DNA of 64,000 nucleotides from Oceanospirillaceae bacterium (lineage in GTDB: Bacteria > Pseudomonadota > Gammaproteobacteria > Pseudomonadales > Litoribrevibacteraceae), in contig JADFAD010000001.1 of assembly GCA_015665455.1 (NCBI GenBank), forward strand, positions 248,001 to 312,000. The letters are read 5' to 3'. The notes below the pieces were generated by a model that made no database searches, had not been told where the DNA came from, and saw only the letters and a program-made list of their open reading frames with translations. Positions 1-64,000 of the stretch are shown here, in pieces. A program made the position numbers and the translations under genes. Positions within the stretch are counted from its first letter, which is position 1, and every line of letters begins with the position of its first letter.

Positions 1-3000
1 TAGCAACAAGTTCTAATCCTAATGTTCTATTTTTATTGGATAACTCTGCAAACTGGGATGCTCAAAGTGGTGGAACCACTAAGAAAGCTCTACTTCATGA
101 AGCTTTGTATAAAGTCATCATGTCATCCGATGAAAATATTATGAATTTAGGCATGGGCATCTTTGCTGATACTGGTGGTGGAGCTGGTGGTGGAGGTTCT
201 AAAGTTGAAGGAAGTAAGCTTGTATCAAGAGTTAAAAATTTAGATTCTACTTCTAAAACAGAGTACGCAAATTTGTTATACGACAACGCTGCTGATTTAA
301 CTTTGTTGGAGGTAAAGGATGCCGCTGGGGAAGTAATTGGTTACACCATTGATGGGTTCATCGCCGATCAAGAAGCAATTGATAAAGCAAATAATGCTCC
401 TTATGCGATGTCTATGAATGAGGCTCGCCTTTATTATGGTGGAATGACGCCTGAATCTACCAAAACGGATCCTTGGGATAAGCTTTCCTTGGGGGCTGAT
501 GAAGTAGGAGATTATGAGAGTCCTATCACTTTAGCCAATGCTTGTAGTGCAAATTATATCATTCTGTTTGCTAATGGTTCTCCGGACAGTGGTGAGAACA
601 ATGCGGCTCAAAATAGGTTATCTGATTTCGATGCAGATACCGAAAAGATAGAGTTAACGGAAGATAAATTTGAGGCAAACTGGGTAGATGAATACGCTCG
701 ATATATGTCTGTAGTTGACATGAATGATGACATTTTAGGTGATCAACCAGTGATTACTTATGTGATAGACATTTATGATGAGTCCGTATTGACAGGTAAT
801 AATCGACCTGGATCTAATAATTTTGAAGGTGCTAGAGCGTTATTAAAGAGCACTGCTATTCAGGGAAAGGGTAAATATTTTGCCGCATCGAATGCTGATG
901 AAGTTGCTACGGCATTGCAGGATATTTTAGACGATATTTTAGATAAATCTTCGGTTTTTGCTGCCAGTGCACTGCCTGTTTCTGTAAATAATCGAGGTAC
1001 AAATTTAAATCAAGTTTATATGGGGGTTTTTCAACCTGATGCGGATAGACAACCTCGTTGGTATGGGAATCTTAAACTCTACCAGATTGGAAATGATAGT
1101 GGCAGCTTAGAATTAGTTGATCAAAATAATGTAAGCGTTAGAGATGCGAGTCGTGGGTTTGTGAATTCAAACGTTCAAAGCTTTTGGACTCATGATTCTG
1201 ATTTCTTTGATTACGCACCAAGAGGTACAGGTAGCTATTTATCTGCGAGTGATAATCCCGATGGGGAGGTTGTGGAGAAAGGAGGGGCAGCACAACAGAT
1301 AAGGGAAGATTATATCTCTGGTGTCGCGCGTAAACTTTATACTTGTAATAGTTGTTCAGGTTCTCTGCAAACCGTTACGTTATCCAATAGTGGCCTTAGT
1401 TCTTCTGATATGGTTGACTGGTTATACGGTGCTAACAACGCGAATGACCCTCTTGTCGATGCTGCCCTCGCTGCCAATAATGATGATGAAGGAACTCGAA
1501 CTGTAAGAGCATCTGTTCACGGTGATGTCGTGCATTCTCAACCTACAATAATCAATTACGGCGGCGATAATATAGTGGTTTATTACGGCTCTAATGATGG
1601 CGTTTTTAGAGCGGTTAAAGGAGGCACAGCAGGGTCAGATATTGGAAAAGAGCTCTGGGGATTTATACCTGAAGAGCATTTTCAAGATATCGAGACACTT
1701 AGGTCTAATGAAGGTAGCAGTTTATTTGGAAGCCCTAATAAACCCTGGTTTGTTGATGGTGATATTTCCTCTTATTTTGAAGACACTGATAATGACGGTG
1801 TGATTGAAACGGGTGAAAAAGCTTATTTATATTTAACTATGCGTCGTGGTGGTAATTTTATTTATGCCCTTGATGTTACAGATTTCAACAGTCCTAAATT
1901 CTTATGAAAAATAACTGGAGGAAGTGGGAGCTTTTCAGAGTTAGCGCAGACTTGGTCTGGTGTAAGAGTCACGAAGATTAAATCGAATACGAATCCTGTT
2001 TTAGTGTTCGGTGCTGGATATGATGAGACTGCAGAAGACCTTGGTCCTGATTCTTTATCCGGAAGCGCCTCGGCAGGAGCAGTCACTAAGGGAAGAGGAG
2101 TGTATGTTATCGATGCATTCACAGGTAACTTAATTGCAAATATAGGGCCTAACGGATCGGCAACTATACAAGAAACAGGTATGACGCATTCTGTACCGAG
2201 TAACGTTGCTGTATTGGAAGATTCAAGTGGCTATGCGTATAGACTTTACGTTACCGACACAGGGGCGAATATTTGGCGTATTGATACTCAAAACGACCCT
2301 TCTCCCTCAGATTGGACCGTGACTCATTTTGCTAGCGCAGCCGACGATTTTGATGGTGATACAGCCAATGATGGAAGGAAGTTTATGTATAGAGTCGATG
2401 TTGTCGAGGCAAAAGACTCCATTGGTAACTATCATGCTGTTCTTGTAGGGTCTGGTGATCGAGAACATCCTTTCGACACGAGTGTTCAAAACTATATGAT
2501 GATGTTTAAAGACCGTTTTACCAACTTACTATCAGATCAAAGCGCTCCAATAGTTATGTCGTCTTTGTATGATGCCACGGATAACCTAATTCAAGAAGGG
2601 TCAGATTCAACAGCTCAAATAGCACTGTTGGATGCTGCGAATGGTTGGTATATAGCTTTGGGATCTGGGGAAAAAGTAGTTAGCCATGTTACTTCGCTAG
2701 CAGGAGTCGCCTATTTCAACACCAATCAGCCAGACTTTGGCCTTACGTCGTGTGGCTCTAATTTAGGGATTGCAAGAATATATCAAATAGCAGTCACTAA
2801 TGCGGTTGCGGTAACAGAAAATGACGCTATAAGCGGGTTAACTGTCGATGACCGCAGTTATGAGGTACCAGGAGGAGGTTATCCGCCACCGCCTGTTCAT
2901 ATCATTGTTGAAATTGATGGTGAATTTCAAGAAGCCATCATTTCAGGAACTGAGATTAATGCATCACCTGCTGAGTTCAATACTCGTACTAGAACATTCT

Positions 3001-3020
3001 GGACTCAATGGGTGGATTGA
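1..3020 (+). pseudogene. pilY1: PilY1-type pilus tip adhesin, 5'-truncated by the window and split by an in-frame TGA
   Basis: PilY1 is a type IV pilus tip-associated adhesin and pilus biogenesis factor with an N-terminal von Willebrand A domain and a C-terminal beta-propeller. The reading frame is open from position 3, so the gene starts upstream of the window. The first residues (NVLFLLDNSANW) fit the start of the vWA domain. The propeller begins near 1570 (VVYYGSNDGVFRAV). A DTDNDG calcium-loop-like motif lies near 1785. At 1905-1907 a TGA stop interrupts the frame, which then continues without shift to 3020. The context reads PKFL-stop-KITGG; in this family a tryptophan (TGG) is expected there. 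The downstream half could only start internally, for example at GTG 2004. I call it a nonsense-mutated gene, or possibly a sequencing error. Family identity is clear; loss of function is an inference. Confidence 0.85.
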
Positions 3021-3051
3021 CGGTAAAACGAGGATGTTACGCTTAAGTTGG

Positions 3052-4005
3052 TTACTTTCGAAACCAGCTTAAGTGATCTTCCTCTGGCTGAAAGGTCCAT
3101 GCAATAAAGCGACTTACCTTTTGACCTTGCGCCATATCTATCGTTTTAAATTTTATGGCTTTGGCTTTCTTGAGGGCTCTGTAGAGCTCCGTAAGATGCT
3201 CTTTTTTAGCAACTAATGAAGTAAACCAAAGGCATTGGTCTTTGTAGTGCTTGCTTTCTTCAATCATTGTCTTGATAAACGCTGTTTCGCCGCCTTCACA
3301 CCATAGTTCTGAGTTTTGACCGCCAAAGTTTAATGGTGCAGATGCGACTTGCTGTTTGGCTTTACCTTTTTGCAGGTTATTAACTTTACGCTGTGACCCT
3401 GACTGAGCTTCTTCTGCAGAGGAATGAAACGGAGGGTTACACATCGAGAAGTGGAACCGATGAGAGGGCTCTATGATACCTTCTAGGATCTTGCTTTCAC
3501 TTTTTTGATGCTTGACGGTGATTGCATTTCTTAAGCGCGGATTTGACTCTGAAATTAAATTTGCTGACTGGAAAGCCACTTTATCAATATCGGAGCCAAC
3601 AAATTGCCATTGATAGGCATGATTGCCAATGATTGGGTAAACGGCATTAGCACCAGTTCCTACATCTAAGCCTTTAATGAACTTGCCGGTAGGAATTGCA
3701 CCGCCATTAGAGGATGCGAGTAAATCTGCAATATAGTGAATGTAGTCAGCACGGCCTGGGATAGGAGGGCACAAATACCCTTGAGGTATATCCCAATTAT
3801 CGAGTTGATAAAAGTGCTTTAATAAAGCGGTATTCAATGCTTTAACGGCATTGGCGTCTGAGAAATTAACGGTCTTTTCACCACTAGGGTTCAGTTGAAT
3901 GTATTGAGCCAGCGATGGATGCGCATTACAAAGCGTCGGTAAATCGTACCTTCCAGTATGAACGTTACGCGGATGTAATCCTGACTTTTTGGTTGATTTC
4001 TTCAT
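3052..4005 (-). CDS. rlmF: 23S rRNA (adenine-1618-N6)-methyltransferase RlmF
   Basis: RlmF methylates N6 of A1618 in 23S rRNA using S-adenosylmethionine. The 317-residue product is close to the E. coli length of about 308. It has an SAM-binding loop (LDVGTGAN, residues 113-120) and the amino-methyltransferase signature NPPF at 190-193. The lysine-rich N-terminus (MKKSTKKSGLHPRN) is typical of the family. It converges on pilY1, whose stop lies 31 bases away, and follows gloA on the same strand by 6 bases, so the two are probably cotranscribed. No terminator is obvious between rlmF and pilY1. Confidence 0.93.
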   Translation of the reverse strand: MKKSTKKSGLHPRNVHTGRYDLPTLCNAHPSLAQYIQLNPSGEKTVNFSDANAVKALNTALLKHFYQLDNWDIPQGYLCPPIPGRADYIHYIADLLASSNGGAIPTGKFIKGLDVGTGANAVYPIIGNHAYQWQFVGSDIDKVAFQSANLISESNPRLRNAITVKHQKSESKILEGIIEPSHRFHFSMCNPPFHSSAEEAQSGSQRKVNNLQKGKAKQQVASAPLNFGGQNSELWCEGGETAFIKTMIEESKHYKDQCLWFTSLVAKKEHLTELYRALKKAKAIKFKTIDMAQGQKVSRFIAWTFQPEEDHLSWFRK

Positions 4006-4011
4006 TGTTAT

Positions 4012-4416
4012 TTAACCCAATCCTTGGCCTGCATCTTTCTTGTTGATAAGTTCAATGCTGTAACCATCCGGATCTTTTACAAAGGCAATGACGGTAGTTC
4101 CGCCTTTTACAGGGCCGGGTTCACGAGTAATGCTTCCACCTTTGTTGCGAATGGCTTCGCAGGTCGCATAGATATCATCCGTCTCTAAGGCTATGTGGCC
4201 GTAGGCACTTCCCAAGTTATACTCTTCAACCCCCCAATTGTACGTTAGTTCAATGACGGCCCCTTCTTTTTCCGTGCCGTAGCCAACGAATGCCAAGGTG
4301 TACTTATATTGTTCATTTTCCGATTTTCGAATTAAATTCATACCGAGTACATCGGTATAAAACGCTATTGAACGGTCTAAATTGCCAACACGTAGCATGG
4401 TATGGAGAAGTCGCAT
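4012..4416 (-). CDS. gloA: lactoylglutathione lyase (glyoxalase I)
   Basis: Glyoxalase I converts the hemithioacetal of methylglyoxal and glutathione into S-lactoylglutathione in the cytoplasm. The product has 134 residues, the usual size for the bacterial enzyme (135 in E. coli). The metal ligands fall at the same numbers as in the E. coli enzyme: H5, E56, H74 and E122. The absence of the insertions seen in the zinc-dependent form suggests the Ni/Co-dependent class, which is an inference. It lies between nth and rlmF; the spacing to rlmF (6 bases) suggests cotranscription. Confidence 0.95.
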
Positions 4417-4492
4417 GATCAGATTCCTGAAATCGGGAGGTGATTAAAACGTGGGTATGTGAGTATTGTTTGATATTTTACTGACTGTAGAA

Positions 4493-5128
4493 CTAATCTG
4501 ATGTTTTGTCTTTGAATTCGCAAAGATCTTCAATGATGCAAGACATACATTTAGGCTTGCGGGCTGTGCACACATAGCGGCCATGAAGAATTAACCAGTG
4601 ATGAGCATCCATTAAAAATTCTTTTGGAACTAAACGAATTAATTTATCTTCCACTTCTCGAACGTTTTTTCCTGGTGCAATCTTTGTGCGATTAGAGACT
4701 CGGTCAATGTGTGTATCTACCGCCATTGCTATTTGTCTGAACGCGGTATTTAGGACGACGTTTGCAGTCTTACGGCCGACGCCAGGCATTGCTTCTAATT
4801 CTTCCCGTGTTTCGGGAACCACACTGTTGTGTTTTTCAATCAGAATTTTGCACATGGCAATCGCGTTTTTGGCTTTTGAGTTATACAAACCAATGGTTTT
4901 AATGTATTCGGTGATGCCTTCAACCCCTAAGTCATAGATGGCTTGGGGGGTATTGGCGACAGGGAACAGTTTGCGAGTCGCCTTGTTAACGCTCACATCT
5001 GTTGCTTGAGCTGAAAGAGCAACGGCCAATAACAGCTCAAAAGGGGAGGTATATTCAAGCTCTGTCACCGGTTTTGGGTTTTGATTCCGGAGTCGAGTAA
5101 AAATTTCTGTTCTCTTTAACTTGTTCAT
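4493..5128 (-). CDS. nth: endonuclease III (DNA glycosylase/AP lyase)
   Basis: Endonuclease III removes oxidised pyrimidines and cleaves the abasic site in base-excision repair. The 211-residue product matches the E. coli enzyme residue for residue at the key points. The helix-hairpin-helix (LEAMPGVGRKTAN) carries catalytic K120, aspartate D138 is in VDTHIDRVSNR, and the [4Fe-4S] ligands are C187, C194, C197 and C203. It starts 7 bases after the rsxE stop codon, so it is probably the last gene of the rsx operon. This rsx-nth linkage is common in gammaproteobacteria. Confidence 0.97.
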   Translation of the reverse strand: MNKLKRTEIFTRLRNQNPKPVTELEYTSPFELLLAVALSAQATDVSVNKATRKLFPVANTPQAIYDLGVEGITEYIKTIGLYNSKAKNAIAMCKILIEKHNSVVPETREELEAMPGVGRKTANVVLNTAFRQIAMAVDTHIDRVSNRTKIAPGKNVREVEDKLIRLVPKEFLMDAHHWLILHGRYVCTARKPKCMSCIIEDLCEFKDKTSD

Positions 5129-5134
5129 AGTTAT

Positions 5135-5842
5135 CTAAGACACAGTTCCTGTAACTCTTGCGCGTTTACTGCCAGTGACGACTTCTGTTTTTAATGCGTC
5201 TTCTCGTTCTTTGATCTTTGTATCAATGATGTTCTTAAGCGCAATAATCAGCCCCAAGCCAATGAATGCTCCCGGTGGCAGGATCGCAAACAACATACCT
5301 TTGTAGTCATCAAAAACAATCACAGTCCAATTTTCAGCCATGCTACCAAACAGCAGATGCATATTAGAGAAGAGTGTCCCTAAGCCGATCACTTCACGCA
5401 TACCACCCAATAATACTAAAATTGCTGTAAAGCCAAGCCCCATCATCACGCCATCGATTAAGGACGGCATAAGAGGATTCTTACTTGCGAAGGCATCAGC
5501 ACGGCCTAAAATTGCACAGTTGGTTACAATCAGAGGAATAAATATCCCGAGGATTTGATACAGCTCATAAGTGAATGCTTGCATCAAAAGCTCCACACAG
5601 GTGGTGAATGAGGCGATGATCATGACAAATGCAGGCAAACGTACTGCTTCACTGACGTAGTTTCTGATGAGTGATACAGAAAGGTTAGAGCCAACAAGAA
5701 CCAAAATGGTGGCAAACCCCAAACCAAGGGCGTTTACGACTGAGCCTGTTACCGCGAGAAGGGGGCACAGGCCAAGTAATTGAACGGTAGCAGGGTTCTT
5801 TTTCCATAAACCATCAACAATGATTTGTTTTAAATCGCTCAT
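5135..5842 (-). CDS. rsxE: electron transport complex subunit RsxE (RnfE)
   Basis: This is an integral membrane subunit of the Rsx/Rnf complex, homologous to NqrD/RsxA, and forms part of the ion-translocating core in the inner membrane. The 235-residue protein has about six hydrophobic segments. Conserved elements include [19 protein letters not shown] near the N-terminus and the [16 protein letters not shown] stretch with its membrane cysteine. Its ATG overlaps the rsxG stop codon by four bases, indicating translational coupling. The C-terminus ([13 protein letters not shown]) is a charged cytoplasmic tail. Confidence 0.96.
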
Positions 5843-6534
5843 TGGTTCGCCCCTTGTTCATTTAACTCAAGCGTTAAGATATGTTCTGGTGCTTGGTTTT
5901 GAGTACTGTCGTGCGTATCTACGGCCAAAATAGCTTCTTTATTTTGTTTGAATAATAGCAGCGTCTGATGAACCGCTTTTACAATCGCTCTTGGGGTGAT
6001 GGTTGCACCCGTAAATTGATCAAACTGCCCACCGTCTTTTTTTACTTTCCAGCCCGTTGCCTGTGGGTTATTAAGCGATAGACCGTTGAAGGAAAGTACC
6101 CAGTCGGATTTCTTTAATTCAATTTGGTCGCCCAAACCCGGTGTTTCTTGGTGTTGTAAAACACGAACGCCTGCCAATTCACCATTTGTTTTTACTCCGA
6201 TGACTAGGCTTATTGGGCCGGTATAGCCTTCCGTCGCTTTAACAGGGAAAAAGACAGCGATTGCTCGGTTGTCTTGTTTTGCAATGAAGCCTTCTTGAGG
6301 TGCCGTTAAGCCTAAACTCTTGCTGTCGATCCAAAAAGCATCTTGCAGCAAATCGTTATCGTGCGATGATTGGGGCAGAATTTCATGCAGCGCTTTTACT
6401 CGCGCTTGTTGTACGTTGTGGTTAATTTGTTCTTTTGTCGTGATTTGGACAAAGGCAATCAAACCTGCTGTAACGGCTGCAAAGATCGCTAAGCCAATGC
6501 TGTTTTTTCGAATGGCGGTCAATAAAGAGTTCAT
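5839..6534 (-). CDS. rsxG: electron transport complex subunit RsxG (RnfG), covalent FMN subunit
   Basis: RsxG is anchored by one N-terminal membrane helix (about residues 12-30) and carries a covalently linked FMN in its periplasmic domain, passing electrons within the Rsx/Rnf complex. The 231-residue product shows the flavinylation motif TGATIT at 175-180, with T178 the expected phosphoester-linked residue. The ETPGLGD segment near residue 130 is also typical. It sits between rsxD (3 bases upstream) and rsxE (overlapping), so the group is transcribed together. Confidence 0.96.
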
Positions 6535-6537
6535 CGA

Positions 6538-7578
6538 TTAGTCCTTTTTCTTTGGCAAGCCTTTACGGGCTTGCTTGTGACCGTAAGTGCGAGGCTGACT
6601 GTATTGGTCGATGAATGGTGCAGCAAAGTTCATTAGGAGCACGGCGAAAGCAACTGCGTCAGGGTAATTACCGAATGCACGAATAATGTAAATTAAAACC
6701 CCAACGCCAATTCCGAAAATTAAACGCCCTTTGGTACTGGTCGCTGTGGTAACAGGATCCGTCACGATAAAGAAGGCACCGAGCATCGTGGCCCCTGTTA
6801 ATAAGTGAAAGGATACTGAGGCATAGACATCGGCGTCGTAGAGACTGAAAATTAAAGCCATCACGCTCAAAGAACCCAGCATCCCAACCGGAGCATGCCA
6901 AGTGTAAATGCGTCTAGTTAATAAATAGATGCCGCCCAAAAGGTAGGCCATGCTAACAAATTGCCATGCGTGAAGTGTTTCTGACTTTAAAGCAGGGGTG
7001 GATTGGAACAGTTCGTTTAAGGTTTGATTTGCACTGTGCTTGAACGCGTCCAAAGGTGTTGCGCTGGTCATGCCGTCAAAGGCAGGGGCGAGACCAAAAA
7101 TATGCTGAAAGGTGCCTGAAAATGACGGTGCCGTATCAGGAAGAACCCATTGGGTCATATCCACAGGGAACGAGACTAGCAGTAGAGCATAAGCGACCAT
7201 TGCAGGGTTAAACGGGTTGTACCCCATACCGCCATACATATGTTTTGCAACGATAATTGCAAACGCAACCCCGACAAGTGTCAACCACCATGGAGCAAGA
7301 GGCGGTATGGCCAGAGCCAGTAGCAACGCAGTTACAATGGCTGAGCCGTCTTTTAAATAAAAACCAATTGGACGTTTGCGTAATTTAAGCACCAGCGCTT
7401 CACAGGCCAGTGCAACCAGTAACGCAAAACAGATATTTATAATCGTGCCCCAACCAAAGAACCAAGTCATCGCTAGGATGCCGGGAACGGTGGCAAGTAC
7501 CACTTGAGTCATAATAAAGCCAACGCCACGTGCGTTGGACTTATTCATGTGAGGTGATGTAATCGCTAACAATGACAT
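6538..7578 (-). CDS. rsxD: electron transport complex subunit RsxD (RnfD)
   Basis: RsxD is a polytopic inner-membrane flavoprotein subunit of the Rsx/Rnf complex, related to NqrB. The 346-residue protein has about nine or ten hydrophobic helices, an LKDGSAIVTALLLALAIPP segment, and the FMN attachment motif SATPLD with the likely acceptor T174. GGMGYNPFNPAMVAYALLL is also family-typical. It starts 29 bases after the rsxC stop and precedes rsxG by 3 bases. Confidence 0.96.
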   Translation of the reverse strand: MSLLAITSPHMNKSNARGVGFIMTQVVLATVPGILAMTWFFGWGTIINICFALLVALACEALVLKLRKRPIGFYLKDGSAIVTALLLALAIPPLAPWWLTLVGVAFAIIVAKHMYGGMGYNPFNPAMVAYALLLVSFPVDMTQWVLPDTAPSFSGTFQHIFGLAPAFDGMTSATPLDAFKHSANQTLNELFQSTPALKSETLHAWQFVSMAYLLGGIYLLTRRIYTWHAPVGMLGSLSVMALIFSLYDADVYASVSFHLLTGATMLGAFFIVTDPVTTATSTKGRLIFGIGVGVLIYIIRAFGNYPDAVAFAVLLMNFAAPFIDQYSQPRTYGHKQARKGLPKKKD

Positions 7579-7607
7579 GCGATAGCTTGTCCTAAATAAA
7601 TGTTGTC

Positions 7608-10466
7608 TTAACTGTTCAGTGCCGCCATAGCTGTTGTTTTAGCTTCGTTGGCCTGTTCGTAGGTTGTTTTAGCTGCTGAAACCTTTTGCTCTAATTCAGC
7701 GGTGTCTTCACCCGCTTCTTGAGCTTTACCTAGCTCGCGTTCTAGCTTTCGCCAAGCCGCTTTGCTTTGTGATGCTGCAACTTTCAGTTCTTTGAGCTTT
7801 TTAGTTGGATCATCCTCAGCAGGGGGCTGCTCAGCAACGGTTTCAGGGGCTGGTTTGCTTTCTTTGGGCTGGCTCACTGCACTGGCTTCTACCGCTTTGC
7901 GTGCTTTAACTTTTTCTTGTAATACTAGCTTTTTCGAATTTAGCTTTTCATACGTCTGAACTGATTCAGCCAATGCTGTTTCTAGTTCTTTAATTTGTGT
8001 TTCGTCTTTGCCTTGTTCGTTGGCTTCATCCACTGCTTTTTGAGCTTGTTTCGCAGCAGCTCGTGCTTGGGATGTTTCCACTTTCACTTGTTTGTATTTG
8101 TTTTCAAATGTTTCAGAAGGGCTTGGCGATGCTTTTTCTTTAGCGACAGGGTTGGATGCAGGTGTTTTACCAGATTTTGCATCGTCCAGTGCTGCTTTGG
8201 CTTTTTCGTAGGTACTCTGAAGTGCTTCTACTTTTTTCAGTTGAGCACTTAGCTCGTCCTCGGAGGTTGACCCATCTTCTTTGGATGCATCGTAAGCCCG
8301 TTGGGATTTTAAGTAAGCTGCTCTGGCTTGTGATGAGGCAACTTTCAGCGCTTTAATATCTACAGTCGGTGATGATGCGGCTTCAGCCGTTTGGGTTGGA
8401 GAGCCATTTTTAGCTGCATCAAGTTTAGCTTTTGCGTTTTCATAGTCTGTTTGAAGTTTTGATACTTCAGACGCTTGTTCTGTCAGCTGCTCTGCTGATA
8501 ATTCGCCTGCTTCTTTGGCTGTATCAAAGGCTCTCTGTGCCTTAAGGTAGGCTGCCCTTGTTTGTGATGATGCAACCTTAAGGGCTTTTATGTCGACTGA
8601 AGGCGCTTGCTCTTGTGCTGGGGCAACTGTGTTTCCGTTTTTAGCTTGATCCAGCTTTGCTTTGGCATCTTCATACGCTTTCTTAAGCGAGGATACGTTT
8701 GCTTCTTGTTCTGCAATTTGCTCTTTGGATAGCTCGCCAGTTTCTTTCGCTGCATTCAGTGCGCGTTGTGCTTGAAGGTGCGCGGCTCTTGCTTGAGAAG
8801 AGGCCACCTTGAACGGCTTAATATCAACGCTTGAAGGCGTTGTTTCATTGGAAGCAGGCTTCTTGGATTTTGAGCGTGCAATGGCCGCTGCGATGGCTGC
8901 TTTTTTATCATCCCCTTCAGACGCGTCCGCTGTAGGCGTGTTCGTCGTAGGGGATTCTTGAGATTCTGCTAATTTAGCTTTGGCTTCTTTCTCTGCTTTT
9001 GCTTTCGCTGCTGCATCAGCACGGGCTTTACGACGCGCTTCTTTTTCCGCTTCTTCTTTCGCTAATCGATCTTGTCGAGCTTCAAAACGCATTTTAGCGT
9101 GTTCAGACTTAATGTGTGCTTGTTCTTCTTGTCGGATGCCGCCCTTTGCGAAGCGGAAATGTTGTACCAATGGAATATGACTCGGACAAACAAAAGAGCA
9201 GGCCCCGCATTCAATGCAGTCGAATAAGTTAAAGTGTTTGGCTTTATCAAATTCTTTCGATCGAGAGAACCAGTACAGTTGCTGCGGAAGTAATTCAGCA
9301 GGGCAAGCTTCAGCGCACATGCCACAGCGTATACAGTCTTGGGCTTGAGCAGGGTTAGGGAACTCCTGCTCAGTTGCTGCAAGAATGCAGTTGGTTGTTT
9401 TTATGACAGGAAGATCAGTACTGTGAAGCGTAAAGCCCATCATAGGACCGCCCATGATCAAACGAAAGAGCTTGGATTCGTCCACGCCGCAGTGCGCCAG
9501 TAAATCTTCAATGGGTGTGCCGATTAAGGTTTCAAAATTACCTTTTTGGCTGACTGCATCGCCAGTAACGGTTGTGATACGGCTTATTAATGGTTCGCCT
9601 TCAAGTACGGCCTTAGAGATTGCAGCAACTGTCCCCACGTTTTGGCAAACAATGCCTAAGTCTGCAGGAATGCTTCCGTGAGGAACTTCTTTGCCCGTTA
9701 GAATTTGAATCAGTTGTTTTTCACCACCCGACGGGTATTTCGTGGGGATAGCGGCGACCTTGACCTCAAACGGCAGGGTCTTAGGGTGCGCATCAATGGA
9801 ATCGCGGAGAGCTTTTACTGCGTCTAATTTATTATCTTCAACACCGATAATGCATCGCTTGGGCTTTAGGATTTGGCCTAAAACGCTGATGCCGTCAATG
9901 ACTTGGTCGGCCCTTTCACGCATCAATAATTGGTCAGATGTGATGTAAGGTTCACATTCTGCACCGTTGATGATTAGGGTATCAATGTGGTCATCGTCTT
10001 TCGGTGTTAATTTTACGGCAGTTGGAAAGCCCGCACCGCCCATGCCTGTAATGCCGTGGTTACGAATGTGTGCAAGCAAAGCGATTGGATCAGTGTGAAG
10101 GTAGTCTGTAATGACTTCTCGTTCGCACCATTGCTCTAGGCCGTCTGTCTCAATTTCTATGGTTTCAGCGGTTAGACCAGAGGCATGCGGAATCTGGCGT
10201 TCTTCAATGCTAACGATGGTGCCGGACGTTGGTGCGTGTAATGACGCACTGATAAAACCATTGGCTTCTGCAAGACGTTGCCCTTTCAGGACTTTATCGC
10301 CAATCTTAACTGTGAGTTCAGAGGGGCTGCCTATGTGTTGCTGTAATGGTAAATACAGCTTTTTAGGCAATGGCAACGTACTGATCGGCAGTTGATTCGA
10401 TTGTGACTTGTTTTCTTCTGGATGGATGCCACCGTGGATGTCCCAGAGTTTTATAGCTTGACTCAT
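7608..10466 (-). CDS. rsxC: electron transport complex subunit RsxC (RnfC) with a long repeat tail
   Basis: RsxC is the peripheral cytoplasmic NADH- and FMN-binding subunit that feeds electrons into the complex. The first ~450 residues are the conserved body: the NuoF-like nucleotide-binding region with GMGGAGFPTAVKL, then two [4Fe-4S] clusters with ligands C378, C381, C384, C388 and C417, C420, C423, C427. A charged Lys/Ala/Glu linker follows. From about residue 546 to the end (952) there are five imperfect repeats of 66-102 residues built around VASSQARAAYLKAQRA, predicted to be helical. RsxC tails vary widely between species (740 residues in E. coli), and this one is long. The start codon overlaps the rsxB stop by one base (TAATG). 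Confidence 0.95.
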   Translation of the reverse strand: MSQAIKLWDIHGGIHPEENKSQSNQLPISTLPLPKKLYLPLQQHIGSPSELTVKIGDKVLKGQRLAEANGFISASLHAPTSGTIVSIEERQIPHASGLTAETIEIETDGLEQWCEREVITDYLHTDPIALLAHIRNHGITGMGGAGFPTAVKLTPKDDDHIDTLIINGAECEPYITSDQLLMRERADQVIDGISVLGQILKPKRCIIGVEDNKLDAVKALRDSIDAHPKTLPFEVKVAAIPTKYPSGGEKQLIQILTGKEVPHGSIPADLGIVCQNVGTVAAISKAVLEGEPLISRITTVTGDAVSQKGNFETLIGTPIEDLLAHCGVDESKLFRLIMGGPMMGFTLHSTDLPVIKTTNCILAATEQEFPNPAQAQDCIRCGMCAEACPAELLPQQLYWFSRSKEFDKAKHFNLFDCIECGACSFVCPSHIPLVQHFRFAKGGIRQEEQAHIKSEHAKMRFEARQDRLAKEEAEKEARRKARADAAAKAKAEKEAKAKLAESQESPTTNTPTADASEGDDKKAAIAAAIARSKSKKPASNETTPSSVDIKPFKVASSQARAAHLQAQRALNAAKETGELSKEQIAEQEANVSSLKKAYEDAKAKLDQAKNGNTVAPAQEQAPSVDIKALKVASSQTRAAYLKAQRAFDTAKEAGELSAEQLTEQASEVSKLQTDYENAKAKLDAAKNGSPTQTAEAASSPTVDIKALKVASSQARAAYLKSQRAYDASKEDGSTSEDELSAQLKKVEALQSTYEKAKAALDDAKSGKTPASNPVAKEKASPSPSETFENKYKQVKVETSQARAAAKQAQKAVDEANEQGKDETQIKELETALAESVQTYEKLNSKKLVLQEKVKARKAVEASAVSQPKESKPAPETVAEQPPAEDDPTKKLKELKVAASQSKAAWRKLERELGKAQEAGEDTAELEQKVSAAKTTYEQANEAKTTAMAALNS
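7611..8831 (-). repeat. five tandem coding repeats in the RsxC C-terminus
   Basis: These are protein-level repeats within rsxC. Each unit starts with (S/T)VDIKALKVASSQARAA or a variant, continues with LKAQRA.D.AKE.GE, and closes with Y.AKAKLD.AKNG. Units are about 77, 78, 84, 102 and 66 residues long. The first three are nearly identical at their starts; the last two are more diverged. The pattern suggests expansion by unequal recombination. The DNA is correspondingly repetitive and could be prone to misassembly. Confidence 0.88.
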
Positions 10467-11071
10467 TAGGCAGCAGCTCCTCGACCTTTGTCGGTAATAA
10501 TAAGGTTATCGTTCTTTGCCGCGATGGAATCGGCGGTGGTTGATGGTTGTTCCCAGCTCCATGTCTGGACCGTTGGAGCTACAGGTACCATATCAATGCA
10601 ATCCACAGGGCAGGGCTCAACGCATAAGTCACAGCCAGTACATTCACTTGCGATCACGGTATGCATTTGTTTGGCGGCGCCGAGAATCGCATCGACAGGA
10701 CATGCCTGGATGCATTTCGTGCAACCAATACATTCATCTTCTCGAATGACAGCCACTTTAGTCACGGACTCTTCACCGTGCTCTGCATCCAGAGGTTCAG
10801 GCTCAACCCCTAATAAATCGGCCAGTGCTTGAATGGTGTTTTCGCCACCAGGAGGGCATTTATTAATTTTCTCGCCGTCAGCGATGGCCTCTGCATAAGG
10901 CTTGCAACCAGGGTAACTGCATTGGCCACATTGAGTCTGCGGTAATAAGGAATCGATTTGATCAACAATCGGGTTACCTTCCACTTTAAACCGAATGGAA
11001 GCAAACCCAAGAATGGCCCCGAAAACTAGCGCTAATGCTACCAGCGCTAAGATGGCTGTTAATAGTGTCAT
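10466..11071 (-). CDS. rsxB: electron transport complex subunit RsxB (RnfB), ferredoxin-type
   Basis: RsxB is a membrane-anchored iron-sulfur protein that carries electrons between the ferredoxin side and the membrane subunits. The 201-residue product has an N-terminal hydrophobic anchor (about residues 4-26) and a four-cysteine cluster region beginning CGQCSYPGC. Two ferredoxin motifs follow: [12 protein letters not shown] and [12 protein letters not shown]. It lies 15 bases after rsxA and overlaps the start of rsxC by one base. Confidence 0.97.
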
Positions 11072-11086
11072 AAAGCCTCCTAACGC

Positions 11087-11668
11087 TTAAAGTGTGACCA
11101 GGCCAGTAAAGCCCATAAATGCAAGTGACATAAGACCCGCAGTGATCATGCCTATGGCTGCACCCTGAAAAGGCATTGGCACATCGGATACTGCAATTCT
11201 TTCTCGCATCGCAGCGAATAAAATAAGAACAAGTGAGAATCCTACGGCTGCACCAAACCCATAAAATACAGATTCTATAAAGTCGTTTTCTTTTTTAATG
11301 TTCAACAGTGCGACACCGAGAACGGCGCAGTTGGTGGTGATTAATGGTAAGAAAACACCGAGAACCTTATAAAGTACGGGGCTGGCTTTTCGAACAAACA
11401 TCTCAGTGAATTGAACAACGACTGCAATTACCAAAATGAAGGAGATGGTTTTTAAGTAAGTAATGTCTAACGGTTCTAGAATGAATTCATAGGTCAGATA
11501 ACTGCAGACAGAGGACAGCGTGAGAACAAAGGTGGTCGCTAAAGACATACCCATTGCCGTTTCCAACTTACTGGAAACACCCATGAAGGGGCATAGCCCT
11601 AAGAACTGTACCAATACAAAGTTATTCACCAGTATGGTACTGACCAAAATCAGTAGGTAATCAACCAT
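11087..11668 (-). CDS. rsxA: electron transport complex subunit RsxA (RnfA)
   Basis: RsxA is the first gene of the operon and encodes a six-helix inner-membrane subunit homologous to RsxE. Its 193 residues match the E. coli length. [18 protein letters not shown] and [17 protein letters not shown] are the family signatures; the membrane cysteines in them correspond to those that ligate an intramembrane iron-sulfur centre between RsxA and RsxE. It is preceded by a 319-base gap that must hold the operon promoter; an inverted repeat 56 bases upstream is listed separately. Confidence 0.97.
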
Positions 11669-11723
11669 CAGTTTGCATCACTTAAATCGTTAACTGTTTA
11701 TATAGGCTCTATTTTTAACGGTG

Positions 11724-11737
11724 CAGATATCGATCTG
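11724..11737. promoter_or_regulatory. inverted repeat upstream of rsxA
   Basis: CAGAT-ATCG-ATCTG forms a short dyad whose near end lies 56 bases from the rsxA start. It could be an operator, but the regulator is unknown and a dyad this short also occurs by chance. Confidence 0.25.
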
Positions 11738-11928
11738 AAAAACGAAATAAAATACGTCAACCGACTTAAAAATACACCATAGCGCTCGGGCGCGCGTATT
11801 ATCGGGTACAGAGGGCTACCAATCAAGTTGAATTAAGGTGGTAATTAAGTGATTTGTCTATAACTTATATTGATTCAGTCGATAAGTAGGGACAGTTTGT
11901 TCGGATCAGTAGATAAGAGGGTGGACTA

Positions 11929-11955
11929 AAAAGCCAGAGCGGGGCTCTGGCTTTT
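11929..11955 (-). terminator. rho-independent terminator after metG
   Basis: An 11-bp stem (AAAAGCCAGAG / CTCTGGCTTTT) with a five-base loop is followed, on the minus strand, by a run of T. It lies 33 bases past the metG stop codon. Confidence 0.88.
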
Positions 11956-11987
11956 GATTTTTACTTTTATTGCTGGGCGCTGATATT

Positions 11988-14048
11988 TTAAAAAATACGC
12001 ATGCCCGGTTCGGCGCCGTCATCCGGAGAGAATAGGTAAATTTCTTTACCGCCAGGGCCTGCCGCCATGACCATACCTTCTGACATACCGAACTTCATTT
12101 TACGTGGCGCAAGGTTAGCCACCAAAATCGTTTTACGGCCAATCAAGTCTTCTGGTGCGTAAGCTGATTTAATGCCTGCAAAGACGTTACGTTTCTCGCC
12201 ACCAAGGTCCAGTGTTAACTGAAGTAGTTTGTTGGCGCCTTTCACGTGTTCTGCATTTTCAATTAAGGCAACGCGCATATCGACTTTGGCGAAATCATCG
12301 AAGGTGATTTCGTCTGCAATCGGTGTCTCTTCTAAATGTTTATTAGAAGGCGATTCTGCATTGTTCGCAGGTTGTTCTGTTAATGCTTTTTCTGCTTCAA
12401 GGTCTGAAATGGTTGCTTCTTTCATTTTTTCGATTTGAGTACCTTCAACACGTTGCATCAATGGTTTGAACTTATTAATCGCATGGCCTGTAAGAATGGT
12501 TTTGCGGCTTTCCCAATTCATGGTTTCAAGATTCATGAACTGTTGAACTTTCTCGGCCATTTCCGGTAATACTGGAGCAAGATAGATTGTTAATTGGCGG
12601 AATAAGTTGATTCCGGTTGAGCAAATATCCAGAACTTCTTGCTCTGTGCCTTCTTGTTTGGCTAACGACCAAGGTGCCTTGGTTTGGATGTATTCGTTTG
12701 CACGATCAGCCAATTCCATAATAACTTTGGTTGCTTTACCAAACTCTCGGGCTTCGTAGTATTCAGCAATTTGATCGCCGGCATCGATGAAGCTTTTCAT
12801 CATTTCAGGCTCTGCAATGTTTTCAGATAGGTTGCCGCCTGCCTTTTTCACGAAACCTGCACAACGGGATGCAATGTTCACATACTTATTAACTAAGTCT
12901 GCGTTTACTCGTTGTGTAAAATCTTCAAAGTTTAGGTCGAAGTCGTCAACTCCGTTGCTTAGCTTGGCAGCAAAGTAGTAACGAAGTGCTTCCGGGTTTA
13001 GGTGATCGATGAAGGTTCGGGCCTTAATGAAGGTGCCGCGAGACTTGGACATTTTCGCGCCATCAACGGTTACGAAACCGTGTGCATTAACAGCCGTTGG
13101 TGTACGGAAACCCGAACACTGCAACATTGCAGGCCAGAATAAAGCGTGGAAGTTGATGATGTCTTTACCGATGAAGTGGTATAGCTCGGTCGTTGAATCT
13201 GGCTTCCAGTATTCGTTGAAATCCAAACCTTCTTTTTCGCAGAGGGTTTTGAAGCTCGCCATGTAACCTATAGGAGCGTCTAGCCAAACATAGAAATATT
13301 TACCCGGTGCGTCTGGAATTTCAAAGCCGAAATAAGGGGCGTCACGACTGATATCCCAGTCTTGAAGGCCTGCATCCAACCATTCTTGAAGCTTGTTTGA
13401 AACTGAATCTTGAAGGTGGCCTGCTTTGGTCCAATCTTTAAGGAAGTCTTGGAAGTCTGTGAGCTTAAAGAAGAAATGCTCGGAGTCTTTCTGGATGGGC
13501 GTTGCCCCAGAGATAACCGATTTTGCATTTTTAAGATCGGCGGGAGAGTAAGTCGCTCCGCATGACTCACAGTTATCTCCGTACTGGTCTTCTGCACCAC
13601 ACTTAGGACAGTCGCCTTTCACGTATCGATCCGCTAAGAACAAGTTTTGTTCTGGGTCAAATGCTTGAGTGATGCTGCGACTGGCTATGTGGCCTTTATC
13701 ACGACACTGTTTATAAATGTATGAAGATAGTTCTCGGTTCTCTTCTGAGTGCGTTGAACCGTAATTATCGAACTTGATTTTAAAGTCTGCAAAATCAGCT
13801 TGATGTTCTTCAGAAATACGAGCAATGAGTTGTTCTGGTGTTATGCCTTCTCGTTCTGCGCGTAACATGATGGCTGTGCCGTGTGCATCGTCCGCACAAA
13901 CGTAGTGGCAAACATGGCCGCGAGACTTTTGGAAGCGAGACCAGATGTCAGTCTGAATGTATTCCAGTAAATGGCCTAGATGGATAGGGCCATTGGCGTA
14001 AGGCAAGGCACTGGTAATAAGAATTTTACGCGGTTGAACGTCAGTCAT
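11988..14048 (-). CDS. metG: methionyl-tRNA synthetase
   Basis: This enzyme charges tRNA-Met with methionine. At 686 residues it is the long form with a C-terminal tRNA-binding domain (E. coli 677). The class I signatures are HLGH at 23-26 and KMSKS at 332-336. A zinc-binding knuckle ([18 protein letters not shown]) lies near residue 145. The C-terminal EMAP-like domain starts near residue 580 ([19 protein letters not shown]). It is divergent from mrp, with a 261-base gap between the starts, and is followed by a clear terminator. Confidence 0.98.
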
Positions 14049-14309
14049 TGTGTAGCTCAGCTCGTCAGAAATGGGTGAACAAAAGTGAACGTATAGTTTG
14101 GATTAAATCCAGACAAAAATATGAGGCGCAATGGTACTCTTTTTGGCAAGGTTTTTCATCCTGTATAAGCTAGTCTCAGAATATGACGAATTAAGCGAGA
14201 TAAGAACGGGTTTTGTATGTTGTTTTATTAGGCTGAAACTCTAATTTCTGGTTTAATACGCGCCAAAGTTTCACCTCAATTTTATCTTAGAGGCTCGTGG
14301 AGTATATCT

Positions 14310-15398
14310 ATGGTTGATCAAGCTCAAGTCGAAGAAGTTATTGCTCGTATTGCTGACCCGTATTTGGAACAAGATTATGTTTCGAGTGGTTCAGTACAGA
14401 GTATTGATATAGATGATGCATCGATTTCGGTTAAATTGACGTTTCCTTATGCTTCTGGGTATTTCGGCAGTGGCGTACAGCAGATGCTTCAAGGGCTGTT
14501 GTCTTCTGAATTTGATGAGCATAGCGTTACTGTTGAAGTGGATTGGATGGTTCGAGCGCAAAAGACGGCGAACAATCTACCGGGCTTAAAAGGTGTCAAA
14601 AACATTATTGCTGTGGCTTCGGGTAAGGGCGGCGTAGGTAAATCTACGACTTCCGCGAACTTGGCGTTGGCCATGGCGCATGAAGGCGCCCGTGTTGGTT
14701 TACTTGATGCCGATATTTATGGACCCAGCCAAGGCTTGATGCTTGGGGTTGCGGACGGTACCAGACCAGAGACAAAAGACGAGAAGTTCTTTGTTCCTAT
14801 TGAGGCGCACGGTTTGCAAGTCATGTCGATGGCGTTTCTTGTGACTGAAAATACCCCGATGGTATGGCGTGGCCCAATGGTAAGTGGTGCATTACAGCAG
14901 CTTCTGACTCAAACACTTTGGGATGATTTGGATTATTTAATTATTGATCTACCGCCTGGGACGGGAGATATTCAATTGACGCTTTCTCAAAAAGTACCGG
15001 TTACCGCGTCAATCATTGTTACGACACCGCAAGACCTTGCGTTGTTGGATGCTAAGAAAGGCATCGAGATGTTTAAGAAGGTGAACGTGCCTGTGTTGGG
15101 TGTTGTTGAAAATATGAGTACTCATATTTGCACTAACTGTGGTCATGAAGAACCGATTTTTGGTGAAGGTGGTGGTGATGCAATTGCTGCTGAATACGGC
15201 ACCTCTCTACTGGGTGAATTGCCGTTATCCATTAGCATTCGTGAGAAAGCAGATTCCGGTTGTCCATCGGTGGTTGATGATCCTGAGAGCCCTATTGCGT
15301 TGATGTACATGGAAATGGCACGCCGAGCCATGGCTCGTTTATCAATACAGAATAAAAATGAAGGTGCGATTCCTGTCATTCAAATGAGTGACGACTAG
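14310..15398 (+). CDS. apbC: iron-sulfur cluster carrier protein Mrp/ApbC
   Basis: Mrp/ApbC is a MinD/ParA-like P-loop ATPase that binds and transfers [4Fe-4S] clusters to apoproteins. The 362-residue product has an N-terminal MIP18-like domain (about residues 1-85), the deviant Walker A motif GKGGVGKST beginning at residue 105, a DxDxxGPSQ segment, and the CxxC cluster-binding pair C274/C277. The metG-mrp-dcd arrangement is common in gammaproteobacteria. Confidence 0.95.
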   Translation: MVDQAQVEEVIARIADPYLEQDYVSSGSVQSIDIDDASISVKLTFPYASGYFGSGVQQMLQGLLSSEFDEHSVTVEVDWMVRAQKTANNLPGLKGVKNIIAVASGKGGVGKSTTSANLALAMAHEGARVGLLDADIYGPSQGLMLGVADGTRPETKDEKFFVPIEAHGLQVMSMAFLVTENTPMVWRGPMVSGALQQLLTQTLWDDLDYLIIDLPPGTGDIQLTLSQKVPVTASIIVTTPQDLALLDAKKGIEMFKKVNVPVLGVVENMSTHICTNCGHEEPIFGEGGGDAIAAEYGTSLLGELPLSISIREKADSGCPSVVDDPESPIALMYMEMARRAMARLSIQNKNEGAIPVIQMSDD

Positions 15399-15535
15399 CA
15401 AACACTTTAAATTGCGTTCGATATAGCTCAAGCTGAATCAAGAAAGAACACAGGTTGAACCAGGAAAAAGAACGCAGGTATCATATTTTAAAATATTTAT
15501 TGGGTGGCAATGCTGCCTTGATGGAGAGATAAGTT

Positions 15536-16105
15536 ATGGCGATTAAATCGGATAAGTGGATACGTCAAATGTCGCAAGAACACGGCATGATCGAGCCTTA
15601 TCAAGAGGGTCAAGTCCGTTATGGTGAGAACAACGATCGCCTGATTTCTTATGGAACGTCCAGTTATGGGTATGACGTCCGTTGTTCAAATGAGTTTAAG
15701 GTGTTTACGAACATAAATTCAGCAACGGTTGATCCTAAAAACTTTGATGAAGACAGTTTTGTGGACGTGGTTAGTGATGTGTGTGTGATCCCTCCAAACT
15801 CGTTCGCGTTAGCTCGTACGGTAGAGTATTTCCGCATTCCGCGTGATGTACTTACCATTTGTCTAGGAAAGTCTACCTATGCGCGTTGTGGAATCATTGT
15901 AAACGTGACACCGTTGGAGCCTGAATGGGAAGGTCATGTTACGCTGGAATTTTCAAATACAACGACATTACCTGCAAAAATTTATGCAAACGAAGGCGTG
16001 GCTCAAATGCTGTTCCTTCAGTCTGATGAAGTGTGTGAGACCTCGTATAGGGATCGCGGCGGGAAATACCAAGGGCAAACTGGCGTTACATTACCTAAAA
16101 CGTAA
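15536..16105 (+). CDS. dcd: dCTP deaminase
   Basis: Dcd deaminates dCTP to dUTP, the main source of dUMP for thymidylate in many Gram-negative bacteria. The product has 189 residues (E. coli 193). The catalytic glutamate is in HVTLEFSN, and the GKSTYARCG segment holds the serine and arginine of the active site. The C-terminal [14 protein letters not shown] is the flexible nucleotide-closing tail. A ribosome-binding site (GGAGAG) precedes the ATG. It follows mrp by 137 bases, including an AT-rich palindrome near 15485-15498. Confidence 0.97.
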
Positions 16106-16161
16106 TTTAATGCGGTGAATCGTGTGCAATTGGCCACTTATTGTTTGGATGGTGAGAATTA

Positions 16162-16812
16162 ATGATTAAGGATGCGGTTTTGGGTGTGGATGTACCAAGA
16201 GTAGAGCTTCGCAAGAAGCCGGCTCAGGCTCGCTCAATTGAGAAGTACAATCGAATCCTTGATAAGGTGGCTGAGCTTGTCGAGTCTGGAGGCACGGATT
16301 GTATAACGACGAACTTGATTGCAGAGAAGGTCGGTGTGCCTATTGGTACGCTTTACCAATTCTTTCCAAACAAGGAGTCCATTCTTTATGCGCTTTTCGA
16401 GCGCCAGCTTGAGCAGTTAGATCGCATGTTTGAGCCATTCTTCTCTGAGCAGTTTGATCGTTATTCAGTTAAAGAGTTAATGGATCAATCCATTCTATCC
16501 ATGAGCAGTGCGTATGAAACCATTCCTGGAATGGTTAATATCATGAACAGTATGCATGTGCACCCAGACTTTCGTGAATTAGGTGCAATTAATAACGCTA
16601 AGTTAGCCAAGTGGCTTTCGACGGTGTTGGAGCGTCGTTACCAAGGCGCTGACGCGACTCAGGTTCGTAGTGTTTCAGATGCCGTCATTGAGTTGGGGGA
16701 TGCTATTTTCCGAAAGCTTCTATTAAATGGCCCGAAAGGTGAACTGAAAGAGAATATGTTGATGGGCTTTCGGTTAGCAGTTGTTGCATTAGTCGAAGCT
16801 AAGCTGACTTGA
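16162..16812 (+). CDS. TetR/AcrR-family transcriptional regulator
   Basis: The 216-residue protein has an N-terminal TetR helix-turn-helix at about residues 20-70: QARSIEKYNRILDKVAEL, then TTNLIAEKVGVPIGTLYQFF and NKESILYALFE. The remaining ~140 residues are a helical ligand-binding domain with no recognisable ligand signature. It follows dcd by 56 bases and may be read through from it. The target is unknown; neighbouring genes give no strong hint. Confidence 0.88.
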   Translation: MIKDAVLGVDVPRVELRKKPAQARSIEKYNRILDKVAELVESGGTDCITTNLIAEKVGVPIGTLYQFFPNKESILYALFERQLEQLDRMFEPFFSEQFDRYSVKELMDQSILSMSSAYETIPGMVNIMNSMHVHPDFRELGAINNAKLAKWLSTVLERRYQGADATQVRSVSDAVIELGDAIFRKLLLNGPKGELKENMLMGFRLAVVALVEAKLT

Positions 16813-16822
16813 TTCTTTATTT

Positions 16823-16847
16823 CCAGCCTTCTATCTCGGAAGGCTGG
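16823..16847. terminator. hairpin between the convergent TetR gene and purN
   Basis: A perfect 9-bp stem (CCAGCCTTC / GAAGGCTGG) with a 7-base loop lies between two convergent genes. The flanks lack a strong T run on either strand, so it may be a weak bidirectional terminator. Confidence 0.55.
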
Positions 16848-16893
16848 TTCTGTGCTACACCTATACGTTGATTTTCAGCAGGCGATTTTGAAT

Positions 16894-17541
16894 TTATTTC
16901 TCAAAGTTTCGGTACTGAAGGCCTTGTTCAGGTAAGGCTTTGCCATCCAATAGGCAGTCATTGTTTTCCATGATGAGCCGTCCTTCTGAAAATAATTTTA
17001 CGGTCTCAGGGAAAATGATGTGTTCTTGTGTGAGAACTCTGGTGGCCAACATTTCGGGGGTGTCATTTGCCAGAATAGGAACCACGGCTTGAAGTGCAGT
17101 TGGGCCGCCGTCCAGTTCTTCGGTAACAAAATGCACTGAGCATCCGTGTTCTTTATCGCCTGCCTCAATAGCTCGTTTATGCGTATGAAGGCCTTGGTAT
17201 TTAGGAAGCAGTGATGGATGAATATTAATCATTCTACCTAAATAGTGTCGAGTGAATTCAGGCGTAAGAATACGCATGAAACCAGCAAGGATAATCAACT
17301 GTGGTTCATACTGATCAATGACTTTAATTAAAGCTTGGTCAAAGGACTCTCGAGAGTCGAAGGTTTTATGATCCAATACGTCAGTATTAATATCGGCTTG
17401 TGAGGCTCGTTCTAGCCCGAAGGCATCTGCTTTATTACTTATTACAGATTGGATGTTAATTTTTAGAGAACCGTCCAGCTGGCCATCAATAAGTGCTTGT
17501 AGATTGGTGCCGCCACCAGAGATTAGTACAACTACGTTCAT
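16894..17541 (-). CDS. purN: phosphoribosylglycinamide formyltransferase
   Basis: PurN transfers a formyl group from 10-formyl-tetrahydrofolate to GAR in the third step of purine synthesis. The 215-residue product starts with the GGGTNLQAL phosphate-binding loop. It contains the catalytic asparagine and histidine in INIHPSLLPKYQG and the aspartate in ELDGGP. It lies downstream of purM on the same strand, 101 bases away, with a strong hairpin in the gap. Confidence 0.96.
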   Translation of the reverse strand: MNVVVLISGGGTNLQALIDGQLDGSLKINIQSVISNKADAFGLERASQADINTDVLDHKTFDSRESFDQALIKVIDQYEPQLIILAGFMRILTPEFTRHYLGRMINIHPSLLPKYQGLHTHKRAIEAGDKEHGCSVHFVTEELDGGPTALQAVVPILANDTPEMLATRVLTQEHIIFPETVKLFSEGRLIMENNDCLLDGKALPEQGLQYRNFEK

Positions 17542-17589
17542 ATTGGTTTACATCAGAATTGAGTGAAGCGGGATTTTAACGTGTTAAAT

Positions 17590-17627
17590 CAACAAAGCTA
17601 GAGTCATTAATGGCTCTGGCTTTGTTG
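17590..17627 (-). terminator. hairpin in the purM-purN gap
   Basis: A 14-bp stem (17590-17603 with 17614-17627, one G-U pair) with a 10-base loop lies 15 bases past the purM stop and 48 bases before the purN start. It is not followed by a clean T run on the minus strand (ATTTAACA follows), so it could be a partial terminator, a processing site or a stabilising element that sets the purM to purN ratio. Confidence 0.6.
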
Positions 17628-17642
17628 GAAGAGCAAAACGAA

Positions 17643-18686
17643 TTATAGGTTGTTTACTTCAACCTGTTCTTCGTCACTGTTAGCGTCTTCAATCTGGCCG
17701 ATAATAACTGGGCTTTCGCCTTCGGCTTTTAATACTTCCAGTGTCTTCTGTGCTTGATCTGCAGGAACTACAACCACCATGCCGATACCACAGTTTAATG
17801 TGCGAAGCATTTCACGGTCTTCAACGTTGCCTTGTTCTTGTAGCCAATCGAAAACAGCAGGGCGGTTCCAGCTTTTAGCGTCGATGACGGCTTTAGCATT
17901 TTCAGGCATTACGCGAGGAAGGTTCTCGTATAAACCACCACCCGTGATGTGGCACATTGAATTTACGTCTACTTCTTTTAGAAGTTTCAATAGAGGCTTA
18001 ACGTAAATGCGCGTAGGCTCAAGAAGTACTTCGCCAAGTGGGCGACCATTGAAGTCTTGGTTGATATCAATGTTCTTTACTTCAATGATTTTACGAATCA
18101 AAGAATAACCGTTTGAGTGTGGACCAGAAGAAGGAAGGCCGATTAATGTATCCCCAACAGATACTTTAGAGCCATCAATGATTTCTGATTTTTCAACAAC
18201 ACCAACACAGAAGCCTGCTAGATCGTAGTCGCCGCCTTCGTACATGCCTGGCATTTCAGCGGTTTCACCACCAACCAGAGCACAGCCTGATTGCTCACAA
18301 CCTGTACCAATGCCATCAACAACGGAAGCTGCTACATCGACATCAAGCTTGCCTGTTGCGTAGTAATCTAGGAAGAACAAAGGTTCTGCACCAGCAACAA
18401 TGAGATCGTTTACACACATCGCTACCAGATCAATACCGATGGTGTTATGTAGGTTTAGGTCCATGGCTAAACGCAGTTTTGTACCAACGCCGTCGGTCCC
18501 TGATACAAGTACTGGTTCGTCATATCCTTTCGGGATTTCAAAAAGGGCACCGAAACCACCTAGGCCTGCCATTACGCCAGGACGACGAGTGCGTTTTGCA
18601 ACGCCTTTGATTCGTTCTACTAGTGCATTACCAGCATCGATATCAACGCCCGCGTCTTTGTAGCTAATGGATGTCTGATCTGTCAT
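17643..18686 (-). CDS. purM: phosphoribosylformylglycinamidine cyclo-ligase (AIR synthetase)
   Basis: PurM catalyses the fifth step of purine synthesis, closing FGAM to AIR with ATP. I place the start at the ATG 18684-18686, which has a GAGAA ribosome-binding site and gives 347 residues, the family length. An in-frame extension to 19079 would overlap the opposite-strand DUF2066 gene and is not conserved-looking. Conserved segments include [13 protein letters not shown] at the N-terminus, [12 protein letters not shown], and [17 protein letters not shown]. It is divergent from the DUF2066 gene, as in many gammaproteobacteria. Confidence 0.96.
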
Positions 18687-18860
18687 TTGTTCTCGCCCAA
18701 TCAATAAATTTGTAATAAAAAGTGTTCTTTTCGTACTAAGTCTTGGAGACATGGGACTACACGTTGGGAATGTATTACAATTGCCCCGCCTATACGAATG
18801 GTTCGCTATTTTACCAGCACCAAGTATGACGACCAAGATTAATTTCGATTCACCACGGAC

Positions 18861-20252
18861 GTGAAACGTATGTTTCAGATTTATAAGAAGTTTTTTGTTG
18901 TTTTTAGTGTTTTGTTTATGTCGGTTTCGACCTGTTTTGCTCAAGAATTTGGTTCTAAGAGCATCGCTCGTAAGGTTACGAGTCAGAATCAGGCCGTTTT
19001 TCAACAAGCGGTTCAAGACGCTTTTCGCCAATATTTGGTGTATATGTCGGGTCATGGAAAGACACCAGACCTGCCTCAAGTGAAAGAATTGTTGGTTAAG
19101 CCAGAAAAGTACTTATTGGAGTTTCGCTATGAGCCTTTAGCGGAAGACGAGATAGAAATTGTTTCTGAATACGAACAATCAAAACAAGCAAAGTGGTTGT
19201 TGAAGTTGAGCTTTGATTATAAAGCGGTTGAATCGGCTTTATTTAACGTGGGGGCTCCAATTTGGCAATCGCCAAGACCGGATTTACTGGTTTGGTTAGC
19301 GTATGAATCAGAAGATGGGTTGCGCCAAGTGGTTTCTTCCAATGAAGAGAATGAACTTAAGTCTTCATTGCGATCGGTTGCTGCGGCGCGAGGGTTGATC
19401 CTTAAATTACCTATTTATGACATGGAGGATAGGTCTGTGCTGTCTGAGTCCGCACTTTGGGGGCTGTTTGAAGAGGACATAAAGGCTGCTTCGAAAAGCT
19501 ATAATGAATCGAACAGCGTTGCTATGCGCGTTTTCCCTTTGTCGGCAGATGAATGGCAGTATGAATCTCGATTAATCATGCATGATAACGTCATGGCATT
19601 GAATGGAACGGCTCTATCAAAAGAACTCGCAACCAAAAAGGCATTGCTTCAAGCCATGAATATTATGGCAGATCAGTACGCGTTGCAGGTGGATCCAAAT
19701 GAACGGCAGAATGTGGTTATCGATATTTCTGATATTCAGAAATACAATCAACTTCATGCATTGATGTCCGATTTATCTCGGATCTTAATGATTAAGAATG
19801 TCGTTCCAGTGTCATTGAAGGGCAATGATATTCGTCTTAACTTGACGATTGTTGGGTCGAGGGATTTACTGAAATTAACGCTTTTGAACTTAAAAATGCT
19901 AGAGCAGAAGATACATATAGATAACGAAGCTATTGAAACGCAAGGGGCTTACGAGACCACGCTTGATGGATCAAATGAAGTTGTTGATCCGAAGAGTAGT
20001 GATCCAAAGGGCAGTGATCATGTTTTTCAAAATGGGATCGATCAACCCAAAGCGATTGATCTCGATGTGAATGACCCGCCTTCTTCTGATTTAAGTGGAA
20101 CGACTGAAACCAACGTAGCCTTGACGGACGTCACGACTGAATTGAGCGCTGAGGATGTTTTGTTTTATCGGTATCTTTCAGAAGACCCACAATCAAAAGC
20201 TGAGTCTCAAGTTGAAGAACAAATTGATGAAATCTTGTTTGAATTAAACTAA
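18861..20252 (+). CDS. DUF2066 domain-containing exported protein
   Basis: The function of DUF2066 proteins is unknown. The product has a hydrophobic N-terminal signal sequence ending near residue 27 (SVSTCFAQE), then an extended domain to about residue 350 and an acidic, low-complexity tail (repeated KSSDPKGSD-like units, Asp/Ser/Thr rich). The GTG at 18861 or the ATG at 18870 may be the start. It is divergent from purM and sits directly upstream of the CDP-alcohol transferase, perM and hda. This order recurs in gammaproteobacteria, suggesting an envelope role, but that is only contextual. Confidence 0.85.
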
Positions 20253-20270
20253 TAGGATCAGAATCACTTT

Positions 20271-20822
20271 ATGGGTAAAAGTAAGTTAAGTTGGATACCA
20301 AATGCGCTTACTCTAATTCGGTGCTTATTGGTTGTACCCGTTGCGCTATTTGTTTATCAGCAGCAATTTATGTCTGCTTTGATTACATTTGGTATTGCAG
20401 GGTTTACCGATGGATTAGATGGCTTTATAGCCCGACGATATGGCTGGCAGAGTTACATTGGCGCAATCCTGGACCCTTTAGCTGATAAGTTATTGATGAT
20501 GGTAGGGTTTGTTTCCTTATCCGTCATTGGTATCGTGCCGCTTTGGCTTATGGTGACGGTGGTGGCGCGAGACCTGATCATTGTTGGTGGTGCTACTTTG
20601 TTTCGTTGGTTGCATGGCCCTTATATGATGTCTCCCAGTTTTTCTGGGAAGCTAAGTACGTTTTTACAAATATTATTGGTGTTATGGGTACTGGTTGAGC
20701 ATGCGTTCGGCCTGACAGGTACAGTGGTTACCAGCGTAATGATATGGATTACATTAATAGTGACCATTGTTAGTGGTCTAGAATATGTTGTAGTTTGGTA
20801 TAGAAAGTCATCCGAATTTTGA
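20271..20822 (+). CDS. CDP-alcohol phosphatidyltransferase family protein (PgsA-like)
   Basis: Enzymes of this family transfer a phosphatidyl group from CDP-diacylglycerol to an alcohol in the inner membrane. The 183-residue protein has the full catalytic signature, with aspartates D47, D50, D68 and D72 in TDGLDGFIAR and GAILDPLAD, and about five hydrophobic helices. The size fits PgsA, but the conserved location between DUF2066 and perM is that of a second CDP-alcohol transferase in pseudomonads. The acceptor alcohol cannot be told from the sequence. Confidence 0.9.
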   Translation: MGKSKLSWIPNALTLIRCLLVVPVALFVYQQQFMSALITFGIAGFTDGLDGFIARRYGWQSYIGAILDPLADKLLMMVGFVSLSVIGIVPLWLMVTVVARDLIIVGGATLFRWLHGPYMMSPSFSGKLSTFLQILLVLWVLVEHAFGLTGTVVTSVMIWITLIVTIVSGLEYVVVWYRKSSEF

Positions 20823-20849
20823 TTTCGTCATTATAACAAGGAAGTGTTT

Positions 20850-21908
20850 ATGACCGTTTCTCAGCGCTGGTTTTTCTTAGTTTTATTTCTTGTTATTTTT
20901 GCACTCTTATATAGCTTACAACCTATTCTGATGCCGTTTCTTTTAGGCGCATTGATCGCCTATTTGGGAGATCCCTTAGTTGATCGTTTGGAAACGGTAA
21001 AATGCCCAAGAGCGGTGGGGGTTAGTTTGGTTTTTACTGGCTTTACTTTGTTCAGCGTCTTGGCGTTATTGCTGGTTGTTCCTAGTTTAATTAAGCAAAT
21101 AGAGGTATTAAGAGGGACAATTCCGAGTGCTGTGCAATGGATTGAGAACATTGCTGCCCCTTGGTTGGCTAATAATCTTGGCTGGCAGCTTGAAAATTTA
21201 ACGACAGGCAATATTCGACAGGCCGTTCAAAATAAGCTTTCAGGTCATGGTAGCCTCTTAGCTTCGATTGCTGCGCAAGTAACTTCGTCCAGTTTGTCCA
21301 TGTTAGTGTGGTTGGCTAACTTATTATTGGTACCAGTGGTGTCTTTCTACTTGATGCGTGACTGGGACATTATTATTCAGCGTATACATAACCTATTGCC
21401 TCGAAACTTGGAAAAAACCATTACTTATTTAGCCACTGAAAGTAATGAGGTGCTTGGTGCATTTTTAAAAGGCCAGATGATGGTCATGATGGCACTAGGT
21501 GTTATGTATTCCATTGGTCTTTGGATTGTAGGGCTTGATTTAGCGTTATTAATTGGTATGGTTGCGGGGCTTTCTAGCATTGTGCCGTATTTAGGCTTTG
21601 TGGTTGGGATTGGTGCTGCATTAATTGCTGCTGTATTCCAATTTAATGAATGGCTACCTCTCGTGTATGTTTGTTTGGTGTTTGGTATAGGCCAAGTACT
21701 TGAAAGTGTATTACTCACCCCCATATTGGTTGGGGATAAGATTGGTTTGCACCCAGTTGCTGTAATTTTTGCTATTATGGCGGGCGGACAGTTATTTGGT
21801 TTTGTTGGTGTGTTGTTGGCTTTACCGGTTGCTGCAGTGGTGATGGTAATCTTACGTTTTGCATATCAAGGTTATAAGAGCAGTCATTTTTACCATGCTC
21901 AACAATAA
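20850..21908 (+). CDS. AI-2E family transporter (PerM-like permease)
   Basis: This is a member of the PerM/TqsA superfamily of inner-membrane permeases with seven or eight helices. I choose ATG 20850 over the in-frame GTG 20844 because the AAGGAAG ribosome-binding site (20838-20844) fits it, giving 352 residues. Conserved elements are LMPFLLGALIAYLGDPLVDRLE near the N-terminus and GQVLESVLLTPILVG and HPVAVIFAIMAGG near the C-terminus. The substrate is unknown; AI-2 export is proven only for TqsA. It precedes hda by 29 bases. Confidence 0.9.
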   Translation: MTVSQRWFFLVLFLVIFALLYSLQPILMPFLLGALIAYLGDPLVDRLETVKCPRAVGVSLVFTGFTLFSVLALLLVVPSLIKQIEVLRGTIPSAVQWIENIAAPWLANNLGWQLENLTTGNIRQAVQNKLSGHGSLLASIAAQVTSSSLSMLVWLANLLLVPVVSFYLMRDWDIIIQRIHNLLPRNLEKTITYLATESNEVLGAFLKGQMMVMMALGVMYSIGLWIVGLDLALLIGMVAGLSSIVPYLGFVVGIGAALIAAVFQFNEWLPLVYVCLVFGIGQVLESVLLTPILVGDKIGLHPVAVIFAIMAGGQLFGFVGVLLALPVAAVVMVILRFAYQGYKSSHFYHAQQ

Positions 21909-21937
21909 TTAATTTTTCAAAAGATGAATTGAAGAGA

Positions 21938-22660
21938 ATGACAACTTCTCGAGTAGTACAGCTTCCGCTGGAAATTCAACTTAAGCAAGAATCCAACTTT
22001 GAAAGTTTTTGGGTTGGTGATAATGCATCTGTTTTTGAAACCATGAAAATGATGGCGGAAGGCTTTAATTCGCCACAAGCTTTTCATGAAACCAACTATT
22101 TTCTTTGGGGTGCTGAAGGTGTTGGGAAAACCCACCTCCTTCAAGCGGTGTGTAATCGAGCCGCAGAATTAGATATTGACTGTGCGTATTTACCTCTTGC
22201 TGAACTATTAAGTTATGGTCCTGAAGTTCTTCAGGGGCTTGAAACCATGCGTTTGGTTTGTCTTGATGATATTCATCAGATTATAGGCCGCAGGGAATGG
22301 CAAGTAGCGATATTTCATCTGTTTAATAAATTACGTGATCAAGGTTATTCTCTGGTCGTTTCGAGCGATCAGGCTGCGATGCATATTCCACTTGAGTTAG
22401 CTGATCTGAAGTCTCGATTGAGCTGGGGATTAACTTTCAAGCTAGACCCTTTGTCAGAGCAGGGCGCACGAGAGTTGCTTATTGATCAATCTTTAAAGCG
22501 TGGCTTGCAGATGTCTGAAGAGGTGGCTGATTATATTATCAGCCGTGATCGTCGTTCCGCGCCAGAGCTACTTGAAACGCTTGATAAATTGGATTTCGCC
22601 AGCTTGTCGGCCAAACGAAAGTTAACTCGACCTTTTGTAAAAGAAGTACTTGGCTGGTGA
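21938..22660 (+). CDS. hda: DnaA inactivator Hda
   Basis: Hda is a DnaA-like AAA+ protein that, with the DNA-loaded beta clamp, stimulates hydrolysis of DnaA-bound ATP to prevent re-initiation. The 240-residue product has a clamp-binding motif near the N-terminus (QLPLEI), Walker A GAEGVGKTH, Walker B VCLDDIH, and sensor/arginine-finger segments (LKSRLSWGLTF). It lacks the C-terminal DNA-binding domain of DnaA. An upstream in-frame TTG at 21929 is an alternative start. Its stop overlaps a possible GTG start of murI. Confidence 0.93.
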   Translation: MTTSRVVQLPLEIQLKQESNFESFWVGDNASVFETMKMMAEGFNSPQAFHETNYFLWGAEGVGKTHLLQAVCNRAAELDIDCAYLPLAELLSYGPEVLQGLETMRLVCLDDIHQIIGRREWQVAIFHLFNKLRDQGYSLVVSSDQAAMHIPLELADLKSRLSWGLTFKLDPLSEQGARELLIDQSLKRGLQMSEEVADYIISRDRRSAPELLETLDKLDFASLSAKRKLTRPFVKEVLGW

Positions 22661-22662
22661 CA

Positions 22663-23508
22663 ATGAGCGCAAGTGAGTCTGATTCAGGGGGGGCAGATAA
22701 TACTGAAACCCTGGATTCAAATGTTCGAGTTCTGTTGATTGATTCAGGCATTGGCGGTCTTAGTGTTTTTCAGTGTCTAGCCAAAAAAATGCCTTACTTA
22801 AATATTGATTACTTTTGTGATCATGAGTTTTTTCCTTACGGCACTAAAACACCAGATTCACTCATAACTCGACTTCAGAAGGTTGTTGAGACGCTTCTTT
22901 CGACGCGCCCTTATGACCTTGTTGTTATTGCATGTAATACGGCAAGCACTGTGGTTCTTCCGGTCTTAAGAGCGACGTTTGATGTCCCGTTTGTGGGTGT
23001 CGTACCTGCAATTAAGCCAGCCTGTCAAATGTCTAAAACGCGTAAAGTGGGACTGCTTGCCACAGAAGGCACTGTCACTCGAGAATACACGCATAACTTA
23101 ATTGAAGAGTTTGGCTGCGATGTTGAACTGACCTTGATAGGCAGTTGTGAGTTAGTACTGGAAGCAGAGAAAAAGTTATCCGGACAATCGGTTAATATTG
23201 ATATTCTAAGAGCAGCACTCAAGCCTTTTAAAGCGTTAGAAATTGATACTATTGTTTTAGGCTGTACGCATTTTCCATTATTAATGGATGAGCTTAATGA
23301 GGTTGTTGACTGGCCAGTACAGTGGATAGATTCAGGCAAGGCCATTGCGTGTCGAGTTGAATGCTTATTGAGAAACGATCTTAAAATAAAAGAATTTGAA
23401 CCTGTTGACGCGATTTATCGATTCTATAATACCAATGAAAGCTCAGCTTCTGATTTGGTTAACTTCCCTATTTCTTTTTCAGACCATCAAAGGATCATAA
23501 TTCAGTAA
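22663..23508 (+). CDS. murI: glutamate racemase
   Basis: MurI interconverts L- and D-glutamate to supply D-glutamate for peptidoglycan. The ~281-residue product has the paired catalytic cysteines in ACNTAST and LGCTHFPLL and the DSGIGGLSVF phosphate-like loop. The acidic N-terminal leader (SASESDSGGADNTE) is longer than usual and unlikely to be part of the fold. GTG 22657 is an alternative start that would overlap hda. Translational coupling to hda is likely. Confidence 0.95.
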   Translation: MSASESDSGGADNTETLDSNVRVLLIDSGIGGLSVFQCLAKKMPYLNIDYFCDHEFFPYGTKTPDSLITRLQKVVETLLSTRPYDLVVIACNTASTVVLPVLRATFDVPFVGVVPAIKPACQMSKTRKVGLLATEGTVTREYTHNLIEEFGCDVELTLIGSCELVLEAEKKLSGQSVNIDILRAALKPFKALEIDTIVLGCTHFPLLMDELNEVVDWPVQWIDSGKAIACRVECLLRNDLKIKEFEPVDAIYRFYNTNESSASDLVNFPISFSDHQRIIIQ

Positions 23509-23583
23509 CGAATATTGAATTATGACCTCTATGATCGTATTTAATATTTCAGCTGTTTCATTAACTTCTGGTTCTGTTCAACG

Positions 23584-26500
23584 TTATTGAACGATCGTAT
23601 CTTCCTGATGGCTAAAGTATTTACCGAGTAGGTCTTGAAGTGTGTTCATAGTTACTGGTTTTGGAATGAAATCATCCATGCCTGCTTCAATGCACCTGCG
23701 TTTGTCACCCTCGATGGTATTTGCCGTCAGGGCAATAATTAGGTTTTTTCCACCTAGTTCGGCTTCTTTTTCCCTAATTTTTCTTGTTGCTTCGAAGCCA
23801 TCCATAATTGGCATTTGGCAGTCCATGAGGATGACATCGTAGTTGTGATGAAACATTTCCAGTGCTTTCGTACCGTCTTCAGCAAGGACAACCTCACAGC
23901 CTAGCTTCTCGAGTATTCGAGTGGCGACGCGCTGGTTAACGGGGTTGTCTTCGACCAACAAAATGGATATTTCGAAATTAGCATCCACCCTGACGCTGTC
24001 GGGGTTTAATAAGTTTGCTTGTTCGATGATATCCGCTTTTGTTAATGGTTGTGATGTTCTGTTTTCTTGAATATGCAATCGCTCAAGCATGGGCTCAAGA
24101 ATGCTGTAGCGATAAACTTTTGAATAACAGCCATCAAAGAGCGCTGGGTCTAAACTGCTTGGTAAGGTGTCGTTTTGTGCGCTATTCGCGAATAATACTC
24201 GGGTTTTTCCTATCAGCTCCTGGTATTTTGAAAGAAGGTGATTAACACAGTCGTAGTCAAAATCGTCTGAGATATGGATGAGAGATATCGAGTTTGATAC
24301 ATCGTCGTTGCGAGTGAGCAGTTCTTTAAGTTCTTCTTTGTTTTTAACCCAGTGGGCCGTCGCGCCTAGATGACGGAAGATCTCTCTTAGGGATTCAAGT
24401 TCATTGGTGTCGTTGCATGCTAAGCCAATGTGTTGACCTTGCAGTAGGCCTCGAGAGAAGGTTTCAAAAGATCCTTTAGGGGCAGCCAAAGGCAGATGTT
24501 GGCTGAAAGTGGAGCCTGTACCTTTTTGGCTTTCTACGCTGATACGCCCGCCCATGAGTTCGGCCAGTTGTCTGGATATTGTTAAACCTAAACCTGTTCC
24601 TCCAAAGCGACGAGTGGTTGAGCTGTCTTCTTGAGTGAACACCTTGAATATATCTGAAAGCTTTTGAGTGCTGATTCCGTGGCCTGTATCGATCACTTCG
24701 ATAACAACAGGAACTTTATTCGACATAGGTCTGACTTGAACGGACTTATCTCGTTTTACGTGAATCAGTACATGACCTTCGTCTGTGAACTTAATCGCAT
24801 TCGAGCAGAGGTTTAAAATGATTTGTTTAATGCGAACGTAATCACCGATAAGGTCTTTCTGTAGATCCGGTTGTATTCGGGTGTCGAGGCTGACATTTTT
24901 TTCTGCAGCTCGTACATTCAATAAAGACGTAACGTCCTCAACCAGTTTGACCAAATTGAACGGTAGGATTTCAATTTGTAATTTACCGGCTTCAATTTTA
25001 GAGAAATCTAAGATGTCATTAAGGATATTAAGCAGTGTGGACGCTGAGTTGTTGATGGTCGTGACGTATTCTTTTTGTTCTGAGTTTAATGTGGTTTTTT
25101 GAAGAACGGACGCCATTCCGAGAATCCCGTTCATCGGGGTTCTTAATTCATGAGACATGTTCGCAAGAAACATGCTTTTGGTTTTGTTTGCCGCCTCAGC
25201 AGCTCTTTTTGATTCTATGAGTGCTTTCTCAGCCCGTTTTTGAGCCGTTACGTCTTTGCTGACACAGTAAATAATATTTTCGCCACGGAAGACCATGGCG
25301 ATCATGGAAAGATCAATGATGGATATATCGTCTTGTTTCGGCGCAAGGAAGTTCAGTTCTCTTTGGGCAGAACCATTGCTGGATGCTTCATCCACTAAAT
25401 TATTTATTTCTTCGGTTCTATCTTCATTACTTATATTGGGTGCAATCAATAGTTCGCCAAGGTTGATGCCATTAATGTCAGTCTCATTGGTTTTTAGAAG
25501 CAATTGCGCAGATCGGTTATGGTCCATTATTTCGTGATTGTGAATTAAGAAAATAGGGTCACTGGAAGCATGACAGACTTCTAAAAATTTATTTTCACTG
25601 TGTTCCAACGCAATGTTCATAGATTCACGTTCATCAATCACTTGATTCAGGTGAATAGCAACTTCACTGATTTCGTCATTGCCGTAAACAGACACCTTAT
25701 TTGAAAAGTGCCCTCGGCTGGCGTAGCTCGAAAGTGTTTTGTTGATGGAACCCAGTGTGCTTGATGCCCTTGATACAAGTAAGTATCCCAGCCACAAAGA
25801 GCCTATGATCGATAACAAAGTAACAATGACATAGCGAACAAGTTGGTGCCTTGCGCTGTCTGACAAATCAATGATTTCACTGAGTGCTTGCTGGCTAATG
25901 ATTTGTCTGATGTTGTGAATATGAGAACTTTTTTGCTGGGATAGAGCATACCAATCTCGCAAATCAAACGTTAGGGCGGCCGTTTTAAGTTCTGTTAGAG
26001 AAAGGCTTAATTCGCTGATCCAGAAACTGGCATCAGATTTGTCTTCAAGCTCATTACAACCATTTAATAAGGTATTTAATTGCCTGATAGCAGACTTTTC
26101 AGCCGCTTTTGTTTTAGAAAGAAAGCGGTATTTGTCGAGAAGAATATAAATACGGCTGCTTGAAGATTGGATCAGAGGGGATATTTCACTGCCTTCTTGC
26201 ACTAATTGACAAAGGTTGTACCAAGAGCGCGTTTGTAGAATGTGTTCCAGTTGCTGAATGATTTCTACTTTTGCAGGCAAATTGAGCATCTGGTCTCGTA
26301 ATTCGTTAATGTTCTGAGATGCAGCTTGGCTTTCACTGCCGTAGAGCATGTTTTTTTGTTTTTCAGTCGCAAGCTCAAAATGAAAATCGTCATAAAGGGC
26401 GTTTTGAACCAACATGTTAGTTTGGAGAAATTTGATCTCATCATTCTTTTCGTCCGGCGTTCCCATGAAGGTAAGGCCGTGTGCTGTTTCTAAGCTGACT

Positions 26501-27126
26501 TGTTCTTCAATTCTGGCTAATAAGTTAACAACATTTGTTTTTTGTAGAACCGAAGGGTCATGGTTGGTGGATGTAATGGCTTTGACCAAATACAACGCGG
26601 TTTGAATGATGTCTGAAAAGAAGTAAAAGTAATCACTGTTTGGGTTTTTATTGTCAAAACCGGCACGCACATCACGAATGGACTCAAGGTCAAAGATAAG
26701 TTGGTTTAAATCGTTGATTGGGTCGTTTACCCTTCGATAAGGATCAAGGCTTCTCGGGTCTTTAAAGCGCTTGCTGATTTCGCTGCGTTTAATGAATTGT
26801 TCAAGCTGATGAATGGCATTATCTACGACTTTTCGATGGCGCAGTAAGGCTGCTTGGTAGCTTGTGTCGTTGGTGATTTCATACGTACGGCTTAATGTCC
26901 GTTCCGTCTGTAAACCACTGACAATGGAATAGATGTAATCAATGGCATGGAAATCCGTCGCTGTTGTCGAGAAATCTTGATAAACATCGTATCTTTCATC
27001 GATGGCTTTAACTGCAAAGGCAAGAAGGGTGATTCCTGGTAGCAATACAATTAGGGCGAGCTTATAGCGTATTTTAAGGTTGTTAAACCAATTCATCCCT
27101 GGGTTCTCTTGATTGAGTTCTATCAA
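23584..27126 (-). CDS. NIT-domain hybrid sensor histidine kinase/response regulator
   Basis: This 1180-residue membrane-bound hybrid kinase has an N-terminal transmembrane helix (about residues 18-40), a periplasmic helical NIT (nitrate/nitrite-sensing type) domain beginning with an SGLQTERTLS segment, and a second transmembrane helix near 430-455. A HAMP domain follows, then a PAS domain (about 515-640). The HisKA domain has phospho-acceptor H659 in SHELRTPMNG, followed by the ATPase domain with GTGLGLTIS. A degenerate receiver lies near 870-1000. A canonical receiver near 1050-1165 has D1102 in LMDCQMPIMDG. No Hpt domain is present, so a separate phosphotransfer protein is expected. The true signal is unknown; nitrate is only suggested by the NIT name. 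Confidence 0.9.
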   Translation of the reverse strand: MIELNQENPGMNWFNNLKIRYKLALIVLLPGITLLAFAVKAIDERYDVYQDFSTTATDFHAIDYIYSIVSGLQTERTLSRTYEITNDTSYQAALLRHRKVVDNAIHQLEQFIKRSEISKRFKDPRSLDPYRRVNDPINDLNQLIFDLESIRDVRAGFDNKNPNSDYFYFFSDIIQTALYLVKAITSTNHDPSVLQKTNVVNLLARIEEQVSLETAHGLTFMGTPDEKNDEIKFLQTNMLVQNALYDDFHFELATEKQKNMLYGSESQAASQNINELRDQMLNLPAKVEIIQQLEHILQTRSWYNLCQLVQEGSEISPLIQSSSSRIYILLDKYRFLSKTKAAEKSAIRQLNTLLNGCNELEDKSDASFWISELSLSLTELKTAALTFDLRDWYALSQQKSSHIHNIRQIISQQALSEIIDLSDSARHQLVRYVIVTLLSIIGSLWLGYLLVSRASSTLGSINKTLSSYASRGHFSNKVSVYGNDEISEVAIHLNQVIDERESMNIALEHSENKFLEVCHASSDPIFLIHNHEIMDHNRSAQLLLKTNETDINGINLGELLIAPNISNEDRTEEINNLVDEASSNGSAQRELNFLAPKQDDISIIDLSMIAMVFRGENIIYCVSKDVTAQKRAEKALIESKRAAEAANKTKSMFLANMSHELRTPMNGILGMASVLQKTTLNSEQKEYVTTINNSASTLLNILNDILDFSKIEAGKLQIEILPFNLVKLVEDVTSLLNVRAAEKNVSLDTRIQPDLQKDLIGDYVRIKQIILNLCSNAIKFTDEGHVLIHVKRDKSVQVRPMSNKVPVVIEVIDTGHGISTQKLSDIFKVFTQEDSSTTRRFGGTGLGLTISRQLAELMGGRISVESQKGTGSTFSQHLPLAAPKGSFETFSRGLLQGQHIGLACNDTNELESLREIFRHLGATAHWVKNKEELKELLTRNDDVSNSISLIHISDDFDYDCVNHLLSKYQELIGKTRVLFANSAQNDTLPSSLDPALFDGCYSKVYRYSILEPMLERLHIQENRTSQPLTKADIIEQANLLNPDSVRVDANFEISILLVEDNPVNQRVATRILEKLGCEVVLAEDGTKALEMFHHNYDVILMDCQMPIMDGFEATRKIREKEAELGGKNLIIALTANTIEGDKRRCIEAGMDDFIPKPVTMNTLQDLLGKYFSHQEDTIVQ

Positions 27127-27508
27127 TGCAGCTAAAAGCTACGTATATCCATCCTTGATAGTGCTGACCATTATTATTGTATTGATCTTAGTATAGGCAA
27201 TGTCAGCATTAGTGAAGCGTTGTTCTTGTAAATTTATTTGTTTTTATATGGTTGTTACCTATTCGCTTCGACAAAGTGATGGATATGCATCTAAATGAAG
27301 CAGTAGAGGCTATTTTTTATCCACTCTGAAACTGGTGACGAATTATACGATTTTATTCACTGACTGGAAGCGCTTTTTTATAAGGGTTTGAGTCATTCGG
27401 TTATAAAAGGTAAAGTGCTGGCTTTTCTTCATAGAATTACCTGCTCGGTTGCACGTAGTTATCTTGTTCTCGACGACTACTAAAACATAATGATAAAGAG
27501 ATTAAAGC
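27127..27508. other. intergenic gap between the sensor kinase and argF
   Basis: This 382-base AT-rich gap lies between divergent genes and must hold both promoters. I see no open reading frame, tRNA or clear terminator. A degenerate ARG-box-like sequence near 27340-27365 was considered and not accepted. Confidence 0.5.
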
Positions 27509-28510
27509 ATGGCGTTTAATTTGAGAAATCGGCATTTTTTGAAATTGTTGGACTTTAACCAACAAGAAATTTCCTTTTTGTTGTCTTTGGCTGCTGAATT
27601 GAAAGCGGCAAAGTACGGTGGTTATGAACAGCCGCGTATGAAAGGTAAGCAAATTGCGTTGATTTTTGAAAAAAGCTCAACCCGAACGCGCTGTGCTTTT
27701 GAAGTTGCTGCCCAAGACCAAGGTGCTTTTGTTACCTATTTAGGCCCTAGCGGTTCTCAAATAGGCCAAAAAGAGTCAATGAAAGACACCGCACGTGTTC
27801 TTGGTCGTATGTACGATGGTATTCAATACCGTGGCTTTGGTCAGTCTATTGTTGAAGAGCTGGCTGAATACGCGGGTGTACCTGTATGGAATGGTCTAAC
27901 GGATGAATTTCATCCTACGCAAATCCTTGCTGACTTTTTAACCATGCAAGAGCATTCAACTAAGACGTTGGATCAAATGACGTTCTGTTATTTGGGGGAC
28001 GGCCGAAATAACATGGCGAACTCATTAATGGTGGGGGCAGCGATCATGGGATTGGATTTCAGAATAGCAGCCCCTAAGAGTTGTCAGCCGGAAGACGCGC
28101 TTATTGCAACGTGTCAGGAAATTGCTCGACAAGCAGGTGGTTCTATTCTAATCACTGAAGATGTTAAGTCGGGTGTGGAAGGTGCTGACTTCTTATACAC
28201 CGACGTTTGGGTGTCTATGGGTGAGCCTGAATCTGCATGGGCTGAGAGAATTAAATTGCTTGAGCCGTATCAGGTCAATCAAAAGGTTCTTGATTTAACA
28301 GGGAATGAACACGTTAAGTTCATGCATTGCCTGCCTGCATTTCATAACCGTGAAACGGTGGTTGGTGAAGAGATCTATCAGAAATTTGGTTTAGATGGAA
28401 TGGAAGTGACGGAAGAAGTCTTTGAGTCTCGCCATTCTATTGTTTTCGATCAGGCAGAAAATCGAATGCACAGCATTAAGGCCATCATGGTTGCAACTCT
28501 GGGTGAATAA
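27509..28510 (+). CDS. argF: ornithine carbamoyltransferase
   Basis: OTCase joins carbamoyl phosphate and ornithine to give citrulline in arginine synthesis. The 333-residue protein has the carbamoyl-phosphate motif STRTR at 57-61, HPTQ at 135-138 and the ornithine-site HCLP at 273-276. Length and motifs are also compatible with the catabolic enzyme. However, no arcA or arcC lies nearby, so the anabolic role is favoured. A phzF-like gene follows 24 bases downstream. Confidence 0.95.
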
Positions 28511-28534
28511 GCACTCAGTTGAAGGAGTAGATAT

Positions 28535-29335
28535 ATGAATGATTGGCTGACGGTTTATCAAGTGGATGCTTTTACCGATCAAGTGTTTAAAGGCAACCCG
28601 GCTGCTGTTGTTCCTTTGGCTAAGTGGTTGCCGGACGAGATGCTTCAAAAAATCGCAGAAGAAAATAACCTGTCCGAAACTGCTTTTTTTAGTCCGGATG
28701 AATCAGGTGAACTCTTATTGCGTTGGTTTACGCCGGTAAGTGAAGTTCAATTGTGTGGGCATGCTACCTTAGCCACCGCGTATGTTTTGTTTGAAGAAAT
28801 GGGGTATTCGGACGACTCTATTGTGTTTAATACACTGCATAAAGGGAAGCTAACGGTAAGTCGTTCAGGCAAAGGATACGAGATGGTGTTTCCTAACTTG
28901 GATGCGGAGGTTGTTGAATCGGTACCGTCTGAAATCCTTAATGGTTTAGGCATCAACGTATCTGAAGTTTTGGTTTCTGATGATTACCTTGTCGTGTTGC
29001 CGACTCAAGAGGATGTTCTTGCTGTAACCCCTGATTTTCCGGAACTTGCGAAGTTGGATCGTCGCGGTGTAATTATTACTGCGCCTGGCAATGACGTCGA
29101 TTTTGTTTCACGTTACTTTGCTCCTTCTTACGGTGTTAATGAAGACCCTGTTACAGGTTCAGCTCATTGTATATCCGCCCCCTATTGGGCAAATAAGTTG
29201 GCTAAAACAGAGTTAACCGCAAAGCAGTTGTCGAAGAGAACAGGCGATTTAGTCTGTAGCGTGACCCCTGATTCAGTTACATTAAAAGGGCAGGCTGTCT
29301 TGTTTATGAAGGGATCCCTTTCCGTAAGCAGCTAG
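28535..29335 (+). CDS. PhzF family protein (isomerase/epimerase fold)
   Basis: PhzF-family proteins share the diaminopimelate-epimerase fold; PhzF itself isomerises a phenazine precursor, but most family members have unknown substrates. The 266-residue product has the conserved N-terminal YQVDAFTDQVFKGNPAAV. The catalytic glutamate is E48 in NNLSETAFF, and the GSAHCISAPYW segment lies near the C-terminus. A ribosome-binding site (GAAGGAG) precedes the ATG. No phenazine genes are near, so I do not assign that pathway. It is probably cotranscribed with argF and ends at a terminator. Confidence 0.92.
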   Translation: MNDWLTVYQVDAFTDQVFKGNPAAVVPLAKWLPDEMLQKIAEENNLSETAFFSPDESGELLLRWFTPVSEVQLCGHATLATAYVLFEEMGYSDDSIVFNTLHKGKLTVSRSGKGYEMVFPNLDAEVVESVPSEILNGLGINVSEVLVSDDYLVVLPTQEDVLAVTPDFPELAKLDRRGVIITAPGNDVDFVSRYFAPSYGVNEDPVTGSAHCISAPYWANKLAKTELTAKQLSKRTGDLVCSVTPDSVTLKGQAVLFMKGSLSVSS

Positions 29336-29782
29336 GCTTCCCCCTCTTCATTTAGATATAACGCTTTAAAACCATGCACTTAATATTAGGTGTGTGGTTT
29401 TTTCGTACTTTTCTTTCCTTTTTTTAGTAGTCCATTCCACTGATTCTTAGATCATAAAACGCCCATTACTAAAGCCAGTTCTCGTTCGTTGTCTAATTAG
29501 CTTGATTTATTTAAGTTTATTTACTTTAATTCAGTGCGGCTCATGATTTGTAACTCTAATGAAATGTAGTTACGGATGATGAGTTTAGTAGCTCTCTAAT
29601 AGGATAATAGAGTGCTAGAAATGGAACATGATTCAGTTTAGGCACTTACTTTAAGACATTAAATTACAGCTTAAGTTTCTTACTTCTGTTGTGGATAAGT
29701 AAGTTTATGAATGAATCGAAAATTTGAAATTCTGTGCATCGCTTTCTTTGCATCGCACTGTTTAAAAGTAAGAGGATTTACT
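29336..29782. other. intergenic gap before the DUF3015 gene
   Basis: This 447-base AT-rich gap contains the terminator of the argF-phzF unit near its start. The rest should hold the promoter of the DUF3015 gene, which I could not place. In-frame codons upstream of 29783 (from 29711) are open but lack signal-peptide character and are not taken as coding. Confidence 0.5.
29368..29403 (+). terminator. rho-independent terminator after the phzF-like gene
   Basis: A 12-bp stem with two G-U pairs (29368-29379 with 29390-29401) and an AT loop runs into a six-T tract at its 3' side. Confidence 0.8.
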
Positions 29783-30265
29783 ATGAAAAGATCTTTATTA
29801 GCAGCAAGTTTAGTGGCAGCTTCTTTCTCTGCATCAGCAGTTGTTCCTGGTGGCGACAGCTGTGGTTGGGGTAACATGTTGTTTGAAGGGCAGTCTGGTC
29901 TTCCTATGCATGTTGTTGCTTCTACAACTAACGGCACTTCAGGTAATGCTTCATTCGGTATGACTAGTGGAACCAATGGCTGTTCAGCTAACGGTACACT
30001 TACATACGGCGGCAACCCAATGATCGATCTTTCTAGCATCATGGGTGAGTTCTCAGAAGACGTTGCTCGTGGCCACGGTGATGCAATGACTACTGTTGCT
30101 GTTGCTTTGAAAATCGAAGCTCAAGACCGTCAAACGTTTGAGTCTGTAATGCATGAAAACTTTGCAGTGATTTTCCCTACAGAAAATGTAACTTCTGAAG
30201 AAGCAATGGCTGCTGTTTTAGAAGTAATGAAAGCTGATGCTCGTTTAAGCAAGTACGCTGCTTAA
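29783..30265 (+). CDS. DUF3015 family exported protein
   Basis: The function of DUF3015 is unknown. I place the start at ATG 29783, preceded by an AGAGG ribosome-binding site, which gives 160 residues with a typical Sec signal peptide (MKRSLLAASLVAASFSASA). The mature part begins with the family signature GGDSCGWGNMLFEG, then GLPMHVVASTTNGTSGN and a second cysteine in GTNGCS. The two cysteines may form a periplasmic disulfide. It lies directly upstream of the DUF4105 gene but is separated from it by a strong terminator. Confidence 0.9.
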   Translation: MKRSLLAASLVAASFSASAVVPGGDSCGWGNMLFEGQSGLPMHVVASTTNGTSGNASFGMTSGTNGCSANGTLTYGGNPMIDLSSIMGEFSEDVARGHGDAMTTVAVALKIEAQDRQTFESVMHENFAVIFPTENVTSEEAMAAVLEVMKADARLSKYAA

Positions 30266-30276
30266 TCATCAGTAAT

Positions 30277-30311
30277 AATAAAGAATGCCATTAATTTAGG
30301 CATTCTTTATT
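30277..30311 (+). terminator. terminator after the DUF3015 gene
   Basis: A perfect 13-bp stem (AATAAAGAATGCC / GGCATTCTTTATT) with a nine-base AT loop lies 12 bases past the stop codon. The stem is symmetric in its A and T flanks, so it could also work in the other direction. Confidence 0.85.
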
Positions 30312-30394
30312 CGCTATATTGTCATCTCTCGATTGCATAGTTATATGCATGATCTCCCTAGTTTATTTTTAAATCACACTTCGTTTTCTTACCT

Positions 30395-32284
30395 ATGTAT
30401 ATTTTTCTTGTTCTGTTCGTGACCTTATCACTCAGTTTTAGCTTGTCTGCTGAAAACCGAAACACAGATACCTCTCTTTATATTGAATTTCTAAAAGCTG
30501 AGTCTATTAATAAGCGGCTGTCAGACAGTAAAACTTGGCGCGCATTAATGCACTATCACGACGATGCATTTTCTTCGACGGGGTACAGCAGTTACGTGGA
30601 TGATCCCGACTTTTTTTATACAGAACAAGGTGATATCGACGGGGAAACGGAATTACTAAGAACCATAGAAGAGATTTTTTCTTCTGAGAACATAGGAAAT
30701 GATCACGGTCAGTGTCGGTTTATTTATCGCTTTAAGTGGCTGTCTGAACAACTCAACATAGATAATGAAAAGCTGCCAAAGGTTGTTTGTTCTGATTATC
30801 TTCAGTGGCGCAGTGAAGTGAATGCGCATTCTGTGTCTCTTATCTTTCCTGCAACGACATTGAATAGCCCTTCATCCATGTTTGGTCACACGTTATTACG
30901 GTTTGATCCCCCTGATGTCCAAGAAGGCTCAGATTGGCTTTCATATGCTCTGAATTTTGGCGCCAATGTTAACAATGACGATAACTCAATATTTTTTGCT
31001 TACCGTGGCTTAGCCGGTGGTTACCCTGGCGTGTACAACATGATGCGCTATTTTGAAAAAATCAAAGAATATAACCGGATGGAAAATAGAGACATGTGGG
31101 AGTACAAGTTGAACATTACTCCACAAGAAGTTGATTTGATGTTAGCCCATGTTTGGGAATTGAAAGACATTAACTTTGATTATTATTTCTTAGATGAAAA
31201 CTGTTCATTTCGCTTGCTTGAGTTGATCGAGCTGGTGCGTCCGGAGGCCAATCTTACCGAGCAGTTTAAGTACGCCGTTATTCCTACAAACACCGTGAGG
31301 TCAGTTGTGGATGAAGGGATGGTGGAAAGCACCCAGTTTAGACCATCAGAAGTGAGCGTATTAAGGACTCGTATAAACAACCTGTCTGATGATCTTCAAT
31401 CATTATCCCGCGCGCTTTCCGAAGACATCAGTGTTTTAGAAAGCCCTGAGTTTACTGCCCTTACTGATAATAAGAAAGGGGAGGTCGTTCAGCTCGCATA
31501 CAGTTACTTGAGATACGTTCAAAGGCAAACACAAAGGGATGAAGCAATGGCAAAACGTAGCCATCGGCTTTTGTTGGCTTTAAATAAGTTATCCACAGAA
31601 AAAGTGATCGTTGAAGAACCTGCACCGCCTGAAACGGGGCATGAAACAACCATGGCTGCGTTCACCTTAGGTGAACGTAACGATGATTTCTTTCAACAGC
31701 TTAATTTCCGAGTGAACTACCACGACCTCTTAGACAATGAGCAAGGTTATTTGCGAGGGGCTCAGATTATGTTCGCTAATACTGAGCTTCGATATTACGA
31801 GGATGCGGGTTTTAAATTGAATCGTTTTGACTTAATCGATATCAATTCAATTTCTAAACGAAATTTGTTTCTAGATCCTCTGTCTTGGCGCGTGAATGTG
31901 GGTTATGAAAGGGTTTTCAGTAAAACCGATGATATTGGGGTGCTGCAAGTGAATGCTGGAGTAGGGCATACCTATGAAGTGACCAGTGATATGGATGTGT
32001 ATGGCTTGTTTACGGCAAGGGCTGAAAATAATGAAGATTTTGACTATTTGATAGAACCCGCATTTGGAACTGCTTTGGGGATGTTGAATAACACCTCGTT
32101 TGGCGCACAGCGGCTTGATGTAAATGGCTATAAGTTCTTGAATGGTGAGTATCGAATTAAAGCGACGTTCGATCAAAATATTAATCTTTCGATTAACCAT
32201 GCACTTCGATTTTCGTTAGGGCGTGAATGGCATAAAGATGATTCGTTCTATGATGTCTCGGCCAGTTATCGCTATTATTTTTAA
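30395..32284 (+). CDS. DUF4105 (Lnb N-terminal-like) protein with probable outer-membrane barrel
   Basis: The 629-residue protein starts with a signal peptide (cleavage near residue 19, FSLSAEN). The N-terminal periplasmic domain (about 80-400) carries the family's conserved histidine H165 in SSMFGHTLLRFDP and cysteine C270 in LDENCSFRLLEL, which suggests a cysteine-dependent transferase or hydrolase. From memory, the same domain family includes the Bacteroides lipoprotein N-acyltransferase Lnb. The last ~220 residues alternate polar and hydrophobic residues and end in phenylalanine (YRYYF), as in outer-membrane beta-barrels. The substrate here is unknown. A lipoprotein hydrolase gene follows 24 bases downstream and may be in the same operon. 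Confidence 0.82.
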   Translation: MYIFLVLFVTLSLSFSLSAENRNTDTSLYIEFLKAESINKRLSDSKTWRALMHYHDDAFSSTGYSSYVDDPDFFYTEQGDIDGETELLRTIEEIFSSENIGNDHGQCRFIYRFKWLSEQLNIDNEKLPKVVCSDYLQWRSEVNAHSVSLIFPATTLNSPSSMFGHTLLRFDPPDVQEGSDWLSYALNFGANVNNDDNSIFFAYRGLAGGYPGVYNMMRYFEKIKEYNRMENRDMWEYKLNITPQEVDLMLAHVWELKDINFDYYFLDENCSFRLLELIELVRPEANLTEQFKYAVIPTNTVRSVVDEGMVESTQFRPSEVSVLRTRINNLSDDLQSLSRALSEDISVLESPEFTALTDNKKGEVVQLAYSYLRYVQRQTQRDEAMAKRSHRLLLALNKLSTEKVIVEEPAPPETGHETTMAAFTLGERNDDFFQQLNFRVNYHDLLDNEQGYLRGAQIMFANTELRYYEDAGFKLNRFDLIDINSISKRNLFLDPLSWRVNVGYERVFSKTDDIGVLQVNAGVGHTYEVTSDMDVYGLFTARAENNEDFDYLIEPAFGTALGMLNNTSFGAQRLDVNGYKFLNGEYRIKATFDQNINLSINHALRFSLGREWHKDDSFYDVSASYRYYF

Positions 32285-32308
32285 TAACATCGTTTCAGAG
32301 GTGCTCGT

Positions 32309-33172
32309 ATGATGACGGTTAGGCCTTTTAACATGAACAGCACGATGAAACTGAGTTTGTTCATCTTTGTTATTTTATTGAGTGGCTGTCGTTCATTAAC
32401 TACGCTGTATTTTCATCCGAGCACGACTTACTTTAATGACCCAAAGAACTTTGGCATTACCTATGAAGAAGTCACGCTAGAGACGAAGGACGGTTACACA
32501 TTAGCGAACTGGGTTTTTCTTCCCGAAGGGGAAGTAAAAGGTCGGGTGGTGTTTTTCCATGGCAACGCTGAAAACATCAGCACTCACTTCGGAAGTGTTC
32601 GTTGGTTGCCGAAAGCGGGCTATGAAGTTTTATTGGTTGATTATCGCGGATTCGGAAAATCGACAGGCGTTCCTATGCTACCCGATGTGATTTCTGATAT
32701 GCAGCTATCTTATGACTGGATGCGGTCTCGTTCTGAGACCGACGGGAAACCTGTGTATGTGTTAGGTCAAAGTATTGGGGCTTCATTGTCTGTCATTGCT
32801 ATTGCGGGGTTCGATGTGCAGCCTAGCTGCGTTGTGTTGGATGCGGGGTTCGCTTCTTTCAAAGATATGGCTCGTATCTCTTTTCAGCGCTCGTGGTTGT
32901 TTTGGAGTTTTGCATACCCAGCCAGTTGGTTGCTACCTGATGAATTTGAACCTATGGATTACGCAAGCCGCATAACGTCACCTGTTTTACAGCTTCACTC
33001 ACCTATTGATCCCGTTGTTCCGTTTGCACAAGGTCAGAAGTTGAATGGTTTTTTGCCCCAGGCTAGATGGTTAGAAACAGGCGGTCCGCATATAGCGACG
33101 TTTAATAAGAAAGAGTATCGAGAAGAAGTGCTATCGTTTTGGCAGGAAGGTTGTCAAATAACAGAGAGTTAA
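32309..33172 (+). CDS. alpha/beta hydrolase, probable lipoprotein
   Basis: This is a serine hydrolase of the BEM46/YfhR-like group. The oxyanion-loop motif FFHGNAENIS is followed by VDYRGFGKS, the nucleophile serine in GQSIGAS, an aspartate in SPIDPVVPF and a histidine in GGPHIATF, which completes a catalytic triad. The N-terminus is hydrophobic and ends in LLSGC, a lipobox, so it is likely a membrane-anchored lipoprotein. The start is uncertain: ATG 32309 has the better ribosome-binding site (AGAGG), while ATG 32345 gives a more normal signal peptide. The substrate is unknown. Confidence 0.86.
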   Translation: MMTVRPFNMNSTMKLSLFIFVILLSGCRSLTTLYFHPSTTYFNDPKNFGITYEEVTLETKDGYTLANWVFLPEGEVKGRVVFFHGNAENISTHFGSVRWLPKAGYEVLLVDYRGFGKSTGVPMLPDVISDMQLSYDWMRSRSETDGKPVYVLGQSIGASLSVIAIAGFDVQPSCVVLDAGFASFKDMARISFQRSWLFWSFAYPASWLLPDEFEPMDYASRITSPVLQLHSPIDPVVPFAQGQKLNGFLPQARWLETGGPHIATFNKKEYREEVLSFWQEGCQITES

Positions 33173-33173
33173 T

Positions 33174-33205
33174 CTAAAGCTCATCCATGCATCGATGAAC
33201 TTTAG
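33174..33205. terminator. hairpin between convergent hydrolase gene and rimO
   Basis: CTAAAGcTCATC and GATGAaCTTTAG pair with one mismatch around an eight-base loop, just past the hydrolase stop and 16 bases from the rimO stop. It may terminate both genes, though there is no long T run. Confidence 0.55.
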
Positions 33206-33220
33206 ATCTAAGGTGTGGGA

Positions 33221-34540
33221 TTAGACTAAGTGTCCCCACATGTCGTATTCATCGGCTTCTTCAATTTCAACGGTAACGATTTCACCGGGTGTTAGATGTA
33301 CTTGGTTATCCAAGAAAACTTGGCCATCAATCTCAGGTGCGTCAGCCATTGAACGGCATACTGCGCCTTCATTGACGACTTCATCAACAATCACGTCCAT
33401 GGTTTTCCCCACTTTCGCTTGCAGTCGCGAAGCACTGATTTTCTGCTGTACGGCCATGAAGCGATCCCAGCGTTCTTGTTTAACTTCCTCGTCTACTTGA
33501 TCAGGCAGTTCATTGGCTGTTGCCCCTTCGACCGGCGAATACTTAAAGCAACCTACGCGATCTAACTGTGCTTCTTCTAAGAAGTCCAACAGCATTTGGA
33601 AGTCTTCCTCTGTTTCGCCAGGGAAGCCAACGATGAACGTTGAGCGAAGAACAATTTCAGGGCAGATTTCACGCCATTTCTTAATTCGGTGTAACACTTT
33701 CTCAGAGTGCGCTGGTCGCTTCATATTTTTCAATACTTTAGGCGAAGCATGCTGAAACGGAATATCTAAATAAGGAAGAATCTTACCTTCAGCCATTAAC
33801 GGGATAAGCTCATCAACGTGTGGATAAGGGTAGACATAATGCAAACGAACCCAAATACCTAACTTAGAAAGCTCTTCACAAAGCTGAGTCATCCGTGTTT
33901 TGACTGGGCGGCCTTGCCAAAAATCCAGTTTGTATTTGGTATCGACACCATAAGCGCTTGTATCTTGAGAGATAACGAGCAGTTCTTTCACTCCAGAGTC
34001 TGCTAATCGTTTGGCTTCATCCAGTACATCGCTGACAGGACGGCTGACCAAATCACCTCGAAATGAAGGGATGATGCAGAACGTACAACGGTGATTACAA
34101 CCTTCTGATATCTTCAAGTACGCGTAGTGTTTTGGCGTCAATTTAACACCGGTATCCGGTACTAAGCTTTCGTAAGGGTTGTGCTCTGGCTTGGATACCA
34201 CGTCATGCACTTGAGTCATGACTTCATCGTAAGCGTGTGGGCCGCTGACGGCCAAAACGTTAGGATGAACTTCACGGATGACGTCTTCTTTAGCACCCAA
34301 ACAACCCGTAACAATCACTTTGCCGTTTTCTTTTATCGCTTCACCGATGGTATCCAGTGATTCTTGAACGGCGCTGTCGATAAAACCGCACGTGTTAACT
34401 AGAACTACATCGGCATCGTCGTAGCTAGGAGAAATTTCATATCCTTCAGTTTTTAACTGAGTGAGGATTCGTTCGGAATCTACAGTGTTTTTGGGGCAGC
34501 CCAATGAAACGAACCCTACTTTGCCTTGGCGATCTGACAT
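33221..34540 (-). CDS. rimO: ribosomal protein S12 methylthiotransferase RimO
   Basis: RimO is a radical-SAM enzyme that methylthiolates an aspartate of ribosomal protein S12. The 439-residue product (E. coli 441) has an N-terminal UPF0004 domain with cluster cysteines in [18 protein letters not shown] and VTGCLGAK. The radical-SAM triad is C148, C152, C155 in [11 protein letters not shown]-terminal TRAM domain starts near residue 375. It stands alone on the minus strand, convergent with the hydrolase gene. Confidence 0.97.
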
Positions 34541-34915
34541 AGAAATCTACTTCTTTCTGAATTAATTGATGACTGTCTAAAAATTGAGCGCGATTCTAAC
34601 AGCTTTATAGGGAGAAGGGGAGGAAGATAAGACAGACGAGCAAGATGATTCTTTGTTAAGGATGTGAAGTGAAAATTTAATTAAAATTTTCGGTGGCCTA
34701 ATTACTTTATGTCTACACTCATATGAGTGAATTCACAAAAGATTGTGATCATAACCATAAGAACAAATAGCATGCCAGTTATTGGATTTGACTCGCATAG
34801 CCGTTTATTTTAAGCGCTCACTCCGACTGAATTAATCCATTCAGATTAGCAGTTTAACTTCGTTAGCTCGTATTTGAAGAAAGTTGGAATTTTATATCAT
34901 AAGCAGAGGATCTAT
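34541..34915. other. intergenic gap with two dyads upstream of the HDOD gene
   Basis: This 375-base gap separates the divergent rimO and HDOD genes. It contains the perfect palindrome CACTCATATGAGTG at 34716-34729 and the inverted repeat CTGAAT-N6-ATTCAG at 34827-34844, both candidate operators. No further gene is supported. Confidence 0.5.
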
Positions 34916-35749
34916 ATGGAACTAGCGTCAATTTTTGACTCTTCAAAACAACTGCCGAACATTCCGAAAGTTGTTCAAGAGTTAATTGAAAGCTTTAAGG
35001 ATGAGGATTCTATTGATATCGATGATATCGCAGATAAAATTTCAAAAGACCCGATTTTAACTGCCAAAGTATTGAGGGTTGCCAATTCGGCTCGTTATAG
35101 TACCAGTCGTGATGTTAAAACTATGAATGATGCCGTCGTGCTGCTTGGCTTGAATATGCTGCGAACTATGGTATTGGCTTCTGGTATTTCAGGTGCTGTG
35201 ACAGTACCGCAAGGGTTTGATCGAAGAGAATTCTGGAAAGACAGCTTTGCTGTTGCAGAATTGTCTCGTTGGATTGCTAAATATACGGACGTGAACCCCG
35301 AGTCAGCATTTACAACAGGAATGCTTTATTCCGTTGGTATCGTACTTATGCACACCGTTTACCCGCAAGAATGTGTGGGGGTGGATGCGATGGTGAGTGA
35401 AGGTAAGGATCGTCGAACAGCTGAAACGCAACTCTTCGGTTACAGTTACGCCGATGTGGGGGCTGAACTCGCGCGTCGTTGGCGCTTTCCGGATGAAATG
35501 AGTGAAGGCATTTCTCATCATTGTGACCCACTAGAAACGGACCCAGCTTCTGCCATGGCTGGTATTATTTATTTGGCTCGCTTTTTAAGAAAAGCCCACG
35601 AAGAAAAAATGACAGAAGAACAAATTATTTCAGACTTTCCAAAAGACGTGGCAGACACCATAGGAATGGATCATGCGAGAGCACTGCAAGAAGTGCAAGA
35701 AACGGTCGGTGTGGAAGAAGGTCTAGAGGCATTACTCGAAGGACTTTGA
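34916..35749 (+). CDS. HDOD domain-containing protein
   Basis: HDOD proteins resemble HD phosphohydrolases but usually lack their metal-binding residues and act in signalling, often around c-di-GMP, chemotaxis or motility. I start at ATG 34916 (ribosome-binding site AGAGGAT), giving 277 residues; an upstream TTG at 34874 is less likely. The HDOD domain covers roughly residues 10-205, with LPNIPKVVQELIE at its start and LTAKVLRVANSARY after it. It stands alone between rimO and argS and ends at a strong terminator. Confidence 0.9.
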   Translation: MELASIFDSSKQLPNIPKVVQELIESFKDEDSIDIDDIADKISKDPILTAKVLRVANSARYSTSRDVKTMNDAVVLLGLNMLRTMVLASGISGAVTVPQGFDRREFWKDSFAVAELSRWIAKYTDVNPESAFTTGMLYSVGIVLMHTVYPQECVGVDAMVSEGKDRRTAETQLFGYSYADVGAELARRWRFPDEMSEGISHHCDPLETDPASAMAGIIYLARFLRKAHEEKMTEEQIISDFPKDVADTIGMDHARALQEVQETVGVEEGLEALLEGL

Positions 35750-35772
35750 TTAATATTGCAATTTGATAGTAC

Positions 35773-35798
35773 AAAAGGCCGGCTTTCGCCGGCCTTTT
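35773..35798 (+). terminator. rho-independent terminator after the HDOD gene
   Basis: A perfect 11-bp stem (AAAAGGCCGGC / GCCGGCCTTTT) with a TTTC loop and a T tail lies 24 bases past the stop codon. Confidence 0.93.
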
Positions 35799-35872
35799 TA
35801 GTTTTTACTCCTTCCACTCTGTTGTAGAATAGCTCGCCTAAATCTTTCATAAATTTTTTCTAGGGTCGATAG

Positions 35873-37606
35873 ATGAATCTTCGCAATTTTCTTGATCAGT
35901 CTTTTTCAAACGCATTAGTTGCAGCGGGCGCGCCAGAGGGTACTCCAGGCATGGTTCGACCAAGCGCTAAGGCGAATTTTGGTGACTATCAGTCGAATGG
36001 TGTGATGCCTGTTGCGAAGAAGCTGGGTATGAATCCTCGTGAGTTTGCTCAAAAAGTTATTGAGCGTGTTGAGCTTGATGGCATCGTTGAGAAACTGGAA
36101 GTCGCTGGCCCTGGTTTTATTAATATTACTTTGACTTCCGATTGGGTCGCAAAACAGTTGTCTGATTTTGATAGCCGATGCGGTGTAGACACTCAAAGCA
36201 GCCAAACGATTGTGGTTGATTATTCCGCCCCTAACGTTGCGAAAGAAATGCACGTAGGGCACCTACGTTCAACCATCATCGGTGATGCGGTTGTTCGCGT
36301 ACTTGAGTTCTTAGGTCATAACGTAGTGCGCTGTAATCACATTGGTGATTGGGGCACTCAATTTGGTATGTTGATCGCTCATTTAGAAGAGTTGATGAAA
36401 GAAAATCCAGAAATTTTGGAATCCGAATTATCAGACCTTGAAGAGTTTTATCGCGAGTCAAAGCAAAAGTACGATTCGGATGAAGACTTCGCGCTTCGTG
36501 CTCGTGGCTATGTTGTGAAGCTGCAAGGCGGGGATCAATGGTGTAACGACATGTGGCGTAAGCTGGTTGATGTCACCATGGAGCAAAACCAAAAAACCTA
36601 CGATCGCTTGAACGTTACCTTAACCCGTGAAAACACCATGGGTGAGAGCATGTACAATGACATGCTACCGGCCGTTGTCAGTGAGCTAAAAGAGAAGGGA
36701 CTTGCCGAAGAGAGCGAAGGCGCAACGGTTGTTTTCCTTGACGAATTTAAGAACAAAGATGGCGACCGTATGGGCGTTATCATCCAGAAGAAAGACGGTG
36801 GCTTCTTATATACAACGACTGATATTGCATGTGCAAAGTATCGTCACGAACAACTGAACGCCGACCGAGTTTTGTATTTCATTGATTCTCGCCAAGCACA
36901 GCATTTACAACAAGCTTGGACCATCATTCGTAAAGCTAAGATTATCCCTGAGACTATGTCACTGGAACATCATGCGTTTGGCATGATGCTTGGCAATGAC
37001 GGCCGTCCATTTAAAACGCGTACGGGGGGGGTTGTTAAGCTTGCGGATTTATTGAATGAATCCCAAGAGCGTGCAGCCGCTTTGATCGAAGAAAAAAGCA
37101 GCGATTTAACGGCAGAGCAAAAACAAGCCGTGATTGATGCGGTCTCAATTGGCGCGGTGAAGTACGCGGATCTTTCCAAGAACCGTACGACCGATTATAT
37201 TTTTGAATGGGACAACATGTTGTCTTTCGAAGGTAATACAGCCCCATACCTTCAGTATGCTTACACTCGTGTGGCCAGTGTTTTCCGTAAAGCGGAAGTG
37301 TCTCTGGAAGATTACCAAGCCGATGTTGAAATTAAAGAAGCGGCAGAGCGCACGCTTGCATTAAAACTAATGCAATTTTCTGAGGTGGTAGATACGGTAG
37401 CTAAAGACGGAACACCTCATGCCTTATGTACTTATCTTTATGAATTGTCAGGTAATTTCATGAGCTTTTATGAAGCCTGCCCAATTAATAAAGAGGGGGT
37501 TGAGGGTGATGTGAGAACCAGTCGTCTAGCCTTGAGTAAATTAGTTGCGCAGACTTTAAAAACAGGTTTAGACTTGTTGGGCATTAAGGTTGTGGATCGT
37601 ATGTAA
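35873..37606 (+). CDS. argS: arginyl-tRNA synthetase
   Basis: ArgS charges tRNA-Arg. The 577 residues match the E. coli length exactly. The class I HIGH-type motif is HVGH at 127-130. As in most ArgS enzymes a canonical KMSKS is absent; the corresponding loop is in [18 protein letters not shown]. The N-terminal additional domain (about 1-110) and C-terminal anticodon-binding DALR domain (about 460-577, ending [11 protein letters not shown]) are complete. Confidence 0.97.
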
Positions 37607-37630
37607 TAATCTTATGTGACATAATGCTGG

Positions 37631-37656
37631 CGCCCAATAACATTGGGCGTTTAAAA
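37631..37656 (+). terminator. terminator after argS
   Basis: A perfect 8-bp stem (CGCCCAAT / ATTGGGCG) with an AAC loop is followed by TTTAAAA, 24 bases past the argS stop. Confidence 0.78.
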
Positions 37657-37666
37657 TGCAAAACAG

Positions 37667-37682
37667 TCCACATTTTTGTGGA
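37667..37682 (+). other. small hairpin upstream of the chalcone-isomerase-like gene
   Basis: TCCACA and TGTGGA pair around a four-T loop. It lies in the leader region about 90 bases before the next start codon. It may be part of a 5' UTR, but no function is evident. Confidence 0.35.
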
Positions 37683-37774
37683 ACCCAAACCAGTACACTT
37701 TGTCGAATGCAGGGTGGTAATCCAAACCGACTGTGTACCGGATGACTAACAATAAAAATATGGGATCAGAGATA

Positions 37775-38332
37775 ATGTTTAAGAAAATAATCGCATGTGG
37801 CGCAATGGTATGCGCAATGTCTGTTTCAGCAAAACAAGTTGCTGACGTTGAAGTTCCAGATCAAATGAGCGCAGGTTCAAGCAACCTAGTCCTAAATGGC
37901 GCGGGTATTCGTGACAAACTGTTCTTGGATTTGTACGTAGCAGGCTTGTATCTAGAGAACAAAGGCCTAACTGCTGATCAAGTTGTAAATGCTGATCAAC
38001 CAATGGCGCTTCGCTTACACATTATTTCTGGTCTGATTACAGCAGAGAAAATGGTTAATGCAACCAATGAAGGTTTTGAACTAGCGACGGGTGGCAACAC
38101 TGGCGCAATCAAGCCTGAAATTGATCAGTTCATTAACGTTTTCCGTGAAGAAATTAAAGAAGGCGACATCTTTGACTTAGTTTATGTTCCTGGCGAAGGT
38201 GTTGCTGTTACAAAGAACGGCGCATCAAAAGGCGTAGTTAAAGGCGTTGAGTTCAAGAAAGCAATGTTCGGTATCTGGTTGTCTGATAACCCAGTACATG
38301 ATGGCTTAAAAGCTGAATTGCTAGGCAGCTAA
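37775..38332 (+). CDS. chalcone isomerase-like secreted protein
   Basis: Bacterial proteins with the chalcone-isomerase-like fold are mostly of unknown function and are usually exported. I start at ATG 37775, giving 185 residues with a signal peptide (MFKKIIACGAMVCAMSVSAK). The domain follows directly: LVLNGAGIRDKLFLDLYVAGLYL is characteristic, then an LRLHIISGLITAEKM segment and the C-terminal KAMFGIWLSDNPVHDGLK. The in-frame upstream codons from 37733 lack signal character. It is monocistronic, between two terminators. Confidence 0.9.
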   Translation: MFKKIIACGAMVCAMSVSAKQVADVEVPDQMSAGSSNLVLNGAGIRDKLFLDLYVAGLYLENKGLTADQVVNADQPMALRLHIISGLITAEKMVNATNEGFELATGGNTGAIKPEIDQFINVFREEIKEGDIFDLVYVPGEGVAVTKNGASKGVVKGVEFKKAMFGIWLSDNPVHDGLKAELLGS

Positions 38333-38348
38333 TTTCGATTAGTTGGCC

Positions 38349-38387
38349 ATATAAAAAAAGCGAGCTTGATGCTCGCTTTTTTTATAT
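38349..38387 (+). terminator. terminator after the chalcone-isomerase-like gene
   Basis: A perfect 17-bp stem, GC-rich at the tip and A/T at the base (AAAAAAAGCGAGC paired with GCTCGCTTTTTTT), with a TTGAT loop. The A and T arms make it suitable for both strands, so it may also end the minus-strand transcript arriving from 38434. Confidence 0.93.
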
Positions 38388-38433
38388 GAAAATTAAATGA
38401 CTTAAACGCCTATCGTTTTATAGAGAACTTACA

Positions 38434-38625
38434 TTACTGAGTCTCTTTTTCTCTTAATACATAGAATATATTACTGCCTTCACAACACTGCCAGAGATCT
38501 TTGTCTTCTTGGTTTGCTTTTGTAACAGCCGATTTTGCAGAGATATAAGACGTCATATCCCCATCTTTTAGAATCAGCTTTTGATCTCTATTTCGCCAAG
38601 AGTCAATTTTCCTAAGGTAATGCAT
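38434..38625 (-). CDS. small hypothetical protein, paralogue of the next gene
   Basis: This is a 63-residue protein of unknown function. Its support is homology to the neighbouring 38710-38973 product: the two align without a gap over about 58 residues and share M1, Y3, L4, K6, S29, K31, D43, W45, C47, E49, G50, F54 and L57. The C-terminal DLWQCCEGSNIFYVL matches DIWLCEEGIHHFLML in the partner. It starts with ATG at 38625 with a weak GAGA ribosome-binding site, and runs toward the strong terminator at 38349. It has no signal peptide or membrane segment. Confidence 0.68.
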   Translation of the reverse strand: MHYLRKIDSWRNRDQKLILKDGDMTSYISAKSAVTKANQEDKDLWQCCEGSNIFYVLREKETQ

Positions 38626-38709
38626 TCAAAGATCTCATTAAATTACACATTATAAGTATAGCTTCATTTCTGCTTAAAACTTGAGGATAGATTGTTGGAA
38701 ATGTCGTAT

Positions 38710-38973
38710 TTACGTGGCGGATTTTAACATTAAGAAGTGGTGGATGCCTTCTTCGCATAACCAAATATCAGAATGAGACTCTCTGGCCATTTTTTTTACG
38801 CATTTAAATGAGACCCACATTCTGTGTTGTGTGCTGTCCCAAAACATAACGTGTTCGTCCATCGGAAGGTACTCAACTTTCGAAAGGTATTTCATTCCAC
38901 AAAACTCCATCAGCGTGTTGCTAATTTTATGGTGTTGGGTGCGACTTTGTCGGGATATGGATATTTCTTCCAT
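38710..38973 (-). CDS. small hypothetical protein with conserved WxCxEG motif
   Basis: This is an 87-residue soluble protein of unknown function. The ATG at 38971-38973 has an excellent AAGGAGG ribosome-binding site, which strongly supports translation. Residues from the internal methionine (MKYLSKVEYLPMDEH) onward align ungapped with the adjacent 63-residue protein; the first ~26 residues are an extra N-terminal segment. Features are several histidines, three cysteines and the DIWLCEEG motif near the C-terminus. It is divergent from the YkgJ-type gene. The 84-base gap to the downstream paralogue suggests a shared transcript. Confidence 0.75.
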   Translation of the reverse strand: MEEISISRQSRTQHHKISNTLMEFCGMKYLSKVEYLPMDEHVMFWDSTQHRMWVSFKCVKKMARESHSDIWLCEEGIHHFLMLKSAT

Positions 38974-39025
38974 AGTCACCCTCCTTATATTGTAGACTAG
39001 CGAGCTTGGTTTATTTGAGAATCAG

Positions 39026-39319
39026 ATGAACAGTTTGAATAAGGGGCTTAAAGTGGAATGTCGTTTAGGTTGTGGCGCGTGCTGTATTGCCCCATCCATC
39101 AGTAGCTCAATTCCAGGTATGCCTAACGGGAAACCGGCAGGCGAACGCTGTGTAGCATTGATGGATAATAACTTATGTGGTCTGTTTGGGTTACCGGAAC
39201 GGCCAGATGTCTGTGCTCAATTTACTGCAGAACCGTCGATTTGTGGAGATTCCAATCAACAAGCCTTAACCACGTTAACGGATCTTGAGCAATTTACAGC
39301 GGTTATCTGTAAGGGGTAG
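39026..39319 (+). CDS. YkgJ family cysteine-cluster protein
   Basis: YkgJ-family proteins carry a conserved cysteine cluster thought to bind zinc or an iron-sulfur centre; their role is unknown. The 97-residue protein has CRLGCGACC near the N-terminus, then an ERCVAL cysteine, CGLFG and later single cysteines in RPDVCAQF, SICGD and AVICKG. It is short but of normal length for the small members of the family. It is transcribed away from the small paralogue pair and converges with the HD-GYP gene 14 bases downstream. Confidence 0.88.
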   Translation: MNSLNKGLKVECRLGCGACCIAPSISSSIPGMPNGKPAGERCVALMDNNLCGLFGLPERPDVCAQFTAEPSICGDSNQQALTTLTDLEQFTAVICKG

Positions 39320-39333
39320 CAAGACTTAATGGT

Positions 39334-40599
39334 TCAGGCGTATGACTGGATATTAGGTTGGTCAATACTCGGTGAATCTTGCCAAACTCTGAGCCCCTTA
39401 TCTCTGTAGACTTGAAGATCAATGCCAAAGGCGCCGTCACTATGAATTTCTTTGATACGCAGCGGTTTGCCATTCTTTAGCTTTTTCACAACATTTAAAT
39501 CAATGATGTTTTCAGTGGAAGGTCGTTTATCTGGAGACCTAACAATCAGTATTTTGGGTCTGAGTTTATGGTCTTGTGGGCTGGATAAAATAATACCAAC
39601 GTGCCCTGTGTTCAGTTCTGCAATGTGGCCTGGAGGATAAATGCCGATGAACTTAACGAATCTTTCGGCCAGTTCTCGTTCGAAATGAAGGCCTCGATCA
39701 TCATAAATGATTCTTAGCGCTTCTAAAGACGAGCTGCCGTTTCTATAGCATCGATTACTGGTGATTGCATCGTACGCATCTGTTATGGCGACTACTTTAG
39801 CGAAGTAGGGGATTTTCTCACTGGTGATTCCTCGAGGGTATCCTTTGCCATCGACGCGTTCATGATGACTGTAGGCAACGTCAACGGCGCCAGCAAAGAC
39901 ATCTCGTTTGGACTGAAGGAGTTTCATGCCATCTGAGGGGTGCTGCTTCATTAGTTTAAATTCTTCTGCGGTTAATCTGCCCTCCTTATTCAGCACTTCT
40001 AAAGGGACTTTAACTTTACCTACATCGTGTAATAAACCGCAGACGCCGAGGTTTTCCAGTTCGCCTTCGAGTAGCTCCAATTCCTTACCAAAAGCAATGG
40101 ACATGATGGCGACTCTTAGGGAGTGTTCGGCGGTGTAATCGTCTCTGTTTCTGATTTGAGTTAACCAAGAGAGGGCACCGGTATTGCGAATAACACTTTG
40201 CACGCACTCTTTGACTAATGACTTAATTTTTACTGCATCTAAGTCATAACCCATACGAAGACTGGTTAGAATTGTATCAACTTGATCTCTGGTTTTTTTA
40301 TAGGCGTCAATTGCTGTAGGGAGTTCTTGTTCAAATGAAACTGTATCAATGTAACGAGTCTTTTTTTTTGTGCTTGTTTGGCCTCGATTGTGCTTTATTT
40401 CTACGGTTTGTTTAACGTCTATGTGGACTCGCTTGCAGTATTGTTGCAGTTGATATATTTCTTCTTGATTGGAAATTAAAAACCCCTGAAAAATGAAGGG
40501 CGTTTCTTCCCAAGGTCTATCGAGTCTTGAAACAAACATGCCCAGTTCTAACTCAGACGATGAAACCAGTTTTTGAGAAATATCAATGTAGCTGCTCAC
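39334..40599 (-). CDS. HD-GYP domain protein (probable c-di-GMP phosphodiesterase)
   Basis: HD-GYP proteins hydrolyse the second messenger c-di-GMP. The 421-residue product has an N-terminal DUF3391-type domain (about 10-60, ELGMFVSRLDRPWEETPF), a linker, and an HD-GYP domain at about 140-330. The HD metal pair is H191/D192, SHHERVDGKGYP contains the later histidines, and GYP is at 253-255, so it should be catalytically competent. It starts with GTG. A close paralogue lies directly upstream on the same strand. Confidence 0.94.
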   Translation of the reverse strand: MSSYIDISQKLVSSSELELGMFVSRLDRPWEETPFIFQGFLISNQEEIYQLQQYCKRVHIDVKQTVEIKHNRGQTSTKKKTRYIDTVSFEQELPTAIDAYKKTRDQVDTILTSLRMGYDLDAVKIKSLVKECVQSVIRNTGALSWLTQIRNRDDYTAEHSLRVAIMSIAFGKELELLEGELENLGVCGLLHDVGKVKVPLEVLNKEGRLTAEEFKLMKQHPSDGMKLLQSKRDVFAGAVDVAYSHHERVDGKGYPRGITSEKIPYFAKVVAITDAYDAITSNRCYRNGSSSLEALRIIYDDRGLHFERELAERFVKFIGIYPPGHIAELNTGHVGIILSSPQDHKLRPKILIVRSPDKRPSTENIIDLNVVKKLKNGKPLRIKEIHSDGAFGIDLQVYRDKGLRVWQDSPSIDQPNIQSYA

Positions 40600-40770
40600 A
40601 ATGGCACAATCCTCAATACTTGATAATTACCTATTTAATCATAGGATGAATTTTTCAGGCTGAGGCACTTTTGAGCTGTAATTCATGTGAGAATATTCTG
40701 CATTTAAGAAGGACACTCAGGTGACCTAGCGTGACTCAAGTTGTCTTAAATTCTGTGTTGAACTCTCTGC
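40600..40770. other. gap between the two HD-GYP genes
   Basis: This 171-base gap contains no gene. It is long enough to hold a separate promoter for the downstream paralogue, but I cannot place one with confidence. Confidence 0.4.
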
Positions 40771-42114
40771 TTACAATGAGGATTGAATCTTTGAGATTGA
40801 CTCTTCGGTAGGCACCTTCCAAGCGTGTAACGCTTTGTCTAAGTAGACCTGAAGTTTGATGCCAAATGCGCCATCGTTGTGTATTTGTTTAATTCTTAAG
40901 GGAATACCGTTTTTTAATGTTTTCACTTTATTTAAATCCAGTATTTTCTCTATCGATGCTTTTTTGTTTGATCCTCGAACTAAAAGCAATTTAGGTTTCA
41001 GTTTGTTGTCATGAGTATTTGCGAGAATAATGCCTATGTGGCCCGTATTCAGCTCTGCTAAATGCCCTGGTGGGTAAACACCAATGAATTTAACGAAGCG
41101 TTCTGCCAACTCTCTATCGTAGTGCAGGCCTCTTTCGTCATAGATAACTCTTAGGGCTTCCGTTGCTGATATACCCTTGCGATAGCATCTGTTGCTTGTA
41201 ATTGCATCGAAGGAATCCGTGATGGCAATGATCTTGGAGAAATAAGGAATCTTTTCACCAGTAATCCCCTGTGGATAACCTTTGCCGTCTATTCTTTCGT
41301 GATGGCTGTAAGCCACCTCCATTGCGTTCGGGAATACACCGGCTTTCGACTGAAGTAACGCCCTTCCTTCTGCGGGATGAGTTCGCATGAGACGAAACTC
41401 TTCGGCATTGAGACGGCCTTCTTTATTTAGTATCTCATCCGGAATTTTAGTTTTCCCTATGTCATGAAGCAGGCCACAGATCCCTAAATTCTCCAGTTCG
41501 TTTTCGTCCAGCTCGAGTTCTTTTCCGAATGCTATCGACATTACTGCGACCCGAAGCGCGTGTTCGTTTGTGTAGTCATTTTTGTTTCTAATTTGGTTTA
41601 ACCAAGTCAGTGCGTTTGTGTTCCTGAGAATGCTTTTCACGCAGCCCTGAATGACAGATCTAATAACGTTTGAGTCAAGGTCTTTACCCTGATTGAGATT
41701 TTCTAAGGCATGTTTGAATTTCTGCTGGGTTGCTTGATAAACATCCACGGCGGAAGACAGCTCGTTTTCAAATGAGTGAGTATCTACATACCTAGGAGGA
41801 GAGGGCTTTGGCTCTTTAGTTACGCTCTTTTTAAGGGGCTTATGCGCGACTTTCTCTGAAGGCGGAGCCTCTTTTTTGTTGGGTGGGGTATTGTTTGGTC
41901 TATCTAGATTGATCTTCTTTGTCTTTTTGATATCAATGTAAACTTCTTGGCAGTGTTCTTGTAATTGATATATTTCATCTTTATTTGTAATGAGAAAGCC
42001 TTGAAAGATAAAAGGAGTTTGTTCCCATGGACAATCCAATTTAGATACAAACATTCCAAGCTCTAGCTCAGATGATAAAACTAGCTTTTGAGAAATATCT
42101 GTATATTGACTCAC
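40771..42114 (-). CDS. HD-GYP domain protein, tandem paralogue
   Basis: This is a second DUF3391/HD-GYP protein, 447 residues, closely similar to the product of 39334-40599 from its first residues (SQKLV-SSELELGMFVS) to the C-terminus. The HD pair is H217/D218 and GYP is at 279-281, so the active site looks intact. It differs mainly by a Lys/Pro-rich insertion near residues 70-110 (KEAPPSEKVAHKPLKK). It also starts with GTG. The pair clearly arose by duplication. Confidence 0.94.
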   Translation of the reverse strand: MSQYTDISQKLVLSSELELGMFVSKLDCPWEQTPFIFQGFLITNKDEIYQLQEHCQEVYIDIKKTKKINLDRPNNTPPNKKEAPPSEKVAHKPLKKSVTKEPKPSPPRYVDTHSFENELSSAVDVYQATQQKFKHALENLNQGKDLDSNVIRSVIQGCVKSILRNTNALTWLNQIRNKNDYTNEHALRVAVMSIAFGKELELDENELENLGICGLLHDIGKTKIPDEILNKEGRLNAEEFRLMRTHPAEGRALLQSKAGVFPNAMEVAYSHHERIDGKGYPQGITGEKIPYFSKIIAITDSFDAITSNRCYRKGISATEALRVIYDERGLHYDRELAERFVKFIGVYPPGHLAELNTGHIGIILANTHDNKLKPKLLLVRGSNKKASIEKILDLNKVKTLKNGIPLRIKQIHNDGAFGIKLQVYLDKALHAWKVPTEESISKIQSSL

Positions 42115-42188
42115 GATGATAAAACCTCGCAGATTCGTCTATGTCTCATTAATCATAGGCTGTATTTGAAAAGTCATTTGGTGCCTTG

Positions 42189-45100
42189 TTATTTATCTTC
42201 AGGGTTTATTGCTTTGGTGATCAATTGGGCATTACCGCCGATGGCAGCGAGATTCTCGGAGATGGATTGTTCGTTTACAAATTGAAGAAGGTAGTTTGGC
42301 CCTCCCGCTTTAAAGCCCGTGCCTGATCGTTTATTGCCGCCAAAAGGTTGAGCCCCAACCTGTGCGCCTGTCATGTGTCTGTTAATGTAGATGCTGCCCA
42401 TATCAAGTTGGGAGCATAGATAATCGACCCAATGTTTGTCTCTGCTATGAATCCCTAACGTAAGGGCGTATTCCGATCCTTCAATGTCTTGCACCATTTG
42501 CTCGATTTCAGCGGAGCGATAACGGATGACGTGCAGAATAGGGCCGAAGGTTTCCCCTTTAATGTCGGTTAAAGCGCTTAACTCGATTAATGCTGGCGCT
42601 AAATAGTTGCCGTTCAGTAACGGCGAGGAAGACCGATGCAAGACTCGATGGTGTTTCTCTTGTTGATCGAGGTAATCCGTGAGATGGGTAAGCGCCGTTT
42701 GGTCGATGATCGGTCCTAAGTCGGTTCCCGGATGAATGGGGTCGCCCACTGTTAAAATGTCCATCACGCCTTTAATCGCTTCTACCGTTTCATTGAATAT
42801 GGTGTCATGAATGAATAGGACTCTGAGCGCTGAGCAGCGTTGCCCAGCCGCACCGAATGCGGAATACACGACGTCTCGAACCATTTGTTCCGTCAGGATT
42901 GAGTCATCTGAAATCATGCAATTTAAGCCGCTGGTTTCGGCAATCAGAGGCACGGGATACGGGTGATGATCGAATAACTGTTGTTGAATGGTGCGTGCTG
43001 TTGATAGCGAACCGGTAAACGCAACCCCATTCACTTTAGGGTTTGAGAGAATCTCTTGGCTTGCTTGGTTATCCAGCGTTAAAAAATAAATGCTGTCTGC
43101 AGGTACATTGCATTCGCGAAGGAAGTCGAACACTCTCCGCCCACTGATTCGGGTTTGAGGGGCTGGCTTAATCAGTACTCGATTCCCTGTGATGAGGGCC
43201 GCAACCACTTGGCCAACAAGGATGGCCACAGGGAAGTTCCAAGGGCTAATGCATAAAAAGTTTCCCTTGGGGTTATAACGAAATAGGTTTTCCTCGTTGG
43301 ATGTTCCCGGCAGGGTTTTAGGGTCTTTTATTTTTTTGTATTGAGTCGCGTAATAATGGCAGAAATCGATGGCTTCTTTAATTTCTGATACAGCGTCTTG
43401 CCAAGTTTTTCCTGCCTCTCTGATGCACAGGGCAATCAGTTCGTGTTTATGGTCTTCGAGTTTCGTTGCGAACTGCTCAATGATGGCGATGCGCTTGTTC
43501 GGGTCGTAGGTGGCTAAACTGCAGACTCTGGCCAGAGAGGTTTTGAGTTGGGCTTGATCCACTTCGGTGACGGTATAGCAGATGCCTATTCGATGCTCTG
43601 AGTTGCTGGGAGAAAAAAGCGTCTCGGCCGTTTCTTGATGATCGACGTTTTCAGGCAGTGCAGAATGCACTTCGTACACTCGCTCTAAGTAAGTTTTGCA
43701 ACCCGTAGCTAAATGATACCAATGGCTGGGTTGATTGATATTGCAGCCCAAAGACCCTTTGAGGTAGGGCTGATAAATGTCGAGAGGTAACGGAAACTCT
43801 TCTCGAAAACGATCGTATTGGACAAGCCCATGAAACGGCAATTCACATAAAGAATCCGTTGCGTCTTTAATGGTGCTTAACTCATTTAAGAATGATTGAT
43901 TCGCTCCGTTCTCTAAAATTCGCCGGATCAAGTAGGGCAGTAATTCTTGATAAGGGCCGACGGGGCAATACGTTCTGCAAAAGTAATCGACGTTTGGTTT
44001 CTGATAACCACTCAGTGCGGAATAGATGGTTTCGCCCATGCCGTGCAGTCGTTGGAATTCGATGGGAAATAGAGAACTATGCTCTGGGTCCAGTTCATTG
44101 GCTTGTTCAATGATGGTGGCAATGGTGACCGCATTATGGGTGGCAAATTGAGGCGTTAATAAGCCTTCCATTTGATGCTTAAACAGCAGACTGATGCACG
44201 CTTGATAGTTGAGATCGGTAGCGGGCTTTTGCGTGAAAACAGGGTAGTTTGCTAACCCATGTTGCTGCGCACTGTTGATCTCATTATCCCAATAAGCCCC
44301 TTTGACCAACCTTATTGGAATGGTGGTTTCGTGTTCTTTGGCCAATTGAGACAAAAACAAAATGGAGGGAATGGCTCGGTAGCCATACGCCTGAATGGCC
44401 ATGCCTAATGCGCCCCATCCCTTTAAACCCGGTAATGTTAGACAGTGCTTGAAAACACTTAACGTTAGCTCCAACGTATCGGATTCCTCTGCGTCGAACG
44501 TAAGGCTGACGGATTGTTCGTGAGCACTGCGAACCAACTTCTCAACCCGTAATAAGAAGCTTCTCTGTAAGGGTTGTTGTTGCCTGAACTGAAATTTAGG
44601 GGTCAGTGCCGATAACTTTATGGAAACGCTGTCGTAAGGTGTGAATTCAGCACGGCTTGATTCTGAACTTGATGATTCATTCTGTTGCGCAGCTACGGCA
44701 TTGATCGCAGACAGGTAGTTCGTTAAGTACGTTTCTGCATCTTGCTCCGTCAATGCCGATTCGCCAAGCATATCGTATGAACTGCATTGGGAGGTTGAGT
44801 TTGTGCCCTTTGATATGGCCGATTGAATGGTCGAACCGCGAATAAAGATCGTCGCCAACTTAGATATTAATAACTTTAAGGCCTCTCTTGCCAGAACATT
44901 CCGGCTGGTGTTTAGCCAATGGTGGAATGGCTTGTTGTCTTCACTTGAGAGCAGCCATACTTTTAATTTGGCTAATCCTTCAGTGGCTAAATTAACGGTG
45001 TTGTGTCTACTCTTGTGTTTATGAGACTCCCAATCACCTGCAATGATTTTATCTTGTATGAATCGATTGGCTGTATTGTCGCTTTTAATCCTCAGTAAAC

Positions 45101-45383
45101 CTTCGGCGAGGGCTAATAACTGAATGCCTTCCGTTTGGTTGAGCTGATACTCCGAGAGCACTTGATTTAGCAGCGGCATATTATGATTTTCAGTGGCAAC
45201 ACTGATGAGGGACGAGGCGAGCTGATGAATGGCCTGTTCGCTGGCGGGCTCCATGTGACACATTACTTTGAGCTGCTCTACAAACTCTTTTTCATCGTAC
45301 AGGTAGTAGTCGGAGATAATCTCAAAGAGATTCTCAGACGTTAACTTCTGGTAACGTAACAACAAGTCTTTTAGGATGAGCAT
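42189..45383 (-). CDS. putA: bifunctional proline dehydrogenase / P5C dehydrogenase PutA
   Basis: PutA oxidises proline to glutamate in two steps. The 1064-residue product has an N-terminal helical arm, the FAD-dependent proline dehydrogenase barrel (about 200-500) with SIKLSALTPKF and RLVKGAYWDNEI, and the NAD-dependent aldehyde dehydrogenase (about 580-1050). The catalytic cysteine is C850 in AAGQRCSALRV, with the partner glutamate in AETSGLNC and the C-terminal QPFGGNKRSGTGFKAGG. The N-terminal ribbon-helix-helix repressor domain of E. coli PutA (1320 residues) is absent, so regulation must be by another factor. Confidence 0.96.
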   Translation of the reverse strand: MLILKDLLLRYQKLTSENLFEIISDYYLYDEKEFVEQLKVMCHMEPASEQAIHQLASSLISVATENHNMPLLNQVLSEYQLNQTEGIQLLALAEGLLRIKSDNTANRFIQDKIIAGDWESHKHKSRHNTVNLATEGLAKLKVWLLSSEDNKPFHHWLNTSRNVLAREALKLLISKLATIFIRGSTIQSAISKGTNSTSQCSSYDMLGESALTEQDAETYLTNYLSAINAVAAQQNESSSSESSRAEFTPYDSVSIKLSALTPKFQFRQQQPLQRSFLLRVEKLVRSAHEQSVSLTFDAEESDTLELTLSVFKHCLTLPGLKGWGALGMAIQAYGYRAIPSILFLSQLAKEHETTIPIRLVKGAYWDNEINSAQQHGLANYPVFTQKPATDLNYQACISLLFKHQMEGLLTPQFATHNAVTIATIIEQANELDPEHSSLFPIEFQRLHGMGETIYSALSGYQKPNVDYFCRTYCPVGPYQELLPYLIRRILENGANQSFLNELSTIKDATDSLCELPFHGLVQYDRFREEFPLPLDIYQPYLKGSLGCNINQPSHWYHLATGCKTYLERVYEVHSALPENVDHQETAETLFSPSNSEHRIGICYTVTEVDQAQLKTSLARVCSLATYDPNKRIAIIEQFATKLEDHKHELIALCIREAGKTWQDAVSEIKEAIDFCHYYATQYKKIKDPKTLPGTSNEENLFRYNPKGNFLCISPWNFPVAILVGQVVAALITGNRVLIKPAPQTRISGRRVFDFLRECNVPADSIYFLTLDNQASQEILSNPKVNGVAFTGSLSTARTIQQQLFDHHPYPVPLIAETSGLNCMISDDSILTEQMVRDVVYSAFGAAGQRCSALRVLFIHDTIFNETVEAIKGVMDILTVGDPIHPGTDLGPIIDQTALTHLTDYLDQQEKHHRVLHRSSSPLLNGNYLAPALIELSALTDIKGETFGPILHVIRYRSAEIEQMVQDIEGSEYALTLGIHSRDKHWVDYLCSQLDMGSIYINRHMTGAQVGAQPFGGNKRSGTGFKAGGPNYLLQFVNEQSISENLAAIGGNAQLITKAINPEDK

Positions 45384-45559
45384 TCGACTCTCTTTTGATT
45401 GTCACTTTACTGTTCTGTTTAAGATTGTTGGGATAACTAGAGCTTTAATCTTATTTAAAAGTAGTTAAAAGGCGGCTATTTAGAAAGTAATTCCTTAATG
45501 TATAAGACAGTTTAAGGGGCCAAATTCAGTGCGTTTTATCGTGAGGAATGTAATTTTTA

Positions 45560-46327
45560 ATGGATGACGTCAGCCAGTTTCTTCAATACCTCTTCCCGGT
45601 AGAGGTCAGTAACTTTGGTGTTATTGTACTTACGCTGGCCAGCTTTTTGGGGTCCTTCATTACTGCCAGCTTAGGTGTGGGTGGCGGCGCGTTTCTTATT
45701 ATTGTCATGGCCGAGTTCATCTCGCCCATCGTTCTTATCCCCTTGCATGGGTTGGTGCAGCTGGCCTCCAACGGCAGCCGAGCCTGGTTGACGCGTATTC
45801 ATATTGATCGTTCATTGGTGGCTTCATTCATGTCGGGGGCGATCGTGGCCTCAGCTGTTGGGCTAAGCGGTTTGAAATCTGTGCCTCAAGAAGTGATCAG
45901 TTGGGCCATTGCCTTATTTATTCTCTATAACTGCTGGGGGAAGTTCCCTGAGGCAGGGTTTTCTCGAACGTTTAAAGGTCGCTTCATGGGCGGCTTTATT
46001 ACCACCTTTGCGACTATGTTCGCGGGTGCAACAGGCACACTGGTCGCGAGTTGGCTGCGAGCACGAGACATGGATCGCTTCTACTACACCGCCAACTTCT
46101 CATCTTGCATGACCTTACAGCACGCATTAAAAGTGATGGTGTTTTCATTTGCTGGGTTTACGTTTTATGAATGGCTAAGCTTGCTCATTTTAATGGTGTT
46201 GGCTGGGTACATAGGAACGCGCATTGGCTTGAGATTGCTTGGCCGACTGCCAGAGAAGGTCTTCAAGAGTGTGTTTAAGTGGTTATTAACGGTGCTGGCG
46301 CTTAGATTGATTTATAAGTTGGTATAA
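45560..46327 (+). CDS. sulfite exporter TauE/SafE (TSUP) family permease
   Basis: TSUP proteins are inner-membrane permeases with about eight helices that export sulfur or organic anions; the substrate varies. The 255-residue product shows the internal duplication typical of the family, with LGVGGGAFLIIVM in the first half and GGFITTFATMFAGATGTLV in the second. It is divergent from putA with a 176-base gap and converges with the HNH gene. The neighbourhood does not identify the substrate. Confidence 0.9.
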   Translation: MDDVSQFLQYLFPVEVSNFGVIVLTLASFLGSFITASLGVGGGAFLIIVMAEFISPIVLIPLHGLVQLASNGSRAWLTRIHIDRSLVASFMSGAIVASAVGLSGLKSVPQEVISWAIALFILYNCWGKFPEAGFSRTFKGRFMGGFITTFATMFAGATGTLVASWLRARDMDRFYYTANFSSCMTLQHALKVMVFSFAGFTFYEWLSLLILMVLAGYIGTRIGLRLLGRLPEKVFKSVFKWLLTVLALRLIYKLV

Positions 46328-46347
46328 GAGAGGGTGAATAGTTTTAT

Positions 46348-47121
46348 TTAGGCCTGGAAAATATGCTGTCTATGATGACTCAAGAACTCTTGGTCGGGAG
46401 CAAACTTTTTAGGTACTTGAATTCTTTTACCTTCAAATAGTATGAAAGAGGCTTTGTTGTAAAGACTTTGATCGTTTCGTAATTCTTTCGATAGAACTAC
46501 TTCAAGGCTTTCGTTTAGTGTAAGTAAGCCAGAGTCAAAGGCTTTGTCGTGTAAGTTTGAAAGGCAAAGCCCGTTTCTAGGGTTTAACCTATTACTTTTA
46601 TCTTCAGCCCACGGGATTATATGACTTGCAACCAGTAGTTTGGTATTGCTGATACCTGTAATGCAACATTGTTCTTCATGAGCGCTCAAAACAGCTTTCC
46701 TAAATGAATTTTGACCGTATCGAGATGAAGAGATAATACTCTTATTTTCAGCTGAGTAGGATGTAATAGCGGGGTTAAGCTTTTCTTTAGGTTCTAGTGT
46801 CTGTTTTGATATATTGACCATTACTAATTCACTTTGTGTCCAGAACGCTTCCCAATTGTCATTCATTTCCTGCCACATGGCTTTGTCCATTTTAGAGGCG
46901 GCTTGTAGGCCTTTTCTTCCCGAGTTTACAATTACTGGATCTAAGCTAGCTATGTTAACCAGCTTCATAGCGAGTGCAGAGGGTGTTCGGCCTATAAGTT
47001 TTGCGTATTTAATGATGTCTGGGTTTCGAGAATGGAGACGGCCAAATGAGGTTTGAGTATAGAGAGTGAAGGCTACTAATAATTGCTCTCTTGTCCATTT
47101 GTGATTTTTAGTTACTTCCAA
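46348..47121 (-). CDS. HNH endonuclease
   Basis: The 257-residue protein has a C-terminal HNH nuclease domain: CCITG, then SHIIPWAEDKSNRLNPRNG and LCLSNLHDKAFD, with the expected histidine, asparagine and histidine residues. The N-terminal ~110 residues include a WTREQLLVAFTLYTQ helix and a segment (AKLIGRTPSALAMKLVNI) resembling a DNA-binding helix-turn-helix. It has no partner methylase or second subunit nearby. Such solitary HNH proteins are often found in variable spots; a defensive role is only an inference. It lies 331 bases from a tRNA-Arg gene. Confidence 0.9.
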   Translation of the reverse strand: MEVTKNHKWTREQLLVAFTLYTQTSFGRLHSRNPDIIKYAKLIGRTPSALAMKLVNIASLDPVIVNSGRKGLQAASKMDKAMWQEMNDNWEAFWTQSELVMVNISKQTLEPKEKLNPAITSYSAENKSIISSSRYGQNSFRKAVLSAHEEQCCITGISNTKLLVASHIIPWAEDKSNRLNPRNGLCLSNLHDKAFDSGLLTLNESLEVVLSKELRNDQSLYNKASFILFEGKRIQVPKKFAPDQEFLSHHRQHIFQA

Positions 47122-47451
47122 AGCTGTCTCACTTCATCAATATAATCTAATAAATAACTGATTGAACTGAACTTTTAGTCGGTTGTAGTACATCAGGTTA
47201 TTTAGATAATAGTCCATTCCTGTTATGGAATCAGTAGTTTTCGTTTTTTGGTTTAATGGGAAGGAAATGGGCTGAAAAGAGGTTCCTTTCTGCTTATTAT
47301 GAAAGGATGCGTATAATGATAATTAAACAACTAGAGTTTTGTTAGTATTCAAAGTGCTACGGTAAATACTTGGGATGAAATCTTGTAGGGGTTAGCCGGA
47401 GGTTAGCCGAAAAGTAATTTGGTACGTAAGTTATTGACTTTACAAGATGTG
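47122..47451. other. intergenic gap between the HNH gene and tRNA-Arg
   Basis: This 330-base AT-rich gap contains a tandem direct repeat (GGTTAGCCGGA then GGTTAGCCGA at 47390-47410) and a TATAAT sequence at 47312-47317 with no good -35 box. Only tiny open frames (under 30 codons) exist. It may be residue of an old insertion next to the tRNA gene, but no integrase or att duplication is visible. Confidence 0.4.
47390..47410 (+). repeat. tandem direct repeat near tRNA-Arg
   Basis: GGTTAGCCG occurs twice, starting at 47390 and 47401, with an 11-base period. It lies about 40 bases from the 3' end of the tRNA-Arg gene. The function is unknown. Confidence 0.55.
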
Positions 47452-47527
47452 TGGCCTCCCCATGAGGACTCGAACCCCAATGTTCCGCTTAGGAGGCGGA
47501 CGCTCTATCCTGTTGAGCTATGGGGAG
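47452..47527 (-). tRNA. tRNA-Arg (anticodon CCT)
   Basis: The minus strand folds into a standard 76-base cloverleaf. A 7-bp acceptor stem (CTCCCCA / TGGGGAG) is followed by discriminator G and an encoded CCA. The anticodon stem TCCGC/GCGGA encloses the loop CTCCTAA with anticodon CCT, which reads AGG. The T loop is GTTCGAGTC. A good promoter lies just upstream. Confidence 0.96.
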
Positions 47528-47539
47528 AAGCCGAGCAGG

Positions 47540-47568
47540 ATTCTACCGTGTGTTGAATTGAATGTCAC
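47540..47568 (-). promoter_or_regulatory. sigma-70 promoter of tRNA-Arg
   Basis: On the minus strand GTGACA and TAGAAT are separated by exactly 17 bases, and the -10 box ends 12 bases before the mature tRNA. The GC-rich stretch after the -10 box is typical of stringently controlled stable-RNA promoters. Confidence 0.75.
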
Positions 47569-47676
47569 CTCAACGAATAAAATTAAGAACAAGCTGAACT
47601 AATTTAGGCTAAGTGGCTCTAATTCGTACGAATTTCCAACGGATGGAATAGCCTACATTAAATTGATGAGATAATT

Positions 47677-48639
47677 ATGAGAGATACTAAATCCTTATTA
47701 ATCGCGACCGATTTCCCTAAGATCAGTCGAACCAATCTTACGACCTTGCAAGTTAATTTGGGGTATCTTTGTAATCTCAGTTGTACACATTGTCATGTGA
47801 ACGCGGGCCCTAAGCGTAAAGAGTTGATGGATAAAGAGACCATCGAACTGATTGTGGAGTGCATTGACCAGCTGGGTATTAAAACGCTGGATCTGACTGG
47901 CGGTGCGCCAGAAATGAACCCGCATTTTCGCTGGCTGGTGGAGCAGGCGAGGGCAAGAGGGGTTGAGGTGATTGATCGTTGCAACTTAACGATCTTGCTT
48001 GAGCCGGGTTATGAGTGGTTAGCGGAGTTTTTGGTTGAGCATAAAGTTCAAGTGGTGGCTTCTTTGCCTTGCTATACAGAAGACACGGTGGATGGCCAAA
48101 GAGGCAAGGGCGTTTACCAAAGCAGCATCGAAGCGTTGAAGTTATTGAACAGCATAGGGTATGGCGTTGGGGACAGCGCCTTGCCTTTGAATCTAGTGTA
48201 TAACCCTTCGGGGGCTTTCTTACCGCCGCCACAAAAACCTCTGGAAGCGGATTATAAAAGAGAGCTCTCCAACCAGTTTGATATTTCATTCGATGAGTTG
48301 CTAACCATCACAAACATGCCGATCAGTCGTTTTGGTGCCGTTCTTTTGGCCAAAGATGAATTCGACGGTTACATGACGCTCTTAAGAAACAATTTCTCTG
48401 AAGCCAATCTCAACAGTGTGATGTGTAAGTCGTTGGTGAGTGTGGATTGGGAAGGCAATTTGTTTGATTGTGATTTTAACCAGATGCTTGAAATGCCCCT
48501 TGCTGCAACAAACAGTGCAAAGCCGCATTTAAGAGATCTATTAGATGAATCTTTGAATGAACAAGCCATTCGAATTGCTAACCATTGTTACGGTTGTACT
48601 GCCGGCCAAGGCAGCAGTTGTGGTGGTGCGCTAGAGTAA
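47677..48639 (+). CDS. arsS: arsenosugar biosynthesis radical SAM protein ArsS
   Basis: ArsS is a radical-SAM enzyme that, acting on methylated arsenic, forms a deoxyadenosyl-arsenical precursor of arsenosugars. The 320-residue product has the radical-SAM triad C32, C36, C39 in LCNLSCTHCH, the DLTGGAPEMNPHFRW segment, PSGAFLPPPQ near the middle, and the diagnostic cysteine-rich end CYGCTAGQGSSCGG. Two glycosyltransferases of the arsenosugar-associated type follow. The arsenite methyltransferase ArsM, which would supply its substrate, is not in this window. Confidence 0.92.
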   Translation: MRDTKSLLIATDFPKISRTNLTTLQVNLGYLCNLSCTHCHVNAGPKRKELMDKETIELIVECIDQLGIKTLDLTGGAPEMNPHFRWLVEQARARGVEVIDRCNLTILLEPGYEWLAEFLVEHKVQVVASLPCYTEDTVDGQRGKGVYQSSIEALKLLNSIGYGVGDSALPLNLVYNPSGAFLPPPQKPLEADYKRELSNQFDISFDELLTITNMPISRFGAVLLAKDEFDGYMTLLRNNFSEANLNSVMCKSLVSVDWEGNLFDCDFNQMLEMPLAATNSAKPHLRDLLDESLNEQAIRIANHCYGCTAGQGSSCGGALE

Positions 48640-48642
48640 CGC

Positions 48643-49350
48643 ATGGATAAGCCCTGTTCCGAACCATTCTTAAGTATTGTCATTCCGGTATGGAATGACT
48701 TCTCCGCCGTCAGTTTATTGCTGCAGGATCTGATTGACCTTGATGCACTGATCTTAGAAATAATTCTGGTGGATGGCGGGAAGGACGAACGGCTAGAGGA
48801 TCTGGCTTCGGCCTTTACCAAGGTAACGCTAACTCGAACCCTCCCTCAACGTGCAGGGCAAATGAATTGGGGGGCAGAGCAAGCCAGTGGCCGTGTTCTT
48901 TGGTTTTTGCATGCCGATACGCGACTCACATCGGATGTATCGAGTGATCTAATAACGTTTGTTCAACAAGCTTCTAGGTCTTGGGGACGGTTTGATGTTC
49001 GGTTGGATCAGGCGTCAGGCTTACTGAAAGTCGTTGAATGGATGATGAATCGCCGTAGCGCTCTCACAGGAATTGCCACGGGTGATCAAGGGATGTTTGT
49101 TTACCGCGATGTATTTGAACAGGTTGGGCGGTTTCCTTCTCAGGCTTTGATGGAGGATATTGAGCTGAGTAAGCGTCTTAAACTCGTGTCTAAGCCGTAT
49201 TTACCGAAAAGTAAGTTGGTTACTTCGAGCAGGAAGTGGTTGCGGGAAGGCGTGCTCAGAACCGTTGTTAAGATGTGGTACCTCAGGTTTATTTATTGGC
49301 GAGGGGCCAGTGCTCAAGAGGTTCATGATATTTATTATCGCCAAAAGTAA
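48643..49350 (+). CDS. TIGR04283-type arsenosugar-associated glycosyltransferase
   Basis: This is a GT-A family 2 glycosyltransferase of the kind commonly adjacent to arsS. The 235-residue product begins with LSIVIPVWND, has RAGQMNWGAEQASG, a DxD-like metal motif in FLHADTRL, and TGDQGMFVYRDVF with the acceptor-site region ALMEDIELSKRL. It starts three bases after the arsS stop, so they are translationally close-coupled. It may add a sugar during arsenosugar synthesis, but direct proof for the family is lacking to my knowledge. Confidence 0.9.
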   Translation: MDKPCSEPFLSIVIPVWNDFSAVSLLLQDLIDLDALILEIILVDGGKDERLEDLASAFTKVTLTRTLPQRAGQMNWGAEQASGRVLWFLHADTRLTSDVSSDLITFVQQASRSWGRFDVRLDQASGLLKVVEWMMNRRSALTGIATGDQGMFVYRDVFEQVGRFPSQALMEDIELSKRLKLVSKPYLPKSKLVTSSRKWLREGVLRTVVKMWYLRFIYWRGASAQEVHDIYYRQK

Positions 49351-49469
49351 TGTGAATACTCTAAAGGCCAGCTCAGTTATGCATTTATTAACGAGCAAGA
49401 ACTTTTACACGCAAGAATTATTTACGATTAAGAATTTAACTAACATCAGTAGGCATTCGCTGCATTATT

Positions 49470-50159
49470 ATGGATACACCTTCTACTTTTACTTCTTCTG
49501 CTTTATTCAATCAGAATAACGAAACCGCCGTGCTAATCTTTTCAAAGGCACCGATTGCAGGCCAAGTGAAGACTCGGTTAGCAAAAACAGTGGGGGACCA
49601 AGCTGCGTTAGAAACCTACAAAGCCATGCTCACCGTGATTGTTGAGCGCATCTCCGATTTAAGCCATACGGACATTTACATCAGTGCGGCGAATCAACTG
49701 GATCATCCTTTTTTTATCGATCTAATGGTTCGTTATTCATTGAAGGGGCATCTGCAGTGTGAAGGCAATTTAGGCGATAAGATGTGGTCAGCGTTAAGCC
49801 AGCTGTTAAAAAACTACCAAAAGGTGGTGATTATTGGCGGTGATGCTTTGCCTGTGATGTCTCAACACATCGAAGAGATGGTCACGCAATTGAATACCTC
49901 TGATATTGCAGTGATTCCTTCTGAGGATGGCGGCTACGTTGCTATTGGTGCATCAAAAGTAACAGCGGGAATGTTCGATGATATTGCTTGGGGAACCGAG
50001 GTTGTTTTCGAACAGCAGCTCCAGCGTTTCGAGGCAGAGCGATTGACGGTATGGCAAGGGAAACCCTTGTGGGATTTGGACGACGAAACGGATTTTCAGA
50101 AATTTGTTAACGATGACGATACACTAAATCGAATGAGGCAATACGGTTTTAAATATTAG
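49470..50159 (+). CDS. TIGR04282-type (DUF2064) arsenosugar-associated glycosyltransferase
   Basis: The 229-residue protein is a nucleotide-sugar-transferase-like GT-A protein of the DUF2064 group. Visible motifs are VLIFSKAPIAGQVKTRLAKT near the N-terminus, VIIGGDALPVMSQHIEEM for the metal/nucleotide site, IPSEDGGYVAIGAS, and LWDLDDETDFQKF near the end. It lies 119 bases after the TIGR04283-type gene, a spacing wide enough for its own signals, but the three genes are usually linked. Confidence 0.9.
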   Translation: MDTPSTFTSSALFNQNNETAVLIFSKAPIAGQVKTRLAKTVGDQAALETYKAMLTVIVERISDLSHTDIYISAANQLDHPFFIDLMVRYSLKGHLQCEGNLGDKMWSALSQLLKNYQKVVIIGGDALPVMSQHIEEMVTQLNTSDIAVIPSEDGGYVAIGASKVTAGMFDDIAWGTEVVFEQQLQRFEAERLTVWQGKPLWDLDDETDFQKFVNDDDTLNRMRQYGFKY

Positions 50160-50197
50160 ATTGGTATTTAACTTGGGGGCGTGTTTGCGGCTCGATG

Positions 50198-50908
50198 TTA
50201 TTCGAACCGTTGCTTTCTTGCTTCGCGTTGAATTTCATTAACGAAGCGTTCCATGGTTCTATGGCCAAGCCCGTACAGTTCATTCAACTGTAGCCCTATG
50301 ATGAATGATTCACTCTCTTCGTCTTCAAATACGAATCGGATTTCGGCTTCGCCTTCCACTTGAATGTTTTGGCTGATGCGAAATACGAAGAAGGGGATGT
50401 GGTCGCCCTGTTCAAATGGCGGCTCAGGCATCTCTTTTAATCTCAATCGACACCCTGTCGCTGAAATATCGAGCACCTCTGTGTGCGAGGTCGATTGCTG
50501 ATCTTCTGATCTCAGTTCCACGAATACTTCGCTGTCTTCTGGTATATCAACACGAAAGGCATGTCGACGTTGAAGATAAAGGACTTCTTCAGGGAAGGTG
50601 ATCTTATAAAATTGGCCAGTTTCAGATTTGCCAGCACCAACGATGTTGCAGCCCTTAATGATGATTTCAACGCCATTGAGCTTAGTGACAATATCAAAGG
50701 ATTCACCGGATGAAGCCAGTTTGTGGCCACTTGGGGGTCTCAGTTCATCAATATAAAAACACCGATTGGTGATGTCGGCTTTGATTACCTGAGTAAGGTA
50801 TTCTTGATCGTGAGCGTGGAATGTCAAAGTCGTGGGATAGCGGTTGTCCTGAATGGTGCGCAATACAGAATAATGTTCTTCTGGTGTTTTTAGAATTCTA
50901 TATGTCAT
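50198..50908 (-). CDS. PilZ domain protein (YcgR-like flagellar brake)
   Basis: YcgR-type proteins bind c-di-GMP and slow the flagellar motor. The 236-residue product has an N-terminal YcgR-like domain (about 1-108) and a C-terminal PilZ domain. The c-di-GMP motifs are complete: R114 R115 and R119 in QRRHAFRV, then D147, S149 and G152 in DISATGCRL. It lies immediately downstream of flgN on the same strand, which supports a flagellar role. Confidence 0.93.
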   Translation of the reverse strand: MTYRILKTPEEHYSVLRTIQDNRYPTTLTFHAHDQEYLTQVIKADITNRCFYIDELRPPSGHKLASSGESFDIVTKLNGVEIIIKGCNIVGAGKSETGQFYKITFPEEVLYLQRRHAFRVDIPEDSEVFVELRSEDQQSTSHTEVLDISATGCRLRLKEMPEPPFEQGDHIPFFVFRISQNIQVEGEAEIRFVFEDEESESFIIGLQLNELYGLGHRTMERFVNEIQREARKQRFE

Positions 50909-51017
50909 CCAGTACTACCTAATCACCGCTTGATTCTTGAATGCGTAAAATAATTGGCTTTGCAAGGTGGGTCAATCACTTGCTTCACATAAACAACACT
51001 AATTTGACGATGAAGCG

Positions 51018-51503
51018 TTAAGCTTCACCGATTAGGTTGCCTGTAATAATAGCTGAGGTACTGCCTAAAGGATTATAAACCTTAGGTTTTTCTGATTTAC
51101 CTTGAACAATCTTTAATAGATGTTGTAAAGATTGTTTGGTGCGGGATGCGACCTTGCTGTTTACCGAGTTGGCAACTTGGCACTGGCTGAGTTGGTCTTT
51201 TAATTGAAGCCAGGATTGCTCGAATTCTTTTCGCGGCGTTCCTTCGAATAAGGCAAAAACACCTGGCTCGTCATTGGAGTGACCGAAGATTTTTAGAATC
51301 TCGCTGCGCTTATTAGCACGCTTGGTCATTTCATCCGTAATTTCAATTTTTCGTTTACTCAGAGCTTGAACTGTTTCAATGTCGCGTGTTTCGAGTGCTT
51401 TCTTTTCATTTGATAGTAAAGAGATCATCTCGGATGAATCTTGGATATCACCTTTAATATCGTTTGAAATAATATCTCTGGCTTTTTCTATGTTAGCTGA
51501 CAT
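51018..51503 (-). CDS. flgN: flagellar export chaperone FlgN
   Basis: FlgN is the cytoplasmic chaperone for the hook-filament junction proteins FlgK and FlgL. The 161-residue product is mostly helical with a FlgN-like pattern (MISLLSNEKKALETRDIE, ALSKRKIEITDEM). The identification rests on this pattern plus position directly after flgM. An AAGGAA ribosome-binding site precedes the ATG. Confidence 0.88.
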   Translation of the reverse strand: MSANIEKARDIISNDIKGDIQDSSEMISLLSNEKKALETRDIETVQALSKRKIEITDEMTKRANKRSEILKIFGHSNDEPGVFALFEGTPRKEFEQSWLQLKDQLSQCQVANSVNSKVASRTKQSLQHLLKIVQGKSEKPKVYNPLGSTSAIITGNLIGEA

Positions 51504-51554
51504 TGATTCTGTTCCTTTATAACAGTCGATTTGAAGACTGCTATTCAGTTTGGA

Positions 51555-51854
51555 TTAACCAAATAGCTCTTCAAATTGAATAATATTATTTGCAAGCGCT
51601 TCATCATCAATAGCAAAGTTACCGTCTGCGATGGCTGCTTTGATTTGAGCTACTTTATCTTTATCGAAATCTGGCTCTTCTTTGATTGAGCTCTCCAGAT
51701 CATTCATAGCCTTACTTTCTTGGCTAAAGAAAACCGTTTCACCCGAAGTTGTTTTGCTTGGGATGTCAGTTGATCCTTCTTTGCCTGCTGAACTGGACTC
51801 AGCTTGCTTAGTTTTAGGACTACTGCTATTAATATTTAAGTTGTTGATTTCCAT
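51555..51854 (-). CDS. flgM: anti-sigma-28 factor FlgM
   Basis: FlgM binds FliA (sigma-28) until it is exported through the completed hook-basal body. The 99-residue product has the usual disordered N-terminus and the C-terminal sigma-binding helices (VAQIKAAIADGNFAIDDE, ALANNIIQFEELF). A near-perfect sigma-28 promoter lies 48 bases upstream of the start, which would give autoregulated expression. It is followed by flgN after 51 bases. Confidence 0.95.
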   Translation of the reverse strand: MEINNLNINSSSPKTKQAESSSAGKEGSTDIPSKTTSGETVFFSQESKAMNDLESSIKEEPDFDKDKVAQIKAAIADGNFAIDDEALANNIIQFEELFG

Positions 51855-51901
51855 TATGTACTCCAGCCTTGCCGCGAAAAATTAATTGCTTTCACTCGGT
51901 T

Positions 51902-51928
51902 ATATCGGCAGATTTTTGGGTCACTTTA
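51902..51928 (-). promoter_or_regulatory. sigma-28 (FliA) promoter of flgM
   Basis: On the minus strand the sequence reads TAAAGTGA, then 11 bases, then GCCGATAT. The consensus is TAAAGTTT-N11-GCCGATAA. Spacing is exact and only two positions differ. The flgM start is 48 bases downstream. Confidence 0.9.
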
Positions 51929-51950
51929 GCTAAAAAAGCAATTAATTTAA

Positions 51951-52718
51951 TCAGTATAACATAACAACTACGGTGTCTCTGTTTTTCACTTTTGCGATCA
52001 CTTCACGATCGGATTTGATATTTCTCACTCGAATATTTTCTCCTAATCGACCGTTTGATAACGCTTCACCGGGTGCGCTGACAGTCATTGACTTGCCTAC
52101 GGCCTGAATGATGATTCCATCCCCACGCTTTATTAACTTGGGTGGCTCAAATTGATTCTTGGTCAGTATATATCCCTGTCGAATGGGTCTTTTCGCAGCC
52201 AAGCCAATAATGATGTTGGACGAGGTGAGCGCATTGCCATTCATCTTCGCGAGGTTTACTCGGCTGAGTTTCACGTGATCGACGGTGACTATTTCCCCTT
52301 TGGCGATGGGAGTGCTCGCGGTTAATACCGATCCATAGGCTTTTATCGTTGCGCCGCTGTAGAAATTCCAACGTGGACTTGAACAGCTTACTTTAATGGT
52401 ATGCTTCCCATAGTGGTTGTTGTTTCGGCCAACCTTAAGAAACGTCAGAGGTTGTTGGCATGTCGATAGGTTTAATGACTTGCTTATTTTGTGTGGCGTG
52501 ATTTCTACATTGTGATTTGAATTATCTAATTCCAGTTCTGTTTCCAAGAAACTAATGATTTGTGATTGTATTTTCTTGGGTGAAATTTTGGCAGAATCGG
52601 ACGCATTTGCAGAAAAACATAAAAACAATGCCAAGAAGGTGGAAACTAACGAAATAACAGGCTTTGCCTTTTCGTAGAATCGACTAGAATTGATTAAGTA
52701 TGTATCGCTGTATGACAT
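51951..52718 (-). CDS. flgA: flagellar basal body P-ring formation protein FlgA
   Basis: FlgA is a periplasmic chaperone for P-ring assembly by FlgI. I use ATG 52718 (255 residues); a TTG at 52733 is an alternative. An N-terminal signal segment (VISLVSTFLALFLCFSANA) is followed by the SAF domain with VLTASTPIAKGEIVTVDHV and the C-terminal VGKSMTVSAPGEALSNGRLG and VRNIKSDREVIAKV. It is divergent from cheV and flgBCD..., the usual arrangement in pseudomonad-like flagellar loci. Its stop is 97 bases from the flgM start. Confidence 0.94.
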   Translation of the reverse strand: MSYSDTYLINSSRFYEKAKPVISLVSTFLALFLCFSANASDSAKISPKKIQSQIISFLETELELDNSNHNVEITPHKISKSLNLSTCQQPLTFLKVGRNNNHYGKHTIKVSCSSPRWNFYSGATIKAYGSVLTASTPIAKGEIVTVDHVKLSRVNLAKMNGNALTSSNIIIGLAAKRPIRQGYILTKNQFEPPKLIKRGDGIIIQAVGKSMTVSAPGEALSNGRLGENIRVRNIKSDREVIAKVKNRDTVVVMLY

Positions 52719-52868
52719 TCTATTAGGGTCCAAGTGTCATGTTTTTGCCGCTTTTTGAATTATAATTTTATAAAGCAATTGGTGTGCCATTAAATTTCCA
52801 GTTGGCGTTAGTGGACTTGCTATAGTTAGTTAAGAGGTATGATTTTATTTGCTGTTTTATTTTTTCTT

Positions 52869-52895
52869 TCAAGAAACAAATAATTGGGCCGATAG
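52869..52895 (+). promoter_or_regulatory. probable sigma-28 promoter of cheV
   Basis: TCAAGAAA and GCCGATAG are separated by exactly 11 bases. The -10 element matches GCCGATAA at seven of eight positions; the -35 element matches the core TAAAG at four of five. The cheV start is 55 bases downstream. Confidence 0.7.
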
Positions 52896-52949
52896 GACAC
52901 ACAGCAAATGAAAATTAAGCCGTTAGACCTCATTAGGAGTGTGATTTAA

Positions 52950-53906
52950 ATGGCGGGTGTATTAGACGCAGTAAATTCCCGAACACAATTGGTTGGCCAG
53001 AATAGGCTTGAGCTCTTATTGTTCAGGCTTGGGTCTGCTCAGGTATATGGCATTAATGTGTTTAAGGTAAAAGAGGTGCTTCAGTGCCCTAAACTTACCA
53101 TGATGCCAAAGCTTAACCCTGTGGTACGGGGTGTTGCTCATATTCGGGGTGGAACAATTCCTATTCTTGATTTGAGTATGGCAACAGGCGCAGCGCCTCT
53201 GCCTAATATAGAGAACAGCTTTGTTATTATTTCTGAATACAATAGAACGGTTCAAGGCTTCTTGGTTAGCTCTGTGGAGCGTATTGTAAACACGAATTGG
53301 GAATCGATTCATCCGCCACCACCAGGAACAGGTAAAGAGAGTTACCTTACTGCAGTTACTGAGATGGAAGGTAAACTCGTTGAAATCATTGATGTTGAGA
53401 AGGTGATTTCTGAAGTCGTTCCAAGTGGTGAAGCAATCAGTGAGGAGATTCTAGAGGAAATTCCTCAAGAAGATGACGATGAAGGTTTAGGCCATATCTT
53501 GATTGTTGATGATTCTTCGGTTGCACGTCGACAGGTTCAGAAATGTATGGAATCGGTTGGGCTTGAAACAACGCTGTTTAAAAATGGCGCTGAAGCGTTA
53601 GAGCACCTTAAGGCTTTGGTGGAGCAGGGTGAAAACCCGGCAGACAAGTACATCATGATGATTTCAGACATCGAGATGCCTGAAATGGATGGATATACTT
53701 TGACGTCGGCTGTGAAATCAGACCCAAGTATGAACGAGCTTCATATTATGTTGCATACGTCTTTGAGTGGGGTTTTCAATCATGCAATGGTTGAAAAGGT
53801 AGGCGCGAACGATTTCATGGCAAAATTCAGCCCTGATAACTTGGCGTCTAAAGCTGTTAGTGTTCTTAAAGGTGACTTTGCACCTGTATATAAGGGTGGG
53901 GATTAA
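52950..53906 (+). CDS. cheV: chemotaxis protein CheV
   Basis: CheV couples chemoreceptors to CheA through a CheW domain and has a receiver domain for adaptation. The 318-residue protein has CheW at about 10-165 (LFRLGSAQVYGINVFKVKEVL) and a receiver at about 185-310 with the phospho-acceptor D240 in MISDIEMPEMDGYT and the lysine in DFMAKF. A GGAG ribosome-binding site precedes the start. It is followed by cheR after 35 bases. Confidence 0.96.
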   Translation: MAGVLDAVNSRTQLVGQNRLELLLFRLGSAQVYGINVFKVKEVLQCPKLTMMPKLNPVVRGVAHIRGGTIPILDLSMATGAAPLPNIENSFVIISEYNRTVQGFLVSSVERIVNTNWESIHPPPPGTGKESYLTAVTEMEGKLVEIIDVEKVISEVVPSGEAISEEILEEIPQEDDDEGLGHILIVDDSSVARRQVQKCMESVGLETTLFKNGAEALEHLKALVEQGENPADKYIMMISDIEMPEMDGYTLTSAVKSDPSMNELHIMLHTSLSGVFNHAMVEKVGANDFMAKFSPDNLASKAVSVLKGDFAPVYKGGD

Positions 53907-53941
53907 TTATCCCTCCCTTTTGCTTCTACTTGAGGTAATGG

Positions 53942-54778
53942 ATGTCGATATCGGGCTCTATACGATTTGAGAAAAACGACTTTGATCAATTCCGGACTTT
54001 CTTAGAAGGAGAGTCCGGAATTGTGCTTGGTGATAATAAGCAATACTTGGTTGCTAGCCGTTTAAGAAAAATCATGCAGGATGCGGATTTGCATGATTTA
54101 AAAGACCTGCTTTCAAAAATCAGAATGAACTCACGCCTTAAAGAAAGCGTGATTGATGCAATGACGACCAACGAAACCCTTTGGTTTCGGGATAAGCATC
54201 CGTATCGGATTCTTAAAGAAGTCATGTTTCCTGAGTTGATCGGTCAAAGAAAAACAAGCGCCAAGATATGGTCTGCGGCGTGCTCTTCAGGGCAAGAGCC
54301 CTATTCAATGAGCATGATGGTTGAAGAATACAATCGCTCAAACCCATCGAAACGCTTAAGTCAGGTGCAAATTACGGCCACGGACTTATCCAGTGAAATT
54401 CTTGCAATGGCAAAGCGTGGTACCTACGAGAAACTGGCTTTAGCTCGAGGCTTGGATGGGGATCTTCAAAAACGATATTTCACTGAAAATACTGATGGGT
54501 CTTGGTCGGTTAACAGGGAGATAAAAAGTCGCGTTGATTTCAGATCGCTTAACTTGCTTCAGAGCTACGCCAGTTTTGGTAAGTTCGATATTATCTTTTG
54601 CCGTAATGTTTTGATCTATTTTTCTGCAGAACAGAAGAAAGATATTCTTACTCGTTTGTCTCGGTGTCTGAACCCTGGGGGGTATTTGGTGATCGGTGCA
54701 ACCGAGTCATTAACTGGCCTGAATGACATTTATGAAATGATTCAATGTCGACCAGGACTGATCTATAAAGTTAAATAA
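53942..54778 (+). CDS. cheR: chemotaxis protein methyltransferase CheR
   Basis: CheR methylates glutamates of chemoreceptors using SAM. The 278-residue protein has the N-terminal helical domain (residues ~10-85, YLVASRLRKIMQD), TNETLWFRD, the SAM loop in IWSAACSSGQEPYSMSM, the FDIIFCRNVLIYF segment, and the C-terminal LVIGATESLTGL. It ends at a strong terminator, separating the chemotaxis pair from flgB. Confidence 0.96.
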   Translation: MSISGSIRFEKNDFDQFRTFLEGESGIVLGDNKQYLVASRLRKIMQDADLHDLKDLLSKIRMNSRLKESVIDAMTTNETLWFRDKHPYRILKEVMFPELIGQRKTSAKIWSAACSSGQEPYSMSMMVEEYNRSNPSKRLSQVQITATDLSSEILAMAKRGTYEKLALARGLDGDLQKRYFTENTDGSWSVNREIKSRVDFRSLNLLQSYASFGKFDIIFCRNVLIYFSAEQKKDILTRLSRCLNPGGYLVIGATESLTGLNDIYEMIQCRPGLIYKVK

Positions 54779-54786
54779 CACGTAAT

Positions 54787-54820
54787 AGAGCCCTTTGCCT
54801 AAGGGCTCTTCTTTTCGTTT
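54787..54820 (+). terminator. terminator after cheR
   Basis: A perfect 9-bp stem (AGAGCCCTT / AAGGGCTCT) with a TGCCT loop is followed by TCTTTTCGTTT, eight bases past the cheR stop. Confidence 0.88.
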
Positions 54821-54966
54821 CTAATCCCTAGTTCTCTTGCTTTCTATTTTCTCGTTTTTTTAAGTCGTTTATTTTCTTTTCGATGTCTTATTGCCGCTTT
54901 TGCCGCTTGCCGCCTGATTTTTATCTTTGGTTTTTATAAGTCTTTGTTTTTATTGGTTTAAAATTA

Positions 54967-54982
54967 TTGGCACGCAATTTGT
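54967..54982 (+). promoter_or_regulatory. sigma-54 promoter of flgB
   Basis: TTGGCACG-CAAT-TTGT has the -24 GG and -12 G at the required 12-base distance. The -12 element is TTGT, where the consensus is TTGC. It lies 46 bases before the flgB start and is nearly identical to the site before flgK. Confidence 0.82.
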
Positions 54983-55027
54983 TTATCTAATGGAAAGTTA
55001 AAGAAATTGAACGACGAGGGCGGCAGC

Positions 55028-55423
55028 ATGGCAATATCATTTGAAAACGCATTAGGAATACATCCACAGGCAATGGGTGTCAGGGTTCAGCGTGCTGAGA
55101 TTATTGCTAATAACTTAGCGAATGCTGATACACCGGGCTTTAAGGCGAGAGATATTGATTTTAGAGCCATTTTGAATACTGAGTCTGATAAAAACTCCTC
55201 CGTTCGATTGGATAAAACAAATAATGGGCACATGGATGGTTTATTGAGTCCAGATGAGGGTTTGAAGTTTAGAAACCCGAATCAGCCTGCCATTGACGGT
55301 AATACCGTTGAGACAGAAATTGAAAACTCTGAATACATGCAAAACTCGATGCAGTACCAATCCACGTTCCAATTTTTAAACAGCAAATTTAAAGGCCTTA
55401 CTGGGGCCATTAGAGGCGAATAA
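55028..55423 (+). CDS. flgB: flagellar basal body rod protein FlgB
   Basis: FlgB is a proximal rod protein. I start at ATG 55028 (MAISFENALGIHPQAMGVRV), giving 131 residues; the in-frame TTG upstream is less likely because a GAGGGCGGC ribosome-binding stretch precedes the ATG. The rod signature NNLANADTPGFKARDIDF is present. It is the first gene of the flgBCDEFGHIJ operon and is preceded by a sigma-54 promoter. Confidence 0.96.
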   Translation: MAISFENALGIHPQAMGVRVQRAEIIANNLANADTPGFKARDIDFRAILNTESDKNSSVRLDKTNNGHMDGLLSPDEGLKFRNPNQPAIDGNTVETEIENSEYMQNSMQYQSTFQFLNSKFKGLTGAIRGE

Positions 55424-55435
55424 GGAGACTGAATT

Positions 55436-55876
55436 ATGTCACTAGGAAATGTATTTGATATTGCCGGAACAGGCATTATGGCTCAGTCTATTCGCCTGAA
55501 TACAACGGCCAGTAACATTGCAAACGCTGAGACAGTGAGCAGCAGTATCGATGAAACCTATCGTGCGAGACACCCTGTTTTTTCACAGATTCATAAGGAT
55601 CAAATGGGGTACAAGTTCGAAGGTGTAGACGTGAATGAAGATATTGGTAACGGTGTACATGTTCTTGGTGTGGTTGAAAGTGATGCACCTCTAGAGGCGC
55701 GATATAACCCTGAGCATCCCATGGCGGATGAAGAGGGTTATGTGTATTACCCGAATGTGAATATTGTGGAAGAAATGGCAAATATGATTTCAGCGTCTCG
55801 CTCGTATCAAACGAACGTCGATATTATGAATACCGCCAAAACAATGATGCAACAAGTCCTGACTCTGGGTCAGTAA
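55436..55876 (+). CDS. flgC: flagellar basal body rod protein FlgC
   Basis: FlgC is a proximal rod protein assembled with FlgB and FlgF. The 146-residue product has the N-terminal LNTTASNIANAETVSSS rod motif and the C-terminal helix ASRSYQTNVDIMNTAKTMM. It follows flgB by 12 bases with a GGAG ribosome-binding site. Confidence 0.97.
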   Translation: MSLGNVFDIAGTGIMAQSIRLNTTASNIANAETVSSSIDETYRARHPVFSQIHKDQMGYKFEGVDVNEDIGNGVHVLGVVESDAPLEARYNPEHPMADEEGYVYYPNVNIVEEMANMISASRSYQTNVDIMNTAKTMMQQVLTLGQ

Positions 55877-55911
55877 GTACAACGCCTAAGAATGATTAAA
55901 GGTGAAAGAAT

Positions 55912-56595
55912 ATGAGTGATATTAATACTGCTACTCAAACGGATGCGTTATCTGCTTACCGAACTCAGAGTACGACCAGTTCTACAGAGTCATCCAATGA
56001 GTTAGGTCAAGATCAGTTTCTTGAGTTGCTGGTGGCTCAGTTAAATAACCAGGACCCACTCGATCCGCAAGAGAATGGTGACTTTATTGCAGAGCTGGCG
56101 CAATTCAGCTCGGTAGAAGGCATTGATAAGCTGAATACCAGTGTGGATTCATTGCTGAGTGATTATAAGTCGAGCCAAGCATTGCAGGCGTCATCTCTGG
56201 TGGGGCGGCAAGTGGTGGTTCCGAACAGTAATGCAAACTGGTCTGGCTCTGGCAGTGTGCCTGCGACGGTTGATGTGCCTGCTGGCGCTACCAACGTTAA
56301 GGTTGGTGTGTACGTCAATGGCAGTGATCAGTTGGTTGCAGAGATTCCGGTTGATAATGCCATTGAGGGCGAAAACCCTGTTTCTTGGGATGGCACGGAT
56401 GGTAGCGGCAATATTTTGGCTTCCGGGTCTTATGAGTTCAGGGCGACAGGTGTTGTGGATGGCAGCAGTGAAGCCATGCAGGTTTACGGTTCAGCAAAGG
56501 TTAATAGTGTGACATTAACCGGTGGGGAAATGATGCTGAATGTTGCCGGTCTTGGAAAGATTCCGCTCTCTGAAGTTCGAGAAATATCTGAATAA
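55912..56595 (+). CDS. flgD: flagellar hook assembly (capping) protein FlgD
   Basis: FlgD caps the growing hook and guides FlgE polymerisation. The 227-residue product has the conserved N-terminal QDQFLELLVAQLNNQDPLDP and AELAQFSSVEGIDKL segments and a C-terminal Ig/FlgD-like domain with NPVSWDGTDGSGNILASGSY. It ends 144 bases before the flgE start; that gap contains a base-paired element. Confidence 0.96.
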   Translation: MSDINTATQTDALSAYRTQSTTSSTESSNELGQDQFLELLVAQLNNQDPLDPQENGDFIAELAQFSSVEGIDKLNTSVDSLLSDYKSSQALQASSLVGRQVVVPNSNANWSGSGSVPATVDVPAGATNVKVGVYVNGSDQLVAEIPVDNAIEGENPVSWDGTDGSGNILASGSYEFRATGVVDGSSEAMQVYGSAKVNSVTLTGGEMMLNVAGLGKIPLSEVREISE

Positions 56596-56622
56596 CTTCA
56601 CGGATAGGTATTAAACAAATCG

Positions 56623-56680
56623 AGCTGTTTGGTCTAGGTGAGTTACTTACTGAGTTGCTTAGTTACTGTACCAAATAGCT
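56623..56680 (+). other. base-paired element in the flgD-flgE gap
   Basis: An 11-bp outer stem (AGCTGTTTGGT at 56623-56633 with ACCAAATAGCT at 56670-56680, one G-U pair) closes a 36-base loop. Inside it ACTGAG (56649-56654) can pair with CTTAGT (56658-56663). There is no T tract, so it is not a standard terminator. It may be a processing or stabilising structure upstream of the abundantly needed hook protein. Confidence 0.6.
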
Positions 56681-56739
56681 GAATTAGATTTCTATTGTAT
56701 GCCCGCTTTGTGGCGTACATGGCTAGAGAGGATAGAGTT

Positions 56740-58779
56740 ATGTCATTTGGAGTCGGCTTAACGGGCCTTAAAGGGGCTCAAACTGAACTGGACGTTAGGG
56801 GGCATAATATTGCCAATGCCGGGACAGTAGGTTTCAAGCAATCTCGAGTAGAGTTTGGTGATCTATACGCAGCCAATGTCAGTACGAATGGCTCCGCTGG
56901 GCAAGGGGTAAGTGTTAATAAAATCGCTCAGCAGTTTAATGGCGGTGATATTAACTTTACTGAGAATAATTTGGACTTGGCGATCAACGGGGAAGGTTTT
57001 TTCGTTGTTCAAAGTGATCTTGGTGAACAGTTCTATACTCGATCTGGTATGTTCAGCCTAAACAGTGAAGGCTATATCGTTACGAATACGGGTGAGCAGC
57101 TTCAAGGGTTTGGCGTTGCTGAAGAGCTTCAGTTAGATACTAAACCTAACCCATCGGGTGGGCTTGGTTCTATTCAAATTGATGAAGCGGACATGGCACC
57201 GAATCGTACCACGGACGTTGATACTCAGTTTAACTTGAATGCGGCTGATGAATACAAAACAGGTGGGTTGCCGGCAAGTACGACTGGGACTGGTATTAGT
57301 GTTGCTCAAACCGGTTTGACCAATGGATATCAGGCGCCTACGGGCACCAATGTGATTCAGGTGGTTAATGCAGGAACAAGCCCAAATCAGGTGGTTTCCG
57401 ATGTGAGTTGGTCTGCAAATGCTTCAGCATTTGATATTGCTGCGGTGGTGACGGGCATTGAAGGGGCTACGGCTTCAGCGTCGACTACCGTTCAATTAAC
57501 TAACTGGAATACCGCTCAAAATGCAACGTTGGATGGTTTACCTTTAACCACGACGGACCCTGCGGACGCTAACTTTGGTGTTGGCAGTGCCTTAGCGGCA
57601 GAAATCAGTGGCCGAGCAAACTACTCGGCAACCTATGATGCCGCCACCGATACTTTAACCGTAGTTAATGCTCTAGGTAATGATATTTCATTGGCAATTA
57701 ACGATGCAGCTGACCCGGTTTCACCGGGTGCAGGTTCTATGGATGTGGCGGGTGTGATAACCGGCACCGCATCTGCGGCTGCCACTACAACGCCTGGTGC
57801 GGGTAACGAAGTGACCGTTGGGGGTTATGTCGACATTATTTTAGATCCGGGTTTGTACCTTGTGAATAATGATTCGGCAACCGCTCAGAATGCTGCAGTG
57901 TTTGGGGCTGTACCGACGAATGACACCTCAGTGATACGAGCTTTTGATGCTACTGACAGTGAAAGCTATAACCATCAAACTTCCGTGACCATTTATGATT
58001 CTCTGGGTAACTCCCACGTGATGACTGAGTATTTTGTGAAAGAGCCGCCAACGTTGACCTCAACCAACCAAAACATTTGGTCCATGTATGTTTTGATTGA
58101 TGGCTACAATGTGGGTGATGCAAACCCTGCATATGACCCAACTCAGCCTGAGTCAGCGACTAATCAACAGAATTTAGCGTTAACCCAGAATTTAACGTTT
58201 GATACGACGGGGCAGTTAACCTTCCCGAATGCGGGGGCGCCGCTTTTGGTGGATGACTGGGTGCCGCGTGACGTAAACGGTAACCCGAACGGTGCTGATG
58301 GCCCTGTTCCTGGGGCTCAGCCGACTGTGCCTCCCACCAGTTCTAATTTATTGATTGATATTACCGGCAGTACTCAGCACTCCTCTACTTTTGCGATTAA
58401 TTCTCTGGCGCAGGACGGTTTTGGAACGGGAACCTTGGTAGAGATTGATGTTGATACTGATGGGCAAGTGATTGGCCGGTATACCAACAGTGAAACGAGA
58501 ACCTTTGCCTACGTTTCAATGGCGAACTTTACCAATGAGCAAGGTTTGATTCCTGTTGGGGATACTCAATGGCGGGGATCCAGTGCCGCAGGGGAGGCAG
58601 TAATTAACCTGCCGGGTACTGCTGCGCTCGGTAAAATTCAGTCTGGAGCCCTTGAAAGCTCTAACGTTGATATCTCTGATGAATTAGTTGGCCTGATCGT
58701 TGCACAACGTAACTATCAAGCAAATGCTAAGACAATCGAAACTGAAAATACCATTTCACAGACGATTCTTAATATCTAA
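56740..58779 (+). CDS. flgE: flagellar hook protein FlgE (long form)
   Basis: FlgE polymerises into the hook. I start at ATG 56740 (MSFGVGLTGLKGAQTELDV), which gives 679 residues; the in-frame upstream codons lack the conserved N-terminus. N-terminal NIANAGTVGFKQSR and C-terminal LVGLIVAQRNYQANAKTIET are conserved. About 280 extra residues relative to the Salmonella protein (403) lie in the middle (roughly residues 150-500). They form an Ala/Thr/Asn/Gly-rich, probably surface-exposed region with several degenerate repeats of cadherin- or Ig-like character. Confidence 0.95.
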   Translation: MSFGVGLTGLKGAQTELDVRGHNIANAGTVGFKQSRVEFGDLYAANVSTNGSAGQGVSVNKIAQQFNGGDINFTENNLDLAINGEGFFVVQSDLGEQFYTRSGMFSLNSEGYIVTNTGEQLQGFGVAEELQLDTKPNPSGGLGSIQIDEADMAPNRTTDVDTQFNLNAADEYKTGGLPASTTGTGISVAQTGLTNGYQAPTGTNVIQVVNAGTSPNQVVSDVSWSANASAFDIAAVVTGIEGATASASTTVQLTNWNTAQNATLDGLPLTTTDPADANFGVGSALAAEISGRANYSATYDAATDTLTVVNALGNDISLAINDAADPVSPGAGSMDVAGVITGTASAAATTTPGAGNEVTVGGYVDIILDPGLYLVNNDSATAQNAAVFGAVPTNDTSVIRAFDATDSESYNHQTSVTIYDSLGNSHVMTEYFVKEPPTLTSTNQNIWSMYVLIDGYNVGDANPAYDPTQPESATNQQNLALTQNLTFDTTGQLTFPNAGAPLLVDDWVPRDVNGNPNGADGPVPGAQPTVPPTSSNLLIDITGSTQHSSTFAINSLAQDGFGTGTLVEIDVDTDGQVIGRYTNSETRTFAYVSMANFTNEQGLIPVGDTQWRGSSAAGEAVINLPGTAALGKIQSGALESSNVDISDELVGLIVAQRNYQANAKTIETENTISQTILNI

Positions 58780-58789
58780 CGTTAATGCG

Positions 58790-58828
58790 GGTGTTCTTGG
58801 TTGAGTTTTGAACTCAGCTAAGAACACC
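58790..58828 (+). other. 17-bp hairpin in the flgE-flgF gap
   Basis: GGTGTTCTTGGTTGAGT pairs with ACTCAGCTAAGAACACC along 17 bp (two G-U pairs) around a TTTGA loop, 10 bases past the flgE stop. It is followed by ATAAAAG rather than T, so it resembles an mRNA 3'-end stabiliser or processing site more than a terminator. Confidence 0.75.
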
Positions 58829-58839
58829 ATAAAAGTTCA

Positions 58840-58894
58840 GGGAGGATGACCAACCTCCAGCCGCAGTCGCACATGGATCGTGCGGCGACTGTGG
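58840..58894 (+). other. two further hairpins in the flgE-flgF gap
   Basis: GGAGG (58841-58845) pairs with CCTCC (58854-58858). Next, CCGCAGT-CGCAC (58861-58872) pairs with GTGCG-GCG-ACTGTGG (58880-58894) through a 12-bp stem with a 3-base bulge. They lie between the first hairpin and the flgF ribosome-binding site. Confidence 0.65.
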
Positions 58895-58968
58895 TGGGCT
58901 TCTCCAAGCGATAAGTTTGGTTCTTTCGGTCAAGATATTAAGTGTTGGTTGTGATCCAGGAGTTTATT

Positions 58969-59715
58969 ATGGATAAGGCACTTTATATCTCAATGTCAGG
59001 CGCTAAGCAGAATATGTTTGCTCAGCGATCTCATGCGAATAACCTTGCCAATGCGAACACTACAGGTTTTAGAGAAGACTTTGCTCAGGCGCGAAGTCAG
59101 CCTGTATGGGGTGATTATCATCCTACACGCGCCTATGCAATGACAGAGCGTCCAGCCAGTAACTTTAAAGCGGGTTCCATGATTGAGACGGGTCGTGAAT
59201 TGGACGTGGCGATTCCTAACCAAGGCTTTTTTGTCGTTCAGGACCCTGAAGGCAATGAGGCTTTGACCCGCGCCGGTAACTTCGTTCAGGATGTAAACGG
59301 CCAGTTACTTACACCGCAGGGTTTGTCTGTGATGGGTGAAAATGGCCCAATCTCGATACCGCCTGCCAGTACAGTGAATATTGCGAACGACGGCACCATT
59401 TCTCTGATTCCTACGGATGGGCAGGCTCTGGATATTGTTGATATCGGCCGTATTCGATTAGTAAACCCTGATATTGAAACTCTGGATAAAGGAACGGATG
59501 GTCTGTTTCGAATTAAAGATCAGCCAGGGGCTACCTTTGATCAAGATCCAAATGTAACGGTTATGTCGGGCTTCTTAGAGTCCAGTAACGTTAACTCCAT
59601 TAATGCGATGACTGAAATGATGTCGCATCAGCGTCAATACGAATTGCAAGTCAAAATGATGAAGACCTCCGAGGAGAATTCCGAGAAGGTGGCAAGCTTA
59701 TTGCAAATTCAATAA
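58969..59715 (+). CDS. flgF: flagellar basal body rod protein FlgF
   Basis: FlgF is a proximal rod protein. I start at ATG 58969 after a CCAGGAG ribosome-binding site, giving 248 residues. The N-terminal motif NNLANANTTGFREDF, GRELDVAIPNQGFFVVQ in the middle, and the C-terminal TEMMSHQRQYELQVKMMKT are typical. The upstream in-frame region from 58942 is not conserved. Confidence 0.96.
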   Translation: MDKALYISMSGAKQNMFAQRSHANNLANANTTGFREDFAQARSQPVWGDYHPTRAYAMTERPASNFKAGSMIETGRELDVAIPNQGFFVVQDPEGNEALTRAGNFVQDVNGQLLTPQGLSVMGENGPISIPPASTVNIANDGTISLIPTDGQALDIVDIGRIRLVNPDIETLDKGTDGLFRIKDQPGATFDQDPNVTVMSGFLESSNVNSINAMTEMMSHQRQYELQVKMMKTSEENSEKVASLLQIQ

Positions 59716-59733
59716 TAATATAAAAAATTGACT

Positions 59734-59816
59734 GGTTAGTGACGGCAAGCGGCAGCTAAATGCCAGACTCTGAAAAGAGTTGTTAGGTGTTGAGCCGACG
59801 AGAAAGATCACTGACC
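59734..59816 (+). other. multi-branched base-paired element before flgG
   Basis: An outer 9-bp stem (GGTTAGTGA 59734-59742 with TCACTGACC 59808-59816, one G-U) and an inner CGGC/GCCG pair (59743-59746 with 59794-59797) enclose two hairpins. These are GGCA/TGCC (59751-59764) and ACTCT-GAAA-AGAGT (59767-59780, a GAAA tetraloop closing). The element ends 18 bases before the flgG start, next to the ribosome-binding site CTAGGAGAGA. Confidence 0.6.
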
Positions 59817-59834
59817 TGAGCTAGGAGAGATGTT

Positions 59835-60620
59835 ATGCACGGCGCGTTATGGGTAAGTAAAACAGGTTTGAGTGCTCAAGATACTCAATTGACCACAATT
59901 TCAAATAATCTAGCAAACGTTGCTACGGTAGGCTTTAAACGAGATCGAGCTGTCTTTCATGACTTGATGTATCAAGTACAGAAGCAACCGGGCGCCCAGT
60001 CTGCTCAAGATTCGCAGCTGCCTTCTGGTTTGCAACTTGGTACGGGTGTTCGAGTTGTAGGGACTCAAAAAGAACATACGCAAGGCACCATGCAAATTAC
60101 AGAGCAGCCTTTAGATATGGCGGTTAATGGTCGAGGTTTTTTTCAAATAACGTTACCCGATGGAACGACAGGTTATTCACGTAATGGTCAGTTTCATAAA
60201 GATGCAGATGGTAATGTTGTTAATCCTCTTGGCTTTCAATTAGAGCCTAATATTGTTATTCCTCAAGATACAACCTCCGTGAGCATTGGTCGTGATGGCA
60301 CGGTCAGTATTACTCAAGGCAATGAAACTGAAGCGACTGAAGTAGGTAATATTACCTTGGTTTCATTTGTAAACCCGGCAGGTCTTCAATCCATTGGCGA
60401 CAACTTATACGTTCAGACTAATTCTAGTGGTGATCCTGTGGAAGGAGAGCCTGGGTTAGACGGAATGGGCAGTATTTTGCAGGGCTCCTTAGAAAACTCA
60501 AACGTTGATGTGGTGGAAGAAATGGTCAACATGATCACTACGCAACGTGCCTATGAAATGAATTCAAAAGTTATTTCAACCGCAGATGAAATGCTCGGAT
60601 TTATCAGTCAGACGCTTTAA
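59835..60620 (+). CDS. flgG: flagellar basal body rod protein FlgG
   Basis: FlgG is the distal rod protein. The 261-residue product (E. coli 260) begins MHGALWVSKTGLSAQDTQL, has SNNLANVATVGFKRDRAVF, and ends with the helix MVNMITTQRAYEMNSKVIS, all family signatures. A GGAGAG ribosome-binding site precedes the start. FlgH follows after 64 bases. Confidence 0.98.
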   Translation: MHGALWVSKTGLSAQDTQLTTISNNLANVATVGFKRDRAVFHDLMYQVQKQPGAQSAQDSQLPSGLQLGTGVRVVGTQKEHTQGTMQITEQPLDMAVNGRGFFQITLPDGTTGYSRNGQFHKDADGNVVNPLGFQLEPNIVIPQDTTSVSIGRDGTVSITQGNETEATEVGNITLVSFVNPAGLQSIGDNLYVQTNSSGDPVEGEPGLDGMGSILQGSLENSNVDVVEEMVNMITTQRAYEMNSKVISTADEMLGFISQTL

Positions 60621-60659
60621 GCGATGTTATTTATTGATGCTTAAAGTAACGATGTATTT

Positions 60660-60672
60660 GAGTAAGCTACTC
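60660..60672 (+). other. small hairpin next to the flgH ribosome-binding site
   Basis: GAGTA and TACTC pair around an AGC loop, directly before the GGGAGAAGGG ribosome-binding stretch of flgH. It might slightly hinder or define ribosome access. The stem is short. Confidence 0.35.
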
Positions 60673-60684
60673 GGGAGAAGGGCA

Positions 60685-61392
60685 ATGAAAACCAAGTTAT
60701 CACTGTTGATGTTTACTGTAGCGGTAACAACTCTGTCCGGTTGTAATAAAGAAATTGTAAAACCGAATGATCCTATGTATGCACCGATTCAGCCAACGGC
60801 GCTTGTGCCTCCTGAACGGCAAGATGGCTCCTTATATCAAGCAAGATATAACATGGGGCTATTTAATGACCGACGGGCACATCGTATTGGCGATATTATT
60901 ACGGTCGTACTGTCTGAGAATACAAATGCAAAGAAGTCTGCGAATACTGAGCTAACCAAAGAACAAGACATTCAGTTTGATCCGGGTATTTTGCTTGGTA
61001 AAGACATGGGCAATCAGATTACCAGCGCGATCCCGCTTCTTGAGAATATTGGTTTATTGACCAGTTTATCCCAAAACCGAGAGTTTACGGGAGAGGGTGA
61101 CAGCGATCAAAGCAATAGCCTTTCTGGCCAAATTACTGTGACTGTGTCGAATGTTATGCCTAATGGTGTTTTGGAGATTCGCGGTGAGAAATGGATGACC
61201 TTTAATCAAGGTGATGAGTACATCCGTATTCGTGGTCTTGTGAGGCCGGATGATATTGCAGACGATAATACCATTATGTCTAATCGTCTTGCGGATGCAC
61301 GTATTACTTACAGCGGTACGGGTGACTTGGCTGATGCAAATCGGCAGGGTTGGATGGGACGATTCTTTAGCAGTGAATATTGGCCTTTCTAA
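60685..61392 (+). CDS. flgH: flagellar basal body L-ring protein FlgH
   Basis: FlgH is a lipoprotein that forms the outer-membrane L ring. I start at ATG 60685 (235 residues) because it has the ribosome-binding site and gives a proper signal peptide ending in the lipobox TLSGC. Family segments are GSLYQARYNMGLFNDRRAHRI, GDIITVVLSENTNAKKSA, and RIRGLVRPDDIADDNTIMS. The longer frame from 60586 overlaps flgG and is rejected. Confidence 0.96.
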   Translation: MKTKLSLLMFTVAVTTLSGCNKEIVKPNDPMYAPIQPTALVPPERQDGSLYQARYNMGLFNDRRAHRIGDIITVVLSENTNAKKSANTELTKEQDIQFDPGILLGKDMGNQITSAIPLLENIGLLTSLSQNREFTGEGDSDQSNSLSGQITVTVSNVMPNGVLEIRGEKWMTFNQGDEYIRIRGLVRPDDIADDNTIMSNRLADARITYSGTGDLADANRQGWMGRFFSSEYWPF

Positions 61393-61404
61393 GGGGACTT
61401 GATT

Positions 61405-62517
61405 ATGAAAATGGCTGGATTAATTAAGGTTCTTGTATCTTTTATCGCTGTTCTTTGTTTTGGGCTTGTTCAGCAGGCGAGTGCTGAACGCTTAAAAGAC
61501 ATCTCCAGTGTTGCTGGTGTACGAGCTAACCAATTGGTGGGTTACGGCTTAGTCGTGGGGCTGGATGGTTCGGGTGATAAAGCACCGTTTACGGATCAAA
61601 CCTTTAAGAACATGATGAGTCAATTTGGTATTACTATTCCTCCGGGAACAAACCCTAAGTTGAAAAATGTGGCGGCGGTAGCGATTCATGCTGACCTGCC
61701 TGCATTTAAGAAACCGGGGCAGAACATTGATATTACGGTTTCTTCCATTGGTAATGCGAGCAGTCTTAGAGGGGGGACGTTGTTAATGACGCCTCTGAAA
61801 GGCGCGGATGGTCAAGTTTATGCGGTTGCACAAGGCAGTATGGTGGTCGGTGGTTTTGGTGTGGAAGGTGCTGACGGTTCAAGGTTGACTGTAAACGTTC
61901 CAAGTGTAGGTCGTATACCTAATGGTGCCATTGTGGAGCGAGCAGTCCCTACGTCCTTTAATCAAGGCGATTCGCTGGTATTTAACTTGAACAGCTCTGA
62001 TTTTACGACAGCAAAGCGTGTGGTTGATCGAGTAAATCAGTTATTGGGTAAGGGAATGGCATCGGCCATTGACAGTACCTCTGTACGAATTACAGCGCCT
62101 CGTGATCCTTCTCAACGCGTTTCCTTTATGTCTCTGCTTGAGAATCTAGAGGTGGACCCTGGTGAAGATAAAGCCAAAGTGGTGATTAACAGTCGGACGG
62201 GCACTATTGTTGTTGGTCAGCACGTTAAAGTTGATCCGGTGGCGATTACTCATGGCAGTTTGACGGTCAGTATTAATGAGAATCTAGACGTGGATCAACC
62301 CAATGCATTTGGTCAAGGTGAAACGATTGTTGCTCCGAGAACAGAGTTGAATGCTCAAGAAGCGATCAATCCAATGTTCATGTTTCAAGGCTCAACATCG
62401 CTTCAAGACATTGTGACAGCAGTAAATCAGGTAGGGGCTTCGCCTTCTGATCTGATTGCCATCCTTGAGGCAATGAAAAAAGCCGGTGCGCTCAAAGCTG
62501 AACTAATTGTCCTTTAG
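61405..62517 (+). CDS. flgI: flagellar basal body P-ring protein FlgI
   Basis: FlgI forms the P ring in the peptidoglycan layer. I start at ATG 61405 (370 residues), after an AAGGGGA ribosome-binding site. A signal peptide (ending QQASAE) is followed by [28 protein letters not shown]; the C-terminal [25 protein letters not shown] is also conserved. It follows flgH by 12 bases. Confidence 0.98.
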
Positions 62518-62531
62518 GGGTAGAGAACACA

Positions 62532-63668
62532 ATGAAATCAAATTTCGATACTTCATCCCTAGGAAATTACCACGATTTAAACAGCTTGCAGAACTTGAAA
62601 GGCAAGGCGCGTGAATCGAATGAAGGCAAACTGGAAGCGTTAAATAATATCGCTAAGCAGTTTGAAAGTATGTTCGTTGGCATGATGTTGAAGTCCATGC
62701 GCGATGCGAATGCCGCCTTCGAAGAGGATAATCCTCTGAACAGTTCTGAGATGAAGTTTTATCGGGATATGTACGACCAGCAACTTTCGATGCATTTATC
62801 GGAAGGCAAAGGAATAGGTTTAGCGGATACCTTGGTTCGTCAAATCAGCCAGCAAATCCCTGGCTTATCGAATCCTAATCCGCAAAACAAAGGACAGGAG
62901 CAGTTTGGCATGGGTCTTCCGGGATTGGGGGATCAGGGCAAGGACTTGCCTGGCATGGACGCCATTCTTTCTTCATTGGGTACGAAGACACCCCAAGCTG
63001 CAGGCATCAAATTGGACCCTGTAAGTGGATTACCGATTAAAGATCAGGACATATTATTTGCTCAGCCGGATTCTCCGCAGTCCAAGCGTATTGCGAGTGC
63101 TGTTAAGGATTATATGGATCGCCAGCAAATTTCAATGTTTGCTCAAGATGAGCAGGTAATGAAGGCAGGTGTAGATAAAGCCAGAGCAAAACAAGACGGT
63201 TTTGATTCCCCAGAAGAGTTCGTTGAAGTGTTATGGCCTGTTGCTCAAGTGGCGGCACGTAAACTGAATGCAGACCCGAAGGCATTATTGGCCCAAACTG
63301 CGCTTGAAACCGGTTGGGGTAAGAAGATACCCACTCATCAAGACGGTACGAATTCATTTAATTTGTTTGGTATTAAAGCTGATTCAAGTTGGAAAGGGGA
63401 GTCTGTCGAAACAGCCACGACGGAGTATCGTAATGGTATTGCACGGGCTGAAAATGCCGAATTCCGTTCTTATGGCTCCTATGTTGAGAGTATGCTGGAT
63501 TATTCCAGCTTTCTTCAGAGCCGGAGTCACTATCAAACTGCGTTGAATCAAGCCGATGATGCTGAAAAGTATCTGAACGAACTTCAAAATGCGGGTTACG
63601 CAACTGATCCAAAATACGCAAACAAAATCGTTCGTATTATGAACGGCAGTATGATGAAGTCACTTTAA
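62532..63668 (+). CDS. flgJ: flagellar rod assembly protein/muramidase FlgJ
   Basis: FlgJ caps the rod and hydrolyses peptidoglycan to let it through. The 378-residue product has the N-terminal rod-binding domain (about 25-110, AKQFESMFVGMMLKSMRDAN) and a C-terminal glucosaminidase domain (about 220-378) with catalytic E259 in TALETGWGKK. Between them lies a Gly/Pro/Gln-rich linker of about 80 residues (near 115-200), longer than in E. coli (313 residues total). It is the last gene of the flgB operon and is followed by a tandem terminator. Confidence 0.96.
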   Translation: MKSNFDTSSLGNYHDLNSLQNLKGKARESNEGKLEALNNIAKQFESMFVGMMLKSMRDANAAFEEDNPLNSSEMKFYRDMYDQQLSMHLSEGKGIGLADTLVRQISQQIPGLSNPNPQNKGQEQFGMGLPGLGDQGKDLPGMDAILSSLGTKTPQAAGIKLDPVSGLPIKDQDILFAQPDSPQSKRIASAVKDYMDRQQISMFAQDEQVMKAGVDKARAKQDGFDSPEEFVEVLWPVAQVAARKLNADPKALLAQTALETGWGKKIPTHQDGTNSFNLFGIKADSSWKGESVETATTEYRNGIARAENAEFRSYGSYVESMLDYSSFLQSRSHYQTALNQADDAEKYLNELQNAGYATDPKYANKIVRIMNGSMMKSL

Positions 63669-63690
63669 TATCTTTTCAGCGTTCTAATGG

Positions 63691-63725
63691 GCGCGCTTTT
63701 TGCGCGCTTTTTGCGCGCTTATTTT
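63691..63725 (+). terminator. tandem-repeat terminator after flgJ
   Basis: Three copies of GCGCGC, each followed by a T run, occur at 63691, 63702 and 63713 with an 11-base period. Copies 1 and 2 or copies 2 and 3 can each form a 6-bp hairpin with a five-T loop followed by T. It lies 22 bases past the flgJ stop. Confidence 0.82.
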
Positions 63726-63784
63726 TGTCCTTTCATTACGTTTCTAATGCCTTAACTTCCTGCTTATTTCTGGCTTCTTCTAAG

Positions 63785-63800
63785 TTGGCACAATATTTGT
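63785..63800 (+). promoter_or_regulatory. sigma-54 promoter of flgK
   Basis: TTGGCAC-AATAT-TTGT has the -24 GG and -12 G spaced by 12 bases. The -12 element is TTGT, the same deviation as at flgB. It lies 64 bases before the flgK start. Confidence 0.82.
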
Positions 63801-63863
63801 TCTTACTCTTGTAGATGATTAATTATAGCTGTTGAGCGGCAATCTTTTTCCAGGGGTAAATAC

Positions 63864-64000
63864 ATGTCTCTTATTAACATTGGACTATCAGGTTTGAAGG
63901 CCAGCCAAGCGGCCTTGGCAACAACCGGCCATAACATTACCAATGCGGATACGCCTGGATATACTCGACAGCGAGTGGAAAGTTCAACGAATCCGGCAAT
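63864..64000 (+). CDS. flgK: flagellar hook-associated protein FlgK, 5' part
   Basis: FlgK (HAP1) forms the hook-filament junction. Only the first 45 residues are in the window, beginning MSLINIGLSGLKASQAALAT and including the rod/hook signature NITNADTPGYTRQRV. An AGGGG ribosome-binding site precedes the ATG at 63864. The gene runs past the end of the window. Confidence 0.95.
   Translation, partial: MSLINIGLSGLKASQAALATTGHNITNADTPGYTRQRVESSTNPA

Follow-up and report, generated by a model that had tools for sequence, protein, structure and literature searches.

The gap between flgF and flgG of an Oceanospirillaceae bacterium contains an 83-nt stretch, 59734-59816 of the window (the whole stretch of DNA that was analysed, 64,000 nucleotides), that had been read from its letters as a multi-branched RNA-like fold ending beside the flgG ribosome-binding site. 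The question raised by this locus is what a structured stretch does between two genes of the flagellar rod. The rod needs its parts in fixed ratios; the excerpted part of a review gives about 26 copies of FlgG and about 6 copies of FlgF per flagellum, and the portions of the literature found do not explain how this difference between FlgF and FlgG is brought about in polar flagellates. The sequence evidence indicates that the stretch is probably the 5′ leader of an flgG transcript, started within the flg operon by a sigma-54 promoter embedded in the final codons of flgF. The better-supported element is a DNA one, the predicted sigma-54 promoter in the flgF end, which lies outside 59734-59816.

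Locus and features

The genes at the end of the window, on the + strand, were taken to be flgB to flgJ by recognised resemblance of sequence. Orthologues of the flg genes of the window were found by tblastn. Gaps in the operon are 144 nt (flgD-flgE), 189 nt (flgE-flgF) and 119 nt (flgF-flgG). Gap length was rejected as a marker of stoichiometry steps, the flgE-flgF gap being expected to be confounded across loci by a promoter of its own. The following features are referred to below.

58969-59715, + strand: flgF coding sequence, found by tblastn; start taken from orthologues and SD (the ORF list gives a longer GTG start); last codons overlap the predicted sigma-54 promoter
59690-59705, + strand: predicted sigma-54 −24/−12 promoter TGGCAAGCTTATTGCA, 11/12 specified bases of TGGCACGNNNNTTGCW, with codon tests
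59716, + strand: predicted transcription start, from the spacing rule, 1 base past the flgF stop
59716-59834, + strand: predicted untranslated leader of flgG, 119 nt, equal to the gap from the flgF stop to the flgG ATG
59728-59743, + strand: block TTGACTGGTTAGTGAC, within which TTGACTnnTTAGTG is common to the related genome G001; contains the 5′ arm of the closing stem
59734-59742, + strand: 5′ arm of the 9-bp closing stem of the predicted fold
59743-59755, + strand: candidate activator box CGGCAAGCGGCAG, at +28 of the leader (start = +1); its CGGC doubles as the 5′ half of the inner stem
59766-59781, + strand: apical hairpin of the predicted fold, 6 bp, GAAA loop at 59772-59775
59794-59797, + strand: GCCG, 3′ half of the inner 4-bp stem, pair probability about 0.84
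59808-59816, + strand: 3′ arm of the closing stem of the predicted fold
59823-59827, + strand: flgG SD AGGAG, unpaired in the predicted fold
59835-60620, + strand: flgG, distal rod protein, from its ORF and orthologues

A predicted sigma-54 promoter in the flgF end

The site TGGCAAGCTTATTGCA lies in the flgF codons GTG GCA AGC TTA TTG CAA and matches the sigma-54 consensus TGGCACGNNNNTTGCW at 11 of the 12 specified bases, with standard spacing and with the −24 GG and −12 GC intact. Transcription is predicted to start at 59716, so that the 119-nt flgF-flgG gap would be the leader of flgG. The genome contains a sigma-54 gene (Sigma54_DBD match, E = 3.7e-70) and genes of the FleQ type. A weak sigma-70-like match (9/12) overlaps the site and is at chance level, with 2 found and 2.0 expected.

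Loci were scored by a criterion set after an initial scan: at least 9/12 bases, GG and TGC intact, and a site starting 21-29 nt before the end of flgF. Of 53 non-redundant loci, 23 had such a site, at 10/12 or better in 20 cases; none was present in 286 ends of flgC, flgD, flgE, flgG, flgH and flgI. It was absent from 30 of the 53; part of the P. fluorescens group also lacks it. Forty later loci from 38 further genera contained it in 11 cases and lacked it in 29.

Codon choice was then compared within the peptide. In 31 loci with a peptide ending in xLQ, TTG encoded the −12 leucine in 19, vs 7.2 expected from codon use in the flg genes of each locus (P = 2e-6), and the leucine before it in 2/23, vs 6.1 expected. 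The −24 GG was found in 17/19 loci with TTG vs 2/12 without (Fisher 8e-5). Sixteen of the later loci have the peptide; TTG was used in 8 of these, with 3.95 expected from flgF (P = 0.02), and the −24 GG was found in 7/8 with TTG vs 3/8 without, which alone is no significant replication (Fisher 0.12). Pooling both sets gave Fisher 1e-5 for the association of GG with TTG, a value that is too small, as are the other P values of the codon tests, because the loci are related by descent. The peptide ALLQ itself favours part of the sigma-54 motif. Judged by these comparisons, the flgF-end site appears to be conserved beyond coding constraint.

G001, the only other genome of the family among those compared, is 95% identical to the window in FlgG and 87% in FlgF. 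In its flgF the same 16 bases fall inside an unbroken run of 9 identical codons, longer than any other in the gene; 109 of the 217 codons for identical residues are identical between the two. Genome-wide, sigma-54 sites with one mismatch are no commoner than matches to a reversed control pattern (31 vs 29). Five of the 31 lie within 25 kb of flagellar genes (P = 6e-7, the region having been chosen afterwards) and precede flgA, flgB, flgG, an ORF after a flagellin-like gene, and fliD; the labels flgA, flgB, fliD and flagellin-like are our assumption, made by recognising the sequences and not by a family search.

In 11 Pseudomonas loci (L069, L070, L072-L076, L078, L080-L082) ATGAC stands for ATGGC, with the −24 GG gone and a gap of 57-68 nt vs about 45 nt. 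In L063, L066, L067 and L071 the −24 GG is also gone and the gap stays at 45-46 nt. At L059 the flgF-flgG gap measures 248 nt and folds into several strong hairpins (z = −5.0); the scan gave no sigma-54 site for this locus.

The predicted leader fold and its counterparts in relatives

Most parts of the fold described in the sequence-only reading were recovered by prediction. The closing stem of 9 bp (59734-59742 with 59808-59816) includes one G-U pair and has pair probabilities of 0.97-1.0; the inner CGGC (59743-59746) pairs with GCCG (59794-59797); the GAAA-capped hairpin (59766-59781) is present; and the fold does adjoin the flgG ribosome-binding site, its last base lying 6 nt before the SD AGGAG (59823-59827). 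The multi-branched shape, with two hairpins bracketed by the stems, was replaced by one interrupted hairpin, at −30.3 vs −27.3 kcal/mol for the two-hairpin form, the first hairpin of which (GGCA/TGCC) has a pair probability of 0.02. The 83-nt fold is predicted to leave 18 nt at the 5′ end of the leader and the SD single-stranded. The SD is unpaired in the MFE structure of the window leader and 60% paired in that of G001.

The flgF-flgG gap of G001 is 124 nt long. MAFFT misplaces the 3′ half of the two leaders; the alignment used was anchored by hand at TTGACTnnTTAGTG and is gapless from the SD. The closing-stem arms of G001, AATTAGTGG and CCATCTGATT, form 9 pairs with one bulge, at the same distance from the SD as in the window, and at 3/9 pairs both bases differ from the window, two G-C pairs being A-U in G001 and one A-U pair being G-C. 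The outer seven pairs have probabilities of 0.32 to 0.77, and the two inner ones exceed 0.99. Free folding of G001 gives an MFE structure that lacks the whole closing stem; the constrained fold is 0.6 kcal/mol worse. None of 400 dinucleotide shuffles of the gap between arm and SD reached the arm pairing of G001. Under a strict control, with conserved columns fixed and the rest resampled, the stem was reached in 133/2000 by helix length and in 51/400 by pair probability, i.e. 7-13%, and the covariation support for the closing stem from G001 is at most suggestive.

A short hairpin of other sequence was found before the SD in 16 distinct Pseudomonas-like leaders. Three of its 6 pairs are changed on both sides (33/500 shuffles reach 3), its covariation score was reached by 0/500 shuffles, and its outermost pair fails in 7/16. 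These counts include L058 and L061 and refer to 16 of 31 leaders, the other 15 being uncounted as same-letter repeats or as one base out of register. Fourteen hand-picked leaders without L058 and L061 gave 3 changed pairs (7/500 shuffles). Hairpins in the flgG leader exist elsewhere, and they are different elements from the window fold.

Across the order, the idea that flgG leaders share a hairpin immediately upstream of the SD was rejected, with 6.53 vs 6.38 paired bases in 36 flgF-flgG gaps with a recognisable SD; 34/133 gaps (2/38 flgF-flgG gaps) were dropped in this comparison, their SD being unrecognisable or their upstream part too short. Pairing of the SD itself was lower in flgF-flgG gaps at P = 0.01, one among several comparisons and given no weight. 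Mean z over flgF-flgG gaps of at least 40 nt was −1.24 (33 loci, 8 below −2), and the corresponding means were −0.48 for flgD-flgE (21), −0.43 for flgG-flgH (17) and −2.96 for flgE-flgF (35).

It is quite possible that the fold is functional in itself, as a cis-acting RNA controlling the translation of flgG or the stability of its mRNA, irrespective of the promoter. Such a function would agree with the high pair probability of the closing stem, with an arm pairing in G001 above all 400 dinucleotide shuffles and three pairs compensated on both sides, with the lower mean z of flgF-flgG than of flgD-flgE gaps, and with the covariation of the different hairpin in the 16 Pseudomonas-like leaders. 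It is weakened by the strict control, by the near-equal pairing before the SD over 36 loci, by the 24/77 other gaps of the genome that fold as well and by the lack of an Rfam match; the 5′ arm moreover lies within a block that is maybe conserved as DNA. From the proposed likeness to a cis-regulatory RNA there remain a structured leader beside the flgG ribosome-binding site and a closing stem that recurs in G001 with 3 compensated pairs. The leader is not multi-branched, leaves the SD uncovered, belongs to no Rfam family and has no order-wide counterpart before the SD, and its strict covariation control is only suggestive.

A CGGCAA-type box in the leader

Enriched 6-mers were counted in 35 flgF-flgG gaps with no motif preset. 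The top three were AGCGGC, GCGGCA and CGGCAA, each in 9 loci vs 1.6-2.2 expected. Over all 55 flgF-flgG gaps of at least 20 nt, CGGCAA was found in 9 loci vs 2.5 expected (P = 0.005), and in a second locus set in 3/28 vs 0.8 expected (P = 0.047). It was also enriched in flgE-flgF gaps (14/43 loci vs 5.0 expected) and mildly in flgD-flgE (3/36, P = 0.04) and flgH-flgI (3/18, P = 0.01) gaps, so the box is not specific to flgG.

Within the genome, boxes of this type were found in the predicted sigma-54 leaders of flgA (+13), flgG (+27), flgK (+25) and the ORF C2:318555 (+24), counted with the start as 0; C2:318555 has a second one at −91. Three lie at −103 to −87 of flgB, and fliD has none; the window average is 0.66 per kb. 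Exact TTGCCGCTT is not enriched genome-wide (44 vs 60 for the reversed control); 3/44 exact sites are no more than 100 bp away from a flagellar sigma-54 site, positions being compared by eye. The leader of G001 contains no exact CGGCAA. The box is read as a candidate site of a flagellar sigma-54 activator. The CGGC of the inner RNA stem belongs to it, and part of the fold may thus be conserved as DNA.

A reading under which the inverted repeats are DNA sites only, i.e. candidate activator boxes on double-stranded DNA with the RNA fold as a by-product, is possible and is held with some reserve. Half-sites of the FleQ kind, TTGAC/GTGAC, would perhaps be among such sites. The reading would account for AGCGGC, GCGGCA and CGGCAA as the top 6-mers and for a box at +13 to +27 in four predicted sigma-54 leaders; it would leave aside the 3′ arm of the closing stem and the hairpin with the GAAA loop, which are not copies of the box, and the outer pairs changed on both sides in G001, a change that DNA half-sites do not need. 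The missing exact CGGCAA in the G001 leader also counts against it. In Pseudomonas fluorescens F113 and P. putida KT2440, flgG has an entry of its own beside flgF in a FleQ ChIP-seq table (PMC6120874, excerpt), in agreement with activator sites on DNA.

Three TTGCCG repeats at 54891-54912 of the window are enhancer-like; the predicted sigma-54 start of flgB lies about 90-100 bp downstream of them. At locus L029 (genome G021) the flgG leader, in the flgF-flgG gap, contains near-direct repeats of TTTAAGTTAGTAG that may be activator sites of another type.

Fold strength and searches for known elements

The chosen 83 nt gave z = −4.36, and 0/200 shuffles folded as well. The whole flgF-flgG gap gave z = −2.7, −3.7 (SD stretch fixed) and −2.9 in three runs with different shuffles. 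As background, same-strand gaps of 80-200 nt were taken from the window and 400 kb of the ~4.85 Mb genome, the flgF-flgG gap itself being excluded. Twenty-four of these 77 other gaps have z as low, and 13/77 have an energy per base as low, in a set whose genes were called by a simple ORF rule and whose gaps may hold terminators. The flgF-flgG fold beats shuffles yet is not exceptional among gaps of its own genome.

It is unlikely that the structure is a chance one, in an ordinary intergenic gap that folds well. The ordinary rank among genome gaps and the 7-13% of the strict covariation control would fit chance, and the failure of all 200 shuffles to fold as well, with the same closing stem at the same SD distance in G001, argues against it. 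A role as intrinsic terminator or attenuator is very improbable for the flgF-flgG fold: a stable stem does stand in an intra-operon spacer, but no T run follows it, no terminator-like match was found in the gap, and flgG to flgJ continue on the same strand.

Rfam 15 covariance models were run over the whole window at gathering scores; the sole match was a tRNA elsewhere, with none in the flgF-flgG gap. A search of 55800-60800 gave two matches, at E 1.1 and 3.8, both inside flgE, and again none in the gap. A repeat or mobile element was rejected, the flgF-flgG spacer being single-copy in the genome; the flgD-flgE and flgE-flgF spacers are single-copy too, with other matches of 14-30 nt at E 0.6 or more. 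The flg region gave no match in a plasmid collection.

Proposed mechanism

For the leader of a sigma-54 flgG transcript, the reading preferred here, the promoter, the box and the fold are supported by sequence statistics, and from these we infer the start site, the activator, a role in dosage and any function of the RNA. Sigma-54 RNA polymerase would wait at the flgF end (59690-59705) and begin transcription at 59716. Bound to the CGGCAA-type box in the leader (~+28), a flagellar activator such as those of the FleQ/FlrC/FleR type would open the complex. By this means flgG and the genes after it would gain expression of their own on top of upstream read-through. The leader RNA would form a compact 83-nt interrupted hairpin with the SD open, which would most likely protect the message or space the ribosome-binding site, rather than act as a switch.

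A conserved promoter within flgF would turn flgG into a unit with timing and dosage of its own. A wider version is put forward tentatively and is doubtful: in many Pseudomonadales the last codons of flgF may be a sigma-54 promoter setting the step from ~6 FlgF to ~26 FlgG, and several lineages may each have evolved a leader hairpin and a downstream activator box of their own there, with ~150 bases serving as codons, promoter, enhancer and leader. As a warning, structured operon spacers may be leaders of unrecognised internal transcripts and not operon-internal RNA switches.

Comparison with known systems

The idea of a sigma-54 promoter for flgG is already known elsewhere. New here are a location within flgF codons, which in many Pseudomonadales puts the predicted start at the stop codon, and the box and fold of the leader; the portions of the literature found by search contain neither an RNA structure in the flgG leader nor a sigma-54 site in flgF codons. 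A paper on the P. putida flagellar operon reportedly mapped internal promoters, possibly including one for flgG. Jyot in 2002 and Correa and Klose in 2005 are said to have described enhancers for FleQ and FlrC that lie downstream of the sigma-54 promoter. Like these downstream enhancers, the candidate box of the window lies 3′ of the predicted promoter; binding of the activator to CGGCAA is putative. Many Pseudomonas loci resemble the window in carrying a sigma-54 site in the flgF end. Their flgG leader, unlike that of the window, is mostly 45-49 nt long, with its own short hairpin and no recognisable common sequence.

In Xanthomonas citri, flgG has a sigma-54 −24/−12 sequence of its own that is linked to VemR/RpoN2; a fusion of the flgG promoter to gusA falls in a vemR rpoN2 double mutant, and neither gene alone restores it (PMC6637908, excerpt). 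For Rhodobacter sphaeroides, the same excerpt refers to a flgGHIJKL unit that depends on sigma-54 (PMC6637908). The flgG of the window is like that of X. citri in having its own sigma-54 promoter, here a predicted one. Unlike the reading given for the window, the X. citri account, as far as excerpted, neither places the site in flgF codons nor describes a leader structure (PMC6637908).

Conserved intragenic sigma-54 promoters that drive mRNAs are reported for Escherichia coli in the excerpt of PMC4591121. These have unusually long 5′ UTRs, whereas the start in the window is predicted 1 base past the flgF stop. The flgF promoter of Vibrio cholerae depends on sigma-54/FlrBC (PMC7064773, excerpt). 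The window would be similar in having rod genes in separately driven sigma-54 units with a flagellar two-component system; the V. cholerae promoter lies between flgE and flgF, and that predicted in the window lies in flgF before flgG (PMC7064773, excerpt).

Neighbouring spacers

The flgF-flgG fold had been described as the last of three structured spacers in a row. Structure is very strong in the flgE-flgF spacer (z = −6.5) and moderate in the flgF-flgG spacer; the flgD-flgE spacer is within chance (z = −1.3).

The flgE-flgF gap folds most strongly of the 78 gaps. It includes a block at 58833-58899 of which 60 bases are 92% identical in G001 and the surroundings are not. The block holds the complementary arms GGAGG/CCTCC and AGTCG/CGACT, with GGA between the latter pair. 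In 390 genomes of the order a good match was found only in the window genome and G001; five others gave 21-43 bases at E 5e-4 to 7e-3. This block is a better structured-RNA candidate than the flgF-flgG fold, and a CsrA/RsmA-type site is a guess at what it may be. After flgE, at 58790-58828 of the window, stands a long near-perfect hairpin, GGTGTTCTTGGTTGAGTT/AACTCAGCTAAGAACACC, with no T run. A hairpin of different sequence stands at about the same place in G001.
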